Part shown: in pieces, positions 1 to 64,000 of the stretch
Layout of the letters: every line of letters starts with the position of its first letter
How positions within the stretch are numbered: position 1 is the first letter of the stretch
Assembly: GCF_012912105.1 (NCBI RefSeq)
Contig: NZ_QMEA01000015.1
Location: 1-64,000, forward strand
Source of the DNA: Brasilonema sp. UFV-L1
GTDB taxonomy: Bacteria > Cyanobacteriota > Cyanobacteriia > Cyanobacteriales > Nostocaceae
Direction of reading: 5' to 3'
DNA length: 64,000 nt
The notes under the pieces: generated by a model
The model's input: only the letters and a program-made list of their open reading frames with translations
Database searches by the model: none
Told to the model about the DNA's origin: nothing
Made by a program: the position numbers and the translations under genes

Positions 1-877
1 CATCTGGACGCTAAATCAGAGATTATAGCGCCAGCCTTCTCTCCGAAATAGGTAAGCCCTAAACCGCATGGAGGTGGAGCGATTGCCTACGGCAGAGCTA
101 CGCTTAACGCTAAAATCAAAGTTAAGAACTTATCAGTAGTGCAGCAGTTAGTGGATCAACAACCAGACGTAATACTCAAAGAACTATGTGAACGTTTTGC
201 GACTCAAAGTGGTATTGAGGTTAGTATTGCTACCATGCACCGTGCAGTTCAAAAGTTGGATTTGACCACTAAAAAAAACACTATATGCCAGTGAGCAAGA
301 TACCCCACGAGTAGAAAAGTTACGGTTTGAGTATCGTGATTGGGTGCTAAGTATTGATCCACACAACTTGATATTTGTTGATGAGTCTGGTTTAAAGTTA
401 GGAATGACTCGACTGTATGGACGAGCTAGCAGGGGCGAAAGATTATACGATTCGTGTCCTCGCAACCGAGGACAAAACATATCGTTAATTGGGGCTTTGA
501 GTGTAGATGGACTGATTGCTACCATGAGTATTCCTGGTAGTGTGAATACACAAGTATTTGTAACTTACGTACGCGATGTGTTAGTACCACAGTTATGGCA
601 AGGAGCTGTGGTGGTAATGGATAATTTATCAGTACACACTGCTAGTGTGATTAAAGATTTGATTGAAGCGGCTGGCGCAAAACTTGTATTTCTACCTCCT
701 TACTCGCCAGATTTATCCCCCATAGAATTATGCTGGTCAAAACTGAAACAATGTGTACGTGCGGGAAAAGCTACAACCTATTCGGCTTTGAATCAAATTT
801 TAAGTCAAATAGTCAATGAAAAAATTTCCTCTGATGATGCTTGGGGTTGGTTTGCTCACTGTGGTCTATTCATGTGA
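1..877 (+). pseudogene. IS630-family transposase, broken, left end outside window
   Basis: The second half (from about 278) reads as an IS630/Tc1-type DDE domain: VDESG early, VVMDNLSVH in the middle, and LPPYSPDLSPIE near the C-terminus, ending at 877. The first half is in another frame and carries the helix-turn-helix-like part (QQLVDQQPDVILKELCERF). The two frames meet at a run of eight A (271-278); seven A would join them. A stop at 49-51 breaks the extreme N-terminus. Codons of about 88-118 look like a small dispersed repeat (CCTACGGCAGAGCTACGC) inserted in frame after a KPHGGG motif. Some IS630 elements use A-run frameshifting, so the A8 alone does not prove decay, but the early stop suggests a dead copy. 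Confidence 0.85.
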
Positions 878-938
878 AAACCGCTGTAAGCCCAAAATCC
901 TTTGCACAAATGCGAAATTTCGCGTCTCTATATGCCTA

Positions 939-1092
939 AGAGGATGTCTGAAAACTTTAAGCAAGGTATATTTTGTCATTCTGAGCGTAACGAAGTGGAG
1001 CGAAGAATCCCAGTTTGTCGTTAATTTTTGAGATGCTTCACTGCGCTGGCGCTCCGTTCAGCATGACATTTTTGACTTCTCAGACATCCTCT
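939..1092. repeat. MITE-like element with 13-bp inverted ends
   Basis: The ends AGAGGATGTCTGA (939-951) and its exact reverse complement (1080-1092) enclose about 154 bp without a gene. The interior holds two imperfect inverted stretches around CATTCTGAGCG and CAGCATGAC, of the kind seen in many dispersed bacterial repeats. It sits exactly where the downstream vapC loses its N-terminal half, so it probably inserted into, or took part in the deletion of, that gene. Confidence 0.6.
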
Positions 1093-1099
1093 AAGTGTT

Positions 1100-1390
1100 A
1101 TTACAATTGAGGAAATTTATTATGGTTTAACAGCGAAGCCTAATGCTAGAATCCAAAACTGGTTTGAAAACTTTCTCTTCACTCACTGTCAAATTTTCCC
1201 TATCACTTCAGAAATTGCAAAGTGTTCGGGTGAATTGAGAGGCCTTTTGAGGACTCAAGGGAAACCGCGCTCTCAAGCTGATATTCTTATTGCAGCAACA
1301 GCTAAAATACATTCCTTGACCCTTGTTACTAGAAATATTAAAGATTTTGAGGGTTGTGGTATATCTACATTGAATCCATTTCTTTGAATA
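1100..1390 (+). pseudogene. VapC-type PIN-domain toxin, N-terminus missing
   Basis: The frame from 1100 encodes the C-terminal two thirds of a PIN-domain RNase: ITIEEIYYGL, then SQADILIAATA with the conserved acidic position, then LTLVTRNIKDFEG, which is the classical VapC ending. The first acidic cluster (DTNV type) and any start codon are absent because the MITE borders the frame directly. The frame runs on past the expected end into the HIP1 repeats. No vapB antitoxin was found next to it. Non-functional with high probability. Confidence 0.7.
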
Positions 1391-1404
1391 TTTCTCCTAT
1401 ATCA

Positions 1405-1735
1405 AGAGTGCGATCGCTTGCTTTAACCTTTTCAAAATAAGTGCGACCGCCTTTACAAGAGTATGATTATTCTGGATGAGATCGCCTGTTTTAACCGTAT
1501 TGCCACCAAGTGCGATCGCCTTTACAAGAATATGAATATTCAAGGTATAATTGCCTGCTTTAACCCTATCACCAAAAGTGCGATCGCCTTTACAAGAATA
1601 TGAATATTCAAGGTATAATTGCCTGCTTTAAACCTATCACCACCAAGTGCGATCACCTGCTTGAACTCTATCACCACCAAGTGCGATCGCCCGTGCTAAA
1701 GTACCAGATGCGATCACCTCTACGAGAGTTATGAA
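1405..1735. repeat. Degenerate 68-bp tandem repeats carrying HIP1
   Basis: At least two near-identical units start at 1508 and 1576 (period 68 bp). Each opens with AAGTGCGATCGCC, followed by TTTACAAGAATATGAATATT and a tract with TTGCCTGCTTTAA. More diverged units lie on both sides. The HIP1 octamer or a variant (GCGATCAC, GCGACCGC) occurs once or twice per unit. There is no gene here and no unique spacer between the repeats, so it is not a CRISPR array. Confidence 0.8.
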
Positions 1736-1790
1736 TATAGCAATTTTGGCAGTGTAAAACCGTAATTACATTGAAGATGATTGCTTAAAC

Positions 1791-1858
1791 TGGTGGTTGA
1801 AGTCGTTAGCACCAACTGAGAAACCGACTATGCAACGATTAAGCCGTGGGATGCTAGG
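1791..1858 (+). pseudogene. Uma2 gene fragment joined to an IS605-like end
   Basis: Bases 1791-1833 match, with a few substitutions, the stretch of the intact Uma2 gene near 4249-4291 that encodes VVEVVSTNWETDYA; a stop (TGA) replaces the tryptophan. Directly after it, 1841-1857 (AGCCGTGGGATGCTAGG) matches with one mismatch the right-end sequence of the tnpB element at 57285-57301. This is a scar of a Uma2 gene cut by an IS200/IS605-type element. Confidence 0.6.
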
Positions 1859-3113
1859 ACGTACTGCCTTTCTTTAATAGCCTGGGTGTTAGGTGTTCTG
1901 CAATACCAGCCAACCGAATTGCATTGCAACCCAGTTGGTAAGCAAATTCTACCGGTTTCCCAGCACCCAAGGCATCGTAAAATCCGACTGCAAATTCAAT
2001 CGCTGCCTTATCCCCAATTGCCTTATTCATCCCAATTACGTAAGGGATGTGTTTAACAATTGCCTCTGCTTGCACTTCAGAATAACAAGCGTTAAGTACA
2101 ACGCACTCAACTTCACTGGCAAACAACTTAAATACTCCAGCGAGTGCTTCTGCGTCTACAAACCGCACCTGTCCAGTTTCATCCTCTAGTGCTAAACCTT
2201 CATCTCCTGCACCGTGACCGGAAAAATGAACGATTTGCGGCTTTACGTCTAAAAGGGCGCGATAAACATCTCGCACGCGCACAGCCCACTGCTGCTTGAT
2301 CTCGAACTGTTCCCGTTTTTTAGCCCGCTGCAATAATCCTGCGTCAATATCTCGCACCTCTTCGCCTAAACGCAGGGGTAAAGTGGTTTTCGGATTTACT
2401 GCTAGAATCAAAATTGTTCTAGTGGCAGAGGCGCTAGCAACTTCATGAAAGGTATGACGCTTTTCAAGACGCCAAAGCCGACGATTCATTTCTTCTTGGC
2501 GAGCATTTCCGTCGATAGGTTCAGATGTTTCTGGAGAGCTAATCAACAAACTTGTAATATGCGACCAAAAATGCGAAATATACGACCAAAAATTATTGCT
2601 TTTATGCAAATATTCAATCAGCTGCTTAATCTTATCGGCTTCGGCAACCATCCCTCGCTCTATGAATAAGCTTCTAGCCGTTTCCAGTTTTTTGATAGCT
2701 TCTTTTTTGTTACCTTGCTTGTAGAGTATAGTTCCCAGCGCACTATAAGCTGCCGCAACCTTACAGTCAATGCGAATTGCTTCTTCAAATATAGATATAA
2801 CTTCTGCTTCGATATAACCCTGCTGTTGCAGGTCATTTCCTAGGCTAGTGTAAGCTACTGCTACAGCTTCATCCGTAAGTCCTAAAGCTTGCTGTATATT
2901 CTTCAATTGGTAGTAAATTTTTCTATTAGTACCATCTGGATTCTGATCAATCGCTTTCTCCAGTTCTCGTTTATATTCCTGTATTTTTGATTCGTAATCA
3001 TTATAATCATTAAGATATAACGTGGAGCTATTTACCCTGATAAATGCACGGGTTGTGATTTTTCTGCTACCTTTAACCGTGGATGGAGAAAAAAAGTCGA
3101 AAACTGCTCCCAT
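1854..3113 (-). CDS. TPR and CHAT-domain protein (caspase-like protease)
   Basis: A 419-residue protein. Residues of about 85-170 form TPR-like helices (AYTSLGNDLQQQGY, AYSALGTILYKQG). From about 225 a CHAT domain follows, with the His of VHFSGHG and the Cys of VLNACYS, the expected Cys/His dyad of the clan CD fold. CHAT proteases are caspase/separase relatives; in bacteria several act in programmed death or phage defence after activation by a sensor. Here the TPR part would be the sensor or adaptor (inference). No obvious substrate or partner gene is adjacent; both sides are mobile-element debris. Its stop codon lies in the IS605-like scar, so the last residues may be secondary. Confidence 0.85.
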   Translation of the reverse strand: MGAVFDFFSPSTVKGSRKITTRAFIRVNSSTLYLNDYNDYESKIQEYKRELEKAIDQNPDGTNRKIYYQLKNIQQALGLTDEAVAVAYTSLGNDLQQQGYIEAEVISIFEEAIRIDCKVAAAYSALGTILYKQGNKKEAIKKLETARSLFIERGMVAEADKIKQLIEYLHKSNNFWSYISHFWSHITSLLISSPETSEPIDGNARQEEMNRRLWRLEKRHTFHEVASASATRTILILAVNPKTTLPLRLGEEVRDIDAGLLQRAKKREQFEIKQQWAVRVRDVYRALLDVKPQIVHFSGHGAGDEGLALEDETGQVRFVDAEALAGVFKLFASEVECVVLNACYSEVQAEAIVKHIPYVIGMNKAIGDKAAIEFAVGFYDALGAGKPVEFAYQLGCNAIRLAGIAEHLTPRLLKKGSTS

Positions 3114-3412
3114 TATACAATTACTTGCTTAATTTTGGAAAAAGACTTAACAAATTGTCACTAATAGAATTTTTAATTAATGCCAGTATGCGACGACTTG
3201 GACTTGAGACAAATTTGTGCAAAGTTAATTATAACAAGAGCGCCAATCTTAACTTAAGCTTGTCAAATTCCCCGCTTTTAATATAAATATATTTAGCCTT
3301 TACCCAATAACTACTCTAAGCCTAGAAAACTAGCTCAACTTTGTCCCTAGCGAAATGTTGAGTTTTAAACCTATCAAAATGTGAGTTCGACAAAGTGCGA
3401 TCACTCCCAAAT

Positions 3413-3597
3413 TTACAGCCAAACAATTCCCCGATTTACTGCAACAATCACCGCTTGTGTACGAGCGCTCACGTTCAGTTTGCTATCGTGAATTTCCTGT
3501 GCCAAGCGGTTGCGTTCTGCTAATATGGATGTTTGTTCAGCCTGCTTACGATTCGTGATATCCTGTAGAGACACAATGACATATATCTCCGCTCCGA
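3413..3597 (-). pseudogene. Chimeric remnant: PAS/histidine kinase fused to LuxR tail
   Basis: Reading leftward from 3597, the frame gives a PAC-like end (DITNRKQAEQ), then LAERNRLAQEIHDS, the phospho-acceptor region of NarX/HisKA_3 kinases, and then at once LNVSARTQAVIVAVNRGIV, the end of a NarL/LuxR-type output domain, with a stop at 3413-3415. The whole catalytic domain of the kinase and the front of the regulator are missing, as if a deletion joined two neighbouring genes. The bases 3114-3412 to the left hold nothing recognisable. Confidence 0.65.
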
Positions 3598-3795
3598 AAA
3601 ACCTATACAGAACTAGTCAAAACTCGGCAAATCTGTACAACGTCGGAGCGTGCAGACTAAGTCTTAAGTGACTACGTTGAGATGGTTACGACACCTACAA
3701 GTAAACGCCAGCTTGTAGCTTCTGTCGAAGACGGTTAAGGAATTAGTGAACAGGTTTATAGCTATAGTGCTGTCTTCCTAACAAGCCATCTCAAC
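3590..3795 (+). ncRNA. Multi-helix structured RNA candidate (IscB omega-RNA-like?)
   Basis: Several perfect helices nest here. CGCTCCGA (3590-3597) pairs with 3643-3650. GTTGAGATGG (3676-3685) pairs with CCATCTCAAC (3786-3795), with G-U and U-A pairs continuing inward. CTACAAG (3695-3701) pairs with CTTGTAG (3712-3718). GAAGAC (3727-3732) pairs with GTCTTC (3772-3777), with a TATAGCTATA palindrome inside. The architecture recalls the HEARO/omega RNAs of IscB elements, but no iscB follows. The assignment rests on layout and memory of the family only; the strand is assumed. Confidence 0.35.
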
Positions 3796-3878
3796 ATTGT
3801 CGAGGCAAACTTAACTGAGAAATCAGGCTGGCAGAATATGCCATATAAGCAGGTCTTGTTTGGCAAGACCTGTACAAA

Positions 3879-4520
3879 ATGACCAGAAATGTACAGATGT
3901 GTCCAGCAATCAAGTTACAGTTTCTAGCCCCAAAAACGCTCACCGTTGAAGATTTTCTCTCCCAATACCGAGACAATCCTCGCTATGAATTGGCAGACGG
4001 AGAATTAATTGACATGGAACCCACTGGTCCTCATGAAACGGTGAGTGGTAAAATTGCAACGCAAATTGGTATCTATCTTGTTGCAGAACAACTTCCCTGG
4101 TTTATTCCTCGCACTTGCTTAATTTACCCCTTCGCAGATGCAGCCACAATTCGTCGTCCTGATGTCGTGGTTCTCGATGAAACCGTTCTCAACCGTGAAC
4201 CCCTTTGGGAGCGAGAACCCGTAATTACGCTGGGACGTTCCATTAAATTGGTGGTTGAAGTTGTTAGCACCAACTGGGAAACTGACTACGCTCGCAAAGT
4301 TGAAGAATATGCGCTCTTAGGAATTCCTGAATATTGGATTGTGGATTATCGAGGATTGGGTGGTGTGGCATTTATTGGTAAACCCAAACAACCTACTTTT
4401 ACTGTTTGTCAATTGCTTGAAGATACTTATAATCAACAACAATATCGGTTAAACCAAGCAATTAACTCGCCACTTTTGCCGCGTCTTCAACTTCGCTTAG
4501 ATGATATCCTTCCTCGTTAA
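3879..4520 (+). CDS. Uma2-family (DUF820) putative restriction-like nuclease
   Basis: A 213-residue protein with the PD-(D/E)xK layout of Uma2 proteins, which are abundant in cyanobacteria: ELADGELIDMEPTG near residue 40, RRPDVVVLD near 103 (catalytic Asp), VVEVVS near 127 (Glu), then the lysine of ARKVEEY and GIPEYWIVD. The family is thought to contain DNA endonucleases, and many copies look mobile; the actual role is unknown. An alternative start, MCPAIK, lies 18 bases in. A 9-bp hairpin (CAGGTCTTG / CAAGACCTG, about 3851-3873) lies immediately upstream of the start. Confidence 0.85.
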   Translation: MTRNVQMCPAIKLQFLAPKTLTVEDFLSQYRDNPRYELADGELIDMEPTGPHETVSGKIATQIGIYLVAEQLPWFIPRTCLIYPFADAATIRRPDVVVLDETVLNREPLWEREPVITLGRSIKLVVEVVSTNWETDYARKVEEYALLGIPEYWIVDYRGLGGVAFIGKPKQPTFTVCQLLEDTYNQQQYRLNQAINSPLLPRLQLRLDDILPR

Positions 4521-4585
4521 GTGGTTGCATCCCACCCCGCGCATCCCCTCCCTTTACCACTACGGTGTACACACATCTTACTTAA

Positions 4586-4659
4586 AACCTCACCCTCGCT
4601 TTTAGCTGCGCTAAAATCTTTCCCTCTCCTTGGTAAGGAGAGGGATGCCTGATAGGGCT
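4586..4659. repeat. Dispersed AACCTCACCCT repeat, single copy
   Basis: Starting with AACCTCACCCTCGC, this is nearly the reverse complement of the right part of the tandem repeat at 30381-30590 (stretch ending GCGAGGGTGAGGTT). It contains an inner hairpin CCCTCTCC / GGAGAGGG. It is one member of a palindromic dispersed family with no coding capacity. The rest of the 4521-4700 gap shows nothing else. Confidence 0.65.
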
Positions 4660-4700
4660 TCGAGAAACAACTCATTCGCCAGTATTTCAGGGAGGAACTA

Positions 4701-4925
4701 ATGGAAGAGTCACCAATTTATCAAGAAATACTAGAAAAAGGTGCTAAGAAAGGAAAGCTACAAATCTTAACCCGCCAACTTTCACGGCGATTTGGCACAA
4801 TTTCTTCGCAATTACAGCAACAGCTTCAAGCACTGTCGATTAACCAGCTAGATGATTTAAGTGATGCGCTGTTTGACTTTTCTGAAATATCCGACTTGGC
4901 AGTTTGGTTGCAAAACCAGCAGTAA
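4701..4925 (+). pseudogene. DUF4351 tail of an Rpn-family nuclease
   Basis: The 74 residues correspond to the C-terminal DUF4351 segment only: ILTRQLSRRFG, then LQALSINQLDDLSDALFDFSEISDLAVWL. The full-length relative in this window (36162-36965) has about 190 more residues in front with the nuclease core. A start codon exists (MEESPIYQEILEKG matches an internal part of the family), so a small protein could be made, but the catalytic domain is gone. Confidence 0.65.
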
Positions 4926-5015
4926 TTCAAATTATTTGCACTCGCCCCTACGAACGCATGAATATTAGAGGTGTAACGCCTAAGATTGAGTTGTATAGGT
5001 AGATAGAGTTTCAAT

Positions 5016-5231
5016 ATGTTAAATGCTGTAGAGTTTCAAGCAAAAATTCAAAATGGTTTCATTCAAATTCCCGATGAGTACAAACAAGAACTTGGTGAAG
5101 GAGATGATATTAGAGTAATTGTTTTGGTTAAGAAAAAATCATTTTCAAAAACAGACATAATTGATGAATTGACTGAGAATTCTGTTCAAGTGAATGGTAT
5201 ACTCAGCCGTGAGGAAATTTACAGTCGCTAG
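5016..5231 (+). CDS. Small antitoxin-like protein, orphan
   Basis: A 71-residue protein: VEFQAKIQNGFIQIPDEYKQEL at the start (an AbrB/antitoxin-like beta strand pattern) and LSREEIYSR at the end. This matches a common group of cyanobacterial antitoxin-like proteins that usually precede a PIN-domain toxin. No PIN gene follows; the next genes are hicA and hicB. It may be a solitary remnant of a toxin-antitoxin pair or an anti-addiction protein. Confidence 0.6.
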   Translation: MLNAVEFQAKIQNGFIQIPDEYKQELGEGDDIRVIVLVKKKSFSKTDIIDELTENSVQVNGILSREEIYSR

Positions 5232-5310
5232 TCATGACTGCTGGTACATTTTTTTGGGTAACTTTTTTGGCTTGTGTTAATATGCTGTGGTTAATAGTCG
5301 ATGCCCGATC

Positions 5311-5538
5311 ATGCCAAAGAAAATTAGGGAGCTAAAACAAAAGCTACTTCAAGCCGGTTTTACGAAACTCCCAGGCAAAGGAAGTCACACCAACTGGATA
5401 CATCCTTTGTACACAGGGAAACTAACAGTTTCTGGCAAAGATAGTTCGGATGCGAAACCTTATCAAGAAAAGGATGTACAGCAAGCTATAACAGAAGTAG
5501 AACAGAAGCAACAGCAACAGAAGCAAGAAGATGAGTAA
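5311..5538 (+). CDS. hicA: HicA-type mRNA interferase toxin
   Basis: Residues from MPKKIRELKQKLLQAGF to GKGSHTNWIHP match the HicA double-stranded-RNA-binding-like fold, with the catalytic His in GSHTNW. HicA cleaves mRNA and is neutralised by HicB. The chosen ATG gives the normal length; a GTG at 5287 would add eight residues that do not look like the family. The C-terminus is Q-rich (EQKQQQQKQEDE), slightly longer than usual. It overlaps hicB by 8 bases, as expected for a translationally coupled pair. Confidence 0.88.
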   Translation: MPKKIRELKQKLLQAGFTKLPGKGSHTNWIHPLYTGKLTVSGKDSSDAKPYQEKDVQQAITEVEQKQQQQKQEDE

Positions 5539-5749
5539 ATTTAAGTATCAAATGTTGATTCAATGGTCAGAAGAAGACAACTGCTTCTTGGTTGGATTTC
5601 CTGATTTTCCGGGACAGCGTTGGCGAACTCATGGTGATACTTATGAGGAAGCTGTTGCAAATGGTATTGAAGCCCTAGAGTCTCTAATTATGGCTTATAA
5701 AGCAACAGGCGAACCACTTCCAGAACCAACCGTTAATAAAGCGGCTTAG
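5531..5749 (+). CDS. hicB: HicB-type antitoxin
   Basis: A 72-residue protein: YQMLIQWSEEDNCFLVGFPDFPG (partial RNase H-like strands) then the helix TYEEAVANGIEALESLI. This is the short HicB form lacking the extra DNA-binding C-terminal domain of longer family members. It overlaps the hicA stop by 8 bases in the same operon. The downstream bases 5750-5946 contain a dispersed GC-rich repeat with a HIP1 site and no gene. Confidence 0.88.
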   Translation: MSKFKYQMLIQWSEEDNCFLVGFPDFPGQRWRTHGDTYEEAVANGIEALESLIMAYKATGEPLPEPTVNKAA

Positions 5750-5946
5750 TAGCAAAGAAGACAAAAACTCGAAGAGGACGAATCCGCAAGTTAAGAAGTT
5801 GCGTTGGTAAAATCCCTATTACACACAGGCAAGTATTACGATTGGCAATAGAACAATACTAGCGGTTCAGCCCTCTGTTGAAAAGTTTCTTAATCTTCAA
5901 ACAGGCGATCGCGCAGCGGCGGCTTCCGCATCGCCTGATTAATCTA

Positions 5947-6185
5947 TTTGACACTCTCCGTCCGCGCATGAGCGGAGATTCTTAAGACATCACTGCCTTA
6001 ATATCCTGTTTGCACAGGTTAAGCGGCTCACCACGTTTGCCCAAAGGGCGTAGTGATATCTCCTCTGTGGTTGTTTCGGGCGTAGACTTTCCCCCAGTCC
6101 GGGGGTAGGTTTTGAAATCTTGTACTGATGTGAATATTTTAACATACTTGACTCAAGCCTAAAGGCTTTCACAAAGGCTTTCATC
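5947..6185 (-). mobile_element. Orphan right end of an IS200/IS605 tnpB element (omega-RNA relic)
   Basis: Read on the minus strand, this ends with a stem (CTCCG / CGGAG, 5956-5977) followed by GAGTGTCAAA, the same terminal motif as in the intact element at 57231-57240. A 67-codon frame in front (5990-6193) resembles the tail of tnpB, where the guide-RNA scaffold overlaps the gene. The transposase and most of tnpB are absent. If transcribed, the RNA guide would be the bases left of 5947. Confidence 0.55.
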
Positions 6186-6297
6186 CGACGCATTGTCCCC
6201 TAAAAAATTGGGCAGGCTTACTACTACGAGTACCCTACTACGCCGACAGATTAACAAAACAAAGCCTGCCCAATTTTTTTACGTGTAAGACCCCGCC
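6186..6297. repeat. Hairpin element, copy 1 (17-bp stem, 42-nt loop)
   Basis: It begins CGACGCATTGTCCCCTA and ends TTACGTGTAAGACCCC. Between these lies a perfect 17-bp stem (6203-6219 with 6262-6278) around a 42-nt loop. Copy 2, at 58355-58467, has nearly the same flanks and loop, but its stem differs at five positions that are all compensated on the other arm. Here it abuts the tnpB relic on its left. The right flank to 6370 carries no gene. Confidence 0.8.
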
Positions 6298-6370
6298 CTT
6301 GCCTGAAGTACGGAATTCGGCACTACGTGCCTGTTCCTCAAGGGTTTTCAGCCTGCCTTCCTTATAAAAA

Positions 6371-6991
6371 TTAACTATCACTCATAAGTGCAGCGAGCAA
6401 AATCCTGAGTACTGCTTCCAATTCTTCAGTCACTCGGTAGAGGTTAATCGCTTGTTCTATACTTTGTGTTTGTCGGTATAATATACCAAATTGCCAAACA
6501 TTACCTGTCGTTACTGCTCCCAATATTTCTGCTTGAGTGGAATCAGTCCATCTATCAAGGGCTATCATTTCAGTTGCCAGTTGTGTAAATCCCTTGTTTA
6601 TATCTGCTTGCTTGGCTTCTATCACAATTAAATTAGTCTTTGTTCGCAGGTAATAATCCAAATTACCTTGAAGTCTATTGTCAACTTTAATACTATATTC
6701 GATTCGTAATTTAGCGCGGGAATAGTGGATTAAATCAGTGATAATCGGCGCAATTAGCATTTCCCGGCGTGTCGCTTCGTTCTCTAAATCCACATACGGT
6801 AATACTTCTTCAATCCGCTGTTTTAAATCGAGAAGTCGGTCTAATGTACCTGAATATTGAGGCAAATCGAGAAATTTACGCTTCATAGAATAGCCAAATT
6901 CAGCTACTAAATCGTCAACTGCAAACCCTAACTCAAAGTAATTACTAAAAGTATACGAGCGATTTGGGTCTAGCAATGGTTGGCGGCTCAT
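6371..6991 (-). CDS. Putative PD-(D/E)xK nuclease-fold protein
   Basis: The start MSRQPLLDPNRSYTFSNYF has a GAGG ribosome site 8 bases upstream; an upstream ATG at 7051 gives 20 extra residues without family features. The core shows RLQGNLDYYL followed by LIVIEAKQAD, the D...(D/E)xK signature of restriction-like nucleases, here fused to a helical tail. Similar proteins are hypothetical in cyanobacteria and are often scattered among repeats. No modification gene is nearby, so a restriction role is unproven. Confidence 0.65.
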   Translation of the reverse strand: MSRQPLLDPNRSYTFSNYFELGFAVDDLVAEFGYSMKRKFLDLPQYSGTLDRLLDLKQRIEEVLPYVDLENEATRREMLIAPIITDLIHYSRAKLRIEYSIKVDNRLQGNLDYYLRTKTNLIVIEAKQADINKGFTQLATEMIALDRWTDSTQAEILGAVTTGNVWQFGILYRQTQSIEQAINLYRVTEELEAVLRILLAALMSDS

Positions 6992-7080
6992 TTGATTCCT
7001 CACTTCTAGGCTGAAATTTTTCACAAAAAAGCGAGGTATCTGTTTGTGCATCCTCTACCCCGCTTTTGTGCTTGTTTTTG

Positions 7081-8841
7081 TTAATCTTCAAACAAGCGAT
7101 CGCCTCTATGCAACCGATGTGCAATTTGATATGTTTGGACTTGCGATCGCATTGTCGGTGCGTGTGCCGCTAAATACCTAGTCACAGCAACCAAAACGTG
7201 AATACCAGCAGGAGTTTCACCCAAAACAGAATACTGACGGAAAGCTGCTTCTACTTCTTGGATAACATGAAATTCCCGATTTTCTCGCAGCATTAATTTA
7301 CCAATCATTGCTAGTAATCTTTGTGGATTGCCACCACCGTAAAGATACTGAGCCACCAACTGACCTGCTTCGTTCACCTGCTGTTGACGATTCAACAACT
7401 CCGGTAATTGTGCAAGCAATTCCTCTGGATTTTCAACTGGTTGTTTTGGTTCTGGAAGTCGGGCAGGTGGCACATTCAAAAAGCGGTTGAGGTAGACACT
7501 CATTGCACCATCGAACACACCCCGAAGTAACTCTAACGATGGCACCCGTTGCAATCCTTGATGAACTGCATTGGCAAAGGTGAATGGATGGTGTGCTGTG
7601 TCCCAATCTCCAAAATCGTTATTGGTATTAAATCGGGCAACACGCAGGGCAGCTGTGTAGGCAACGACACCTGCCAATTGTTCTTGGGTGCAACCTTCTC
7701 TCAGTGCAGTCAATAGCGCGTCAGCTATAGCTTGGGCATCTTCACTTAAGAGAATAGGAACCAATTGTTCCCGACTTGACCAAGTTCCCCAGCGAGGTTG
7801 TCCTTCCTCCAAAGCTGCGGGTAACTTCTCAAACGCAGACTCTAAAATTGCGACTAAATCCACAGGGTAACGCCAGGAATTCGACTCTTCCATGCGGGAG
7901 GCATTTGCCAAGCCAGAAATCAAACTTGCTAAGACTTTCTGGGCACCCTGCCAATGAACCGCATCAAGTGCTTCTAACGCTTTGTTAATAAAATCGAGTG
8001 TATGACCGACATCAATATAGCGGTGGTCTGTAGCAGCAGCAAATAACATATCTGCTATTTGTTTCCTATCAGCACCCATCCGAATTGCAGACACTAAGCA
8101 ACGTTCTGCTGCTTCACTATCTCGTCGTTCGATAAACTGACGGAACCAACTTTTGAGAGTTTTGATGTCAGCAGTGGAATTGGGCAATGGATGAACCACA
8201 AAGTGAGGTGGCGCACCTCCACTGTCACGGGCGACAGCTGAAAGTCCTTGGTAAAGGGCAAGGGGTCGGTCTTCTGCATCCAAATAAGGCAGCAAGTTCA
8301 TCATGCAGGTGTGGATGGTTAAGCCTGCGCCCCAACCTTCTTTGTTGTAACGAGTACCAAATTCTAATCCCGTTTGGAAAGATTCGGTAGCATCTCCTCC
8401 CATATCTAGTAAGGCAATAACAGATTTGGCAATCACGAGGGAAATGCCTTGTTCTAACCCATCTTGAAGCCGTTGGCGTTGGTGGACATAAGAGTCAACT
8501 TGGGGAGTCAAATTCACCCACACCTCGCCATCCCGAATTTCTACAGGAAAGGCACGCACATCATCTGCCCAAGAATCAAATGTTCCTCCACTTGCCATGT
8601 CAAAGCGGGCATAGTGCCAAGGGCAAGTGACAATGCCATCTTTACAAGTACTCCCGTGGAGAGGAAAACCCATGTGAGGACAACGGTTATCTATGGCATA
8701 GACTTTATTGTCTGAGTAGAAGAGGGCAATAGTGTGCTTTTCCAGATTCACGAGTAAACTTCCTGCTGCTTGGACATCTGCAAGTTTGGCAGCACGGATG
8801 TATCGGTTTGTCCCTGTTGGGGGTTCAAAAGTTTGAGTCAT
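7081..8841 (-). CDS. Rieske [2Fe-2S] protein with long helical C-terminal domain
   Basis: A 586-residue protein. Residues 13-110 are a complete soluble Rieske domain: CPHMG near 54 and CPWHYARFD near 73 provide the two Cys and two His of the cluster. The remaining 460 residues are mostly alpha-helical and contain no oxygenase iron motif that I recognise, so this is not a classic ring hydroxylase. It may pass electrons to the C-terminal domain or sense redox state. It ends 89 bases upstream of the neighbouring nuclease-like gene and is preceded by a repeat-rich gap. Confidence 0.75.
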   Translation of the reverse strand: MTQTFEPPTGTNRYIRAAKLADVQAAGSLLVNLEKHTIALFYSDNKVYAIDNRCPHMGFPLHGSTCKDGIVTCPWHYARFDMASGGTFDSWADDVRAFPVEIRDGEVWVNLTPQVDSYVHQRQRLQDGLEQGISLVIAKSVIALLDMGGDATESFQTGLEFGTRYNKEGWGAGLTIHTCMMNLLPYLDAEDRPLALYQGLSAVARDSGGAPPHFVVHPLPNSTADIKTLKSWFRQFIERRDSEAAERCLVSAIRMGADRKQIADMLFAAATDHRYIDVGHTLDFINKALEALDAVHWQGAQKVLASLISGLANASRMEESNSWRYPVDLVAILESAFEKLPAALEEGQPRWGTWSSREQLVPILLSEDAQAIADALLTALREGCTQEQLAGVVAYTAALRVARFNTNNDFGDWDTAHHPFTFANAVHQGLQRVPSLELLRGVFDGAMSVYLNRFLNVPPARLPEPKQPVENPEELLAQLPELLNRQQQVNEAGQLVAQYLYGGGNPQRLLAMIGKLMLRENREFHVIQEVEAAFRQYSVLGETPAGIHVLVAVTRYLAAHAPTMRSQVQTYQIAHRLHRGDRLFED

Positions 8842-8890
8842 ATGATTTGATTAGATTGCAAAAAATAACTACTCTTATCCAGGCGGAAGA

Positions 8891-9126
8891 ATAAACGAAC
8901 CGCAAAGGACGCTAAGGACGCTAAGGAGGAAAGAGAAGAAGAAATAGATAATCTCATAGCACCAAAAGGAGTAATACGCACGTTGCATTCATACAGGTAA
9001 TCTTCTTTTTTCTTCCTTAGCGGTCTATGCCCTGCGGGCACGCTACGAAGAGCGCGTCTATGTCCTGAGCCCTTCGGGCACGGCTTGAGGCCGAACGGAC
9101 ACGCTGCGCTAACGTGGTTCGTTTAT
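8891..9126. repeat. MITE-like dispersed repeat with ATAAACGAACC ends
   Basis: ATAAACGAACC (8891-8901) and GGTTCGTTTAT (9116-9126) are exact inverted ends. The inner arms continue the pairing (GCTAAGGAGGAAAGAGAAG against CTTCTTTTTTCTTCCTTAGC). Parts of the same CGAACCGCA-AGG sequence recur at 24241-24290 and, more diverged, at 46850-46885. The GC-rich centre right of 9020 contains small direct and inverted words. No gene in 8842-9165. Confidence 0.6.
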
Positions 9127-9165
9127 AAAATTATCTCTTTGAACGCAACGCGCGTATAACTTTCA

Positions 9166-9663
9166 TCAAACGACAGCTACAGCATCAATTTCAAACAACA
9201 TACCGTCCAGCGCGAGTCTTGGTACAGGAATGAGGGTACACGCAGGTGCTTGATTTCCCCACATTGCTTGTACTTCAGCAATCAACTGCTGAAGTTTCGT
9301 CTCGTTATGATCAACTATTAGCACTGTAGTCTTTACTACATCTTCTGGATGTGCGCCCGCTGCAGATAATGCCGTCCGAAGATTCACAAAAGCCTGCTTT
9401 AATTGAGTTGCAAAGTCGTTAGAAACGAGATTACCATTTTTATCTTCACCACCTTGTCCAGCAATATAGACCGTTTTTGCTCCCGATGGTACAACTGCTA
9501 CATGGGTGTAGCCGTATTGCGATGGATCGTATAATCCTGTGGGATTGAGGAATTGAAGTCCAGAAGTCTCCAATGCGATAACCTCCTTTTCCTTGCTGGA
9601 AGAAAGTTTTGTCTGTTGCTGACGATTTTCTAAAGAAATATCTTTATAAAGTATAGTACTCAT
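9166..9663 (-). CDS. RidA/YjgF-family protein, probably without deaminase activity
   Basis: Residues from about 45 to 165 are a full Rid domain: YTHVAVVP, VYIAGQGGEDKNG, LRTALSAAGAHPEDVVKTTVLIVD and MLFEIDAVAVV. In active RidA an Arg sits in the PARS motif near the end; here the aligned segment reads PACT, so the imine-hydrolysing Arg appears to be absent. Non-RidA subfamilies have unclear roles. The N-terminus carries about 40 extra residues without features. It is divergent from the SufR-like regulator, with 41 bases between starts. Confidence 0.85.
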   Translation of the reverse strand: MSTILYKDISLENRQQQTKLSSSKEKEVIALETSGLQFLNPTGLYDPSQYGYTHVAVVPSGAKTVYIAGQGGEDKNGNLVSNDFATQLKQAFVNLRTALSAAGAHPEDVVKTTVLIVDHNETKLQQLIAEVQAMWGNQAPACTLIPVPRLALDGMLFEIDAVAVV

Positions 9664-9678
9664 TCCTAGTTGACTTTG

Positions 9679-9694
9679 TAAAGATTTTTCTTTA
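9679..9694. promoter_or_regulatory. Palindrome in the RidA/regulator divergent gap
   Basis: TAAAGA, four T, then TCTTTA forms an exact 6-4-6 palindrome in the 41-bp space between two divergent start codons. A site there would be well placed for the adjacent regulator to control both genes. It does not resemble the CAAC-N6-GTTG site reported for SufR. Confidence 0.35.
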
Positions 9695-9704
9695 GTTTGT
9701 TGAT

Positions 9705-10358
9705 ATGGTCAAACAAAACAACAAAGCAATTGCAATTCGGACACGACGCGCGATTGTAAACCTACTTAAACAATTTGGACCGATGGATGCCTCAGAATTG
9801 TCCTCCCGTTTGGGTGTGTCTGCAATGGCTGTCCGTCAACATCTCTACGCCCTGCAAGCGGAACGATTGGTAACTTATGAGGAACAAGCCCGCACAATGG
9901 GTCGTCCTGTAAAACTTTGGCAATTGACACCTGCTGCTGAGTGTCTCTTTCCAGATGGTTACGCAGAACTCACGTTAAGCTTAATTCAGTCTGTCACAGA
10001 AGCGTTTGGTTCGGCTGGGTTGGAACGTCTGCTGGAAATAAGAACTCGTCAGCAGATTTCAGATTATCAAATGCAAATGACTGGTAAAAATTCACTTCAG
10101 GAACGGCTGGAAGCGCTGGCTGAAATTCGTACAAAAGAAGGTTACATGGCTTGTGTTGAACTTCAAGCGGATGGTTCGTTCCTGTTGAGTGAAAATCACT
10201 GTCCTATCTGCGCTGCGGCGGTTGCTTGTACAGGACTTTGTGGTCAAGAACTAGAAGTCTTTCAATCTGTCCTAGGTGAGAATACGGTCATTGAGCGCAC
10301 TGAACATATTGTCGCAGGTGCGCGATGTTGTGCTTATCAGATTTCTTCTAGAGTATAG
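9705..10358 (+). CDS. SufR-like winged-helix Fe-S regulator
   Basis: A 217-residue protein. Residues 10-75 are a winged helix (LGVSAMAVRQHLYALQ, TMGRPVKLWQLT). The C-terminal part carries a cysteine cluster, CPICAAAVACTGLCGQELEVF, and GARCCAY, the arrangement of SufR proteins, which bind a [4Fe-4S] cluster and repress suf genes. No suf genes are adjacent, so this may be a paralogue serving the neighbouring RidA-like and Rieske genes (inference from position). Confidence 0.82.
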   Translation: MVKQNNKAIAIRTRRAIVNLLKQFGPMDASELSSRLGVSAMAVRQHLYALQAERLVTYEEQARTMGRPVKLWQLTPAAECLFPDGYAELTLSLIQSVTEAFGSAGLERLLEIRTRQQISDYQMQMTGKNSLQERLEALAEIRTKEGYMACVELQADGSFLLSENHCPICAAAVACTGLCGQELEVFQSVLGENTVIERTEHIVAGARCCAYQISSRV

Positions 10359-10393
10359 GTCAATACAGTAAATTTACGTTCATAAGCAAGAAA

Positions 10394-11008
10394 ATGCAAA
10401 TCAGCCGACTCACTCAGCAAATACAATTCATCCTCGAAATCGACAAACTCAAGCAAATCCTCCGCCAAACTCTTCTTACCGATAGTTCACGTCAAGAAAA
10501 TAGTGCAGAACATTCCTGGCATTTGGCAATAATGGCGGTAGTATTAGCCGAATATGCTCCGGAGGGAGTTGTCCTGTTGCGTGCTATCAAAATGTTACTG
10601 ATTCACGATTTGGTGGAAATTGATGCAGGTGATACTTTCTGCTACGATGTGCTGTTAAACGAAAGCAAGCAAGAGCGAGAAGCGCAAGCAGCGTTGCGTC
10701 TATTTGGACTTTTGCCAGCAGATCAAGCAACTGAGTTGCGTTCTCTTTGGGAAGAATTTGAAGCACAGGAAACACCCACTGCTAGATTTGCAGCAGCCCT
10801 AGATCGTATACAACCCTTACTACACAACCAGCAAACTCAAGGGGGTACTTGGCGTATTCATAGTATTACACGCGATCAGGTGATGAAACGGGTAGCACCT
10901 GTAGAGACGGGAGCACCAGAACTTTGGTCTTTTGTGCAGCAAGTCATTGAGGATTGCATAGCAGCTGGTTATCTTAAAGATAATGCTCATGTGTTCTACT
11001 CCCAATAG
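10394..11008 (+). CDS. HD-domain hydrolase (YfbR/YGK1-like)
   Basis: A 204-residue protein with the HD-superfamily metal site: EHSWHLAIMAVVLAEY (first His) and IHDLVEIDAGDT (HD pair), then a downstream AALDRIQPLLHN acidic/His segment. Relatives are 5'-deoxynucleotidases or predicted hydrolases of nucleotides. It starts 35 bases after the SufR-like gene and may share its transcript. Its 3' end overlaps the convergent ligase gene by 13 bases. Confidence 0.82.
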   Translation: MQISRLTQQIQFILEIDKLKQILRQTLLTDSSRQENSAEHSWHLAIMAVVLAEYAPEGVVLLRAIKMLLIHDLVEIDAGDTFCYDVLLNESKQEREAQAALRLFGLLPADQATELRSLWEEFEAQETPTARFAAALDRIQPLLHNQQTQGGTWRIHSITRDQVMKRVAPVETGAPELWSFVQQVIEDCIAAGYLKDNAHVFYSQ

Positions 11009-11646
11009 TTCTCCCAATCGTCTTGGAAAGCTTGCTGTAGTCTTGTGAGGTAGGCGTTGGTCTTGATTTTGACCATCCACAAATCAGCGGAACTGCTGCC
11101 GCCCTTGCACACGACACCCTCCGCTACGCCGTACTTCCCTGCACGAACGTCCTCCACAAATTGCCCGGTCAGTTTACCCCGGTAGACTATCCGTGCGATT
11201 GGGAAGGCGCTAAAATCTTGGACAAATTGTTCCGGCCCAATGATGCCCTGAGTGGTTTCCACGTCAAAGAGAATCAGTTGTTTAGGATCATTCGGTTTGT
11301 GCATTCCCGCGAACGAGTTTGCACCCAGAAACTCAGTGAAAACAGTGATTTCTGGACTATTGTAAGCGGGGTTTTCTCGGAAGAGTTGGTCAAGCGGGGC
11401 AGCAAGGCTGGTTTGAAAGAGAGTCGGCGCTGCTTCCAGCCCTGGATGCGCCGCGTTAAATTCAGTGATGCCCATGTCATCGAGGTCGAAGCGATCGCGC
11501 CGGGTGCCAAACCCATACCACCCCAGTTCAGGTTCCCAAATCCAATGGAGATTGGTGCCATCATACTTCTCAAACGCAATACAGCGACCAGATGGGCAGT
11601 TTTTGCTACCAGGAATTTTGGGATACACAAGCTGGATACGAGCCAT
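10996..11646 (-). CDS. RNA ligase-family nucleotidyltransferase
   Basis: The start MARIQLVYPKIPGS is chosen; an in-frame ATG 48 bases upstream adds a tail without family features. Nucleotidyltransferase motifs are in order: I, EKYDGTNL (the adenylated Lys); III, FTEFLG; IIIa, LILFDV; IV, EGVVCKGG; V, WMVKIKTN. This is the catalytic core of covalent nucleotidyltransferases such as Rnl2/T4-type RNA ligases, at 216 residues without an added C-terminal domain. Substrate and biological role are unknown; RNA repair is possible. It is convergent and overlapping with the HD hydrolase. Confidence 0.75.
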   Translation of the reverse strand: MARIQLVYPKIPGSKNCPSGRCIAFEKYDGTNLHWIWEPELGWYGFGTRRDRFDLDDMGITEFNAAHPGLEAAPTLFQTSLAAPLDQLFRENPAYNSPEITVFTEFLGANSFAGMHKPNDPKQLILFDVETTQGIIGPEQFVQDFSAFPIARIVYRGKLTGQFVEDVRAGKYGVAEGVVCKGGSSSADLWMVKIKTNAYLTRLQQAFQDDWENYWE

Positions 11647-11836
11647 GAGTTTAATCTTGAATGGAACAGGCAGTAGAAAATTCCCAGAGGGCAAGGCGCA
11701 GGACCCTTTCTTGAGAGGGTTTCGGACTCGTTTCCAGCCTGAGTCTGGGAAAGCTAACCAGGAGGCTATCCCTCCTGATTTGATGGAAATAATACATGTT
11801 AACTACTCAAGAGGTATTTGAGCCAATAGCGCGTGG

Positions 11837-12547
11837 CTAGCTCAAAATTGCCTGCCATTCAGACTCAGAGAGTGGTTGCACCTCTAAGCGCATACCAAAA
11901 CAATCTTCAGCAGCGGCAATTAAAGCTGTCATAATCTTCTCAATATCTAGGTTCTGGGGAAGTTGCACAGAACTAAAAGATTCTGTGCCAAAAACTTGAG
12001 TAAATAACTCAGCTGAGGGGTGCAAACGGATGGAACCATGTTGTAAAATTGCTCCTCCTTGTCGCAGTTGGGCGCTACCAATGAGTTTAGTCCCATCTGG
12101 CAAAACTAAATCCGCACCAGTTGCAGTGTCAAAACAGTTGGGGTTGTTGATATAACCGCGTCCAGCTGTACCGTATTGTAGTTTTATGTCGAGCGATCGC
12201 CACCCTTGAATCAAAAACTCACAAATTTTTTCGTACACTTGAACGCGAGTCCCAACAAGTCCAGATGTTACCACAGCGTAGGTTAAATCACCTTGATGTA
12301 ACACTGCGCGTCCTCCTGTAGGACGTCGCACTAAGTCCACTTTCTCACCTTGCCAAACTAAATGCTGCCAATGTTCGGGATATCTATGCTGATGGTAACC
12401 CAAGGAAATGGCAGGTGGCGACCAAGTGTAAAATCGCAAAGCAGGAGGATGTCCTGACAGGTGCTGTTCTAACAACCACCTGTCAATCACCATCTGCACT
12501 TTGCCAGAGGCTTCTAGCAACGGAATAAATCGCCACACTAAAGTCAA
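11837..12547 (-). CDS. Lipoate/octanoate-protein ligase family protein
   Basis: A 236-residue protein with the biotin/lipoyl ligase fold: FYTWSPPAISLGYHQ, then RRPTGGRAVLHQGDLTYAVV (the substrate loop), and GTKLIGSAQLRQGGAILQHG, with the Lys expected in the KxxGxAQ motif. It would attach lipoyl or octanoyl groups to E2/GcvH domains. Its start overlaps the YbjN gene stop by an ATGA, so the two are translated together. Confidence 0.85.
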   Translation of the reverse strand: MTLVWRFIPLLEASGKVQMVIDRWLLEQHLSGHPPALRFYTWSPPAISLGYHQHRYPEHWQHLVWQGEKVDLVRRPTGGRAVLHQGDLTYAVVTSGLVGTRVQVYEKICEFLIQGWRSLDIKLQYGTAGRGYINNPNCFDTATGADLVLPDGTKLIGSAQLRQGGAILQHGSIRLHPSAELFTQVFGTESFSSVQLPQNLDIEKIMTALIAAAEDCFGMRLEVQPLSESEWQAILS

Positions 12548-13047
12548 GCTGCACCAAATTCAGATTGTAATGCTTCGTCGTTGTTATCGGCGATTGTTGC
12601 CACAATAGTAATTAAGCGGGAAGCTTCGCCAGCAGACAAATCTGCAAGAATGCGTGTTGTGAGTACAACCACCTGGTTTTCGATGATGGCGAAACGCGCT
12701 TCAAAGGTACCAGATGCATTTGTCTCTAACAACTGTCGTGTCAACTTGGGTTCATCTTTGACGGGTAACTTCAGCACCGCAGACCAAACTGTTAATGTAT
12801 CTTCATCGGTTGTTCCAGTGAGTTGGACAAACACTTCCACTGTCCCGTACTTGAACTTCCAGCGATAGCCACCTTCAGAAGGATGACTCACCATTGCGCT
12901 GTCATCTTGTTCTAGCGTGTCGATAACATTTTCGATGATCTCCACGTAATTGATGTCTTTTGTTTCTTCGATAATCTCATCAATGAGTTCATCAGTGGAT
13001 GTGGATTCAGTCGCAACCGTTTGTTGATTGGATTGGTAGCTTGTCAT
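12544..13047 (-). CDS. YbjN-domain protein
   Basis: A 167-residue protein. After an acidic N-terminus (DELIDEIIEETKD) comes a YbjN/SecB-chaperone-like alpha-beta domain (YRWKFKYGTVEVFVQLTG, then ARFAIIENQVVVLTTRILADLSAGEASRLI). Such domains occur in small bacterial chaperone-like or regulatory proteins; the actual role here is unknown. It lies upstream of, and overlaps, the lipoate ligase-like gene. Confidence 0.75.
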   Translation of the reverse strand: MTSYQSNQQTVATESTSTDELIDEIIEETKDINYVEIIENVIDTLEQDDSAMVSHPSEGGYRWKFKYGTVEVFVQLTGTTDEDTLTVWSAVLKLPVKDEPKLTRQLLETNASGTFEARFAIIENQVVVLTTRILADLSAGEASRLITIVATIADNNDEALQSEFGAA

Positions 13048-13214
13048 ACAGATTTTTGCCTCAACAGCATGATTGTTGCATCTAGACTAATTTATAGCTT
13101 GTGTGGTGTGTTCATTTTTAGCTCCTTAAGTCGTAGGGCTGTCTATGAGCCAGTGAACGGGAACATTAGAAAAATTTGCGGTACATTCTAACAATAGCGA
13201 GGATGTGTCAATTT

Positions 13215-14297
13215 ATGTCTGTTGTTTCCCAAGCTGCCCAAACTCATGCCCAAAGTCATGATACTCGTCAATTGGCGATTAACCCTAATCATTGGTATGT
13301 TGTTGCGCTTTCGCGTGAGGTGAAAACTCAGCCTCTAGGTGTAACATTGTGGAAACAGGCGATCGCACTCTACCGCGACAGCAACGGACAAGTCCACGCC
13401 CTAGAAGATAGATGCCCTCATCGGTTAGTTAAACTGAGTCACGGGCAAGTTATTGGCGACGAGTTGGAATGTGCTTATCATGGTTGGCGCTTTAACGATA
13501 AAGGTGAGTGTGCAGCAGTTCCCTATCTAGCAGATAATCAGAAACTCCCCAGTTGCAAAATCCGCCGTTACCCGGTCAAGGAACAAGATGGATTTGTTTG
13601 GCTTTTCCCTGGAGATGTACAGATGTTATCTGCAAATTCTCTACAACCGATGAGTGTTCCAGAATGGGATCATCTCAATTATATTGCCACAGTTTCAATC
13701 ATTAACTGTAACGCCCATTATTCCTATTTAATTGAAAATTTGATGGATATGTATCACGGACATTTACATCAGGATTATCAAGCTTGGTCAGAAGCATCTT
13801 TGGAAGAAATTGACGAAGATACTCATCGTGTTGATGCTCATTATACAGCACAAAGCTATTATAATATAGACAAAATTTGGTCAATTTCACAATTATTTTT
13901 TCCGGCTTTGCGTCGTCTTCATCCTGAACCTTTGGATGTCAGTTATGTCTATCCTCACTGGGTTTCCACATTGGGCAAAGATTTCAAAATTTACTGTTTA
14001 TTGTGTCCTGTAAACGAGAGACAAACCAAAGCATATTTAATTCATTTCACATCTTTAAATGCCTTTTGGCGATTACACAAATTACCTATATGGTTTCGGC
14101 GGTTTGTAAAAAAGAGTTTGTTTGGTGCAGCGCAAAAGTTTCTTGATGGTTTGGTGCGTCAAGATGTGCAGATGATAGAGGAAGAACAGCAGGCGTATTT
14201 GGAGAATCAACAGAGGCGGGGTTATGAGTTGAATCGTGCTTTGGTAAGCGTGCAGAGGTTGATGAGAAGTCAGGTTGAGCAAAGTCATCCATTTTAG
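13215..14297 (+). CDS. Rieske non-heme iron oxygenase
   Basis: Start MSVVSQAAQTHAQ. The Rieske domain is near the N-terminus: CPHRLVKL and CAYHGWRF. The mononuclear iron site is ENLMDMYHGHLHQD (Asp and two His) near residue 175. About 360 residues fits PaO/CAO/vanillate demethylase-like oxygenases, which act on aromatic or tetrapyrrole rings. No reductase gene is adjacent. Further in-frame ATGs exist at 13176 and 13203. The substrate cannot be told from sequence. Confidence 0.85.
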   Translation: MSVVSQAAQTHAQSHDTRQLAINPNHWYVVALSREVKTQPLGVTLWKQAIALYRDSNGQVHALEDRCPHRLVKLSHGQVIGDELECAYHGWRFNDKGECAAVPYLADNQKLPSCKIRRYPVKEQDGFVWLFPGDVQMLSANSLQPMSVPEWDHLNYIATVSIINCNAHYSYLIENLMDMYHGHLHQDYQAWSEASLEEIDEDTHRVDAHYTAQSYYNIDKIWSISQLFFPALRRLHPEPLDVSYVYPHWVSTLGKDFKIYCLLCPVNERQTKAYLIHFTSLNAFWRLHKLPIWFRRFVKKSLFGAAQKFLDGLVRQDVQMIEEEQQAYLENQQRRGYELNRALVSVQRLMRSQVEQSHPF

Positions 14298-14674
14298 ATT
14301 TTAGATTTTGGAGCCAGTGCGTTGGGGAGAACCGTGGGCGGGTTTCCCCGCTTGTAGATGCCCGTGGGGCAGCGTACACATTGGGTAGCATCTGCTGTCG
14401 GCAAACTGCTGCATCTTATGTTCTCAGTAGTCCCACCGTAATTTAAATATCCACCGTTGGCTGAGCTTGCGTATATCAGACTCCATTTCTGTACTCCTTG
14501 AGTAGGTTTTCATGCTTAGCTATAGCTTACTCCCGAACCCTGCGATAACCGCACCTCATACAGACGGATACCACGACAGTCACAAAGCTTAAAACACCTT
14601 AACCTTTCTTTACAATAGAAGCATCAACAGAGGTAAAACAAGACCTCTGCAAGTTGAAATCAAAGGTAAAAGGT
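14298..14674. other. Intergenic gap with dispersed GC-rich repeat
   Basis: Bases 14310-14400 contain a cyanobacterial repeat-like stretch (GCCAGTGCGTTGGGGAG, then GGGCGGGTTTCCCCGC) with internal pairing. The remainder is unremarkable apart from an A-rich, AAAGG-type ribosome site just before 14675. No convincing gene. Confidence 0.5.
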
Positions 14675-15799
14675 ATGAACGGGACTATTCGCGTTGGCAA
14701 TCTCTTCGGGATTCCCTTCTATATCCATCCGTCTTGGTTTTTAATCCTGTTGCTAGTGACTTTGAGCTACAGTGGTGGACTAGCAGCGCAATTTCCCCAA
14801 TTAGATGGTGGATTAGCTTTACCGCTGGGATTGCTAACAGCACTATTGTTATTTTCCTCGGTTGTCGCCCATGAATTAGGACATAGCTTTGTCGCTATTC
14901 GTCAGGGAATAGATGTCAAATCAATCACACTGTTCATATTTGGTGGGTTAGCAAGCCTGGAAAGAGAGTCGAAAACCCCGGCTGAAGCTTTTTGGGTTGC
15001 AATTGCAGGTCCTTTAGTTAGTCTAGTGCTATTTGGGATACTGACAGCTATTGGTTTTGTGGCTACTCCAACAGGACCTTTGGCAGCGATTCTTGGACTA
15101 CTGGCTTCTATTAACTTGGCATTAGCTCTATTTAACCTTATTCCAGGCTTGCCTCTAGATGGTGGAAATATACTGAAATCAATCGTTTGGAAAATTACAG
15201 GAAATCCATATAGAGGTGTAGTTTTTGCCAGTCGAGTTGGGCAAATCTTTGGTTGGGTAGCCATAGCCTCTGGTTTATTCCCACTACTGTTATTTGGTAG
15301 TTTTGCTAACTTCTGGAACTTGTTAGTCGGTTTCTTCTTGCTGCAAAATGCTGGAAATGCAGCTCAGTTTGCCAAAGTGCAGGAACAACTGAGTGGTTTA
15401 ACAGCAGCCGATGCAGTCATCTTGGATAGTCCGATTGTGTCTGCTGATCTAACCTTGAGAGAGTTTGCTGAGGAGCGTATTTTGAATTGGCAAAACTGGA
15501 GTCGTTTCTTGGTGACTGATGAGAGTGGACAATTGGTAGGAGCGATATCCGTTCAAGATTTGCGAAGCGTCCCCACAACACTTTGGTCGGAAACTCAAGT
15601 GCGAGAAGTCATGCGAGCAGTTCAACAAGTCGTCACTGTCCAATCTGACAAACCTTTGTTAGAAGTAATGCAGCTTTTAGAACAACAAAAGTTATCTGCA
15701 CTTGCGGTGATTCGTAACAATGGCGTACTCGTCGGACTTCTGGAAAAAGCTTCAATTATCAACCTCCTGCAAAGGAGAGTGCAAGCAAATCCTGCATAA
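14675..15799 (+). CDS. Site-2 protease (M50) with two CBS domains
   Basis: Start MNGTIRVG with AAAGG upstream; a TTG 21 bases earlier is also in frame. Membrane segments surround the zinc motif HELGHSF (near residue 70), and the third ligand lies in LPLDGGNIL (near 163). Two CBS repeats follow (VSADLTLREFAEE, VMRAVQQVVTVQSDKPLLE), usually nucleotide sensors. This Rip/SpoIVFB-like layout cuts transmembrane substrates such as anti-sigma factors. It is monocistronic, with a clear terminator after it. Confidence 0.92.
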   Translation: MNGTIRVGNLFGIPFYIHPSWFLILLLVTLSYSGGLAAQFPQLDGGLALPLGLLTALLLFSSVVAHELGHSFVAIRQGIDVKSITLFIFGGLASLERESKTPAEAFWVAIAGPLVSLVLFGILTAIGFVATPTGPLAAILGLLASINLALALFNLIPGLPLDGGNILKSIVWKITGNPYRGVVFASRVGQIFGWVAIASGLFPLLLFGSFANFWNLLVGFFLLQNAGNAAQFAKVQEQLSGLTAADAVILDSPIVSADLTLREFAEERILNWQNWSRFLVTDESGQLVGAISVQDLRSVPTTLWSETQVREVMRAVQQVVTVQSDKPLLEVMQLLEQQKLSALAVIRNNGVLVGLLEKASIINLLQRRVQANPA

Positions 15800-15821
15800 G
15801 TCAGTCAATTTAACATCTTCC

Positions 15822-15852
15822 AAACCCAGTTTCTTGGAGAAACTGGGTTTTT
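15822..15852 (+). terminator. Rho-independent terminator after the M50 protease
   Basis: AAACCCAGTTTC and its reverse complement form a 12-bp stem with a 5-nt loop, followed by a T run. Confidence 0.9.
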
Positions 15853-16377
15853 AGTATTGAAGGAAAAGTGCATAAGTTGATTTCACTGACATCTACGAAA
15901 GCTCTGGAAGGATGCGGATGAAATAGCCAGAGTATGGCTCTTTTTACTGTAGTCTTATGTATCGCGTTCCCACGGTAAGAATACCAGAAATTCCGGAAAG
16001 GTTCTTTGAGGATGTGAAGCAATGATAGACCTACCAACACATTTCAAAGTCATGTCTGTAGAACTTATGCACTTTACTTTGAGACAGTTACGTTCATCAA
16101 CCGCACTGCACTTACTGGCAAGGTTGAACTGACCAGAATACTGGCAATTTTTTCCATTTCTATCCCAAAGCTGCATAAGTTGATGCGTGCTTACATCTAT
16201 TAAGAATACGTCAGGGTTAGTGACATGAGTGCTTAACTTCTGTTGAGCAAATCAAGTCAGACTTGACGCATAAAACTAAATTTCTGTCAAGTCTCCCCAA
16301 AGGATGCATCCCTTGGGCAGCAGCTTCACGTCAATGCGTAAGTCCTAGTAGTAAACAAGTTTTTTGGAGAAAGTTTC
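15853..16377. other. Long leader/intergenic region before the LamG gene
   Basis: No gene was seen. GCATAAGTTGAT occurs at about 15870 and again at about 16174, and its inverse ACTTATGC near 16062. An operator-like set lies at 16252-16293: TCAAGTC-A-GACTTGA, then GTCAAGTC 20 bases on, giving three GTCAAGT-type half sites. A GGATGCATCC-centred hairpin follows at about 16297-16319. This probably includes the promoter of the LamG-GMC-GH13 group. Confidence 0.4.
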
Positions 16378-17061
16378 ATGGGCATTCATGATGGATTGAT
16401 AGGCTATTGGCAATTTGATGAAACAGAAGGGACTACTGTCCTCGATAGATCAGGCAATAATAATCGTGGCTTGATAATCAATGGCACTCGAAGCGATGGG
16501 AAATATGGCAAAGCTGTAGAACTTCGCGGTAGTGATGATTCACATGTCAGTATTCCTGGTTCGGTGAGCCTCAATAGCCTAATTGATCAGATTACTGTAA
16601 CAGCTTGGGTGTTTCCAAATGTAGCCCCGGAGGGTTTTAAAGTCGTTGTTTCTAGACAAGTTGATACTGTTTTACATCCTGATCAGTTTTATTTAGGTTT
16701 TGGTCCAGAAAATGGCGGGATGCATTATAAGTGGCACCTTGGCACAGATGACAATGGTACTTTACGTGAAGGCGACATTTACAGTGGTATTCCAGACAAC
16801 AATCGTTGGATACATCTGGCAGGAACCTACGATGGAAGTATCATGCGCCTTTTTGTTGATGGCATCGAGATTGACAATCGACCTTTGACTGGAAACATTC
16901 GAGTAGATGATAATCCTGTCACTATTGGCGGGGAAGAAAATGGACCAGCACCTCAGGTAGTGGATGGCGAATTTGAAGGACTCATTGATGAAGTTCGCAT
17001 CTATAATCGTGCCTTAGATGCATCTGAAATTCGCGAAATTTTTAACCTTGACTCAGAGTGA
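16378..17061 (+). CDS. LamG-domain (concanavalin-like) lectin protein
   Basis: A 227-residue protein made almost wholly of one LamG/pentraxin-like jelly roll: GLIGYWQFDETEGTTVLDRSG, ITVTAWVFPN, WIHLAGTYDGSIMRLFVDG and GLIDEVRIYNRALDASEI are the signature strands. There is no signal peptide. It likely binds carbohydrate. It lies 68 bases upstream of the GMC gene in the same direction, so the products may act on a common saccharide (inference). Confidence 0.85.
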   Translation: MGIHDGLIGYWQFDETEGTTVLDRSGNNNRGLIINGTRSDGKYGKAVELRGSDDSHVSIPGSVSLNSLIDQITVTAWVFPNVAPEGFKVVVSRQVDTVLHPDQFYLGFGPENGGMHYKWHLGTDDNGTLREGDIYSGIPDNNRWIHLAGTYDGSIMRLFVDGIEIDNRPLTGNIRVDDNPVTIGGEENGPAPQVVDGEFEGLIDEVRIYNRALDASEIREIFNLDSE

Positions 17062-17129
17062 TTTAAGTGTAATTTTGACTACTCCTCAATGTCCTAAGTC
17101 TCTTTATTCACGGATAAAAGGTATTTTTC

Positions 17130-18959
17130 ATGATTTTTGTGGAATTAGTTACCATTGCCCATATTCCCCCTTTCTCTGAAGTGACCTTGCGAACAGATAA
17201 AGATGGATGGGCAACTAATGAGATTGAAGGCAGTTACCAAAATGATCGCTGGATATTCGAGCTCGCTGATCCCAAGTATTTAACTGGCTTCCTTTGTAAG
17301 TTTGCACTCAACCAGCAGATTTGGTCTAACGGTGATAATTTTAATATTCCTGGCACCGACAACGAGCGTCATACTTTTTATCTCAGTGAGATTGGTTTTG
17401 GTTCGCCTGTGCAGCCCGTTGTTGAACTCGGTCAAACCCAGACTAAGCTTTTTGATATTTCCCGTCCAGATCCTGTCGGTCGCGAACCCTACGATGTTAT
17501 TGTGATCGGTTCTGGTATGGCTGGGGGCGTATTGGCTGATCAACTCGCTGATAGCGGTTTAGAGACTTTAGTACTGGAAGCAGGGGGAGTTCCCCTAGAG
17601 ACTCACATTGCAAATCTGCCTCGACGTCATTTTCCTGGTGTATTTACGAAACACGTTTGGGATCGCTGGTTTGAATATCAAGTCATTAATTATGATCAGC
17701 CTACTGATGGTAGTGAAAATGATTACGGAGGTGCCCAAGCGTTTAATTTGGGTGGTCGGTCAGTATTTTGGGGCGGTTTTATTCCACGTATGAGTTCCTG
17801 GGAGTTGGATTATTGGCCGACTCGGCTGAAGTGGGACCTAGAAGATCGCTACTATCAACTAGCTGAAGATTTGATGGGTCGTTCTACCGCACCAACAACT
17901 TACTACACGCGGGAGATTCACCGACTCTTGCGAGAACAGCTTCCTCGATACAGCCATTTCGATGCTCCGGTAGCAGTCAGACAGAATTTGACTGGAGCAA
18001 ATACTATTACAACTGGCATGTTTTCCACAGCAGATTTGCTACTGGAATCATCAAGAACCGGCGGTTTTGCAGGTTCCCAAAACTTGACTGTGCGCACTCA
18101 TCATCAAGTCATCAGAATCGAACCTGGAGAACCCTGTACAGTTGTTGCCCGGGATATTATTTCCGAGGAAGAACGAGAATTTACAGCCCGGTATGTAGTT
18201 CTTGCTTGTGGCTGCTTTGAAAGCGCGCGCCTTGCCAAACGCAGTAACATAGGAAATGACTTGGTAGGGCAGGGTGTGACCGATCACCCGATTGCGTTTA
18301 CACATTTTTCTATTGGGCCCGATTCGCCCTATTATGATCGTTTTGGGTCTGTGAAGGTAGTATCCCAACCAATTGAGCCGCGACCAGGAGAAAATAGAAT
18401 CCGTGATCCCTTTAATGTTCTGATTGAACTAGGTGCGGATTTTAATCAAGGGCGGTATCTAGATGAGGATATTTTCCGCGAAAATTCAGCAAAGCGTAAT
18501 ATGCTTTGCGAAATCGTTTTTCTAACAAATACGGAGTTGCTTTTAAGCAATCAAATCGAATTTGATGCAGGCAATGATTTTCGCCCGATCGCCAAAATTG
18601 TCAATCCTGGACTTCCTGACACAGTTGAAGCTAGAGTTCGGGAAATTACAGACAATATTCTAACTTCTTTAGGGGGAGTGAAGTTTAACGAAGGATTTGG
18701 CGATGGTGGGCTTGGCGGTGTCGCTCATGAAGTCGGCTCTCTTCATATGCAAGTAACAGACAGCAACAATATTGCAAAAGGTACACAGGCAGAATTAGAA
18801 GGCGTTGTCGATGAAAACGGCAAGTTTCTTGACCAGGAGTTTATTTACGCCTGCGATCTGTCGATATTTCCTACCTCTCCAGCAGCTAATCCCAGCTTAA
18901 CGGCAGTCGCCCTCGCACTACGTTTAAGCGATCGTCTGGTGAGACTTGTCCGTTCTTAA
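17130..18959 (+). CDS. GMC oxidoreductase with N-terminal beta-sandwich domain
   Basis: A 609-residue protein. Residues 1-95 form a small beta-rich module (PPFSEVTLRTDKDGWATN) resembling starch-binding folds. From about 120 is the FAD motif VIVIGSGMAGGVLADQLADSG and LVLEAGG. The C-terminus has HEVGSLHM and the GMC ending FPTSPAANPSLTAVALALR. GMC enzymes oxidise alcohols or sugars with FAD. It lies between LamG and GH13 genes, so a sugar or glucan substrate is plausible. A terminator follows. Confidence 0.85.
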   Translation: MIFVELVTIAHIPPFSEVTLRTDKDGWATNEIEGSYQNDRWIFELADPKYLTGFLCKFALNQQIWSNGDNFNIPGTDNERHTFYLSEIGFGSPVQPVVELGQTQTKLFDISRPDPVGREPYDVIVIGSGMAGGVLADQLADSGLETLVLEAGGVPLETHIANLPRRHFPGVFTKHVWDRWFEYQVINYDQPTDGSENDYGGAQAFNLGGRSVFWGGFIPRMSSWELDYWPTRLKWDLEDRYYQLAEDLMGRSTAPTTYYTREIHRLLREQLPRYSHFDAPVAVRQNLTGANTITTGMFSTADLLLESSRTGGFAGSQNLTVRTHHQVIRIEPGEPCTVVARDIISEEEREFTARYVVLACGCFESARLAKRSNIGNDLVGQGVTDHPIAFTHFSIGPDSPYYDRFGSVKVVSQPIEPRPGENRIRDPFNVLIELGADFNQGRYLDEDIFRENSAKRNMLCEIVFLTNTELLLSNQIEFDAGNDFRPIAKIVNPGLPDTVEARVREITDNILTSLGGVKFNEGFGDGGLGGVAHEVGSLHMQVTDSNNIAKGTQAELEGVVDENGKFLDQEFIYACDLSIFPTSPAANPSLTAVALALRLSDRLVRLVRS

Positions 18960-18965
18960 TCAATC

Positions 18966-19013
18966 CTAACCTTGACGCTCAACCGCGTGAGGGTTAAGGT
19001 TAGATTCTTTTTT
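18966..19013 (+). terminator. Terminator-like hairpin after the GMC gene
   Basis: CTAACCTT pairs with AAGGTTAG (18996-19003) around an inner CTCA/TGAG stem; TTCTTTTTT follows. The GH13 gene starts 34 bases later, so it may act as an attenuator. Confidence 0.6.
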
Positions 19014-19046
19014 GGCATTTATACATTTAAATTCATTCAGGGGAAA

Positions 19047-20873
19047 ATGGTAGTTAGTACAGCATCGCCTCAAGTCAGTACCCATTCGGGCATGGGCAAC
19101 ATTGTGTATCCTGGTGGTACCGCCTTTCGCGTTTGGGCACCCAACGCCAGCCAGGTTCAAGTTGCTTTTTACGATCGCCGAGACCAAGATAATAGCAGAC
19201 CTTCTCGCTTAGTTGGTTTAGCTTCAGAGAATAATGGCTATTGGTCTTGTGATGTCGCTGGGATTTCACCCGACCAGCTTTATCGCTATCAAATTACCAA
19301 TCGCGATACAGGAGCGGTCTTTTATAAGATTGATCCGTATGCCAAACAAATCACTAACTCAGTTGGAAAAGGTATTGTCCGCGAATCAGAGTTTCCCTGG
19401 ACGGATGCTGATTTTCGGATGCCAGACTACAATTCTCTGGTGATTTATGAGCTTCATCTAGGAACATTCGATGACGATCCAGGCGATCGCCCTGGAACCC
19501 TCGCAAGAGCAACTTCACGACTCGACCATCTACTTGAACTTGGTATCAACTGTGTTCATGTGATGCCCCCCAATGAATTCGCCGCCGATTTTTCCTGGGG
19601 ATTTAATGTCGCCTTCCCATTTGCTATTGAAGAAGCTTATGGCGGGATTGTTGAATTTAAAAAGTTTGTCAATCGCGCCCATAGTTTAGGAATTGCTGTG
19701 ATTACTGACAGTGTATTTAATCACTTTGGTCCTAGTGATTTACAGGATGGTTTATGGCGGTTTGATGGCTGGCATCAAGGCGAACATGGAGGCATTTATT
19801 TCTACAACGACGATAGAGAACCAACTGACTGGGGACCTCGACCTGACTTTGGACGTCCGGAAGTACGGCAATTTATCCGTGACAACGTAATGTTTATGTT
19901 AGGCGAATGTCATTGTGATGGATTGAGAATTGATAGCACGTGCAATGTCTGGGGATTCAATAACGGTCAAGGGTGGAATAACGAAGGGTTTAATTTGCTA
20001 CGTTGGATTACTGATGAGAAAAACTTTTTCCATCGCTATCCCACAAATAAAATCTTCATTGCTGAAGATTGGCACAATGACGGCTGGGTAACACGTCCAA
20101 CACCACAGATGGGAGCAGGTTTCGATGCTGAATGGCATTGGTTTGTCCATGAAGCGCGACATGCTTTAGAAAATCCCAACGATCAATTTCGAGATATGGA
20201 CGGAATTGCTCGCGCTCTCTACGCTCGCTTCAATGGTGATGCCTTTAAGCGGGTCATCTATACTGAATCCCACGATGAATCTGGCAATAATGATGCCTTA
20301 GCTCGCCGCATCGATCCCGCCAATCCTGAATCCTGGTTCGCCAAGAAGCGAACGACCCTTGGGGCAGCTTTGGTTTTGACAGCACCAGGAATTCCCATGA
20401 TTTGGCAGGGACAAGAAATTTTCTCAATTGAGAAATTTACTGACCAAGTTCCGCTTGACTGGTCTCGCAAAGAGACTTTTAACGGCATATTTCAGCTTTA
20501 TCAACGTCTTTGTCAGCTTCGACGCAATTGGGACAACAACACTCGTGGACTCAGAGGACAGCACATCAACTGTCACGTCGTTGATAACCTCAATAAAGTC
20601 GTTGCCTTCCACCGTTGGAATGAAGGTGGTCCAGGGGATGATGTGATTGTGATCTTAAATTTTAGCGATCGCACTTGGGATTCTTATCGTGTAGGGTTAC
20701 CCGCTTGGGGGACTTGGTGGTGTCGTTTTTCTAGCGATTGGGCAGGCTACAGCAGCGATTTTAGCAACGTGGGGGGACATCCGGTCAGCGCTGAAGCAGT
20801 GCCAAAGGATAATATGCCTCATAGTGCAGGTTTTGCGATCGGTCCCTATAGTGCTGTCATTTTTTCTCAATAA
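19047..20873 (+). CDS. GH13 alpha-amylase-family / branching-enzyme-like protein
   Basis: Start MVVSTASPQ with an AGGGG site; an ATG at 18972 is less likely. Residues 15-110 are a CBM48-like domain (GTAFRVWAPNASQVQVAFY). The GH13 barrel shows GLRIDST (nucleophile Asp), FIAEDW (acid/base Glu) and TESHDESGN (third Asp). At 608 residues it resembles glucan branching or trehalohydrolase-like enzymes, but lacks enough landmarks to choose. It acts on alpha-glucans. It shares direction with LamG and GMC genes. Confidence 0.88.
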   Translation: MVVSTASPQVSTHSGMGNIVYPGGTAFRVWAPNASQVQVAFYDRRDQDNSRPSRLVGLASENNGYWSCDVAGISPDQLYRYQITNRDTGAVFYKIDPYAKQITNSVGKGIVRESEFPWTDADFRMPDYNSLVIYELHLGTFDDDPGDRPGTLARATSRLDHLLELGINCVHVMPPNEFAADFSWGFNVAFPFAIEEAYGGIVEFKKFVNRAHSLGIAVITDSVFNHFGPSDLQDGLWRFDGWHQGEHGGIYFYNDDREPTDWGPRPDFGRPEVRQFIRDNVMFMLGECHCDGLRIDSTCNVWGFNNGQGWNNEGFNLLRWITDEKNFFHRYPTNKIFIAEDWHNDGWVTRPTPQMGAGFDAEWHWFVHEARHALENPNDQFRDMDGIARALYARFNGDAFKRVIYTESHDESGNNDALARRIDPANPESWFAKKRTTLGAALVLTAPGIPMIWQGQEIFSIEKFTDQVPLDWSRKETFNGIFQLYQRLCQLRRNWDNNTRGLRGQHINCHVVDNLNKVVAFHRWNEGGPGDDVIVILNFSDRTWDSYRVGLPAWGTWWCRFSSDWAGYSSDFSNVGGHPVSAEAVPKDNMPHSAGFAIGPYSAVIFSQ

Positions 20874-21009
20874 ACTTCAATAAGCATTGAGGTGCCAAAT
20901 CTGCTGGGAACAAAAATCAACAATTCATATCATCTCATATCATCAACGACACCCGCTAGATGTAGAGGTACCTCAAAGCTAAGTTTAGGTTTGTTAAACC
21001 TCAACTCTG

Positions 21010-21042
21010 ACCCGTTTTCATAGTGCAAAGCGGGTTTTTTTT
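21010..21042 (+). terminator. Terminator after the GH13 gene
   Basis: ACCCG (21010-21014) pairs with CGGGT (21031-21035), followed by eight T. The rest of 20874-21153 is featureless. Confidence 0.75.
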
Positions 21043-21153
21043 ATTTAAGCATTTAAATCAATATTACAATGCAGCACCAGAGGATACCGTACTACAATTC
21101 AACAGCTAGACTAGAACAACAAGGTAAGCAGGCTAACAATCAAAGGAAGATTT

Positions 21154-21759
21154 ATGATGAGCGATCGCGATTACACATTAATTATTGATAAAAGCGGTAG
21201 CATGTCTACTCCTGACCAAGCAGGTGGTAGAAGTCGGTGGGAGATAGCCCAAGAATCTACACTTGCTTTGGCAAGAAAGTGTGATCAATTTGACCCAGAT
21301 GGCATCACTGTTTATGTCTTTTCTGGTAGATTTAAACGTTATGAAAATGTCACTTCAACTAAAGTTGCACAGATATTTCTGGAAAATGACCCAGCAGGCA
21401 CAACTAATTTAGCAGGTGTACTCCAAGATGCAACCAATAATTACTTTCAACGTAAAGCTGCTGGTCAAACCAAGCCTAATGGAGAAATAATTTTAGTTAT
21501 TACCGATGGTGAACCAGATGACCGCAAAGCAGTTTTTGAAGTCATCGTTAATGCATCTCGCCAAATGGAACGTGATGAAGAATTAGGAATTTCTCTCATT
21601 CAAGTAGGTTCAGATCCTCAAGCAACCAAGTTTCTGAAAGCTTTGGATGACCAAATGCAAAGTATTGGTGCTAAATTTGACATTTGCGACACCATTACTT
21701 TGGATGATCTTGAAGATATGAGTCTCGCGGATGTATTGATGAACGCAGTGACCGATTAA
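21154..21759 (+). CDS. vWA-domain protein, copy 1
   Basis: A 201-residue protein that is essentially one von Willebrand A domain. MIDAS residues are DKSGSMS (DxSxS) at 11-17, the Thr of GTTNL near 89, and the Asp of ITDGEPDD near 117. It has no signal peptide or membrane helix, so it is cytoplasmic. These domains mediate metal-dependent protein contacts, often with AAA or TerD-type partners; none is adjacent. The start overlaps a HIP1 site. It is duplicated 60 bases downstream. Confidence 0.88.
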   Translation: MMSDRDYTLIIDKSGSMSTPDQAGGRSRWEIAQESTLALARKCDQFDPDGITVYVFSGRFKRYENVTSTKVAQIFLENDPAGTTNLAGVLQDATNNYFQRKAAGQTKPNGEIILVITDGEPDDRKAVFEVIVNASRQMERDEELGISLIQVGSDPQATKFLKALDDQMQSIGAKFDICDTITLDDLEDMSLADVLMNAVTD

Positions 21760-21818
21760 TCTATCTTTTGTTATTTGTCGATGACTGATGAATGTTCACA
21801 AATATGGAGAATTAAAAA

Positions 21819-22424
21819 ATGCTAGAGAATCGTGATTACACCTTAATTATCGACAAAAGTGGTAGTATGGCAACTCAAGACCAAAAGGGTAGTAGAAGCA
21901 GATGGATTGCAGCACAGGAATCCACTTTTGCTTTGGCGAGTAAATGCGAGCAATTTGACCCTGATGGTATTACTGTTTATCTATTTTCTGGACGATTCAA
22001 GCGCTACGAAAATGTAACCTCAAACAAGGTGTTGCAAATTTTCCAAGAGAATGATCCTTCTGGGACAACAGATTTAGCAGGTGTGTTGAAACACGCAACT
22101 GATAACTACTTTCAACGTAAAGCTGCAGGTGAAACTAAGCCAAATGGTGAAACTATTTTAGTTGTGACTGATGGTGAACCAGATGACCGTAAAGCGGTGA
22201 TGAAGGTGATTATAGAAGCTTCTCGCCAGATGGATCGCGATGAAGAACTTGCTATTTCTTTTATTCAAGTGGGTACAGATTCCCAAGCAACTCGTTTTCT
22301 CAAAGTATTAGACGATGAATTGCAAGGAGCAGGTGCAAAGTTCGATATCTGCGACACTGTTACTATAGAAGATATGGAAGACATGAGTTTATCAGAAATA
22401 CTGCTTAATGCTATTAATGATTAA
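21819..22424 (+). CDS. vWA-domain protein, copy 2 (tandem duplicate)
   Basis: The same length (201 residues) as the gene before it, and alignable end to end without gaps: DKSGSMATQDQKGSRSRW, SGRFKRYENVTS, DPSGTTDLAGVL, VVTDGEPDDRKAV, and the same FDICDT-containing C-terminus. The MIDAS residues are kept in both copies, so both probably still bind ligand. Both lie ahead of a small coiled-coil gene in the same direction. Confidence 0.88.
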   Translation: MLENRDYTLIIDKSGSMATQDQKGSRSRWIAAQESTFALASKCEQFDPDGITVYLFSGRFKRYENVTSNKVLQIFQENDPSGTTDLAGVLKHATDNYFQRKAAGETKPNGETILVVTDGEPDDRKAVMKVIIEASRQMDRDEELAISFIQVGTDSQATRFLKVLDDELQGAGAKFDICDTVTIEDMEDMSLSEILLNAIND

Positions 22425-22492
22425 ACCATCCCCCTAACTTTTCACTGAATTGAGGAGGCAAACTGAATGTGCTGTCATAAAAAGGATTTTCT

Positions 22493-22891
22493 ATGATGGA
22501 TTCTCTTGATAAACTTTTAGCAGAACTGAAAGCTGAATATGAGGAACACAAACCCCAACAGCATCAGCTAAAAGCAAATTTTATAAAACCAGTCAACAAA
22601 TTGCAAGCCAAATCTGAATTTTTAATAGATAATCTATTAGCGGAAGTCAAGGCTGATTTTGAGGAAAAAGATTTTGCTGAAAAATTGCAAAGACAGCAAG
22701 AACTTGAACAAGAACGAATTAAACAAGAACAACTTCAGGCTAAAAAATTAGAGGAATTGAAAAAGCAAGCAAAAGATTGGCTAGCAAAATTAGATCCTTT
22801 GTCTTTAGAAGGGCTTTGGTTTGAAAAGTTTGCAGAAGGATATCCGTCAAAATTAGAGGCGGCGATTGAGTATTTACAAAATAGTGAATAA
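22493..22891 (+). CDS. Small coiled-coil protein (Slr1339-like?)
   Basis: A 132-residue, highly charged protein. The start MMDSLDKLLAELKAEYEE repeats as FLIDNLLAEVKADFEE near residue 43. A long coiled coil follows (QQELEQERIKQEQLQAKKLEEL), then a compact C-terminus with SLEGLWFEKFAEGYPS. It resembles a cyanobacteria-specific family annotated after the salt-stress protein Slr1339, recalled from memory. It follows the vWA pair by 68 bases; a shared operon is possible. Confidence 0.6.
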   Translation: MMDSLDKLLAELKAEYEEHKPQQHQLKANFIKPVNKLQAKSEFLIDNLLAEVKADFEEKDFAEKLQRQQELEQERIKQEQLQAKKLEELKKQAKDWLAKLDPLSLEGLWFEKFAEGYPSKLEAAIEYLQNSE

Positions 22892-22974
22892 ATACTAATT
22901 AAGAAAAACTCAGAATACATTCCCATAAAGAAATGCGTGAGTATTGAAATAATACTCAGTCATCAAATATTTTA

Positions 22975-23328
22975 TCAAATATTTCGTTTTTTATGATTGA
23001 TTTCAGATAAATGCTTAACACCCCACTCATGCATTGCATAAAGAATTGGTTGAAGACTTTCTCCTAAAGGTGTTAATGAATACTCTACTTTAGGAGGAAT
23101 TTGTGGGTAAACTTTGCGATGAATAATCCCATCGTCTTCCATCTCCCTGAGTTGTTGGGTCAGCATTTTTTGAGTAATTCCATCTAAAGCTCGCTGTAAC
23201 TCACCAAAGCGTTTTATACCATCCATTAATTCTCGAATAATCAAAACCTTCCAGCGTCCACCAATGACTTTGAGTGTGGTTTCCACCTCACAAGTTAGCC
23301 TGGTGTGGTTTTGCGCTTCAGCTTTCAT
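22975..23328 (-). CDS. HxlR-family winged-helix regulator
   Basis: A 117-residue protein: CEVETTLKVIGGRWKVLIIREL at the start, with the Cys just before the helix, then RFGELQRALDGITQKMLTQQLREME and the wing YPQIPPKVEYSLTPLGESL. HxlR proteins such as YodB and QsrR sense electrophiles or quinones through this Cys. It is divergent from azoR, the classical target arrangement. Confidence 0.92.
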   Translation of the reverse strand: MKAEAQNHTRLTCEVETTLKVIGGRWKVLIIRELMDGIKRFGELQRALDGITQKMLTQQLREMEDDGIIHRKVYPQIPPKVEYSLTPLGESLQPILYAMHEWGVKHLSEINHKKRNI

Positions 23329-23376
23329 AGTTTCCTTTAAGTAACTACCTTACTTTTAAGTGCCTACTTCTCATCT

Positions 23377-23399
23377 TAACTTTACATAGTTTAAAGTTA
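23377..23399. promoter_or_regulatory. Candidate HxlR operator in the hxlR-azoR gap
   Basis: TAACTTTA and its exact reverse complement TAAAGTTA are separated by 7 bases, in the 173-bp divergent gap. The spacing suits a winged-helix dimer controlling both genes. Function is inferred from symmetry and place only. Confidence 0.45.
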
Positions 23400-23501
23400 G
23401 TACGGATAAAAAGTTTAACCACAAATAATGGGACGGGTTCGCAGCCTTTGTTTATGCGTAACCAATCTCAAACCTACTGCTTCCTAATTAGGAATTAATT
23501 C

Positions 23502-24125
23502 ATGGCACATATCCTGCAAATTGACTCTAGTCCTCGTGGAGACCGTTCTTTCTCCCGCAAGTTCTCTGATGAGTTTATCACAGCTTGGAAAAATGCCCAT
23601 CCTGAAGATAAAGTCACATATCGGGATATAGGTCACAATAGAATTCCTCATGTAGACGAATCGTGGATCGCCGCTGCTTTTACACCACCAGATGCTCGCA
23701 CACCTGAGTTAACCAAAGCAATTGAATTATCAGATACCTTAGTTGATGAATTTTTAGCGGCTGACCGCTACGTTTTTGGTGTGCCAATGTACAATTTCAA
23801 TGTCCCTTCTGCGTTTAAAGCGTACATTGACCAGATTGTTCGCGCTGGGCGCACCTTCGCTGTAACCGAGCAAGGTGGATTTAAAGGGCTGGTTGAAGGT
23901 AAGAAGATGCTGATTATCACGGCTCGTGGTGGTGACTTTTCTCCAGGAAGCCCCGCTGCACCCTATGACTATCAGGAGCCCTACCTTAGAACGATTTTTG
24001 GATTTATTGGAATTACAGATATCACATTCATCAATGTGGAAAACTTAGGCGCAGGTGATCAGGCTCGCGAACAGTCTTTTGCAAAAGCACACGAAGCTGT
24101 AGCACAAGCTGTTGCTAATTGGTAA
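23502..24125 (+). CDS. azoR: FMN-dependent NADH-azoreductase / quinone reductase
   Basis: A 207-residue flavodoxin-fold protein: ILQIDSSPRGDRSFSRKFS binds FMN phosphate, VFGVPMYNFNVPSAFKAYIDQ and ITARGGDF contact the flavin ring. AzoR reduces quinones and azo compounds by two electrons, protecting against thiol-reactive quinones. The divergent HxlR gene is the likely controller. Confidence 0.93.
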   Translation: MAHILQIDSSPRGDRSFSRKFSDEFITAWKNAHPEDKVTYRDIGHNRIPHVDESWIAAAFTPPDARTPELTKAIELSDTLVDEFLAADRYVFGVPMYNFNVPSAFKAYIDQIVRAGRTFAVTEQGGFKGLVEGKKMLIITARGGDFSPGSPAAPYDYQEPYLRTIFGFIGITDITFINVENLGAGDQAREQSFAKAHEAVAQAVANW

Positions 24126-24164
24126 TTTAAATTCTCTATAGAGATTGGTTCAAAGTTATAATTA

Positions 24165-24213
24165 GAAACCACGGATTAACACAGATGATTTATCTGTGTG
24201 CATCTGTGGTTTC
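24165..24213. repeat. Dispersed hairpin (CACAGAT family)
   Basis: GAAACCAC pairs with GTGGTTTC at the ends, and CACAGAT with ATCTGTG inside, giving a nearly continuous 49-nt cruciform. Related words recur near 27840-27875 and 63575-63640. It follows azoR and could terminate its transcript. Confidence 0.6.
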
Positions 24214-24227
24214 ATTCTATCCCCGAA

Positions 24228-25208
24228 TTACGTTAAAAACTTTTTAACACGAACCGCAGAGGCACAGAGCAAGTAGAGGAGAAAAATTGAGGAAGGAGAA
24301 AGCTCGTTTATATTTGTTACAGGCTTAATAAAGGTGTTCCCGTTTGTTTGGCGCTGTAGATACTGGACTATGTAGTTGATATTACTAGGCAGCATCTCCA
24401 TAATATTAGACTCAGACACAGACGATTCATATATGACATCAGGTACGTAAACGAACCAGGTACTCTTGGCTTGTCCCTGATTCGGTTGAAGTGGTTGCAC
24501 AAATGTGACTTTCCAGTGATCACCGCCATATCTTTGAGCATTGCGATCAATAGATGAAACACGCAATTGCTGACCTGCTGTGGCTGCGTACTTGTTTTCT
24601 TGTGCTAAATTTGATGACTGTTCTCGCCAGTCTTGTTTGAAAGTTGTGTTTGTTCTGACTCTGAGAATTGTTGAAGTTGATGTATCGCCTAATAGTTCTA
24701 CATTAGGTACATAAACGAACCAGGTACTCTTGGCTTTTCCTTGATTAGGTTGAAGTGGTTGTACGAATGTGACTTTCCAATGATCGCCACCATATTTTTG
24801 AGCATCTCGATCAATAGATGAAACACTTAATTGCTGACCTGCTGTGGCTGCGTACTTGTTTTCTTGTGCTAAATTTGATGATTGTTCTCGCCAGTCTTGC
24901 TTGAAAGTTGTGTTTGTTCTGACTCTGAGAATTACTGAAGTTGATGAAACTCCTGATAATTCTTGCACATGAGGTGCGTAAACGTACCAAGTGCTTTTTG
25001 CTCTACCTTGATTTGGCTGAAGTGGTTGCTCAAAAGTGACTAACCAATGATCACCACCGTATTTTTGAGCATCTCGATCAATAGATGAAACACGTAATTC
25101 CTGACCTGCTGTGGCTGCATACTTGTCTTGTTGTGCTAAGTTTGATGATTGTTCTCGCCAGTCCTGCTTGAAAGTTGTATTTGTCTTTATTCTTAAAGTA
25201 ATTGGCAT
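24228..25208 (-). CDS. Protein with three near-identical 80-residue repeats, odd C-terminus
   Basis: A 326-residue protein. Three modules at residues 3-82, 92-171 and 180-259 share TNTTFKQDWREQSSNLAQ, KYAATAGQ, YGGDHW and PLQPNQG, then STW(F/Y)VY. Period is about 267 bases, with mostly silent differences, so the duplication is recent or homogenised. The modules look like small beta barrels (SH3-like guess). The last 65 residues do not belong to the pattern, and the end (CASAVRVKKFLT) is encoded by the dispersed repeat at 24241-24290, so the original C-terminus was probably lost. Family not recognised. Confidence 0.7.
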   Translation of the reverse strand: MPITLRIKTNTTFKQDWREQSSNLAQQDKYAATAGQELRVSSIDRDAQKYGGDHWLVTFEQPLQPNQGRAKSTWYVYAPHVQELSGVSSTSVILRVRTNTTFKQDWREQSSNLAQENKYAATAGQQLSVSSIDRDAQKYGGDHWKVTFVQPLQPNQGKAKSTWFVYVPNVELLGDTSTSTILRVRTNTTFKQDWREQSSNLAQENKYAATAGQQLRVSSIDRNAQRYGGDHWKVTFVQPLQPNQGQAKSTWFVYVPDVIYESSVSESNIMEMLPSNINYIVQYLQRQTNGNTFIKPVTNINELSPSSIFLLYLLCASAVRVKKFLT

Positions 25209-25349
25209 TGATGCATCTCCTAGTAGGACAGTTTGAAGTCTTTGAGCTTTTGTTATTCGTCAATTGGTTACCCAAAATTATGATACCCATTTTTTGTAAT
25301 ATAAATGACAATATCCTAAATAAGGATTAGTCATTTTTACGTTCTCTGA

Positions 25350-26801
25350 TTACGCTCTCCAAAAAAGCTTTAACTTGGTAAACAAACTCACAAGACACGC
25401 AATTATTAAGGTATAAAATACACCTTTCAAAAAACCTGTTAAGGGAGTCTGTGTAAACTTTAAAATTAACGGTTCAATGTGAGTTAATCTAAGAATGGGC
25501 AAAAGAAGATTGGCAAATGCAACATAGGCAATCATTGGATTTTGTCCATTGTCTATGAGTGATTGAAAAAATTTTTGCTGTTTGAAGATATCTAGAAAGA
25601 TCGTAAAAGTAATCAGGAGAAAAAGGGCGATCGCCGTAGTGACAAAGTAATAACTCAACGTAGAAGGGTCTTTTTTTATTCCATTCTGAAACGGTTCAAA
25701 AAGCAAGCCAAGCACCAACCAATAAAAGCCCCATTGGTAAAAAGATTTTAGCAATCTTTCGGTATCATTAGACGGATTGACAAAGAAAAACCAGCTGATA
25801 GCACAAAGAACGAAACTCAATAATGTTGTTTGCCATACCCACCTAGCTTGTAAGCCAATGAGTAGTCCTAAACAAGTCGTCAACATTAATAAAATAATGC
25901 CGTAAAAACGAAGTTTATTCCAGCTTGGTTTTATATCCTGATTGTCTGCATGAGCTGCTGAGTTAGTTTGCAACCAGTTCCGAATGAAATCTCCTGCAAT
26001 TGTTCCAGGAATCACAATAAATAAATACTTTAAATAATCAAAGCGAAAAATCCAAGGAATCGGTGAGGCTTTCCAAAGTATCGCAATCCAACTCTCCTTA
26101 ACAGTGGCTGAGAACTGCAAAGCAATCAAAAAACCTAACAATCCTAGACGTAAAAACAGATTATTTCTGGTCATTAACCAGGCACATGAACCAAAAACTG
26201 CCATGTTCGCCAGAACGACTAGGATAATATCACTTCTTGAAAGTGAAAATCCACCTCCATCTGGATATTGAAGGAAAGATATGAGGATAATTGCAGCGAG
26301 AAAAGCACCAAGAGAAATCCATTTGACATATTGCCTATATTGTACGTTGACTGACAAGCGAACATACATCAAAAAGAGTATTAAAAAACCTAACAAAGCT
26401 ATCCACCACGTTTGTTCTGTTGGATTTTTGTTGATTGTAAATGGTCTAAGATGTTGAAGGGATATCGCAAATATTCCTAATAAAAATCCTCTTTTCAGAA
26501 TGTAAAAAATAACTTGTTTTGTTGTAAATCCTTTAGCAAAACGACTCGACAGCGCTAAAGGAATCGCTGCTCCCAAGCAAAACAAGAAAATTGGAAATAC
26601 AGTATCTACCCAAGTTAACCCAGGTAGATTAGGATGAAATGTATGGGTAGGTGGCGGCTCCTGAGCATGGTACATCCAAGCTGGCAAAATCTCATACCTT
26701 ATAGTGCCTGATAAAACCATTGCTAAAATTGCAAATCCACGCAGTGCATCTAGGGCGTAGGCGCGTTTCATGTTGGCGACAGTGACAGTCTTCTCCTGCA
26801 T
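25350..26801 (-). CDS. Multi-pass membrane protein, DUF5009/HGSNAT-like acyltransferase
   Basis: A 483-residue protein with about 12 hydrophobic segments. It begins AYALDALRGFAILAMVLSGTIRYEILPAWMYHAQ, the RGF motif of the acyltransferase-3/HGSNAT-like superfamily, followed by PGLTWVDTVFPIFLFCLGAAIPL, typical of DUF5009 proteins. They may transfer acyl groups to glycans across the membrane; activity is unproven. A second in-frame ATG sits 30 bases in. It lies just downstream of the polysaccharide deacetylase gene on the same strand, and a cell-envelope role fits both. Confidence 0.8.
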   Translation of the reverse strand: MQEKTVTVANMKRAYALDALRGFAILAMVLSGTIRYEILPAWMYHAQEPPPTHTFHPNLPGLTWVDTVFPIFLFCLGAAIPLALSSRFAKGFTTKQVIFYILKRGFLLGIFAISLQHLRPFTINKNPTEQTWWIALLGFLILFLMYVRLSVNVQYRQYVKWISLGAFLAAIILISFLQYPDGGGFSLSRSDIILVVLANMAVFGSCAWLMTRNNLFLRLGLLGFLIALQFSATVKESWIAILWKASPIPWIFRFDYLKYLFIVIPGTIAGDFIRNWLQTNSAAHADNQDIKPSWNKLRFYGIILLMLTTCLGLLIGLQARWVWQTTLLSFVLCAISWFFFVNPSNDTERLLKSFYQWGFYWLVLGLLFEPFQNGIKKDPSTLSYYFVTTAIALFLLITFTIFLDIFKQQKFFQSLIDNGQNPMIAYVAFANLLLPILRLTHIEPLILKFTQTPLTGFLKGVFYTLIIACLVSLFTKLKLFWRA

Positions 26802-26850
26802 GGAAATCTCATCCTAATTCCTATGTTTTAGCTGTCATACCAATTTTCTT

Positions 26851-27720
26851 CTATTTTTCATCACATTTATCTTGACTTTTGATTTGATGAAATCCTTCAG
26901 CTATATCTAGTGCTTGGTGAAATGAAATTTTTCTGTTAATTGGTATACGAGGAATTTCGTAGTAGTTTTTCAAGCATCCGTACTTTAATATCCTGTTATT
27001 GTATAAATAGCTGGATAAATAGTATTTCGATGCATAGTGTTGCACCTGTTTATTAGAAGCTCCATAAGGATAAGCTATATGAGAAGCAACTTTTTTTTGT
27101 GGATCTAAATCTTGGGTACATTGTCTCAACTTAATCTGGGCTTGCTGGAGTTCTTTAACTAATTCTTTACGAGTGAGTGTTGTTAAGTCTTTATGATTTA
27201 ATCCATGAGATTGAATGTCATAAAAACCTTTTTTCAAACCTTTCCTCAAGTCCTGGCATCCTAAGTGAGTTGAAGAGGTAATTCCTTTTCGTTCCATAAT
27301 GCCTGGGTTGATAAACAAGACAACTTTTATTTTTTTTCCATATTTCTGTTCAAGCTTAGACAAAATGGGTAGTAAGTTCGTGTCTACTGTTTTATATCCG
27401 TCATCAAATGAAATCATGATTGGCTTCTGATTTGAATACTCCTTGGGGATTTTTTGAGATTTTGTTAAGAAAAAATCATACAAGTCTTGAGTTGTTAAAA
27501 ACCAATAATTATGACGGACTAAATATTCTAAACTTTTTTCTAAATCTTGTTGTGGGTAGTGCATTTCTAGCAATTGCGAAGTAGGAGTCTTAGAATTAAC
27601 GATGCCATGAAATCCCAAAATAGGAATGACAGGCTCATTAGCGAGTAAATTGAGAACAGAAATAATAATGATAAGTGTGAGGATGAAACGGAAAGAAAAA
27701 TTTTTATTGATTTGATTCAC
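26851..27720 (-). CDS. Polysaccharide deacetylase (NodB domain), membrane-anchored
   Basis: The GTG at 27720 gives a clean signal-anchor (FILTLIIIISVLNLL); the longer ATG frame to 27891 adds 57 residues that overlap a dispersed repeat. NodB motifs: ILGFHGIV, MISFDDGYKTV (metal Asp), SHGLNHKDL (two His), and AYPYGA. It would remove acetyl groups from envelope or exported polysaccharide outside the cytoplasmic membrane. It lies 50 bases upstream of the acyltransferase-like gene on the same strand. Confidence 0.85.
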   Translation of the reverse strand: MNQINKNFSFRFILTLIIIISVLNLLANEPVIPILGFHGIVNSKTPTSQLLEMHYPQQDLEKSLEYLVRHNYWFLTTQDLYDFFLTKSQKIPKEYSNQKPIMISFDDGYKTVDTNLLPILSKLEQKYGKKIKVVLFINPGIMERKGITSSTHLGCQDLRKGLKKGFYDIQSHGLNHKDLTTLTRKELVKELQQAQIKLRQCTQDLDPQKKVASHIAYPYGASNKQVQHYASKYYLSSYLYNNRILKYGCLKNYYEIPRIPINRKISFHQALDIAEGFHQIKSQDKCDEK

Positions 27721-28059
27721 TTTGATGAATTTCGTTCGATTGATTTGATGGTAGATATAGTCAGCTTTGTGGATTTGGAACTGCAGATAGACAAGGCTGG
27801 TGCTAACACCGGGTTTTCTGAAAGTCGGTGCAACTGCCGTGCAGATAAATATAGATAATTTATTTGTGTCTATCTGTAATCTTATGTTCAAAAAAATTAA
27901 CTTTTGTCAGAGACTTCATCAGCTAAAGCTCACAAGCAAGGATAAAAGTAGATTTTCAAGGCAGGTCTATTGTATTACAGTATGACCGAGGTGTCGCGTT
28001 TGCTGAAAGCATTTATCATGAGTCTAGGTTTTAAAAAACAGTTGCATCTTAAATCTCTG

Positions 28060-28890
28060 ATGACTAAACAACTTGAGTTAAATGACTACAAGCAGCAAAT
28101 AGCGGATGTGTATAATCGTAGAAGTCACAACTACGATGAAAGCGAATGGCATTTGAGGATTGCTCATCGTCTGGTTGAATACGCACAAATCAACCCTGGA
28201 TATGACGTTTTGGATATTGCAACTGGAACAGGTCATGTTGCAATTGAAGCGGCTCAGAGAGTTAGAGCTTCTGGTAGAATTGTTGGGGTGGATATTTCAA
28301 CACAGATGCTCTCTGTTGCTAGGCGTAAGGTTGAGGCGTTGAATCTGAGCAATGTTGAACTTCAGCTGGCGGATGCTGAAGCACTAAATTTTCCAAGCAA
28401 CAGTTTTGACAGAATTTTGTGCGCGAATGCATTTCCTTTGATGTCAGATATGGAAGCGACATTACGCCAATGGATGCGATTTCTCAAACCGAATGGGCTA
28501 GTTGGTTTTCACGCGCTTGCGGATACAGCTTTAGTTGGAGTTGTGATTTGGCAGAAAATTTTTGAAAAGTATGGTGTTTTACAACAGTTGAGCGAACCAA
28601 CAGGTACAGTTGAAAAATGTCACAACCTGCTTGAAAGAGCTGGCTTTAAATCGATTGAAATTAAAACCGAGCAGTATGGTAACTATATTAGTTTAGAGGA
28701 GGCAAAGCAAAGGTGGACTATAAGTTCCTATCCAGCCCCCAAATTCTCTAACACTCTGTTCCAGCTTTCATCAGAGCAACTAGAACATATCAAGGCTGAA
28801 TTTGATGCACAATTGGAGGCATTAGTGACAGAGCATGGAATTTGGAACGATGGTACCTCCTTTTTTGCATTCGGTCGTAAAGGAGATTGA
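28060..28890 (+). CDS. Class I SAM-dependent methyltransferase (UbiE-like)
   Basis: From MTKQLELNDYK: motif I is VLDIATGTGHVAIEAA, then IVGVDIST (motif II acidic end), ADAEALNFPSNSFDRIL and FLKPNGLVGFHAL. This is the UbiE/Coq5-like small-molecule fold, about 276 residues. Upstream ATGs at 27970, 27982 and 28018 are also in frame; none has a clear ribosome site. The substrate is unknown and no pathway neighbours exist. Confidence 0.85.
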   Translation: MTKQLELNDYKQQIADVYNRRSHNYDESEWHLRIAHRLVEYAQINPGYDVLDIATGTGHVAIEAAQRVRASGRIVGVDISTQMLSVARRKVEALNLSNVELQLADAEALNFPSNSFDRILCANAFPLMSDMEATLRQWMRFLKPNGLVGFHALADTALVGVVIWQKIFEKYGVLQQLSEPTGTVEKCHNLLERAGFKSIEIKTEQYGNYISLEEAKQRWTISSYPAPKFSNTLFQLSSEQLEHIKAEFDAQLEALVTEHGIWNDGTSFFAFGRKGD

Positions 28891-28959
28891 ATAGAAGTAG
28901 ACAGCATCACTCATCAACGAAATCACTACACAGTAGAAAGTTATCAATTATCGATTTGC

Positions 28960-29052
28960 TCATTGTTTATTGATAACTGTTTATTGTTCATTGTTCATTG
29001 ATTGGTGAAGTTTGGTGGTAATTGATAATTGTTCATTGTTCATTGTTCATTG
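28960..29052. repeat. Low-complexity ATTGTTC tandem repeats
   Basis: ATTGTTC(A) heptamers repeat irregularly in two clusters, typical of cyanobacterial short tandem repeats between genes. Confidence 0.7.
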
Positions 29053-29059
29053 ATTTTGA

Positions 29060-29545
29060 CTAAATCTGCCACGCCTTAAGCCATTTGTTCACGACTGTGT
29101 TAAAGAATTTTTTCACCTGATGCTTGCGACGCCATCTCTCGAAAGCGAGTTCGTATTCTTCGCCTTTGGTTTGAAAAGTATTCCAAGCATCAAGACCAAC
29201 TGCAAACCCACAACAAAGTAAAATGTACAATGACCAGGAAAGACCTGCACCACCAATAAGATCCATAGACAACAAAAAGACATTGACAATTGCATAATTG
29301 CCAAAACGTTTCTTGAATCTACCCTGACGTTGAGCGTTAAACGCTTGACGTTGTAGCATTTCTCCTTGTTGTTCTAGCCAGTCTCGTTCTGCTTGTTTGA
29401 GTGTATCTGTGGAGATTTCTAATTCTGTCGCAATTTCCAGCAGTTGCTCGTAGGAAAATTCTTTGTCTTTGTCGTCTGCTTGACGTGCGATCGCCAGATT
29501 GAGAATTTGCTGTATATCTTCTTGTGTATAGGTTCTTGTAGACAT
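29060..29545 (-). CDS. 2TM-domain protein
   Basis: A 161-residue protein. The N-terminal half is a charged helical region with FSYEQLLEIATELEIS, DTLKQAERDWLEQQ. Two close membrane helices follow (NYAIVNVFLLSMDLIGG and LYILLCCGFAVGLDAW), then AFERWRRKHQVKKFF. This is the 2TM-domain layout common in cyanobacteria; function is unknown. Confidence 0.8.
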   Translation of the reverse strand: MSTRTYTQEDIQQILNLAIARQADDKDKEFSYEQLLEIATELEISTDTLKQAERDWLEQQGEMLQRQAFNAQRQGRFKKRFGNYAIVNVFLLSMDLIGGAGLSWSLYILLCCGFAVGLDAWNTFQTKGEEYELAFERWRRKHQVKKFFNTVVNKWLKAWQI

Positions 29546-29663
29546 AATTAAAATGACTGTGAAAATTTCACACTTACCATATCTATATTTATGAATCTAA
29601 CAAAAAAAATTGACCCCGCCATACTTGCTGATCCCATCAACAGAAGTAAATGAGAAAAACGAG

Positions 29664-29800
29664 ATGAACCATACAACAGCTTTGGACGAACAGAAACCTA
29701 CGCTGTGCAGATTGCTTTTAGAGTGTCCAAGGAAATGAAGCGATCCATCATAACCTTACCCAATTGAGCGGAAGTCGTGCGCCTAGTCCTAGAAGAAGAT
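29664..29800 (+). pseudogene. Ribbon-helix-helix antitoxin remnant
   Basis: After ATG at 29664 (MNHTTAL), a frameshift leads into TETYAVQIAFRVSKEMKRSI and, past a stop, AEVVRLVLEEDL. Together these resemble a CopG/RHH antitoxin (RV.KEMK...SEVVRLALEE). Frameshift plus stop and a short internal deletion indicate decay. Confidence 0.45.
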
Positions 29801-29905
29801 TTATCCTGCGGAAAATTCACGCAACGACAACCCAACACCCAAAAAGCGCGGACGCGGTAGAACTGGCGACGGCGCAGAAACGCAAATAATCAACCGTGTA
29901 CCTGA

Positions 29906-30274
29906 GTGCCGTGCCGCAGGCATAGGCGAAAAGTTCCTGCTGATGTGCGGGGTTTTGGCAAGGGCGGCTTAGATTTAGCAGTTCTGAAAATTCACACTCA
30001 GGGTAAGTTGCGTACACTTCCTTTAGCTACTGCTGGTTCTGCGAAAGTAGGCGATCGCGTTTTTGCTCTTGGGACTCCTATTGATGCCAACTTTAAGGAT
30101 ACCTTTACCCAAGGTCATATCACTCGTATCGACAAGGCAAATGGCGAGATTCAACATGATGCAGTGATTATGGGTGGTAATTCAGGAGGTCCGCTTCTCA
30201 ATGTACAAGGTCAAGTGATTGGAGTGAATACATCAGGGATTGGACAACTAAACACTGGTATGAACTTTGCCTAA
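29906..30274 (+). pseudogene. HtrA/DegP protease fragment
   Basis: From about 29965 the frame reads GLDLAVLKIHTQGK (catalytic Asp), KVGDRVFALGTP, then GGNSGGPLLNVQGQVIGVNTSGI with the active Ser. The N-terminal third with the catalytic His and the whole PDZ part are missing; the frame ends at GMNFA with a premature stop at 30272-30274. The first 20 codons do not fit the family. A non-functional remnant. Confidence 0.75.
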
Positions 30275-30380
30275 TCCCTAATTACCTGTTAGCAATTCGC
30301 TTTGTAAAAATACAGCGCTTTGCATTTAAATGGAGTACATCCCTCCCCTTGCTAAGCTACGGTGTATATACAAGTTCTTG

Positions 30381-30590
30381 AATTACCCACTCATTCGGTG
30401 CAAAACCTCACCCTGCCCTATCGGGCATCCCTCTGGGAACTCGCGGAGAGGGAAAGATTTTAGCTCAGCTAATTACCCACTCATTCGGTGCAAAACCTCA
30501 CCCTGCCCTATCGGGCATCCCTCTGGGAACTCGCGGAGAGGGAAAGATTTTAGCTCAGCTAAAAGCGAGGGTGAGGTTAAAAGCGAGATG
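30381..30590. repeat. Exact 2 x 90-bp tandem repeat of the AACCTCACCCT family
   Basis: Bases 30381-30470 and 30471-30560 are identical; the second is followed by AAAAGCGAGGGTGAGGTT, which closes the palindromic element begun by AACCTCACCCT. Each unit contains a TGCCCTATCGGGCA hairpin and GAGAGGG. It is related to the single copy at 4586-4659. Nothing else lies in 30275-30601. Confidence 0.9.
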
Positions 30591-30601
30591 TATACACTTA
30601 C

Positions 30602-32350
30602 TTATTTACGTTCACATAATTTATGTTCATTTTCACTTAAACTGGGGTTATTTCTCAAGTAGTCATCTAACCATTGACAACTACGCTTTTGTAAATCATT
30701 GATATCCAAATTCCATAAAACTATATTATTGATATCTACTGAAGCAATGATATTCCCATCTGAACTAAAATGAACATCTGAAATATTACCTTGATGTCCT
30801 TGAAGGGTATAAAGTCGTTTTCCATCCAAATCCCACAGATTGATTTTATCTGCACTCGCTGAAAGCAGTATTTGGCTATCAGGGCTAAAGTTAACACTAG
30901 AAACGCTTTCGTTATGGTGTAAGGTTCGCAATAATTTCCCACTATCACTATGCCAAAGTTTGACTGTTTTATCAGCACTTGCAGTCGCAATAATTTTTCC
31001 ATCTGGACTAAAGCTGACAGATGCAATATTATCTTGATGTCCTGATAGAGTTTGTAATAATTTTCCCTCCATGTTCCACAGCTTTACTGTTTTGTCTCCA
31101 GCAGTCGCCAAGGTTTTACCATCTGGACTAAAGTTAATACTTGTCAACAAATCATCATGAGTCTGCCAGTTGTTTAATAAGCTTCCCTCTAGATTCCAAA
31201 GTTTAACTTGTTTATCAATTCTCCCAAGAGTTGCCAGAGTTTTACCGTCTGGACTGAAACTTACATCTTGAATAGGGTTAAAAATACTATTATTAATTCT
31301 CTCATGTCCTTGCCAACTTCTTAATAAGTTTCCTGACAAATCCCACAGTTTAATTTGATTATCTTTACCGATAGTGACAATATTTTTACCAGTTGGATGA
31401 AAAAGTACCTTGATAATTTCTCCCTCATGTGCATGAAAGCTTTGCAGCAAACTTCCATCGCGCTGTCGTAGGGTGACAATTCCTTGTTGATTGCCAACTG
31501 CAATAGTTTTGCTATCTGGGCTAATACTCACACTATTGCCTGAGAAAGTGGGTAAAATGCCTTCCAAATGCCAAAGTTTGACTGTTCGATTAGCACTTGC
31601 AGTGGCGATCGCTTTCCCATCTGGACTAAAACTCACTTCAGATGCTTTACCTCCATGTCCTTTAAAAGTATAAAGTTCTTTCTTTTTCTCTACACTCCAA
31701 ACTTTTACCGAATCATCTGCACTCGCAGAAGCGATCGCTTTACCATCTGGACTAAAACGCACATCTAAAACTTCATCTGTATGACCTTCAAAGGTATGCA
31801 ATAATTGACCTGCTAAATTCCAGAGTTTGACAGTTTTATCTTTACTAGCAGATGCAAGAATTGTACCATCTGGGCTAATATCAACACTTAAAACCTCATC
31901 ACTATGACCTTGTAAGGTTTTTAAAACCTTCCCCTCAAGATTCCAGAGTTTAACTGTTTTATCAGCACTTGCAGTGGCGATCGCTTTACCATCTGGACTA
32001 AAACTGACACTCCAGATTCTTTGGCTATGGGCTGGAATTGTTTTGATAAGTTTACCATCCAGCGTCCATAATTTGACTTGACCATTTTGGCTTGCAGTGG
32101 CAAGAATTTTGCTATCGGGACTTAAGGCAACTGCCCAAATTCCATCCTTATCTGATAATGTTAAAAAAGGATGCTCTCCAAATAAACCAGTTGTAGAATT
32201 ATATCGCCATAAACTGACGGTGTTGTCAAAACTGGCAGTCGTCAGAATTTGACCATCTAGACTGAAAATAACCTTGAAAACACCATCTTTATATCCTTTT
32301 AAGGTTTGCAGTAGTCTGCCATTTTTTTTGCCAAATTTTAATCGTTCCAT
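30602..32350 (-). CDS. WD40-repeat protein; detached 3' part of CHAT-nSTAND-WD40 gene
   Basis: 582 residues holding about 13 WD40 blades, each with VSFSPDGK(A/T)IATASADKTVKLW-like motifs, a beta-propeller that would sense ligand or partner. Its apparent start MERLKFGKKNG is artificial: 32351-32456 encodes a further blade (VTSVSFSPNGQILAS) in another frame, joined at a run of eight T (32322-32329) where seven would restore the frame. Upstream, only one nonsense codon separates this from the 927-residue CHAT-nSTAND gene. Made alone, the propeller would lack its effector. Confidence 0.85.
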   Translation of the reverse strand: MERLKFGKKNGRLLQTLKGYKDGVFKVIFSLDGQILTTASFDNTVSLWRYNSTTGLFGEHPFLTLSDKDGIWAVALSPDSKILATASQNGQVKLWTLDGKLIKTIPAHSQRIWSVSFSPDGKAIATASADKTVKLWNLEGKVLKTLQGHSDEVLSVDISPDGTILASASKDKTVKLWNLAGQLLHTFEGHTDEVLDVRFSPDGKAIASASADDSVKVWSVEKKKELYTFKGHGGKASEVSFSPDGKAIATASANRTVKLWHLEGILPTFSGNSVSISPDSKTIAVGNQQGIVTLRQRDGSLLQSFHAHEGEIIKVLFHPTGKNIVTIGKDNQIKLWDLSGNLLRSWQGHERINNSIFNPIQDVSFSPDGKTLATLGRIDKQVKLWNLEGSLLNNWQTHDDLLTSINFSPDGKTLATAGDKTVKLWNMEGKLLQTLSGHQDNIASVSFSPDGKIIATASADKTVKLWHSDSGKLLRTLHHNESVSSVNFSPDSQILLSASADKINLWDLDGKRLYTLQGHQGNISDVHFSSDGNIIASVDINNIVLWNLDINDLQKRSCQWLDDYLRNNPSLSENEHKLCERK

Positions 32351-32456
32351 CTTGACTGCTTGAGGCTAAAATCTGACCATTAGGACTAAAGCTGACGCTG
32401 GTAACAGAGCCTTCATGCCCTTTGAAGCTATTGTACTCTCGAATCTGATTTATACT

Positions 32457-35240
32457 TTATAGGGTAGATGTTAAGAGACTGGTTTTTGTTTTAAAGTCTA
32501 AAGATTGTAATTGCTGTAATTTTTTGATGACTGGAATCAGAGAAACTAAACTTTCAACTTCATTTCCTGAGTTCAATAGCACTTTAGCAGAAAGGTTGAG
32601 AGATTTTAACTCACTCACTTGAGCTTGTTGTCGTTGGGATTCTGCTTGCTGCCATTGCAATAAAGCGACGCTAGTTAAGAGCAGTGATACCACTAAACCA
32701 CCAGTTAATCCGATAAAAATCCTTTGGCGATCAGCATTTTTCTCTTGTTCATCTCTCTCTCGTAATTCCAAACTCAAATTAATAAAAGTTTGTTCAGTAG
32801 CACTCATTTGATTTGAGCGGTACAGTAACCATTCTTCAGCATCTATTAAAGGTTTACCTCGCAACAATGCGCCTGCATCTTGATCGCTATTTTCCCATTG
32901 TCGTATTGCTGCCCTGAGTTGCTCTTGCCAAAGGCGAAACTCTCCATCTACTCTCATCCATTGTTTCAATCTTCGCCAGTTGTTAATTAACGCCTCATGG
33001 ATAATTTCAACAGTTTCGATTTTGGTGATTTCATGGCGGTTTGTTACCACTAATCGTGCATCTGCTAACCTTGCAACAATCTCCCAGTTGTCTTCTCCTA
33101 CTTCCTCACGAGTTGCTAAACGGCGGATATCTGCGCTTATTTCTATGGGTTGTATTATGGGTTGTACTAACTGAATAAATATCTGTTGCACCCTTTCCTT
33201 ATCTGTTACACTCAGTTGAGCATATATTGCTTCTGCATGATTTGCTAAAGCGGTTTCAACGCCACCGATGTCTGTGTAAGCTTGATGAGTTAGCCATCCG
33301 TGCCGTTGTTTGTGCCACAATTGAGTTAAGGTAAATTCGAGCAAGGGTAAGTGATTGGGAGAGTGCAACACCGCATCAATCAAACGTTGGGTTAATCCTG
33401 GTTCTAACTGGACGTTGAAGCTATGAGCTGGTTTTTCTATCGCTGCTGCTAATTCTTGAGTATTCATGGGACTCAAGTTTAATTGAGCATCCTGCAATGC
33501 ATCTGCAAAAGGACGGTAAGATAAAACCTCTCCAAAAAAGTCTGCCCGTAAGGTTAAAACCAAAGTAAAACGCGGAACGTTCTCAACTGCATTCAGGAGA
33601 TTATCTAAAAAGATTTTGCGTTCTTTGGTATCGTGACAAAGGGTGTAGAGTTCTTCAAATTGATCAGCAATGACAACTAGGTGAGATTTGGGTGAAGCTG
33701 TCGTGATAGATTCAATGAAGTTTTGTAAAGCGTAAGCGCTCTCTTTTAACTCCACTTCCAGTTCTAATTCTACCAAACGGGGATTAGGAAGAGGAAAGGG
33801 AGCAGGGGGCAGGGAGAGTGGGAGAGTGGGAGAGTGGGAGAACTTCACCTCATCCCCTGTTGCTTCTTTCCCATTCTCTAGTTTTCGATAAAGAGCGATC
33901 GCTAAAGATTCCGAAGGGTTATTACCAGGGCGAAACGAAACAATCAACCAATCATGCTTTTTATCTCGCTTTAATTGTGGAACTAATCCAGCAAACACCA
34001 CTGAAGATTTACCACTTCCAGAAGCACCAACCACTGCTACTAAATGCTTTTGCTTAACAGCAACAACTAACTTTTGTGTGACTCCTTCTCGCCCATAAAA
34101 ATAAGGTGCATCTTCTTCTCGGAATGCAGCTAATCCCTGATAGGGACAGTGAGAAATTGCCCCCAGATTCTGCCAAGTCGGAGGCATTTCTAATAAATTC
34201 TGGACAATGACAGGTAACCAACTCGCGCAAGGGTAATCTTTCTCCAAACCCTGCAATTTTTTTCGAGCTATATTAACAGATTGATAAAGAGATTTGCCTG
34301 TGGTAAACTCTTTAAAAAAGTTTTTTAAAAACTGATGTGCTACCGTATCGGGTACAGGTTCGCGCATCACAATAATTTGAGGAATATGCAAACTTTCTAA
34401 CTCAGCCGCAATTCCTAACCCATCACAAGAGTTGAAAAAAGCTAACTGTAAACCTCCTCTCACGGCGGTTTGCAGTCCATACCTCAACTCATCCATAGTT
34501 AAACTATCGGTGCCGTTGAGAAAAATTCTGCCTTTTGTTGACTCTGTGCGACTATGCCCAGAAAAAAAGAGAATATCCCACCCTTTGTCATCCCAAAGAT
34601 GTGCGTTGAGTTCTGCAGGTGTTGGTTCGACTAAAACAACTGTTTCAGCTTTTTGGCAGTATTCTTTGAGGAGTTTCTCATCTTCAGCAACGTTAATTCC
34701 TTCGCTATTGCCCAAAATAATTAAGATGCGGATATTCGGGCGATCGCTTCTTTGAAAACGCTGCGACGAAAGAGAACTGAAAGCAACTTCTGCATCAGGA
34801 TAAGACTCAAATAAATACCATAAATGCCAAGGTAATTTCCGCAGTTGAGGTTCAGTCGTGCGGATAATCACTCGCACTTCATCACCAGGAGTTAATTGTG
34901 TTAAACATTGCTCTTTAATCAGACGAAACGAATCTGCTTGTAACCAACTCATCAAACTCTGCTTGATGATTTCTGCCTTTTCATGGCATTCCTGTTTCAG
35001 AGATTGAAATTTAACATGAAAAATCTGCTCTTTTTTCGGTTTAATGCGGTGTCCATCCAGACTACGATAAATCTTAGACCAGTCTTGATAAATATTAGGT
35101 AGGGTGGCAAGCGGAGGTAATCTGAATTCGTTGTCACTTAGCTCAACATCGGGAAGTGAACCATCTTCGCCAATTTCCAAACTAACACGAAACCCCTGAT
35201 CGAAGGAACCATCCAGTTTGAGGACAACTAACTTTTTCAT
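32457..35240 (-). CDS. CHAT protease - nSTAND NTPase, truncated before its WD40 part
   Basis: 927 residues. Residues of about 160-340 are a CHAT domain (FFSGHSRTE with His, AFFNSCDG with Cys). From about 365 an nSTAND NTPase begins (CPYQGLAAFREEDAPYFYGRE), with Walker A GASGSGKSS and Walker B LVVIADQFEELY. A linker from low-complexity DNA (LSLPPAPFPLPNP) is inserted after it. Near 830 is a membrane-like helix (IFIGLTGGLVVSLLLTSVALL). The stop TAA at 32457-32459 is followed in frame by SINQIREYNSFKGHEGSV, the usual junction to WD40; CAA to TAA explains it. Confidence 0.88.
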   Translation of the reverse strand: MKKLVVLKLDGSFDQGFRVSLEIGEDGSLPDVELSDNEFRLPPLATLPNIYQDWSKIYRSLDGHRIKPKKEQIFHVKFQSLKQECHEKAEIIKQSLMSWLQADSFRLIKEQCLTQLTPGDEVRVIIRTTEPQLRKLPWHLWYLFESYPDAEVAFSSLSSQRFQRSDRPNIRILIILGNSEGINVAEDEKLLKEYCQKAETVVLVEPTPAELNAHLWDDKGWDILFFSGHSRTESTKGRIFLNGTDSLTMDELRYGLQTAVRGGLQLAFFNSCDGLGIAAELESLHIPQIIVMREPVPDTVAHQFLKNFFKEFTTGKSLYQSVNIARKKLQGLEKDYPCASWLPVIVQNLLEMPPTWQNLGAISHCPYQGLAAFREEDAPYFYGREGVTQKLVVAVKQKHLVAVVGASGSGKSSVVFAGLVPQLKRDKKHDWLIVSFRPGNNPSESLAIALYRKLENGKEATGDEVKFSHSPTLPLSLPPAPFPLPNPRLVELELEVELKESAYALQNFIESITTASPKSHLVVIADQFEELYTLCHDTKERKIFLDNLLNAVENVPRFTLVLTLRADFFGEVLSYRPFADALQDAQLNLSPMNTQELAAAIEKPAHSFNVQLEPGLTQRLIDAVLHSPNHLPLLEFTLTQLWHKQRHGWLTHQAYTDIGGVETALANHAEAIYAQLSVTDKERVQQIFIQLVQPIIQPIEISADIRRLATREEVGEDNWEIVARLADARLVVTNRHEITKIETVEIIHEALINNWRRLKQWMRVDGEFRLWQEQLRAAIRQWENSDQDAGALLRGKPLIDAEEWLLYRSNQMSATEQTFINLSLELRERDEQEKNADRQRIFIGLTGGLVVSLLLTSVALLQWQQAESQRQQAQVSELKSLNLSAKVLLNSGNEVESLVSLIPVIKKLQQLQSLDFKTKTSLLTSTL

Positions 35241-35350
35241 GGTGTTACCACTCCTACCTCGGCATAAAACCTCTATTTTGAGTTCGGTTTGCTTGGCAAC
35301 ATTTTACGCGATTGAGTGGAATTGTCACAGAAATTTACAAAAGAAAAATC

Positions 35351-35779
35351 CTAATCTACATAGATTGCGATCGCACTACCGTTCCTAAATTCTCCTAGAC
35401 ATCCCATAGCCTGTGATCTGAAACCACATTGCATAGATACATTCCATTGGTTAATAATGCGACTACCTCTTTGCAAAGCAATTTTACGCACGTAGAAACC
35501 TTCACCATCTGCTACATTAGCAAGTTGAGTAGGGCTAAGTATGAGGATAAAGCAATAGCGTCTGGAGCATAGTTTGAGATTGGCAGTAGCATTATTGAAA
35601 GCTCCTACCACTGTATAGTCACAGGTATATTTTTCACCGTTGAACGCAATGGTGCAAGTTGATGGATAATAGGTTTTGTGGGCTGCAAAATAATCTGCTG
35701 GTCTTGCTAATGTGGGGTTAGCATTGAGGCTTAATAGACCAACTGAGGTGAGCACAGATGCTACCATTCTTTTCAACAT
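35351..35779 (-). CDS. Small secreted protein of unknown function
   Basis: 142 residues with a clear Sec signal (MLKRMVASVLTSVGLLSLNANPTLA, cut after ARA-type site LARP). The mature part has six Cys, suggesting disulfides outside the cytoplasm, and strands such as CTIAFNGEKYTCDYTVVG. Family not recognised. A G-rich ribosome site (AAGGGGAAGAATT) precedes the ATG. It lies between the CHAT gene and the Rpn gene on the same strand but is probably separate. Confidence 0.7.
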   Translation of the reverse strand: MLKRMVASVLTSVGLLSLNANPTLARPADYFAAHKTYYPSTCTIAFNGEKYTCDYTVVGAFNNATANLKLCSRRYCFILILSPTQLANVADGEGFYVRKIALQRGSRIINQWNVSMQCGFRSQAMGCLGEFRNGSAIAIYVD

Positions 35780-36161
35780 AATTCTTCCCCTTGTAAAAAT
35801 CCTTGTTATGGGTGATGCAACCTTGTTGATTGCTTCTATTTGTGTTTCTGTACCCGTTCGGTGTTTTTATGCAGGTGGGGAAGATGGTTACAAAAGTTTA
35901 CTGTTTGTGGAAATTATAAAAACTAAAAACCCAGCTTGTTTGCAAAGCGAGGTTTTTTCAATTGACTTGATTGATTTGTAAATTTCTGACTTGAACTCAG
36001 AAGTCCCAAAGAATCATATTAATGTAAGAATTCAGCACCAATGAGGTCATTCGTCAGAATTTCTAAGGAGTCTATGATTTTTGGTATATTCATTTCATCA
36101 AATTTTCTCCTGATTGTTTAACTCTTCTGACTCCTGAATTGGCTCTGTGAATTCTTACATA
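35780..36161. other. Intergenic gap
   Basis: Contains the leader of the secreted-protein gene and an imperfect hairpin AACCCAGCTTG / CAAAGCGAGGTT followed by six T (about 35928-35959), terminator-like on the plus strand although no plus-strand gene precedes it. Nothing else seen. Confidence 0.4.
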
Positions 36162-36965
36162 TTAACCTTGATTTTGCACTAACCAAGCTTCTAAATCGGT
36201 TAACACCGAAAAATCAAGTAAAGCTTCTCCCAAGTCTTCAACCTGTGTTAATGGTAGAGATTGAATTTTTAATTGTAGTACAGGCGGGACAGTTCCAACT
36301 TTACGGCGAAGTTGTCGCATAATTAGAGAAAGTGCTTCTTCCTGCAAAATATCCTGATAAATTACAGACTCGCGCATAGCATCACTCCGTAATAACCTTT
36401 TAATCAGTTCCTTGTTTAATACTAGCCCAGCTAATATTGCCGTTGACGCAGCAATATTACTTTGTATTCGGGTGTCGTTTATTTGCTCAATAGCTTCTGC
36501 AACCTGTTGTAATGTTCGCGTTTTGTCATCAGTTTGACTCAGGGTTGCAAACGGTAACAAACCTGGAGTATTTAAGAATATGTCACTAGATTGCTCCCAA
36601 AGACGAATAACTCCAAATTCATGACGGGTACTTTCTAAAACAAAAGCAGTTTGCTGGACTAATTCGGATGTGGTGGGTTGCAGGTAAATCACAATCTGAC
36701 GCATCCGCTTGCGGGGAAATCTGCGATACGCCCTTAAGCGATAATCAGCCATGCGAAAAGGAATTTCGGCTTTTGCTTCGGTTTGGAATTCGATATGCAA
36801 AACAATTTCATCTGACTGCAACAAAATTAACGCATCCGCTCGAATCGGTTCGAGGGATAATTCTGATGGGCTAAGTTGGGTGAGTGTAATAGATTCGCCG
36901 AGTAGCCAGGTGGCAAAATCGGCTGAGAATGACTCTGCTAAAAAGCGACACACATTATCAAACAT
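36162..36965 (-). CDS. Rpn-family recombination-promoting nuclease with DUF4351
   Basis: 267 residues. The core has ADALILLQSDEIVLHIEFQTEAKAEIPFRMADYRLR, the D...ExQ arrangement of PD-(D/E)xK Rpn/transposase_31 nucleases, then YPRKRMRQIVIYL-like strands. The C-terminal DUF4351 reads LIMRQLRRKVGTVPPVL and LTQVEDLGEALLDFSVLTDLEAWL. Related Rpn proteins nick DNA and promote RecA-independent recombination, or act in defence; cyanobacteria have many copies. A decayed C-terminal copy lies at 4701. Confidence 0.88.
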   Translation of the reverse strand: MFDNVCRFLAESFSADFATWLLGESITLTQLSPSELSLEPIRADALILLQSDEIVLHIEFQTEAKAEIPFRMADYRLRAYRRFPRKRMRQIVIYLQPTTSELVQQTAFVLESTRHEFGVIRLWEQSSDIFLNTPGLLPFATLSQTDDKTRTLQQVAEAIEQINDTRIQSNIAASTAILAGLVLNKELIKRLLRSDAMRESVIYQDILQEEALSLIMRQLRRKVGTVPPVLQLKIQSLPLTQVEDLGEALLDFSVLTDLEAWLVQNQG

Positions 36966-37140
36966 AGATAGGCATTATATCAGCCATGTTTTACGTCTAC
37001 TATGGTTTTTGTATAACCAGTTTATACATTTGTTAATTCATCTTTAGCTCAAGTGCCTTAATAAGAGGAAGCTAAGATAAGAGTTTTATTCATATTTAAA
37101 AATCACAAAATATGGTAGAGAACCACGATTTATAATCGCC

Positions 37141-38070
37141 TTAAACTTGAAAATCTCTCGTTTCCTGCGACTCACCATAAACCACCATAATTTGAAACTT
37201 TTCCCCCAACTCAGCACTAAACTCCAATTGAATCCAATTATCTTCATCTCTAGATGTGACTTCTAAAACTATTGCTCCTGATTCATCACTAATACTTAAC
37301 TTCACCCCTTCAGGTAAAACATTTTGTCCTACCGGATATACTTGAGTTAAAATGTCAACCTCTCCCTGACTTTCTGAAGCCACTTTCACCACTAACGCAA
37401 CAGAAAGTTTATCAAGATGCACCCCCAAATCAATTTTTTGTCCCCGCGTCATGCTCACAGCACTCTTAAAAGCCAGTCCCAATTGTTGAGGATTTAAAAG
37501 ATTTTCAATAGTCTGCCAACCTGCATCTACAAATCCATCTAACCATTGTCCAATTTTTACCAAGCTTGATGAATCTTCTTCCTCTGGAGACTTAGCCACT
37601 TCCAGTTCGCTAAGATAAAGTAAAAAATCTTCCAAAGATTGCAACTGACTCAGAGAAACTTCAGCCGCTGCTTGGGTTGTAAAACCTAAAATTGTTGCTT
37701 CTTTCAAAGAAGAATTGAATTGCACAGCCACATAACCAACTCTATCCTCCCAAACCTCCGGTGGAATCGCGCATACTTCTGCTTTTGGCAAAACAGAACG
37801 GCATTCTAATTTACCGATACCTTTGACTTCTAAATCAGCCACATCCATCAATTTAGTTGCTAAATTATTGCGGCTGTCACTTTCTTTCCAATCCGTTGCA
37901 AATCCCATACACTGTAGATAATTCTCTACAGCATACACAGCCAAAGTATTCAGATAAACCTGTTTGCGCTTCACAGTGTTAGAGATGCCTTGACTATATT
38001 CTTGAGCAATGGCATGAGCTTCAACAGATAGAGGAACGCTAAAGGTTAGTTTATTAATGATGCTATTCAT
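37141..38070 (-). CDS. DUF1822 protein
   Basis: 309 residues beginning LTFSVPLSVEAHAIAQEYS, with VYLNTLAVYAVENYLQCMGF and WKESDSRNNLATKLMDVADLEV, features of DUF1822. The C-terminal 70 residues are a beta domain (LPEGVKLSISDESGAIVLEVTSR). Function is unknown. In cyanobacteria DUF1822 genes are frequently found directly after a sigma-70-like gene and near CHAT genes, as here (recollection); it starts 52 bases after the sigma gene and is probably co-transcribed. Confidence 0.88.
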   Translation of the reverse strand: MNSIINKLTFSVPLSVEAHAIAQEYSQGISNTVKRKQVYLNTLAVYAVENYLQCMGFATDWKESDSRNNLATKLMDVADLEVKGIGKLECRSVLPKAEVCAIPPEVWEDRVGYVAVQFNSSLKEATILGFTTQAAAEVSLSQLQSLEDFLLYLSELEVAKSPEEEDSSSLVKIGQWLDGFVDAGWQTIENLLNPQQLGLAFKSAVSMTRGQKIDLGVHLDKLSVALVVKVASESQGEVDILTQVYPVGQNVLPEGVKLSISDESGAIVLEVTSRDEDNWIQLEFSAELGEKFQIMVVYGESQETRDFQV

Positions 38071-38122
38071 AAGAAATTCTCCAAAATTTGACCAAAGTTT
38101 AAATAGTCAGTTAATTCATTTT

Positions 38123-38800
38123 CTATATATATTTATTCAAACAAGTAATAATTTTACGCATCCGACGCTGGTAAAAACTAGAAGCAGTCGAAATTGGTAC
38201 ACCTAATTCTTCAGAAATTTCTTTCCATTGCTTGCCTTCTAATACCAGCAGCAGAATAGTTTTTAAATTAGCTTGAGGATATTCTTTAAGAGACTCCTCA
38301 CTGAAAAAATTCTCCGGGTCACTCTCTATAATTTCCTTAAGCTGCTCTGACTCAGATATCTCATGCTCTACGGGTAAATTTCTGTTAATTTCATCTAGAG
38401 ACAGCACATAAGTCTTTTTTTGATTTTTGGGAAGCAGAGTTATCCCTCGTTTCTGGTCTTTTCTAACAATATCAGAAAATCGACTATTGAAAATTTTATT
38501 TACCCATGCCATCACAGGATATTGGGGATTATATTGTTCAGTTTTTTGACAAATTTCTATGAAGGTGTGCTGCAATGCCTCATTATAATAATCTTCGTAG
38601 TTAGGTAATCCTAACCACTGGGTTTGCTTACTCAATCTTCCAGAACACCGAACAGCATTGATTAGCTTATTCAAAGCTATCCGTCGTTTCGCTCTGTCAT
38701 GTGGATTTTTACTGTCAGCCGGATACTGCTTTGCTTCGTTAATTAGCTGCTGTAGTTCCTGGTTGAGAGCATCATCTCTGTCTTGGGAATCATTCGTCAT
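38123..38800 (-). CDS. Sigma-70-like RNA polymerase sigma factor
   Basis: 225 residues. Region 2 is recognisable (YNEALQHTFIEICQKTEQYNP, MAWVNKIFNSRFSDIVRK), and region 4 is LKTILLLVLEGKQWKEISEELGVPISTASSFYQRRMRKII, a helix-turn-helix for the -35 box. No sigma 1.1 or region 3, so it is a small alternative (ECF-like) factor. It heads a probable operon with DUF1822 and may direct transcription of the following CHAT/nSTAND group (inference). No anti-sigma factor was recognised. Confidence 0.88.
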   Translation of the reverse strand: MTNDSQDRDDALNQELQQLINEAKQYPADSKNPHDRAKRRIALNKLINAVRCSGRLSKQTQWLGLPNYEDYYNEALQHTFIEICQKTEQYNPQYPVMAWVNKIFNSRFSDIVRKDQKRGITLLPKNQKKTYVLSLDEINRNLPVEHEISESEQLKEIIESDPENFFSEESLKEYPQANLKTILLLVLEGKQWKEISEELGVPISTASSFYQRRMRKIITCLNKYI

Positions 38801-39487
38801 CTAACGCTGCGATCGCTCCAGTAGGGAATATCTATTCTGGGACAAAAGTTTACATATCGACTCATCAATGAGAGAGCAAAACTTAATCACTGGTTTTCTC
38901 AAGGAGTTGACCGTAGAACACTAAGCGAGAAACACAAACTGCGCCTAGCTTTGGCGTTCTACACCTGAACACTAATTGAACTGGAATGAATCTGTTCAAC
39001 ACACAGCGACAAAGCGAACCCGCTGTGAAAATTTCCCACTAAATCAATAAACCCGCCGAAGAGAACGGAAGCGGGTTTGATCACACTGCACAAGCTTTTC
39101 TTAAATTAGCTTAGCTCGACAAAATGGATAAAGTCGAGCGTAAGCAAAACTCGTGAAAATTTCCCAACCGCTCATGCTTTACCAAGCGTGGGCGGTTCTT
39201 TGTAATAGCAAGCATCATGAATTAATCCAACAATACGCCTATCAGAATTTCGACGAACCCAAGACCAGCCTTGAAGCGAGAAATTAAACCCACATTCCGC
39301 ACCCTAACTGTCACAAGCGGTAATTACTGAGATAAAAAAGGAAAACAAGAATAAAAGCAGACATTTCAAGTTGAAAAAAACATTGTTTGAAACGCCCACC
39401 GTTGAATTAACAATGGTTAAAAGGAAACAACAGCGTGCCAGTAATGGCAAACGCGGTGTGCCGCTTAACCCGCCAACTCAATTGAGC
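38801..39487. other. Hairpin-rich intergenic region
   Basis: No gene. Three hairpins lie in a row: AAACCCGC / GCGGGTTT (39049-39078), GCTCGAC / GTCGAGC (about 39114-39139) and CCGCTCATGCTT / AAGCGTGGGCGG (39171-39197, two mismatches). The word GTGAAAATTTCCCA precedes the first and third at equal positions (39025, 39153), as if one unit had been duplicated. They may include the mrp operon terminator on the minus strand. Right of 39200 nothing was recognised. Confidence 0.5.
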
Positions 39488-40153
39488 TTATAACAATCCC
39501 CGATAATGAATAAAAATCAAAACAACCGCCCATGACCCCAACGCGACTTTGACTGCGACCAAGATGTTGAGCACGGGGATAATGCCACCGCTGAAAAGTG
39601 CGCCCAACTCTCCATGCGGTAGTTCTACTCCAGCCAACGTTATAACCGACAGGACAATGAAAACAAGCACCGAAACCTTCTCCCATGTAGCGGCGTGCCA
39701 GCGCTTGTAGATCGCCTGCATCCACTCCGTTGATGAGGTAATCGCAACAAGACCAATCGCCGTTCCACCTGCCACCCCAGCCGCAAAACCACCACCCGGA
39801 CTCAGATGTCCGCGAATCGCCAGTTCGATACCCACCAACGCAGCAATGGTCGCTCCCAGACGCGCCATAACAATAGAGGGTTGATCGGTAAACTGATAGA
39901 TCGCGCAGAACGGTCTTTCATTCGCCAGCAGAAAATGGGCACCCATTACCGCAATCGTAAATACCACCACTTCAAAGATAGTGTCAAACAGCCGATTCCT
40001 AAGAATGATAGCCGTAACCGCATTGGGTACCCCACTATCTTGTACAACCGCTTCGACGATAGAAGAAATATGCGATGAGTCCGCTTCCGGATTGGGTACG
40101 AATAGCATTTGGACGAACAGCGCTATCCCCGCTGCAATGTACACCCATTTCAT
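39488..40153 (-). CDS. mrpB: Mrp antiporter subunit B with MbhE-like N-terminus
   Basis: 221 residues. The first 85 (VPNAVTAIILRNRLFDTIFEVVVFTIAVMG) match the MbhE-like segment that in full-size MrpA forms its C-terminal end. The rest is the MnhB domain (ARLGATIAALVGIELAIRGHLSPGGGFAAGVAGG). It is a membrane subunit of the multi-part Na+(K+)/H+ antiporter. Its ATG overlaps the previous stop (ATGA). It is the last gene of the operon. Confidence 0.88.
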   Translation of the reverse strand: MKWVYIAAGIALFVQMLFVPNPEADSSHISSIVEAVVQDSGVPNAVTAIILRNRLFDTIFEVVVFTIAVMGAHFLLANERPFCAIYQFTDQPSIVMARLGATIAALVGIELAIRGHLSPGGGFAAGVAGGTAIGLVAITSSTEWMQAIYKRWHAATWEKVSVLVFIVLSVITLAGVELPHGELGALFSGGIIPVLNILVAVKVALGSWAVVLIFIHYRGLL

Positions 40154-40794
40154 AGATGCTTCTCCTCTAAGTCTGGTACATTTACATAGGTTAGGATTAT
40201 TCCTGGTGACGAAAGTTCGGTTCGCATGATGTCATAAATGCGTCGGACTCTGGTCGCGGTGTGTAGTGATTCTTTTTCGGTCCCATACGCTGCGTACTCT
40301 TGGTCATCGTGTTCCGATTGCGATAGTCGGGCACAGGTCGCATGGACTTCTTTCTCCATCAGTGCTCTGTCTAAAGCCTGTGTATTCGTGTACGGGACTA
40401 ACTCAAGACGCATATACCGTTTGCCAAAAATTGTTCCTAAGTCATCTATCAGTTGCCTAAAACGGCGGTACTCCTCCGGAGTCGCTACGTTAACGGCTTT
40501 GTCGTCTCGTAGAGAATCGTCATCTGCCTCCATCGACTCGTCTTTGATCACGCCAAGACGCATGACCAGCGATGAACGCACCGCGATCGCATACAGCGTA
40601 ATCGCGAGCAAGGTACCCATCAATGCTTGGGTCAAAGCAACATCCGCCGCCCCCAAAATCGCATATATCAATGCCGCCACCGCTCCCAGTATTCCCTGGA
40701 TGACTAGGGCATGGTATGGATTGACCTGAAGTACCACCATCAACGCAGACAACGGCAGCAGGGCGGTTATCACATAAATATCGCTATCATTCAT
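40150..40794 (-). CDS. Short MrpA-type subunit (DUF4040/MbhD)
   Basis: Start MNDSDIYVITALLPLSAL with GGAGGT 4 bases upstream; it overlaps mrpG by 8 bases. Residues 1-80 are three membrane helices of DUF4040/MbhD (HALVIQGILGAVAALIYAILGAADVALTQALMG), the C-terminal segment of canonical MrpA. A soluble tail of about 130 residues (YRRFRQLIDDLGTIFG, LELVPYTNTQALDRAL) follows. The 14-helix NuoL-like part of MrpA is absent, as in the cyanobacterial type of Mrp operon. Confidence 0.82.
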   Translation of the reverse strand: MNDSDIYVITALLPLSALMVVLQVNPYHALVIQGILGAVAALIYAILGAADVALTQALMGTLLAITLYAIAVRSSLVMRLGVIKDESMEADDDSLRDDKAVNVATPEEYRRFRQLIDDLGTIFGKRYMRLELVPYTNTQALDRALMEKEVHATCARLSQSEHDDQEYAAYGTEKESLHTATRVRRIYDIMRTELSSPGIILTYVNVPDLEEKHL

Positions 40795-41065
40795 AGTTAC
40801 CTCCACTACTAGAACAGTATGCCAATACATACCCCAGCACTGTATTCCAGATTGCCAAGGAGATGAGACCGAGGATCAGCAGCGGCCATTCGCCGGGTCT
40901 CTTCAGGAGCAGCCCGATAATGATACTCATCGATCCAAGCGTATCTGCAACCGAAAGACTATGCAGCTTAAATAATACCGATCGCTTGCCGAGTAAGGGA
41001 AAGGTTCCCCAAAACCAGAAGAAAATTCCGACGCCTATACAGGTATAACTGAGCACGTTAATCAT
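40787..41065 (-). CDS. mrpG: Mrp antiporter subunit G
   Basis: 92 residues with three membrane helices: VLSYTCIGVGIFFWFWGTFPLLG, then KLHSLSVADTLGSMSIIIGLLL (the conserved LH..S..DTLG motif of MnhG) and LLILGLISLAIWNTVLGY. The start overlaps the mrpF stop by ATGA. Confidence 0.92.
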   Translation of the reverse strand: MINVLSYTCIGVGIFFWFWGTFPLLGKRSVLFKLHSLSVADTLGSMSIIIGLLLKRPGEWPLLILGLISLAIWNTVLGYVLAYCSSSGGNYE

Positions 41066-41313
41066 ACTTCATTGATTCGTTTAAGGATTTGTGCCAACAA
41101 CATTAATCCGGCATTACCCACGCTCAGGATGATTACCCCTGTAACACCGATCATCCAATCATCCCGCAAGACGGATACGACCAGAATCATGATTGATGTC
41201 TTGGTGGCGATACTTGCAAATGCCAACATCGTCTGCCAGATATCATCATCCTTCCAAGCCTCGTAGAAGGGTATGAGTAGAGCCAAAATCATTGCAATGA
41301 GTATCAGGTTCAT
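41062..41313 (-). CDS. mrpF: Mrp antiporter subunit F
   Basis: 83 residues, three helices (LILIAMILALLIPFYEAW, LAFASIATKTSIMILVVSVLRDD, GVTGVIILSVGNAGLMLLAQ). Size, helix number and place between E and G match MnhF. ATGA overlaps on both sides indicate coupled translation. Confidence 0.85.
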   Translation of the reverse strand: MNLILIAMILALLIPFYEAWKDDDIWQTMLAFASIATKTSIMILVVSVLRDDWMIGVTGVIILSVGNAGLMLLAQILKRINEV

Positions 41314-41699
41314 GTCTTTTTCCTCCGTCGAATCCGGTGTACTTCGTACCAGCCGTCTTCGTGGTATTTCAAGACAATAGTCTTGGGCGTAAAGGTGATC
41401 AAGAAGATATCCAGGAATATGAGTCCGGGCGTCCGTTGTGGTTTGACTCGTTCCATGACGACATCTTCATGGTTATGCGGACGGATGATTATTTCCAATG
41501 CCTCAACAAACGCCTGCGGAATCGCCACCATGACCTCACCCAGCGCCCGCAACCAATCCTTTAATGCTCCTGGGGTTTTGGGGCGTCCCGGCAATAGAAG
41601 TGCGATGCTAACACCAATGATGATATTTGCTACACTCAGATTGGCGGTGAGCAGAAACCAGATAGCCAGTCGTAATATCAGATTCAGATATCCAATCAT
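41310..41699 (-). CDS. mrpE: Mrp antiporter subunit E
   Basis: The start MIGYLNLILRLAIWFLL overlaps the mrpD stop by ATGA; an ATG 15 bases upstream is possible. 129 residues: NLSVANIIIGVSIALLLPGR (two helices), then WLRALGEVMVAIPQAFVEALEIIIRPHNHEDV, then a soluble beta tail (TFTPKTIVLKYHEDGWYEVHRI) typical of MnhE. Confidence 0.9.
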   Translation of the reverse strand: MIGYLNLILRLAIWFLLTANLSVANIIIGVSIALLLPGRPKTPGALKDWLRALGEVMVAIPQAFVEALEIIIRPHNHEDVVMERVKPQRTPGLIFLDIFLITFTPKTIVLKYHEDGWYEVHRIRRRKKT

Positions 41700-43126
41700 G
41701 CCAATACCATCCAAAAGAGCAGGACCAACATTAGACTCATCACACCCATCAGATGCTCAAATTGCTCAAGTACACGCGGCAGCTTAAATACTGACCGTTG
41801 AAAAATCAAAAAATACGCCAACCATCCAACGCCAATGGTTGCAAGTGGTTTGATAATATTCGCAACGTTATACGCCTCGTAATACACAACATTTGCCGCA
41901 ACGAGCGCACCGATCAAGAAAATCACCGCTGTCCAGAAACCAGGCTTTACATCCTGTGGTTGTCCCCCATGCGGTAGAAAGATGAATTTGGCAAACGATA
42001 TTGCTGTTCCTAAAGCCGCAACGTTCATGGCGATCGCTTGCCAGAAAGCCAAATTTTTCATTGTCAACACCTTCGCCCCAAAGCCGGACAACATGGGAAA
42101 GCCCGATATTGAGAAACTAGCAATCACCAAGGCAATCCAGATCGCGGTATTGATTGGCTTATGTTGCAGTTCCTTGAAGTTGCGACTCGGTAAGGCACCT
42201 GCAATTAGAAAGAGTGCCGATTTGACCAAGCCGTGCGTCAGCGCATAAAAGCCGCCTACTTTAGGTGCAGCGAGGATAAAGCCTAACTGCGAAACCGTGT
42301 GAAATGCCAGCATCCGCTTGGTATCCTTTTCAAAGACAGCATAGAACACTCCCAGAAGCGCGGTTCCAACTCCGAAAACTCTGATGATCAGATCAACATG
42401 ATCTACAATCAGAGCACAACGCACCAACGGATAGACACCGGCTTTGACCACAATTCCCGACAGCAGTGCTGACACTGGCGTCTCCGATTCGGAGTGGGTC
42501 AATGGTAACCACAATCCTGATACAAAGACTCCCCCTTTTGTCAATAGTCCTAAAAAGATGAGGGCAAGCGCTTCTGGAGGTGCCACACCCAAACCTGCAA
42601 AACTAAACGAATGATGCGCCTGATAGACCAGCACTGCGCCCACCAGATAAAAAAGCATTGCCACATTGCTGACAAACAGATAGCGCAAGCCAACCCAAAT
42701 TGATCGGTCGGATCGCGAATGGGTAATCAGGAGAAACGCAGCAATACCGCTGACTTCTAACGCCACGTATAAACTCACAAAGTCCGAACAGACGAACGCG
42801 GCATTGACGCTGCCATGCAATATAATAGTCTGGGCATAAAAATAAGCCGTTTTACCGCTGTGCCAACAGTAGAGGATGACCGCAGCCGTTACCAGCGCAT
42901 TGGTCAAGATAAAGTAGCCGCTCAACTGATCGACTAATAATGTGACACCGAAATTATCTAGTAACTGTAGTGTCAGTGCTGACGGGACGACAAATAGCTG
43001 TAACGCATATGCAGCCGAAACCAGGGCTTGCAAGAGTGCGAGATATCGGTCAAGCTTGGGGAGCAGGTAAATGGTGAACCCCACAAAAAACGGTAGTGCA
43101 ATCCAGGCGATCGTAATGGTACTCAT
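41696..43126 (-). CDS. mrpD: Mrp antiporter subunit D (NuoN/NuoM-like)
   Basis: 476 residues with about 14 membrane helices. It belongs to the proton-translocating antiporter family shared with complex I: LTKGGVFVSGLWLPLTHSESETPVSALLSGIVVKAGVYPLVR, then KRMLAFHTVSQLGF, with the Lys and His residues of the proton path. It is the only large antiporter-like subunit in this operon; canonical Mrp has two (A and D), and some cyanobacterial operons carry two D genes. Its start overlaps mrpC by ATGA. Confidence 0.92.
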   Translation of the reverse strand: MSTITIAWIALPFFVGFTIYLLPKLDRYLALLQALVSAAYALQLFVVPSALTLQLLDNFGVTLLVDQLSGYFILTNALVTAAVILYCWHSGKTAYFYAQTIILHGSVNAAFVCSDFVSLYVALEVSGIAAFLLITHSRSDRSIWVGLRYLFVSNVAMLFYLVGAVLVYQAHHSFSFAGLGVAPPEALALIFLGLLTKGGVFVSGLWLPLTHSESETPVSALLSGIVVKAGVYPLVRCALIVDHVDLIIRVFGVGTALLGVFYAVFEKDTKRMLAFHTVSQLGFILAAPKVGGFYALTHGLVKSALFLIAGALPSRNFKELQHKPINTAIWIALVIASFSISGFPMLSGFGAKVLTMKNLAFWQAIAMNVAALGTAISFAKFIFLPHGGQPQDVKPGFWTAVIFLIGALVAANVVYYEAYNVANIIKPLATIGVGWLAYFLIFQRSVFKLPRVLEQFEHLMGVMSLMLVLLFWMVLA

Positions 43127-43458
43127 GGCGTATTGTTCTTCTCAATCTCGTTGCATTCCAATGTCGGATTATCCCGTGCCAGTTTCATGACACCGACCAG
43201 CATTAAGGACTGAATCGAAAAGCCAATCACAATCCCTGTCAATATGACTGCCTGGGGAACCGGATCGGCGTAAGCGACATTCTTGACACTTGAAATAATT
43301 GGTGTGAACAAGCCCTCTCGCGATGCAATCACCACGTAATAGGCGATAACCCCTGTGCTCATGACATCCATAGAGATAATTTTCATGACCAGGTTCTTTT
43401 TAAAGATGATGCCGAAAAATCCACACAATATTGTTGCTAATACACATGCTTCTAACAC
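43123..43458 (-). CDS. mrpC: Mrp antiporter subunit C (NuoK-like)
   Basis: 111 residues, three helices: LATILCGFFGIIFKKNLVMKIISMDVMSTGVIAYYVVI, then DPVPQAVILTGIVIGFSIQSLMLVGVMKLA, the conserved PVPQALVLTAIVIG-type motif of MnhC. It is the first gene of the operon, and 795 bases without a gene lie upstream of it up to the divergent metallothionein. The operon as a whole exchanges Na+ or K+ for protons at the cytoplasmic membrane. Confidence 0.92.
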   Translation of the reverse strand: MLEACVLATILCGFFGIIFKKNLVMKIISMDVMSTGVIAYYVVIASREGLFTPIISSVKNVAYADPVPQAVILTGIVIGFSIQSLMLVGVMKLARDNPTLECNEIEKNNTP

Positions 43459-44198
43459 GGGAATTGTCTGTTGGGTAAGGGTTAGTCGTAATTTTATTTG
43501 ACAAAATACATTATTTGTGTATGGTTTTCATTCGGTTCAGAATTGCTCGAAAACAGACAAAGAGCTCCTGTTTACATACGCTTTACCTATACGCTGCCAA
43601 CCTGTACTTACTTAAAGTCCCAACTCACTACTCTGCAGGGTTTGACATATTATTATTGAAAAAAATCTATGCCTGAGTAAAAAAACGCGATTTAAACTTA
43701 TAAGTAAATCTACCACACGAAGCCATACTAAAGAAAGTCTTAACAGATTTTGAATTGTCGATGATATCCCAAAGCATCACTTATGGTTCAATATTGTTGA
43801 TCCCTGTTTTTTGATCTCAACTATCTACATGCTCCCTGAGCACAGGTATAGGTGCTATTCAGTTTGAGCGTCGTACAAGAGCCATTCTGACTCCTTGGCG
43901 GAGCGTAGGCATGGCTTTGGGGAAAACCTGCACAAAACGCAAAAGCTCTTTTATGATTAACCGTTTTAGCTATGCCTGCGGCACGGCTCTTGTCTATCAC
44001 GATTAAACGCGATAGTAGGCCAAATAAGCGTGGTTAATTACGACAAATTCTCAATGTAATACGAAAAATTCCGTGCTTATTTGGTAAGTCCAGTCCTACA
44101 GGAGGGCAAGGACTCTTTTGTTTTGTGTAGATAAATGTGTTGTCCACTCCTGACGACTGACACCTGAATTCTTTTGGTTAATTTTAATTAAGCAATCA
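43459..44198. other. Divergent promoter region with nested inverted repeats
   Basis: No gene. ACAAGAGCC (43875-43883) and GGCTCTTGT (43985-43993) are inverted ends of a stretch with GTAGGCATGG / CTATGCCTGC. CCAAATAAGC (44020-44029) pairs with GCTTATTTGG (44075-44084). The rest is AT-rich and probably contains the mrp promoter. Confidence 0.4.
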
Positions 44199-44214
44199 AT
44201 GAACATGTGTTCAT
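44199..44214 (+). promoter_or_regulatory. SmtB/ArsR-type operator before the metallothionein gene
   Basis: ATGAACATGTGTTCAT is a perfect 7-2-7 inverted repeat 40 bases upstream of the ATG. It matches the TGAACA-type core of sites bound by the zinc sensor SmtB and related ArsR-family repressors. The smtB gene itself is not adjacent. Confidence 0.7.
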
Positions 44215-44253
44215 ATGTTGTACATTCATCAAAAGAATAACTCAGAAAAAATT

Positions 44254-44415
44254 ATGACCAGCGTAACTCAGATGAAATGTGCTTGTGAACCTTGCCTGTG
44301 TGTTGTTTCCTTAGAGGATGCCATTCAAAAAGACGGGAAATTCTACTGCTCACAAGCCTGTGCAGAAGGACATAAAACCATGAAAGGCTGCGCTCATAGC
44401 GGCTGCGGTTGTTAA
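44254..44415 (+). CDS. smtA: Cyanobacterial SmtA-type metallothionein
   Basis: 53 residues starting MTSVTQMKCACEPC; an upstream in-frame ATG at 44215 lies at the operator edge and is unlikely. Nine Cys and two His in MKCACEPCLCVV, KFYCSQACAEGH and GCAHSGCGC reproduce the SmtA pattern that binds about four Zn2+ through Cys and His. It would buffer zinc or cadmium in the cytosol. A terminator follows within 20 bases, so it is monocistronic. Confidence 0.92.
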   Translation: MTSVTQMKCACEPCLCVVSLEDAIQKDGKFYCSQACAEGHKTMKGCAHSGCGC

Positions 44416-44433
44416 AAAAAGACTGAGGATAAA

Positions 44434-44474
44434 AAATTGGAGGCTAAGAATTTTCTCCTTAGTCTCCAATTTTT
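44434..44474. terminator. Bidirectional terminator between smtA and hemL
   Basis: AAATTGGAGGCTAAGAA pairs with TCCTTAGTCTCCAATTT (two mismatches) around a short T-rich loop, with T runs on the right and A runs on the left, so it can serve both convergent genes. Confidence 0.85.
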
Positions 44475-44498
44475 CATCTATTGTCCTGAGTATTCAAC

Positions 44499-45797
44499 TT
44501 ACAAGTTTGACATCACATCCCGTGCAGCTTTGAGCGTTTGCTCAACATCTTCTTCGGTATGGGCAATGGAAGTAAATCCTGCCTCAAATTGAGATGGTGC
44601 CAGATAAATGCCTCGCTCCAACATTCCACGATGAAACCGTCCGAATTTAGCCGTATCAGACTTTTTCGCGTCCTCATAGTTATGGACTGGTCCATTCGTG
44701 AAGAATAGACCAAACATTCCACTGATTTGACCCCCACAAGCAGCGTGACCTGTTTCTTTGGCAATTTGCAGCAAGCCATCGGCTAACTTTTTCGTAATAC
44801 TGTCCAAATACTCGTATGTACCTGGTTTTTGCAGCAATTCCAGCGTTTTAATTCCGGCAGTCATTGCTAAGGGGTTACCAGAAAGCGTCCCAGCTTGATA
44901 CACAGGACCAGCAGGAGCAATCATTGACATGATATCACGACGACCGCCGTAAGCTCCTACTGGCAAACCACCACCAATAATCTTGCCTAAAGTTGTTAAA
45001 TCAGGGGTGACGCCAAACTTCTCTTGTACGCCGCCGTAGGCAATTCGGAAACCCGTCATCACCTCATCAAACACTAACAACGCCCCATGCTCTTGGGTGA
45101 GTTCTCGTAGACCTTCTAAGAAACCCGCATCGGGAGGAATAAACCCAGCATTGCCAACAATTGGCTCTAAAATGACACCAGCAATTTGGTCGCGGTTTTC
45201 GTCAAACAGAGCTTTGACAGCTTCTAGGTCATTGAAAGGAGCAGTTAGAGTACTGCTGGTAGCCGATTTGGGAACCCCAGGAGAATCTGGTAAACCAAGT
45301 GTCGCTACACCAGAGCCAGCCTTTACTAAGAACATATCGGCGTGACCGTGGTAGCAACCCTCAAACTTAATGACTTTATCGCGTCCGGTGAAAGCCCGCA
45401 TCAGGCGCAACACTGCCATACAAGCTTCTGTACCGGAGTTAACAAATCTTACCATTTCGATACTCGGAACAGCATCAATGACCATTTCTGCCAATATATT
45501 TTCTAGCATGCTGGGCGCACCGAAGCTAGTTCCTTTTTCCAAGGCTTCATGGAGTGCTGCGATGACTTTAGGATGGGCATGACCACAAATAGCTGGTCCC
45601 CAAGTTCCTACATAGTCAATATACTGGTTGCCATCTACATCCCAAATGTATGCGCCCTTAACTCGCTCAAAAACGATAGGTTGTCCACCCACGGATTTGA
45701 ACGCTCTCACAGGAGAACTGACTCCCCCTGGCATAAGATTTTGGGCAGCCGCAAAGACTTGTTGTGATTTTGTCGTTTTAATCGTTGTATTTACCAA
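44499..45797 (-). CDS. hemL: Glutamate-1-semialdehyde 2,1-aminomutase
   Basis: 432 residues of the class III aminotransferase fold: [19 protein letters not shown], the PLP-binding Lys in [34 protein letters not shown] and [12 protein letters not shown]. It converts glutamate-1-semialdehyde to 5-aminolevulinate, the first tetrapyrrole precursor for chlorophyll, haem and bilins. Full length and intact. It is transcribed alone and converges on smtA. Confidence 0.97.
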
Positions 45798-45827
45798 GAT
45801 TCTCTCCTAAAGTGTAAATAAAAAGCT

Positions 45828-45841
45828 CTATCCTAGGATAG
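45828..45841. promoter_or_regulatory. 14-bp palindrome in the hemL 5' region
   Basis: CTATCCTAGGATAG is an exact palindrome 31 bases upstream of the hemL start, extended by GCTC / GAGC arms with one mismatch. It could be an operator or an RNA hairpin in the hemL leader. Confidence 0.4.
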
Positions 45842-45901
45842 GAGCAAACAGTGTCCAGAACTTATATCGTAGTAAACTAGCTGAACCAAAGAAATAACAA
45901 T

Positions 45902-46087
45902 ATGTTATACAAGTCCAATCAAGACTTGCCTCTAGAGATTCGCACTCGTTTATCTGAGGCATACCAGGATCTGTACCGAGCTGCTTTTAACTCGGCAATA
46001 CACTGGTACGGTGAAGCTCCAAAGGCTCACCAAGTAGCATTGAGTGCAGTGAAGATGCAGTCACTCATGTATAAAAATGTTCTTTGA
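45902..46087 (+). CDS. ChaB-like small protein
   Basis: 61 residues: DLPLEIRTRLSEAYQDLYRAAFNSAIHWYG is the ChaB-domain signature (LP..v...L...AQ.iyraAFN.A). ChaB was named as a regulator of the ChaA cation antiporter in E. coli, but its biochemical role is unclear. The second half (HQVALSAVKMQSLMYKNV) fits the family's terminal helix. Confidence 0.75.
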   Translation: MLYKSNQDLPLEIRTRLSEAYQDLYRAAFNSAIHWYGEAPKAHQVALSAVKMQSLMYKNVL

Positions 46088-46120
46088 AGCCGGGTCAGGA
46101 AGTTAAAGAAGTGAGTTAGA

Positions 46121-46144
46121 AAAGACGTATCAGCTGCCGTCTTT
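46121..46144 (+). terminator. Hairpin between the ChaB-like gene and hisIE
   Basis: AAAGACG and CGTCTTT form a perfect 7-bp stem with a 10-nt loop, ending in TTTAG; a weak terminator or leader hairpin. Confidence 0.45.
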
Positions 46145-46197
46145 AGAATGGTATTGTAAACCAGTAAACGATTTTCTGATAGAACGACGCAGTTGAT

Positions 46198-46848
46198 ATG
46201 TTTTCTTCCGATTTACATTCACTACACCAGGCAATCCCGGTTGAAAAAATTCGCTACGATGAAAAAGGTTTGGTGCCGGCGATTATCCAAGATTATTTGG
46301 ATGGCACTGTTTTGATGATGGGGTGGATGAATCGGGAGTCGTTACAAAAGACTTTGGAAACTGGAGAAACTTGGTTTTGGAGTCGTTCTCGTCAGGAGTT
46401 ATGGCATAAGGGAGCGACTTCTGGGCATATCCAGAAAGTGAAAAGCATTCGTTATGACTGTGACAGTGATGCTCTGTTGGTAGGTGTAGAGCAAATAGGA
46501 GACATCGCCTGCCATACTGGTGAGCGTAGCTGTTTTCACCAAGTGGATGCAAAAATTGTCCCGCCACCAGGAGACACGCTATCACAGCTTTTTGCCATTA
46601 TCTGCGATCGCCGCGAGCACCCACAAGAAAACTCTTACACTTGTAAACTGCTTGCAGGTGGTGATAACAAGATTTTGAAAAAGATTGGTGAAGAAAGCGC
46701 TGAGGTAGTCATGGCTTGTAAAGATGATAATGCTGATGCAATCGCTTCAGAAGCTGCTGATTTATTGTACCACACTTTAGTAGCGTTGGCTCATCATAGA
46801 GTTGATTTAAAGGCGGTTTATCACAAATTGCAGGAGCGTAGGAAGTAA
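46198..46848 (+). CDS. hisIE: Bifunctional phosphoribosyl-AMP cyclohydrolase / PR-ATP pyrophosphatase
   Basis: 216 residues. HisI part: [40 protein letters not shown], with zinc Cys in YDCDSDALL and CHTGERSCF. HisE part from about 125: [49 protein letters not shown]. It carries out steps 2 and 3 of histidine synthesis. Complete; the usual cyanobacterial fusion. No other his genes are near. Confidence 0.96.
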
Positions 46849-47012
46849 TACGAACTACAAAGGCGCACCACAGCGCAGAAAAAGAGAATGTCAACCCATA
46901 ATAACCAGACTGTAAAACTGTCCTGCAAAAGAGTTGCACGCTCCTTTTGAGCATGCTCTACGGGCATATTTTGAATTGATTTGTGTTCTTCTACTAAGGG
47001 GGACCACAAAAA

Positions 47013-47081
47013 TAAAATACCAGCCGTCAGACCTAGATCCCTCGACACCAACCCGTTACCGTTAAACACGGCTGGTATTTT
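47013..47081. ncRNA. 14-bp stem with 41-nt loop: terminator or structured element
   Basis: AAAATACCAGCCGT (47013-47026) pairs perfectly with 47068-47081 around a 41-nt loop. AT-rich runs on both sides could terminate either strand; hisIE ends 165 bases to the left. The loop length is close to the 42 nt of the hairpin elements at 6186 and 58355, but flanks and loop sequence differ, so membership is doubtful. Confidence 0.45.
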
Positions 47082-47155
47082 ATTTCCAGGCAAATGCCTA
47101 ACCCTAAAATTAAGATTTTTTGTAATTCTTATCATTCACTGGAATTTTCCTCACT

Positions 47156-47196
47156 GATTCCACAGAGTTTCCACAGACATTTTTCTATTTTCCACA
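47156..47196 (+). other. Cluster of three DnaA-box-like 9-mers, oriC-like
   Basis: GATTCCACA (47156), GTTTCCACA (47167) and TTTTCCACA (47188) lie in one orientation, spaced 11 and 21 bases, so on one helix face. TTTTCCACA is the DnaA box typical of cyanobacteria. An AT-rich tract follows (47260-47340). dnaA and dnaN are not in view. It could be an origin, a DnaA-controlled promoter or chance. Confidence 0.4.
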
Positions 47197-47499
47197 GCTG
47201 CTTGATGATGTTACAAGCGTTCGCCGTGTTACTGGGGATTTCTTTGTCTTGTCAGTAAGATTCTTAAAAAACTGAGTTTATATTAATAAATATGACAAAA
47301 AATGCTGAAAACCCTTATTCTATCGTAATAATTTATTTTTTCGGAACTGCTTCTTCATATTTCGCAGCATTGACAAACCCACCCCCTTTTGACGCAAAAT
47401 GATGCGGCTTGCTTTTTTTAGTCCGTTGAACTGCTGTGTCAATTTACCTAAACTGTTGCCACAGATAATCGGACAGACCAAGAGTCGGAGTAAACATGA

Positions 47500-47630
47500 G
47501 ACAAAATTGCTCAACCTTTCACGCAAAGCGGGTTTCAGATAAAAATGTATCAAAAAAACCGCAAATTTTGCGGCGCACCTCTAAAAGAGTGTTTTTTAGG
47601 TAGAAATGACCTAGATTGAGCAATTTTGTC
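47500..47630. repeat. 131-bp inverted-repeat element with inner hairpins
   Basis: GACAAAATTGCTCAA (47500-47514) is exactly inverted at 47616-47630. Inside are CCGCAAA-T-TTTGCGG and CTAAAA / TTTTAG hairpins. It lacks a gene and lies 88 bases before the DUF2811 gene: either a small mobile element or a leader structure. Between 47197 and 47499 only AT-rich DNA with no convincing gene was seen. Confidence 0.5.
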
Positions 47631-47718
47631 CGGTTCAGATGCAACGGCTGTTTTTTGCCGCTATGGCTTACTAGAAGCAAGTTTTCCCTATTGGAGAACT
47701 TCAAAGGAGACGAATCTA

Positions 47719-47916
47719 ATGAATGCAACAGTTAGCATATTTACAGAAATTCCTGAAACACTTCATGAATCGCTGAAAAACTACTTGGAAACACATCCAG
47801 ACTGGGATCAAAACCGTGTATTGACGGCAGCACTGTCCTTGTTTTTGCTTCAAAATGGAGATAGCGATCGCCGTGCAGCTCGGGTTTATCTAGAAACTTT
47901 GTTTCATCACTGCTAG
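47719..47916 (+). CDS. DUF2811 protein
   Basis: 65 residues: MNATVSIFTEIPETLHESLKNYLE, then HPDWDQNRVLTAALSLFLLQNG and AARVYLETLF. This matches the small cyanobacterial DUF2811 family. An AAGGAG ribosome site 9 bases upstream fixes the start; the open frame upstream is not family sequence. Function is unknown; the ribbon-helix-helix-like pattern suggests possible DNA binding. Confidence 0.85.
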   Translation: MNATVSIFTEIPETLHESLKNYLETHPDWDQNRVLTAALSLFLLQNGDSDRRAARVYLETLFHHC

Positions 47917-48255
47917 ATAGAAATGCGTTTTCTCTATCAAGTTTCACTCAGACTTGAAATTGTGAAACCATTAGTTGCTTTGTCATATCTGCTGTAATGG
48001 TGAGAAGCAAACAACGCCTTTGAGTCTCATCACTACTGTGCAGTCCCAAAGGCTGAGTTGACAGCAGAAAATTAGAGCCTGGATAAATCAACGTTATTTT
48101 TTCGGCGCTTTCAAGTGAGGATGTTGAGCTAATTTCACCAAGCACCATTTGGGTGATGAGGATCAAAAATAACCGAACTACTATAATTCGGTTCCGTATC
48201 GTCAAATATAGATAGACATACGTTCGTTTCTGAGTTGATACGGGGTATCCACCAT
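47917..48255. other. Gap with an unrecognised minus-strand open frame
   Basis: A 108-codon open frame (47948-48274, minus) would begin inside the terminator hairpin to its right, and I recognise no family in it. Nothing else was found. Confidence 0.3.
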
Positions 48256-48291
48256 AAAAAATCTTGAGTGGCAAAAGTCGCCACTCAAGAT
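48256..48291 (-). terminator. Strong minus-strand terminator
   Basis: ATCTTGAGTGGC and GCCACTCAAGAT form a perfect 12-bp stem with a 7-nt loop, followed on the minus strand by six T. It lies 412 bases beyond the response-regulator stop, so the transcript ending here may carry the hairpin-rich stretch 48400-48640. Confidence 0.85.
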
Positions 48292-48399
48292 CATCGCTTT
48301 GAGAATTATCAATTGATCAACAAAAAATTCACCAACTATTTAGATCCATTCAAAGTTTGAAAGTGTACGCCCCTTCACGCTCACTTACTTAAAATTGCC

Positions 48400-48640
48400 G
48401 TGCATTGCATGCATCGGGCGCTTTCGGAGTCGAGTTTGTTGCCAAAATTTCAAAGGCGCGCCCTTTGAAAGTTCCTGGATCGTGGACTCAAAATATAGAC
48501 ATTTATGGACGGCGGTCCTGTTTGAGCAGGATTTACCAACCCCAGTTTTTGAGGTTAACAAGCTCAGTCCTTAATGCAACGTCTAATGATTGCTTGTGCG
48601 GGTAGATGTGATTAAGGACTTGCATAATGGTTAATTTTTT
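48400..48640. ncRNA. Hairpin-rich region, possible structured RNA or long 3' UTR
   Basis: TTTCAAAGG / CCTTTGAAA (48448-48470, loop 5), TCCTG / CAGGA (about 48517-48532) and AGTCCTTAAT / ATTAAGGACT (48566-48575 with 48611-48620) are perfect helices within 180 bases, with higher GC than the surroundings. No protein frame is convincing. It could be the 3' UTR of the response-regulator gene, an independent RNA, or repeat debris. Confidence 0.35.
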
Positions 48641-48702
48641 AACCAGTGTTCTCAGTCAAATCTTGGTGTTTCACATATTTTGGCAATATTTCAATTCTTA
48701 AT

Positions 48703-49419
48703 TTAAGATTTTTCAGATTGCTGGTTTAGAGAAGGACATTCAAACTTGTAACCAACACCACGCACAGTTTGAATCAATGCTGGTTGGCTAGCATCAGCCT
48801 CAATCTTCTTGCGAATTTGACCGATATGAACATCTACGACTCTTTGATCGCCGACATACTCGTAGTCCCAAACTTCCTGAATCAGTTCAGCACGTCGCCA
48901 AACTCGACCAGGATGGCTAGCTAAAAAATGCAGCAGGTCAAATTCTAAAGCAGTTAGAAGTACAGGTAGGCTATTGAGCGTGACTTCCCGTCGTACAGGG
49001 TCAATCATTAGCTTTTCAAATACTAGCTTCTTCTGCTCTGCCGTTGTCACAACACGCTGACGCCTTAAAATTGCTGCGACTCTCACCTCTAGTTCCTGTA
49101 GACCAAAAGGTTTGGTGAGATAATCATCAGCACCTTTAGCAAAGCCACGAATTTTGTCAGCTTCGTCAGCACGGCTTGTTAACATTAGTACAAAAACTCC
49201 GTTACGGCTTTGCATCTCTTGACAGAGGTTAAACCCGATGACGTCTGGTAAGTTTACGTCTAAAATTACCAAATCTGGGTTAAATTGCTCGAACAGCGCT
49301 AAGGCAGTCTTACCATCTTCGGCAGCTTCTACCTGATAGTTTTGCTTAATTAAGAAGCGTTGGATCAAATTCCGAACCGCAGGGTCGTCATCAACTACAA
49401 GAATCTTGGCAGGAGCCAT
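48703..49419 (-). CDS. OmpR/PhoB-family response regulator
   Basis: Start MAPAKILVVDDDPAVRN; two upstream ATGs are in frame. Receiver: acidic DDD, phospho-Asp in LVILDVNLPD, Thr in VLMLTSRADE, Lys in YLTKPFG. Output domain: ALEFDLLHFLASHPGRVWRRAELIQEVWDY and VVDVHIGQIRKKIE, with a winged helix ending GVGYKFE. No kinase gene is adjacent, so the signal is unknown. It differs from RpaA/RpaB as I remember them, so no symbol is given. Confidence 0.92.
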   Translation of the reverse strand: MAPAKILVVDDDPAVRNLIQRFLIKQNYQVEAAEDGKTALALFEQFNPDLVILDVNLPDVIGFNLCQEMQSRNGVFVLMLTSRADEADKIRGFAKGADDYLTKPFGLQELEVRVAAILRRQRVVTTAEQKKLVFEKLMIDPVRREVTLNSLPVLLTALEFDLLHFLASHPGRVWRRAELIQEVWDYEYVGDQRVVDVHIGQIRKKIEADASQPALIQTVRGVGYKFECPSLNQQSEKS

Positions 49420-49627
49420 GACCATCACTTTGCACAAAAAATTATAGGATTAACGAGCGAATTCCGCAAAAAGTGGTTTTCGCATTGGAGACAATATGTA
49501 TCTACAAGGCTAAGGTGTGATTTCCCTGATTATTCAAATACTAGTGTAATCAGGATTTTCAATAATTAGGGCGTAAATCTAGTAATGCTACCCTTTGCTC
49601 CACTATTTGGCTTTTTTGTTTGTTAAT

Positions 49628-49690
49628 CTTGTGTCCACAAGGTAAATCCCCCGACCTTAGCCACGGCTACTGGATGAAGTTGGACACAAG
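49628..49690. ncRNA. Three-helix structured element
   Basis: CTTGTGTCCA (49628-49637) pairs with TGGACACAAG (49681-49690) and closes two small hairpins, AAGGT/ACCTT and AGCC/GGCT, like a three-way junction. It lies in the 680-base gap between the divergent response-regulator and CPP1-like genes. The remainder of that gap (49420-50101) shows nothing else. Confidence 0.35.
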
Positions 49691-50101
49691 GTTATCCCAA
49701 GTGCGCAATTATTTAAAACGCTTTAATTTTAAATCGATATGCGGCATTATGACACGAGGTACATAAGGGGAATAACTCAAAACTCACCTCAAAGTGCAGT
49801 AAATTATTGAATTTGAAACAAAAGAAAATTTTTTCATCAGAAAACTGCCCTTTTAGGTATTGCTAGCTCAAATTCTAGAGTAAAGCTCCAGTTAGTGAAC
49901 GACATGAGGGGATACACGGAGGTATGTCTATATGTTAAAGTGTCTATAGTTAGAATTACCAAATTAATGTAGTATACCTATGCTAATATCTAGGTCAAGC
50001 ATACGAATTGACCAAAGCTTTGGTTTCGACCAAGATAAAAATATAATCTTTTTTGTTTAGCAAAATATTGCCACTGACTGAGGCTGAAGTAATAAACTCC
50101 C

Positions 50102-50731
50102 ATGAGCGACGAGCAGAATCCTTACGAAAAACTTGGGGTATCAGAGGATGCTAGCTTCGATGAAATTCAGGATGTTCGCAATCGTCTATTAGAGCAATAC
50201 AGTGGCGATGCCAAACGTCTAGAAGTTATAGAAGCTGCCTATGACGCGATTTTAATGGAGCGCTTAAAAATGCGCCAGGAAGGCAAAATCAAAGTACCTG
50301 AGCGCATCCGGTTTCCAGAGCGCCTATTGCAATCGGTTCCAAAAGAAAGTCCAACCCCTCGTCAGCAGTCACCAGCATGGCTGCAACGAATTCTAGATAA
50401 ACCAACTCTGGCAGATGCTTTGTTGCCTGGAGCTTGGTATGTTGGATTAAGCGCCATTAGTGTGTTTTACCAAGCTGGTAGCGACCAAGTCTTGCAATTG
50501 GCATTAGTACTTGGGGTATGTGTCAGTATTTACTTTCTCAATCGTAAAGAAGGAAAATTTGGTAGAGCAGTTTTATTCACGCTAATTGCTCTGACTACAG
50601 GCTTAATTGCAGGAGGATTAGTCGCCAACTTGCTTCTACCTCAAATACAGTTCATGGCTTTGAGTCCAAATCAGTTTTCTACTGTGGTGACTTTTGTATT
50701 GTTATGGCTTATCAGTACCTTTTTAAGGTAG
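50102..50731 (+). CDS. CPP1-like protein (J-like domain, membrane)
   Basis: 209 residues. Residues 1-65 are J-domain-like without the HPD motif (NPYEKLGVSEDASFDEIQDVRNRLLEQY). After a linker come four hydrophobic helices (LPGAWYVGLSAISVFYQ, VLQLALVLGVCVSIYFL and two more). This matches the CPP1 family; the plant protein is a chaperone of protochlorophyllide oxidoreductase in plastids. The cyanobacterial role is less clear. It is probably monocistronic. Confidence 0.88.
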   Translation: MSDEQNPYEKLGVSEDASFDEIQDVRNRLLEQYSGDAKRLEVIEAAYDAILMERLKMRQEGKIKVPERIRFPERLLQSVPKESPTPRQQSPAWLQRILDKPTLADALLPGAWYVGLSAISVFYQAGSDQVLQLALVLGVCVSIYFLNRKEGKFGRAVLFTLIALTTGLIAGGLVANLLLPQIQFMALSPNQFSTVVTFVLLWLISTFLR

Positions 50732-50754
50732 ATGAGCTTTTGAGTTGTGAGTCA

Positions 50755-51492
50755 TCACGAATAAATCGGTTCACTCAACTCCCAACTCCCAAGTTTAGTT
50801 GTCTGCTGTAGCGTTCTCTCTAAAACGAAATCCACAGCAGAACTCAAATCCTTGACAATTAAATTTGGCTGGTATTGTTCTTGTTGGGCGCGATCGCGGA
50901 TACCACACTCCACAGCTATGACCTTAATACCATGTTTTGTGGCAGAAATGATATCAGCTTCTGTATCTCCCACCATCCAAGTATCAGTAGCAGGGGGTAA
51001 CTCTTGTATTGCCCGTGCCATCAACAAAGGTTTATCATCGGTGTCACGGGTTTTGACGTAATCGTTGGTTAGGCAGTAACAACGATTTTCTGGAAAAAAT
51101 CTACCTAAATCATATTTCTTAAACGCATAATCTAATTCCCAAGTCCGACGCATGGTCATCACAACTAAGTCAATTCCTGCTTGTTGGACTTTTAACAGTG
51201 CTTCTACAGCCCCAGGAGCTAAGCTGTCATACTGAAAGTAAGGCTTTGTATGCACAGTTTGTCGCCGCAATTGACTAAACTCCTGCGCCTGCGCTTCATC
51301 TAAACCAGAAATCATAGCAATTTGTTTTTCGCTAATGCGCGATCGCTTCAACTCCCAAAATTCCGCTTTAGCGAGTTGTCGTACCTGTTGACTTGGACGT
51401 TGAATCTTCTCCAAGCAAAATTGGTACACGCGGTAGTACCGCTCAGAAACATCAATAACAGGACCGTCAAAATCTGTGATAAGTCTTAACAT
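50755..51492 (-). CDS. HAD-family hydrolase
   Basis: 245 residues: ITDFDGPVIDVSERYY (nucleophile Asp motif I), VVMTMRRTW (motif II Thr), DDKPLLM (Lys of motif III region) and VGDTEADIISATKHGIKVIAVECG (motif IV). Phosphoglycolate phosphatase-like with a helical cap; the substrate is not determinable. Converges with the CPP1-like gene, with 23 bases between. Confidence 0.88.
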   Translation of the reverse strand: MLRLITDFDGPVIDVSERYYRVYQFCLEKIQRPSQQVRQLAKAEFWELKRSRISEKQIAMISGLDEAQAQEFSQLRRQTVHTKPYFQYDSLAPGAVEALLKVQQAGIDLVVMTMRRTWELDYAFKKYDLGRFFPENRCYCLTNDYVKTRDTDDKPLLMARAIQELPPATDTWMVGDTEADIISATKHGIKVIAVECGIRDRAQQEQYQPNLIVKDLSSAVDFVLERTLQQTTKLGSWELSEPIYS

Positions 51493-51603
51493 TTTTTTAT
51501 GAAAACTTAAACTTTATCTACAGACTATCCCAAATAACACACTTTTGTGCATTTGAAAAGTTAATGAGTCTATTTTAAACATCTAATATGTCATCCAAAA
51601 TAC

Positions 51604-51865
51604 TTAACGGGACTTAGACAAAAAACACAGACAAAATAGCCTCAAACGCATATCCTAAAAGACTTTGACATCGTTTGGCGCCTGCTTGTTGATATATCTG
51701 GGTTCCAGGGTTGGGCAAACCCAGCCTACGGCGACCTACGGTCCACTTCGTTAACGCTACGCTAACGACAAAAATGAAGCGGCTTTTTGGGCATTTGGTG
51801 TGTTTTCCTTGTCCTGCATAGGTTTGAGGCTTGTTTTGTCCTCAAAAATGTTTAAGTCCCATTAA
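51604..51865. repeat. 262-bp MITE with long inverted ends
   Basis: TTAACGGGACTTAGACA (51604-51620) and TGTTTAAGTCCCATTAA (51849-51865) are inverted with two mismatches, and pairing continues inward (ACAAAATAGCCTCAAAC against GTTTGAGGCTTGTTTTG). The centre holds a small dispersed repeat (CCTACGGCGACCTACGG, GTTAACGCTACGCTAACG). No gene. The flanks to 52036 are plain. Confidence 0.75.
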
Positions 51866-52036
51866 CGAGAAAAATGAGCTAGCCCGAGAACAATTCAAAA
51901 TTCGCTGCCTGCCTTCGCTGCTAACACATTCAAAGTTCAAAAAAAAGAGTTATTGCGAATAACTTCTTAATTTTGAATTTATAATTTTGAATTCCCCCGG
52001 AGGGGGTTGGGGCTAGCTCGTTTTTCTTTGTACGTT

Positions 52037-53239
52037 TCAGCCGAGACTACCGCGTTTGATTTGTTCATTTTCAATTGCTGCAAATAAAGCGCGAAAGTTC
52101 CCTTCACCAAAACCTTGAGCTTGGTACCGACGCTCAATAAACTCAAAGAAAAAGGTCGGCTGTCCAAAAATGGGCTGGGTAAAAATTTGCAATAGTAAAG
52201 GTGTTATGTTCTTATTCGAGCCAAAAAAAGTCTCTTGTTCCCAATCTACTAAAATTTCCTGTTGAGCAATCGCATCTAGTTCGTCTATTGTTATGGGAAG
52301 TCCTTTTCGCTGTCGAACTTGTGAGTAGTAGTTTTTAGAAACTGGGAGTAACGATAAACCACTAGCGCGGAATTGAGCTATTGCATGAACAATATTACGT
52401 GTCCGCAAGGCGATATGTTGAATTCCTGCTCCTCGGTTGACGTTCAAAAATTCTTGAATTTGAGAATTGGCTGAGGCTGGCTCATTAATTGGCAATTTTA
52501 CATCGCCATAACGCGAAACCATGACCTGGCTATGCAAAGCAGAGCGAGATGTTTGAATGTTAAACGTCTGCTGTCCCTGAAAATTAAGGATATTTTCATA
52601 CCAAGCCACTGCGTTTTCTAACTGTCCTGCATCCACATTTAACACGATGTGGTCTATGGCGGTGAAGAAGGACGGAGGGACAACGGGCACAGAAGACAAG
52701 GAGAACCAGCTTGGTGTGGACGTTCTCTCCGTTATAGTGACGGGCGTTGGAAATGAGGGACAAGGAGGACAATCCTCTTCATCTTCCTCCTTTCTCCTTT
52801 CTATCAACGTGTGTGTTAAGGAACCCCAAGCTGTAATTTTCCCCCACTTGATGTATTCTTGACCATACTGGTGTTGCTGGATTGGTTGCAAAACTTTTGC
52901 CCCATGCTGTTGAGCACAAGAAATGACTTTTTCTACATTTTCAACACAAAAAGCAACATCTGCCACACCAGGCGGGTGGTAGCGCAAAAACTCAGCAACT
53001 GGACTGGTAGGTAATAGTGGAGAAGACACTAAAAAGTAGATTGGACCACTTTTGACCACTTGCGTGCAGGTGTGAAAGGTCTCATCCCGTTTGGCTTTCC
53101 AAGAAATGTCGTTTCCCTTTTCGAGAAAAGTTGGAGGAATAACAGAATCAGCGACTACTTGAAAACCCAAATGACGTACAAACCAATCGCGCCACACTTT
53201 GGCATTTTCCACATAGAAGTGAACGTGATCAATTTTCAT
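52037..53239 (-). CDS. hppD: 4-Hydroxyphenylpyruvate dioxygenase
   Basis: 400 residues with two VOC halves. The Fe ligands are in the second: AIDHIVLNVDAG (His), GIQHIALRT (His) and FFFEFIERR (Glu); the C-terminal GFGEGNFRALFAAIE closes the active site. It turns 4-hydroxyphenylpyruvate into homogentisate, the tocopherol precursor in cyanobacteria. The interdomain linker (RRKEEDEEDCPPCPSFPTPV) is encoded by a purine-rich low-complexity insert and is longer than usual. Confidence 0.93.
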   Translation of the reverse strand: MKIDHVHFYVENAKVWRDWFVRHLGFQVVADSVIPPTFLEKGNDISWKAKRDETFHTCTQVVKSGPIYFLVSSPLLPTSPVAEFLRYHPPGVADVAFCVENVEKVISCAQQHGAKVLQPIQQHQYGQEYIKWGKITAWGSLTHTLIERRKEEDEEDCPPCPSFPTPVTITERTSTPSWFSLSSVPVVPPSFFTAIDHIVLNVDAGQLENAVAWYENILNFQGQQTFNIQTSRSALHSQVMVSRYGDVKLPINEPASANSQIQEFLNVNRGAGIQHIALRTRNIVHAIAQFRASGLSLLPVSKNYYSQVRQRKGLPITIDELDAIAQQEILVDWEQETFFGSNKNITPLLLQIFTQPIFGQPTFFFEFIERRYQAQGFGEGNFRALFAAIENEQIKRGSLG

Positions 53240-53358
53240 GCTCTTTGAAAATCCAGCGCAACTGTTTATCTGTCTGTTAATTTTGCCTTTTTTACTGGAT
53301 TTTCAGGTCATTCCTAAGCAAGAATCTGGATTCTTGCACACAAGCGAGGAATAAGGAT

Positions 53359-54165
53359 TCACTGACTTTTGTCTGATAACAACACTTCTGGGGGTACATC
53401 AGAACGATCGCCTGGTCTTTCTACTTGATTTTGTGGAGATTCAGCCTGTAGGTTTTGTAAATTCTCTTTTAATTGGGTTTGTAACCAGTTTTCAAACAGT
53501 TCATTAAGCAGTCGCTGCTGCATTTCTTCATCTAACTGAGCTGGGAGTTGCTTTTCCAGTCGTACAACCACAATCCAATCTCCTAAAGATGTTGGTGGTA
53601 AAAGTTGACCAGGCTGAACTGAGGCTAGCATATTTGCCAGGACTGGATGGGGAACTCCCAACTCTACTGGACCTATTAAACCACCAGTTTGAGCCTCAGG
53701 ACCTTGAGAATACTCGCGAGCCAGTTCGCTAAAAGACTGTTCTCCTTCTTGAATGCGGAAGTAAAGCTCTTGGGCGATACAAATATCTTTCACCCGAATC
53801 AAAGAATAAACAACCTTATCTAACTTTGCCTTACGCTGAAGAAAGAAGGACTGTAACTTATCTCCCCAATTGCTTCGCTTGAAGTTTTCCAGTTTGATAT
53901 TCCGTGTGGCTAGATAGTCTAGTTGTTCACGGTTTAGACCACGAGCTTGCAACCATGCTTGCAGATCCTCCTCAGACTTCAACTGATGCTGTTGGTAGAA
54001 CTGCTTATATGCTTGAGTATTTTCATCTGTTGTCAAAGCATGGTTGGCGATCGCATTATCGATAATAACTTCTCGCATCAATTGCGGCAGTATTCCGTAC
54101 TGCTTGAGTAAAGGAATGAGTTCGTTGTTGCTAATGGCGCGATCGCCGACTTGTAAAGCTGGAAT
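53359..54165 (-). CDS. Parvulin-type peptidyl-prolyl isomerase, non-canonical start
   Basis: The frame IPALQVGDRAISNNELIPLLKQYGILPQLMREVIIDNAI is family-typical from its beginning, yet the first ATG lies about 27 codons in (54081). An AGGAGG site at 54171-54176 stands 5 bases before an ATT (54163-54165), so ATT may initiate, or an ATG has mutated. The parvulin core is VVYSLIRVKDICIAQELYFRIQEGEQSFSELAREYSQGPEA and GPVELGVPHPVLANML. No signal peptide. A foldase role is likely; clients are unknown. Confidence 0.75.
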   Translation of the reverse strand: MPALQVGDRAISNNELIPLLKQYGILPQLMREVIIDNAIANHALTTDENTQAYKQFYQQHQLKSEEDLQAWLQARGLNREQLDYLATRNIKLENFKRSNWGDKLQSFFLQRKAKLDKVVYSLIRVKDICIAQELYFRIQEGEQSFSELAREYSQGPEAQTGGLIGPVELGVPHPVLANMLASVQPGQLLPPTSLGDWIVVVRLEKQLPAQLDEEMQQRLLNELFENWLQTQLKENLQNLQAESPQNQVERPGDRSDVPPEVLLSDKSQ

Positions 54166-54349
54166 AATAACCTCCTAAATGCTATAATTATTAACTTAAG
54201 CTAGATAAAGTCAATAAACTGTTTGTGATTATATCAAGATATATTAATAATAGTCTTTCCAGTTTGAGCTTGTAGAAAAGTCGCCCTCACCTGAGGGGGT
54301 AAGAGCGAACAGAAGTGGAAGAATTGAAGCTTTTAGTGAGTAATTCTAA

Positions 54350-56659
54350 TTAGACAATATCCACATTACTAAGCTGTGACCAATTCTGAGTTCCTAGCAA
54401 ATTGTTACCTTCGCTGATTGACGTGTTGTTGTCAAGTCCGGCAAGACCGACACGCGGGTCAAGGTTAAGAGATTTTTCTAACCCTAGGAGGATGATTTCG
54501 TTATTATCTATTGCTGGAGGACGACCGACAGAGAATGGATAGTTGTTATCATTGGCAACTAGAATGGTCTTTTCATCAATCACCAGAACATTTTCGATGG
54601 TTTGGAAGGAGAAAGTGAACTGTGTGCTACCATCTTTATTTAAGTCCCTTGGATCTGGAATATTGAGAAGATCTACAACTTCTTCTTTGGCAACATATCC
54701 ATTGGCGTCTTTTTCAGAAAAGTCTACCTTGAAGATTTTCTTAAACTTAGCGGTGTCTGCTTGTCCGTTATCACGCTCAATCACCAGGTATTCATGATCG
54801 TTAATTACAGTCAAGTCACCAATTGCATGGCTGGAGTTTTCAAGACGATAATACCCAACTAGACCTTCATACTGTTTGCTGGTAATATCAAACTCATAAA
54901 TTCGTAAGGCATCATTGGGATCACCGAGAACTGACCCTTCTAACAGAGGATACAGTTTGGTTTTGTCTGGACTAATTGCCAAACCTTCAAAACCCTTGGA
55001 ACCACCGAGGTTAGAGGGTGCAAGACCAGCCAGAACATCTGGGTTATCAGGAGAACGTACAAACTCACCAGTAATTTGGTCGCGGACTTTGTCTCCAGTT
55101 CCAGGGAAATCAGTAAAGTAGCCATCCACTCCTAATTTGATAAACTGCTGGTACTCTAGTTCTGGGTTTCCGTTGTAGTCAGCTGCTAAGTACTGATTTT
55201 CATTGCGGAAGGTGTAAGGATGGACCAACAAACCTGCATCGTGAGCATCTTGTACCAGTGTTGTTGGAGGAAGAGTGGTTTTGTCAGCGTCGTTGACAGC
55301 GCCATCTCCATTGACATCATCCGCTTTTCCATCACCATCAGCATCAACACCTTTAACCGAGACAATCATCCGCTTCCAGGGACCAATCCCATCGGCGTAT
55401 GTCGCGATTTCCTTCAAACCCTCTGGAGTCCGTAGATCTCCATAAGTGCGGGAATCGCCACTGACGACAAAATCGTAAGGCTGCTTTTCAATCAGTGTAC
55501 CATCTAAGGCAATATCAGTTGCATCCAATAATTGCACCAGGGGTACATCTATTTTCTGGTTGAGTTCCTTGAGATTCCCAACTTCAAAAGACTGGATAAA
55601 CACCCGAGTTGGATCTGTAAACTCTGTTTTCTCCAGAGTTTCAACCAATGGTTCTTCCAAGGACAAGCCAACAGAATCGTGGTAAGTGGGGTGTTTGGTT
55701 TCGGGATAGATACCGATTTTTCTACCCGTTTGTGCTTCTACCTGCTTAACTAAGTCAATAATTTCCTCAAGAGTCGGAACTTCATACAAACCGTTATAAG
55801 ATTGATCCCGGAAGGAAAGACGCTCCTTTGCTCGTAAGGTCTTAATTTCAGCCAAAGTGAAGTCATCAGCAAACCACCCTGTTTCAGTCACATCGTCAAT
55901 CACCTTAGTCGTGTAGCGTGAAGCAAACTCTGGGCGACTTGCTACATCGGTGGTGTCTGTAATGTTGATTTCATGGCGAGCAATTAAGACTCCATCTTTG
56001 GTGGAAACTAAATCTGGCTCAATAAAGTCAGCTCCTTGCTCTATTGCTAATTTGTATGACTCTAGAGTATGCTCTGGACGTTCACCACTAGCACCTCGAT
56101 GACCAATGACAATAGGAGCCTGACCATTGAGGGTATTTAGATTATAGAAGTTAGGAGTAGAAATCGGAGCGTCTAATACTTGACCTGTCTGATCAACATG
56201 TAAAAGGTAAGGTCCAAATTCATCCCCAATCCAGATAGTTCCATCACCAGCGATCACAAAGGATTCTGTATCAAAATCTGCACCTGTTAATAAACGCTCT
56301 GCACTATCTTCATTAGTGATTTTAAATGGAACTTTGTGATTCGGGTCAGAAAGTTGAATAAAGTTGAGAACTTCAACACGACCATCACCTTCTTGTGTCC
56401 CTTGAAAACTAGGTTCAAGCTGCTGGATTCGTAATAGGAAATCAGCGCTGTTGCTTTTTGCTCCATAACCATTGTCGGAAAGAAACCAAAAGCTGTTTTG
56501 GTCAGCAAACTGTACACCACTAAAGCCTTGAACAGGTTGTCCTTGAAAGGGTACTGTTCTTCCATTAGTATTGCTTGTGATAAAGTTTCCAGAGGAAGGA
56601 CCGGACGCAAATGTATCTGCTGGTAGTACGGCAAATCCCTTGAGTGTTACGTTTGTCAT
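54350..56659 (-). CDS. Phytase-like esterase with inserted glycerophosphodiesterase domain
   Basis: Start [18 protein letters not shown] with GGAAAA upstream; an upstream ATG at 56743 is in frame. The first 170 and last 200 residues are an esterase-like phytase beta-propeller ([40 protein letters not shown]). Between lies a complete GDPD domain: [33 protein letters not shown]. An EF-hand-like [10 protein letters not shown] and [10 protein letters not shown] loop pair sits near 480. No signal peptide. It hydrolyses phosphodiesters for phosphate supply; a Pho-box-like repeat upstream supports this. Confidence 0.85.
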
Positions 56660-56873
56660 AATTTTTCCTAGTTTGTCGTAACCTAATTTCTGAAGAGGTG
56701 GATATACTATCTGCCTTATGCTGAGTGTAGATTCACAGCACAAAAATCAAGATTTCATTTCTTTTTCCACACAAATTCTTTGTGGTAAAGAAAGCTCCAG
56801 CCATCCGTCAATACAAAATGTGCTGCACCCAGAAATTTACTTTCTGTGCATCCCCATTGAAATTCTCATATCT

Positions 56874-56903
56874 AGGTTAAGAATAAGAAATGCTTGGATT
56901 AAG
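56874..56903 (-). promoter_or_regulatory. Pho-box-like repeats upstream of the GDPD/phytase gene
   Basis: On the minus strand, CTTAATCC, then a weak CATTTCTT, then CTTAACCT follow at 11-nt steps, the PhoB-box pattern of cyanobacteria. The site is about 215 bases from the start codon. The rest of 56660-57230 shows no gene. Confidence 0.5.
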
Positions 56904-57230
56904 AGTATTATTTTTACCCAAGTACAATGAACCCAGCTAAAGCTAGTCTTAGTCTCCAGTGAGTGAAAAATTTTCGGAATTGTAATATCGTTTTTAATTT
57001 TGATTCAAGATCAAAAGATTTCTTAAAACCGCCTGACAAAAGACGTATCACCCCTGATGAATGAAAGAAATACCTCGGTTACTCCTTCCCTCAAGAGTGT
57101 TTCTTCAGAGTCGTTGATACTTAATATTTGATAGCATTTTCACTTAACTCAGCTTGCCTTGAAATTTCTGAAGTCGCAGCATAACATAGTAGCGGGGAAC
57201 TGTGAAATTCCTCAGTTAAGAATTAGACTA

Positions 57231-57352
57231 TTTGACACTCCCACGGCTACGGAAATATCGCACTGCGTGCTCATTTCCGTAAAAAGCCGTGGGATTCTAG
57301 GCTCAACGTCGAAACTTGTTCAACCAGGATTGCTCCAGATTGAATAGAGGTT
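57231..57352 (-). ncRNA. Predicted 3' end of the TnpB omega-RNA
   Basis: TnpB guide RNAs are made from the 3' end of tnpB through the right end, with the guide beyond it. Here the scaffold would finish at GGGAGTGTCAAA, with the guide being the minus-strand bases left of 57231. The terminal stem carries the extra nested hairpin. Confidence 0.4.
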
Positions 57353-58698
57353 TCAACTCCCAAGCGCGTTTCTTGATTTCTTCTTAGAAGAAACCTTGCT
57401 TCCCCCTTGCCCAGAGGTAGCAATTTTTTCTTTGCCTTTACGAAGTATGTTGATTGCGGCTGCATAGTCACGTTGCAAAACACAACCACATTTACAGGTG
57501 TGCGTTCTAGTAGATAATGATTTTTTGACCATGATGCCGCATTGTGGACACTGCTGTGAAGTGTAGTGAGGTTCTACAGCTAGCGCCATTTTTCCATACT
57601 TCTGGGCAAAGTACTCTAGATAACTCCGAAACTGTCTCCATCCAGCGTCATTGATGCTTTTTGCCAGATGGTGATTACGCACCATATTCTTAACCTGCAA
57701 GTTTTCGTAGACGCATAAATCGTTAGATTGCATGACGTGACGCGCTTTCAATAAGCTGTGTTCAGTACGTTGTCTACTTATCTTTAGGTGCTTGCGTGCA
57801 TATCGGTTTCGAGCCTTGTTTCTGCCGTTCTTTCCTTTCTGCTTCTTGTAGATTCTCCGTTGAGCGTGTTTGATTTGTTTCTCGGCTTTACGCAAGAAGC
57901 GCGGATTAGGGCGGCACGTTTTGGGGGGAAGCTTCCCCCCAAAAGCTGCCTTTTCATGATGTCCGTTTGAGTCGGTGTAGAAATACTCTAAGCCAAAATC
58001 CAAACCAATTTCTTGACCTGTAGATGCAATATCTTCCCTACACTCGACGTCAACGCAAAATTGAATATAGAAACCATCTGCACGACGGACAATACGGACT
58101 CGTTTGATGGATTTAACAGGATATGTGTGAATATCCCATTTACCCATTAACTTGAGTTCCCCAATCCCTTTTTTATCAGTGAAAGTAACTCTACGTTTTG
58201 TTGGATGTAGCGACCATCCACTTGTCTTATATTCAACAGAGCGGTTGTCATGTTGAAAACGAGGATAACCCTTTTTCCCTGGTTTGTTCTTTTTACAGTT
58301 GTCGTAAAACCGAGAAATTGCAAACCATGCTCTCTCAGCAGCAGCTTGTACTGCCGACGCATTGTCCCCTAGAAAATGAGCCAGCCTTATTACTACGAGT
58401 AACCGACTACGCCGACAGATCAACAAAACAAAGGCTGGCTCATTTTCTTACGTGTAAGACCCCCGTCCATAGAATTTAAGGCAGCAACAAAGGGAAAGTC
58501 AGCGCGTAGTACCGTTGAGTATCGGCTGATGGCTGCATTGTTAATATTGTTTTCTCTAGAAGAGTCTATCCAATATCTGAGACACTTATTCCTAATAAAT
58601 TGAGTAGTTTCGATTGCTGACTCAATCGCCTGATATTGTGCTTTATTTCCTTTAGCTTTGTACTCTAAAACCAACACGCTTGACTCACCTCCTTGCAT
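57353..58698 (-). pseudogene. tnpB: TnpB RNA-guided nuclease, interrupted by a hairpin element
   Basis: The N-terminal piece (58468-58698) is YKAKGNKAQYQAIESAIETTQFIRNKCLRYW to ADFPFVAALNSM. The C-terminal piece (57353-58354) resumes at AVQAAAERAWFAISRFYDNCK. It retains RuvC Asp in GLDFGLEYF, Glu in VYENLQVKNM, zinc-finger CPQCG and CKCGC, and Asp in QRDYAAAINI, all intact. A 113-bp hairpin element separates the pieces and adds stops and a frame change. A nuclease from the second piece alone would lack the N-terminal wedge part. Confidence 0.88.
58355..58467. repeat. Hairpin element, copy 2, inside tnpB
   Basis: A 17-bp perfect stem (58372-58388 with 58431-58447), a 42-nt loop, flanks CGACGCATTGTCCCCTA and TTACGTGTAAGACCCC as in copy 1 (6186-6297). 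Boundaries come from the tnpB reading frame: codon ATG at 58468-58470 and codon GCA at 58352-58354 should be neighbours. 113 bases cannot be read through. Confidence 0.85.
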
Positions 58699-58736
58699 TA
58701 CTTAAAGTATAATTAGTTTACTTATATGTTCTTTTT

Positions 58737-58919
58737 ATGTCAACAGGAAAAGGCAAGAAGAGAATAAAGAATGTGCCAGTATTATATGAAGAAACCAAAA
58801 AGCAGCGCGGTGTCATGTTAACAGACACCGCATGGTCTAATGCCGTTATTAAAGCCAGAGAAAAGGGAATAAGTGTCAGTGAATATTTAGAGAGATTGAT
58901 TAGAGCAGACGGTAACTAA
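58737..58919 (+). CDS. Ribbon-helix-helix-like protein divergent from tnpB
   Basis: 60 residues: a basic start (STGKGKKRIKNVPVLYEETKKQ), then GVMLTDTAWSNAVIKAREKGISVSEYLERLIRA, the strand-helix-helix pattern of CopG/Arc-like DNA-binding proteins. It begins 38 bases from the tnpB start on the other strand, inside the likely element ends. It could repress tnpB or act as an accessory; related small genes beside cyanobacterial tnpB are recalled but not checked. Confidence 0.65.
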   Translation: MSTGKGKKRIKNVPVLYEETKKQRGVMLTDTAWSNAVIKAREKGISVSEYLERLIRADGN

Positions 58920-59337
58920 AGTTGCCACGCATTCATGAGGACAGTACTTGATGAGGGTTTCCCGACAGAGGTATCTGTCCGTCCCACGGCTAAAAGCCGG
59001 TGGGCTTTCTGCTTTCAATGCTGTAAAAATCACTCTACTCAGTCAAAAAAATTTAAGCAGACAGTATAAGTTTCACGTTTTGATCTTGAAACATAGCTTC
59101 TTGAAATATAACTGAAAGTTGCCGAATTATTAATATTACACGTATTTGAAAGTGAGGAGCGAGCTTATCAAACGAGAACACAAATAAGATTTAACTGATA
59201 AGCGTGTTAAATTTTCTTGAAGGATAACTTGCTGAAAAAGACTGTCATAACCGAAATCAGGTTAGAGCACCTTTTTTTTCTAGTTGATTTGACACAAATT
59301 AGTCAATTTTGATGTGCTTGAACTCTTAGTTAAATTC

Positions 59338-60117
59338 TTATCCGAAACGCCCAGAAGTGTAGTCGCGAGTACGAGCATCAAGAGCGTTGCTAAAGATTTG
59401 AGTTGTTGCTCCGAATTCAACCATTTGACCAATCCGACTTTCATCAGTGCTGAAGAAAGCGGTAAAATCAGAAACGCGAGCTGCTTGCTGCATATTATGA
59501 GTCACAATTGCAATTGTCAGTTCGTCGCGTAAACTATGGATGAGTTCCTCAATTTTCATTGTTGCAATCGGGTCAAGAGCTGAACAAGGCTCATCCATGA
59601 GGAGAACTTTTGGTCTGACTGCTAAAGCACGGGCTATACACAACCGCTGTTGTTGACCACCAGAAAGTCCTAGAGCTGATTTGTTGAGTTTATCTTTTAC
59701 CTCATCCCAAATAGCAGCACCTCGTAGAGCAGATTCGACAATTTCGTCTAATTCTGATCTGGGACGCCATCCAGCGATTCTGATACCGTAAACGGTATTA
59801 TCGTAAATACTCATGGGAAAAAGGTTCGGCTTTTGAAACACCATACCTATTTGGCGGCGTAGCCGATTGAGATTCACACGAGGATTGTAAATATTCTGAC
59901 CATAAAATTCTACGCTGCCATCTACTCTGACTGTTCCTTCTAGTTCACTAATGCGATTCAGGCATTTAATAAATGTAGATTTACCACAACCACTAGGACC
60001 AATAATTGCGGTGACTTGGTTCTCGTAAACATCCATAGACACGCCTTCGATTGCTTTGGAGGTGCCATAGTAGAAGCTGAGATTCTTGACTTTGATGGCT
60101 GGGTTTAACTTACTCAT
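59338..60117 (-). CDS. pstB: Phosphate ABC transporter ATP-binding protein
   Basis: 259 residues: Walker [10 protein letters not shown], signature [16 protein letters not shown], Walker [14 protein letters not shown], switch His in [27 protein letters not shown] is PstB-typical. It energises phosphate import with PstA and PstC. Last gene of the operon; no phoU follows. Confidence 0.97.
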
Positions 60118-60166
60118 ACTGTGTTAGGTACTACAACAAAAATTCACAACTTCAGTAACGTTGTGA

Positions 60167-61042
60167 CTAGACGTTTCTCTTTCCTGTGAAGACACGAGAA
60201 AGAATACTGATCAACATTATGAGCCCGACTAAGACCAGAGAAGTTGTCCAAACTAATGCTGTTTTTTCTGGTGAGGGATCGTTGTATAAGTTAAAAATTA
60301 ATACAGATAGGGAAGCTGTTGGACCCAATAAGGTATTGGACCAATCCAAACTGAATAATGCAGTAAAAATCAAAGGTGCTGTTTCACCAGCAGCACGAGC
60401 TATGGCTAACAAAACCCCTGTGGTAATTGCAGGAATTGCTGCAGTGACAACGACGCGAAAAATTGTCTGGAAGCGAGTTCCTCCCAAGGCGGCTGAACCA
60501 AGACGTACAGAAGTGGGAATAAGTTTTAAAGCTTCTTCTGTCGTCAATACGATCACGGGGAGCATGAGAATCGACAACGCAAAACCACCTGCGATCGCAC
60601 TAAATTGCTTAGTTACCACTACAATAACAGCGTAAGCAAAAATACCTACGACTATTGAAGGAACTCCAGTGAGGATAGAGGCGACAAAGCGAACAGCACG
60701 ACCAATTCGATTTCCTTTACCAATTTCCGACAAAAATATGCCTGTCATGACCCCAGTGGGAACACTGAAGAGCGCAGCAATTGCGACCATCTCTAGAGTA
60801 CCAAGAATCGCGTTCCCAAATCCATCGTATATGACTGATGTTACAAACATCGATGGTTTGATGCTTGTAATACCTCGCCCAATGATTTCCCACAGTAATG
60901 ACAGCAAAGGAATCAGCGCTAAAGCTGAGAGGAAGAACGCTGTCACTGTCATTCCATAGTTAAATATCAGCCTCACTGGTGGTAGAGGACTGTGTATTTC
61001 TGCTGCTATTGACTTATTGATCTCAGACTCTTGACTAGTCAT
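60167..61042 (-). CDS. pstA: Phosphate ABC transporter permease PstA
   Basis: 291 residues, six membrane helices, with the EAA loop EEALKLIPTSVRLGSAALGGTRFQTIFRVV that contacts PstB, and RAAGETAPLIFTALF. It starts 122 bases after pstC and ends 49 bases before pstB. Confidence 0.96.
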   Translation of the reverse strand: MTSQESEINKSIAAEIHSPLPPVRLIFNYGMTVTAFFLSALALIPLLSLLWEIIGRGITSIKPSMFVTSVIYDGFGNAILGTLEMVAIAALFSVPTGVMTGIFLSEIGKGNRIGRAVRFVASILTGVPSIVVGIFAYAVIVVVTKQFSAIAGGFALSILMLPVIVLTTEEALKLIPTSVRLGSAALGGTRFQTIFRVVVTAAIPAITTGVLLAIARAAGETAPLIFTALFSLDWSNTLLGPTASLSVLIFNLYNDPSPEKTALVWTTSLVLVGLIMLISILSRVFTGKRNV

Positions 61043-61164
61043 ATCCCTTACGCATTTACATTTTCAAATGACTTGGCAACTTTGGCGTCTTTGGAAATAG
61101 ATTTTGTCGGACATTTGTATAACCTGGTTTTCGCTAACAGTATGTGTATGTAACACCTTTAGAG

Positions 61165-62157
61165 TTAGCGTTTCTTGCCACCGACAAACTGTACGATGAC
61201 CAAAGCACAAATATTTACAACTAGCGTCACAGCAAACAGAATCAAGCCCAAATATGTTAAAGCACCAATGTGCAATGGATCTTGAGCTTCGGCAAATTCA
61301 TTGGCTAGCACAGAAGGAATTGAGTAAGCTGGATCGAGTAGTGAGGCACTCACCTGAGCCGAGTTACCAATCACCATTGTGACAGCCATCGTTTCTCCCA
61401 AAGCTCGCCCTAGAGCAAGCATTGCTGCACCTACAATTCCGGAAAATCCAGTAGGTAATATCACCCGAAAAATGGTTTCCCACCGGGTTGAACCTAGAGC
61501 CATTGAGCCGCTTCGCAACTCTTTAGGAACAACTAACAAGACTTCACGACTGATTGCTGCCATCGTAGGCAAAATCATAATCGCAAGAATTATGCCAGCA
61601 GTCAACATATTGAACCCAGCAGGACCTGGTGTATTAAACAGTGGTATCCATCCGAAAGCGCTAGATAGCCAAGTTTGGAGGGGGACAAGAGCCGGAATAA
61701 AGATAAAAACCCCCCACAAACCAATAATGACGCTGGGAATCGCGGCGATTAATTCAACGATAAAAGCGATGGTTGTTCGTGCTGAAGGAGGAATAAAATT
61801 TTCACTTGTGACTAAGGCGACTGCTATCCCTACTGGGATGGCAAACAACATGGCGATCGCACTACTAATCAAAGTACCGTAAATGTAGGGTAAGGCACCA
61901 AAAACCAGATTCCCTGTATCCCATTGTTGATTCCACAAAAACCCTAGTCCAAACTTTTGAATAGCTGGTAGAGCTTTTTGGAAAATTATCAAACTCATCC
62001 AAAATAGGACTATCACCGTCAGAGCAGCAAATACATAAACTAGCCGTGTAAATCCTTGGTCTATCCAATAATTTTTACCACTGCTAGCTGTTATGTCTAT
62101 ACTTTCATCAATCAAACTCGGTTGATTGCTATTAGCTGGTTCAAAGGAATTTGCCAT
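61165..62157 (-). CDS. pstC: Phosphate ABC transporter permease PstC
   Basis: 330 residues, six membrane helices; EAA loop VVPKELRSGSMALGSTRWETIFRVILP and GRALGETMAVTMVIGN are diagnostic. A soluble N-terminus of about 30 residues precedes the first helix. It forms the channel with PstA. Confidence 0.96.
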   Translation of the reverse strand: MANSFEPANSNQPSLIDESIDITASSGKNYWIDQGFTRLVYVFAALTVIVLFWMSLIIFQKALPAIQKFGLGFLWNQQWDTGNLVFGALPYIYGTLISSAIAMLFAIPVGIAVALVTSENFIPPSARTTIAFIVELIAAIPSVIIGLWGVFIFIPALVPLQTWLSSAFGWIPLFNTPGPAGFNMLTAGIILAIMILPTMAAISREVLLVVPKELRSGSMALGSTRWETIFRVILPTGFSGIVGAAMLALGRALGETMAVTMVIGNSAQVSASLLDPAYSIPSVLANEFAEAQDPLHIGALTYLGLILFAVTLVVNICALVIVQFVGGKKR

Positions 62158-62263
62158 TACTAATTAGGAAACTAAATGATTTTCATGAACCCAGAGTGAG
62201 CAATTTGTCTACCCTGGTAGAACAAAAAGTGTAAAATGAGCGACTAAAAATTCAGATCCCAAG

Positions 62264-62297
62264 GTTCAGGAGCGTAGGCTAAGCTCCGCTCCTGAAC
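62264..62297. terminator. Hairpin between pstS and pstC
   Basis: GTTCAGGAGCG and CGCTCCTGAAC pair perfectly (11 bp, 12-nt loop). Placed after pstS in the mRNA, it can attenuate or stabilise pstS message so that the binding protein is made in excess. Confidence 0.65.
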
Positions 62298-62316
62298 TCT
62301 GCATTTTTATTAAAGA

Positions 62317-63351
62317 TTATTTGATGCTATTGACAGTTTGTATGACCTTTTGAGCGACAGGAGCTGGAATACGAGTGTAGTTTAGATCATCATTAATTTG
62401 TTGACCATCTGTTAGCACCCAATTCACAAAATTCTTCACTGCAGTTCCTTTTGCAGCATTAGGATAACTCTTATAAACTAAGAGCCAAGTTAGACCAACG
62501 ATAGGATAACCCTGTGCTGGATCGTCAACAAAAACTCGGTAGTTGGCTGGAAAACTTACAGTTGATAAAGCTTCATTTGCAGTCTGTAAAGAAGGAGCTA
62601 CAAACTGTCCTTGCTTGTTCTGCACTTGTGCCATTTTGAGCTTGTTTTTCAAAGCATATTCATACTCAACATAACCAATGGAACCTGGAGTGCGAGTCAC
62701 TGAACTTGCGACTCCTGGATTACCTTTTGCCTTGGTGACATTTGGTATAGTCCAATTTGGTGCTTTGTTAGCGCCAATTCGTCCCTTAAAATAAGGACTT
62801 ATAGCACTCAAATGGTTGGTAAAAATGAAAGATGTACCACTACTATCGGCGCGAACAACTGCTTTAATTGGCTGACTTGGTAGATTGACACCAGGATTAT
62901 CTGCTTTGATTTGAGGATCGTCCCACTTGGTAATTTGACCAGAAAAAATCCCTGGTAGTGTCTTGCGGGACAATTTAAGATTCTCCACTGGAAGATTGTG
63001 AACAACTGCAACAGCACCACCTGCAGTCGGTACCAGAATGACACCATTCTTTACTTTACCCATCTCCGCATCAGTCATCGCAGAATCGCTAGCACCAAAG
63101 TCAACAGTACCAGCAATCACTTGATTCACACCAGCCCCACTACCAACAGCTTGATAGTTAACTCCTAAATCTGGATACTTCTTTTTCACTTCACGAGCAT
63201 AACGTTCATAGAGCGGAGCTGGAAATGTTGCTCCCGCACCATTGATAGTTTCCGCTTGGGCAATTGCTGTAAAAATTGGTCCAAAAGTAACAATAGCCGT
63301 GATAGCTGAAGCACTAACTACACGATTCAAAACATTAGTTGAAAATGTCAT
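62317..63351 (-). CDS. pstS: Phosphate-binding protein PstS
   Basis: 344 residues. The signal peptide ends near FTAIAQAETINGAG. Mature motifs: GAGATFPAPLYERYA, YQAVGSGAGVNQVIAGTVDFGASDSAM and RADSSGTSFIFTNHLS, which bind phosphate in the periplasm and pass it to PstCA. First gene of pstSCAB, under a Pho-box-like array. Confidence 0.97.
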   Translation of the reverse strand: MTFSTNVLNRVVSASAITAIVTFGPIFTAIAQAETINGAGATFPAPLYERYAREVKKKYPDLGVNYQAVGSGAGVNQVIAGTVDFGASDSAMTDAEMGKVKNGVILVPTAGGAVAVVHNLPVENLKLSRKTLPGIFSGQITKWDDPQIKADNPGVNLPSQPIKAVVRADSSGTSFIFTNHLSAISPYFKGRIGANKAPNWTIPNVTKAKGNPGVASSVTRTPGSIGYVEYEYALKNKLKMAQVQNKQGQFVAPSLQTANEALSTVSFPANYRVFVDDPAQGYPIVGLTWLLVYKSYPNAAKGTAVKNFVNWVLTDGQQINDDLNYTRIPAPVAQKVIQTVNSIK

Positions 63352-63417
63352 ATTGCCTCGCCATTAATAAGCAAATTTTTGTTGATTAACAATTCCGCAA
63401 ATACCCTACTATGCTAA

Positions 63418-63458
63418 TAGTTAATCAACGGTTAAGAAAAAAATAACTAGAAGTTAAA
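63418..63458 (-). promoter_or_regulatory. Pho box upstream of pstS
   Basis: On the minus strand, four 8-mers at exact 11-nt steps: TTTAACTT, GTTATTTT, CTTAACCG, ATTAACTA. The cyanobacterial Pho box is PyTTAAPyPy-type direct repeats spaced by 3. It ends 67 bases before the pstS start. The remaining gap (63459-63738) holds a CACAGAT-family repeat and no gene. Confidence 0.8.
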
Positions 63459-63738
63459 TTTTTCTAAATCTATGTTTAAATGAGACTGAAATGTTCCTTC
63501 AAGGAATACAAAGTGAGTGGAGAATGAATTATTTCACCTTTGAAAATAGTGAATTGCCATAAAAATTTAACAACAGATAATCTATCTGTCTCTTCGCTCA
63601 AGGACAAGGTTTATCTATGTCCATCTGTGTTTTTTAATATAAAATACAAACTTTTATATAGCCATTTTATAAACTGATTGAATTCTGAATTATTTTAGCG
63701 GAGCGGAACGCAGTCGATTGTGAGTTTGGGCTTCTTCT

Positions 63739-64000
63739 TCAACGTTTCTGCCAGCATTGCAAGTAAATGAGTTCTAAGTCGTTGCCAACTTGAGAAAAAA
63801 AGTCAATTTGCCGCACTCGCAAATATCGAAAAATTTGGAAAAAGATAAAAGCAAAAACCGCCACAGCTATTGCAGTTGTAGAACTAATTAGTGCCTGAGT
63901 AATACCAACCATAACTGTAGAGGAATCAGTAATACCTAAAGAGGTCGTTTTGACGCTAATGAAAGTCGTAATCAGACCATTAGCCGTACCTAAGATACCT
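63739..64000 (-). CDS. MotA/TolQ/ExbB-type proton channel, C-terminal part
   Basis: The minus-strand frame enters from the window edge and ends at 63739-63741. It reads GILGTANGLITTF, then GITQALISSTTAIAVAVFAFIFFQIFRYL, the last two membrane helices of the MotA/TolQ/ExbB channel domain with the conserved Thr, then LIYLQCWQKR. The 5' part is outside the window. Partner exbD/tolR, if any, is not visible downstream. Confidence 0.75.
   Translation of the reverse strand, partial: GILGTANGLITTFISVKTTSLGITDSSTVMVGITQALISSTTAIAVAVFAFIFFQIFRYLRVRQIDFFSQVGNDLELIYLQCWQKR

Follow-up and report, generated by a model that had tools for sequence, protein, structure and literature searches.

Several classes of mobile DNA are recognised as a folded single strand, among them integron attC sites, the ends of IS200/IS605 elements and REPINs. 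The integron attC site carries conserved R-box sequences and extrahelical bases and is used by the integron integrase; IS200/IS605-derived elements make no target duplication and have subterminal hairpins at both ends. In the terminal hairpins of AAV and other parvoviruses (flip and flop), the inner part of the palindrome is found in both orientations, and one arm serves as the template for the other. The small dispersed repeats of cyanobacteria are reportedly small mobile repeats of Nostocales of ~20–30 nt, far shorter than the element described here, and the mitochondrial double-hairpin elements are short organellar hairpins said to be mobile, in which we know of no loop flipping.

Closer in kind are the REPINs and REP sequences with their RAYT transposases: they are short, non-autonomous, multicopy mobile hairpins with compensatory hairpin changes, and the accessible part of PMC3116915 describes a REPIN as two inverted copies of a conserved REP whose 16-bp ends are invariant, separated by a variable spacer. 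The GTAG- and CGTC-tagged palindromic repeats are likewise tagged stem-loops, some of them within genes; the GTAG-tagged ones are also recorded from cyanobacteria in the available text of PMC3733652. Finally, template switching at inverted repeats homogenises the arms and inverts the spacer, leaving matched arms around an inverted spacer (PMC8604942; PMC8794818, both as partially accessible). The second of these sources counts loop inversion among its patterns, and in the first the yeast spacer inversions concern spacers of 3–5 bp, against 42 nt here.

The window analysed is a stretch of 64,000 nucleotides from Brasilonema sp. UFV-L1 (contig NZ_QMEA01000015.1, positions 1 to 64,000). The original prediction placed two copies of a hairpin element at 6186-6297 and 58355-58467, with five stem differences that are each compensated on the other arm. 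Both copies lie at these positions, their limits refined to 6188-6294 and 58357-58463, and the five differences fall at pairs 2, 8, 9, 11 and 15 of 18 (positions 1, 7, 8, 10 and 14 in the earlier 17-bp count), all 5/5 compensated; 4 of the 42 loop bases are changed. Each copy consists, in order, of the left end ACGCATTGTCCCC, 1 base, an 18-bp arm, a 42-nt loop, the other 18-bp arm, 2 bases and the right end CGTGTAAGACCCC:

6188..6200, + strand: copy 1, left end ACGCATTGTCCCC, with CG directly before it
6202..6219, + strand: copy 1, left 18-bp arm
6220..6261, + strand: copy 1, loop of 42 nt, direction A
6262..6279, + strand: copy 1, right arm of the stem
6282..6294, + strand: copy 1, right end CGTGTAAGACCCC
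57353..58698, - strand: tnpB-type gene of an IS605-like element, split by copy 2, with open frames on either side
58357..58369, + strand: copy 2, left end, with CG directly before it
58371..58388, + strand: copy 2, left 18-bp arm, differing from that of copy 1 at five compensated positions
58389..58430, + strand: copy 2, loop of 42 nt, direction A
58431..58448, + strand: copy 2, right arm of the stem
58451..58463, + strand: copy 2, right end CGTGTAAGACCCC, with CG directly after it

The CG after the right end of copy 2 is possibly a 2-bp duplication of the CG before its left end. In the interrupted gene, Pfam recognised OrfB_IS605 and a Cas12f1-like TNB domain (L002:502-1500, window 57356-58354). 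With up to 3 mismatches allowed, the ends occur nowhere in the window besides the two copies. The left end has a chance mean of 0.09 in the window, and 0 of 100 shuffles held two matches; for the right end the mean is 0.34, and 4 of 100 shuffles did. Folded as DNA, the four strands of the two copies gave z values of -3.9 to -5.5, and for each strand 0 of 200 shuffles folded equally well. Elsewhere in the window, a HEARO RNA (Rfam RF02033, 95.8 bits) lies at 3649-3815 on the + strand, followed by a 213-aa open frame (3879-4520) that, by eye, is unlike the usual HNH/IscB-type gene.

The prediction had proposed that a wider search should reveal many copies with variable stems and paired arms, and this is what was found. 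A BLAST search with copy 1 against the genome that contains the window (the window genome) returned 88 pieces. The 13-base left end has 64 exact occurrences there and 21 more with one mismatch (85 in all, against 1 for a control with the pattern reversed and one mismatch allowed), and the right-end pattern occurs 95 times (control 1). Seven relatives hold 92 exact left ends in total, 3 to 28 each, with 0 for the control. Among 40 genomes searched, the window genome included, 10 match at E <= 1e-6: the window genome, 6/6 congeners, 2/17 other members of the family and 1/16 from other families of the order. In the GTDB collection, a two-end pattern requiring exact ends found 44 loci, all titled Scytonema or Brasilonema. 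Copy 2 also matches three plasmid records, all from Brasilonema or Scytonema; a phage origin was rejected, as this copy had no match among phage records. The family is best explained as a non-autonomous mobile element of ~107 bp carried by Scytonema and Brasilonema, with two conserved unpaired ends, a stem of ~15–19 bp that is almost always perfect and an asymmetric loop of ~42 nt.

For the comparisons below we assembled 150 distinct elements (63 from the window genome and 87 from relatives), a set biased to well-kept ends by allowing at most one substitution per motif. From these 150 we excluded 12 with stems below 11 bp, a group that included several nested or composite elements, as well as 8 repeated sequences, leaving 130; removing a further 42 with stems below 14 bp or loops outside 36–50 nt left 88 'simple' unique elements. 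An autonomous partner with like ends was not found in the window genome when the lists of left ends (up to one mismatch) and right ends (exact) were compared by eye, a comparison that a weaker-ended partner would escape. One candidate with ~1.8 kb between its ends (L163) was rejected as an ordinary copy split by an IS with ends of its own; that IS contains a 385-aa frame which looks transposase-like by eye.

The family is mobile, as its copy number, its spread and its empty sites show. The comparison with empty sites that the prediction had proposed for recognising target duplication yielded empty counterparts for about 20 element sites, with alignments of uneven quality, and short target duplications. 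Near-identical copies lie at unrelated sites (L027/L028, L094/L103 and L089/L106). A T stands two bases before ACGC in 74/130 elements, and in 57 of these 74 the right side also fits TNA; the middle base then agrees on both sides in 47/57 (Fisher test for C, p = 5e-6, related copies included), a count that is partly non-independent since some copies are near-identical. The CG type comprises 48/130 copies, of which 39 have CG on the right, and its duplication is less clear than that of TNA. By eye, three sites (L043, L047 and L070) show TGA or TCA on both sides when filled but TTA in the diverged empty relative; the element may bring this base with it, or the target may have differed beforehand.

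Elements touch 71 open frames that are 80 aa or longer; Pfam was run on 40 of these, drawn at random. Matches were obtained in 18/40, of which 14 were transposase, TnpB or IscB-type (some of one IS lineage) and the remaining four RecD2, nSTAND1, DUF433 and DUF2949; 22/40 had no match. One position in a DDE_5-type transposase gene (GCTGT/TGA) is occupied repeatedly, by L017, L065 and L113, with unlike stems and loop directions, which suggests a preferred target; L017 was placed in this gene by flank similarity, its own Pfam scan having given no match. At another locus (L120, G000:C33), near minus-strand position 804, both ends stand nearly back to back and the whole hairpin is missing, next to what by eye looks like a tnpB reading frame.

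Pairing in the stem is nearly perfect in spite of great sequence variety. The 88 simple elements have 59 stem sequences, and only 3 of their 1,524 stem pairs (0.2%) are mismatched, compared with 26% for arms taken from different copies. The pairs comprise AT 532, TA 347, CG 325, GC 317, GA 2 and TT 1; no G-T wobble pair occurs among the 1,524. Across all 130 elements, 12/2,152 pairs are mismatched, confined to 5 elements. The stem finder maximises pairing; a fixed-frame check on the 130 elements, with a shift of 0–2 bases allowed, gave 14/14 pairs in 106, at least 12 in 120 and 5–11 in 10. Unpaired changes at a comparable rate would have spoken against the prediction, and they are rare: pairwise stem differences number 6,791 compensated and 72 uncompensated (~1%), counts inflated by relatedness. 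The two-sided changes were observed between different insertions only.

Covariation was also measured on an alignment of the nine copies with an A-sense loop among 16 that share one layout. All 162/162 cells are standard pairs, 7/18 pairs change two-sidedly and 0 one-sidedly, and sliding the partner by 1 to 3 columns lowers pairing to 35–67%. Four of five covariation measures exceeded all 500 shuffles; for the fifth, 'further pair types', 193/500 shuffles of the nine copies were as high. Correctly oriented loops diverge by 28% on average (2,211 pairs, 67 elements), so loop sequence changes even though the two arms almost never mismatch.

That loop had been predicted to be constant. It is nearly unchanged in the two window copies, both of direction A; in the family it is constant only up to direction, a property that the window's pair of copies could not reveal. 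Since the loop is asymmetric, one can tell which way it points relative to the ends, and across the family this direction is near-random: against a reference loop, 33 of the 88 simple elements are A, 34 are B and 21 are unclear. For pairs with a decidable relative direction, loops at an identity of 0.85–0.90 are the same way round in 75 cases and inverted in 78, and at 0.90–0.95 in 27 and 23; at 0.95 or above, 14 are the same and 7 opposite, so direction is not fully forgotten. Both directions, 4 A (L042, L061, L066 and L077) and 3 B (L058, L078 and, on the plasmid, L064), occur in the 'nearly complete genome' record of Scytonema sp. NIES-4073 and its plasmid record.

At one clear site, the loop has been inverted in place with the stem kept. 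The window genome (L011) and a congener (L146) share an insertion in an IS630-like gene (Pfam DDE_3), with identical 17-bp arms and flanks that are 89–92% identical. Their loops agree in 20/48 columns as they stand and in 36/42 once one is turned. A third, partial copy at this site (L202) has the same stem core and its loop in the L011 direction, and the gene region is empty in the congener G003. Over loop and flanks, 27/243 positions differ (~11%), against 0/34 arm bases; by simple arithmetic, the latter has a chance of ~0.02 under free arm drift.

A second site with the same stem and a reversed loop is less clear. Two copies in the window genome (L018 and L019, which carry an additional insert) and one in a congener (L056) have a common 15-bp stem inside a host repeat of ~200 bp, and a loop stretch matches in 39/40 bases, but only when one of the loops is reversed. 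Loop similarity here exceeds that of the flanks (84–91%) and the left borders differ, so a related copy may have replaced the earlier one or inserted independently. The host repeat is dispersed, and several of its copies, such as L255, L257 and L276, lack the element; its outer parts look complementary by eye. Other candidate pairs were set aside. Stems differ within L001/L007 and within L065/L113, and in the former the loops differ far more than the flanks; these pairs are not used as proof of change in place, because independent insertion or replacement is as likely. L188/L189 was dropped because the whole element looks converted, with 1/93 loop bases differing where the flanks differ by 11–14%.

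A sister type of 14 elements, 13 from genus g8 (G013) and one from Scytonema tolypothrichoides (L053), has a like loop between quite different ends (GGGAGATCC...AAGTGCC), with 8 loops in direction A, 5 in B and 1 unclear. By eye, three target bases agree in 11 of the 13 sister-type copies with both flanks. The stems vary yet pair, at 18–19/20 in 13/14 elements; the exception, L212 from G013, has 12/20 pairs and arms from two stem types, and is likely a recombination intermediate. A related copy in G025 (L142) lies outside these counts. By eye, the same inner hairpin lies between ends of a third kind (ACGCATTGGGACAAAG or similar) in L158 (G001), L105 and L122. Small GC-rich hairpins, among others of the type GCGTAGCG...CCCC..GGGGC, sit inside the loops or arms of L017, L025, L030, L036, L104, L204, L207 and others, and elements are also nested in each other.

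Within the stem, the inner nine bases track loop similarity (Mantel r 0.33, 0/1,000 permutations as high, 86 elements). The outer eight do not follow the loop (r 0.04) or the inner stem (r -0.04, the same 86 elements), and weakly follow the ends (r 0.13, p 0.03). Since the inner stem varies with the loop but not with the outer stem, inner hairpins appear to be exchanged as blocks, which may account for part of the compensated variation and perhaps much of it.

Two-sided stem changes are normally read as the mark of a functional RNA or of selection on structure. Here, near-perfect covariation together with near-random loop direction and the lack of wobble points to a mutational cause at the DNA level, and we infer that this is where pairing is maintained. 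The explanation we favour, at a probability of roughly 0.57, is that template-switch copying between the arms keeps them paired and inverts the loops, that exchange of inner hairpins adds diversity and that a transposase acts in trans. The hairpin would form during replication and the polymerase would switch template; one arm would then be copied from the other, removing mismatches, and a polymerase copying through the loop and back would leave the loop inverted. Ectopic exchange of the inner hairpin between copies would spread new stem combinations, and a putative transposase acting in trans on the ends would move the element. Two of the three candidates named in the original prediction, a mobile palindromic element and arm conversion, agree with these findings, and both probably hold. 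Selection for a perfect hairpin at transposition may add to the matching of the arms; acting at each transposition, it would also yield perfect arms in young copies. It is quite improbable that the flipping is instead enzymatic and part of each life cycle, with a nickase acting at the unpaired ends, self-primed copying, one arm remade and the loop inverted in each round. If that were true, the stem sequence would be free, and the way the element replicates, not selection, would ensure pairing, an arrangement that resembles parvovirus flip and flop, but in a cellular, gene-free element of ~107 bp.

Known structure-recognised hairpins tolerate bulges and mismatches, which counts against a rival account in which a transposase recognises the folded single strand, only perfect hairpins move and the loop changes direction through ordinary recombination. 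We regard this account as unlikely, though the family is indeed mobile, with near-identical copies at unrelated sites, and REPINs are known mobile hairpins with compensatory changes (PMC3116915, accessible part). At the L011/L146 site, however, loop and flanks differ by 8–14% and the arms by 0/34 in an element that stayed put, and a folding requirement alone inverts no loops. Rather doubtful as a full account is ordinary recombination, in which inner hairpins are swapped as blocks with the arms as homology and the loop enters either way. The joint travel of inner stem and loop independently of the outer stem, the two different arms of the hybrid L212, the composite and nested copies and the L018/L056 loops that are more alike than their flanks all speak for such exchange, but it leaves unexplained the origin of 59 paired stems, as well as the inverted L011/L146 loops, whose divergence is similar to that of their flanks.

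A functional RNA with its stem under selection, the third candidate of the prediction, is very improbable and fits badly. It would show covariation in the usual sense, as this family does, but there are no G-U pairs in 1,524, loop direction is near-random and 14/18 of the Pfam-matched host or adjoining frames are transposase-type. Rfam gave no match to the element in the whole window at gathering scores, or in four loci at E up to 0.5. With the loop inverted in about half of the copies, no wobble, transposase-type hosts and no Rfam match, a strand-specific RNA is unlikely. Assembly artefacts are hardly credible as the source of the two directions. Inverted repeats of 17–18 bp could let assemblers flip the loop, and most of the genomes are drafts, but both directions occur in the 'nearly complete genome' record and plasmid of NIES-4073, and the element is about one short read long, so that reads can span it. 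Arm copying by template switching, together with inner-hairpin exchange, remains our preferred reading.

With dozens of copies per genome, such a family provides natural replicates from which to measure the rates of arm homogenisation and spacer inversion by template switching, and it warns that covariation alone can mislead searches for RNA families. We found no description of a family of this kind, or of any mobile element whose loop direction is randomised, in the accessible parts of the literature searched, which subscription papers mostly lay outside. Each of its ingredients has a known precedent, in mobile hairpins with compensatory changes and in the two footprints of template switching.

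The tests for a miniature non-autonomous mobile element gave many unrelated sites with empty counterparts and a target-site duplication. Terminal inverted repeats as in a MITE of a DDE transposon are absent, and by eye ACGCATTGTCCCC and CGTGTAAGACCCC are not mutually inverted. The element has one central hairpin and a duplication of 2–3 bp, unlike IS200/IS605-derived elements, and its stems are, by eye, without the bulges of integron attC sites. Where AAV and other parvoviruses have viral ends and a Rep nickase, the hairpin here is internal and has no known nickase. By eye, it is a single hairpin with different ends, without the two inverted REPs and GTAG-type tag of REPINs and REP sequences; conservation in this family lies in the unpaired ends and the loop, with a variable stem and a loop that flips. 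The GTAG- and CGTC-tagged repeats have stems of 5–13 bp and loops of 2–20 nt in the available text of PMC3733652, compared with ~15–19 bp and ~42 nt in this family, in which a CGTC end (on the other strand) arises only where the base before ACGC is G. The template-switch products described in the accessible parts of PMC8604942 and PMC8794818 are single loci, with few-base spacers in yeast genes, or in rRNA genes, whereas matched arms and inverted spacers are found here in a mobile family with a 42-nt spacer and a near-random direction.
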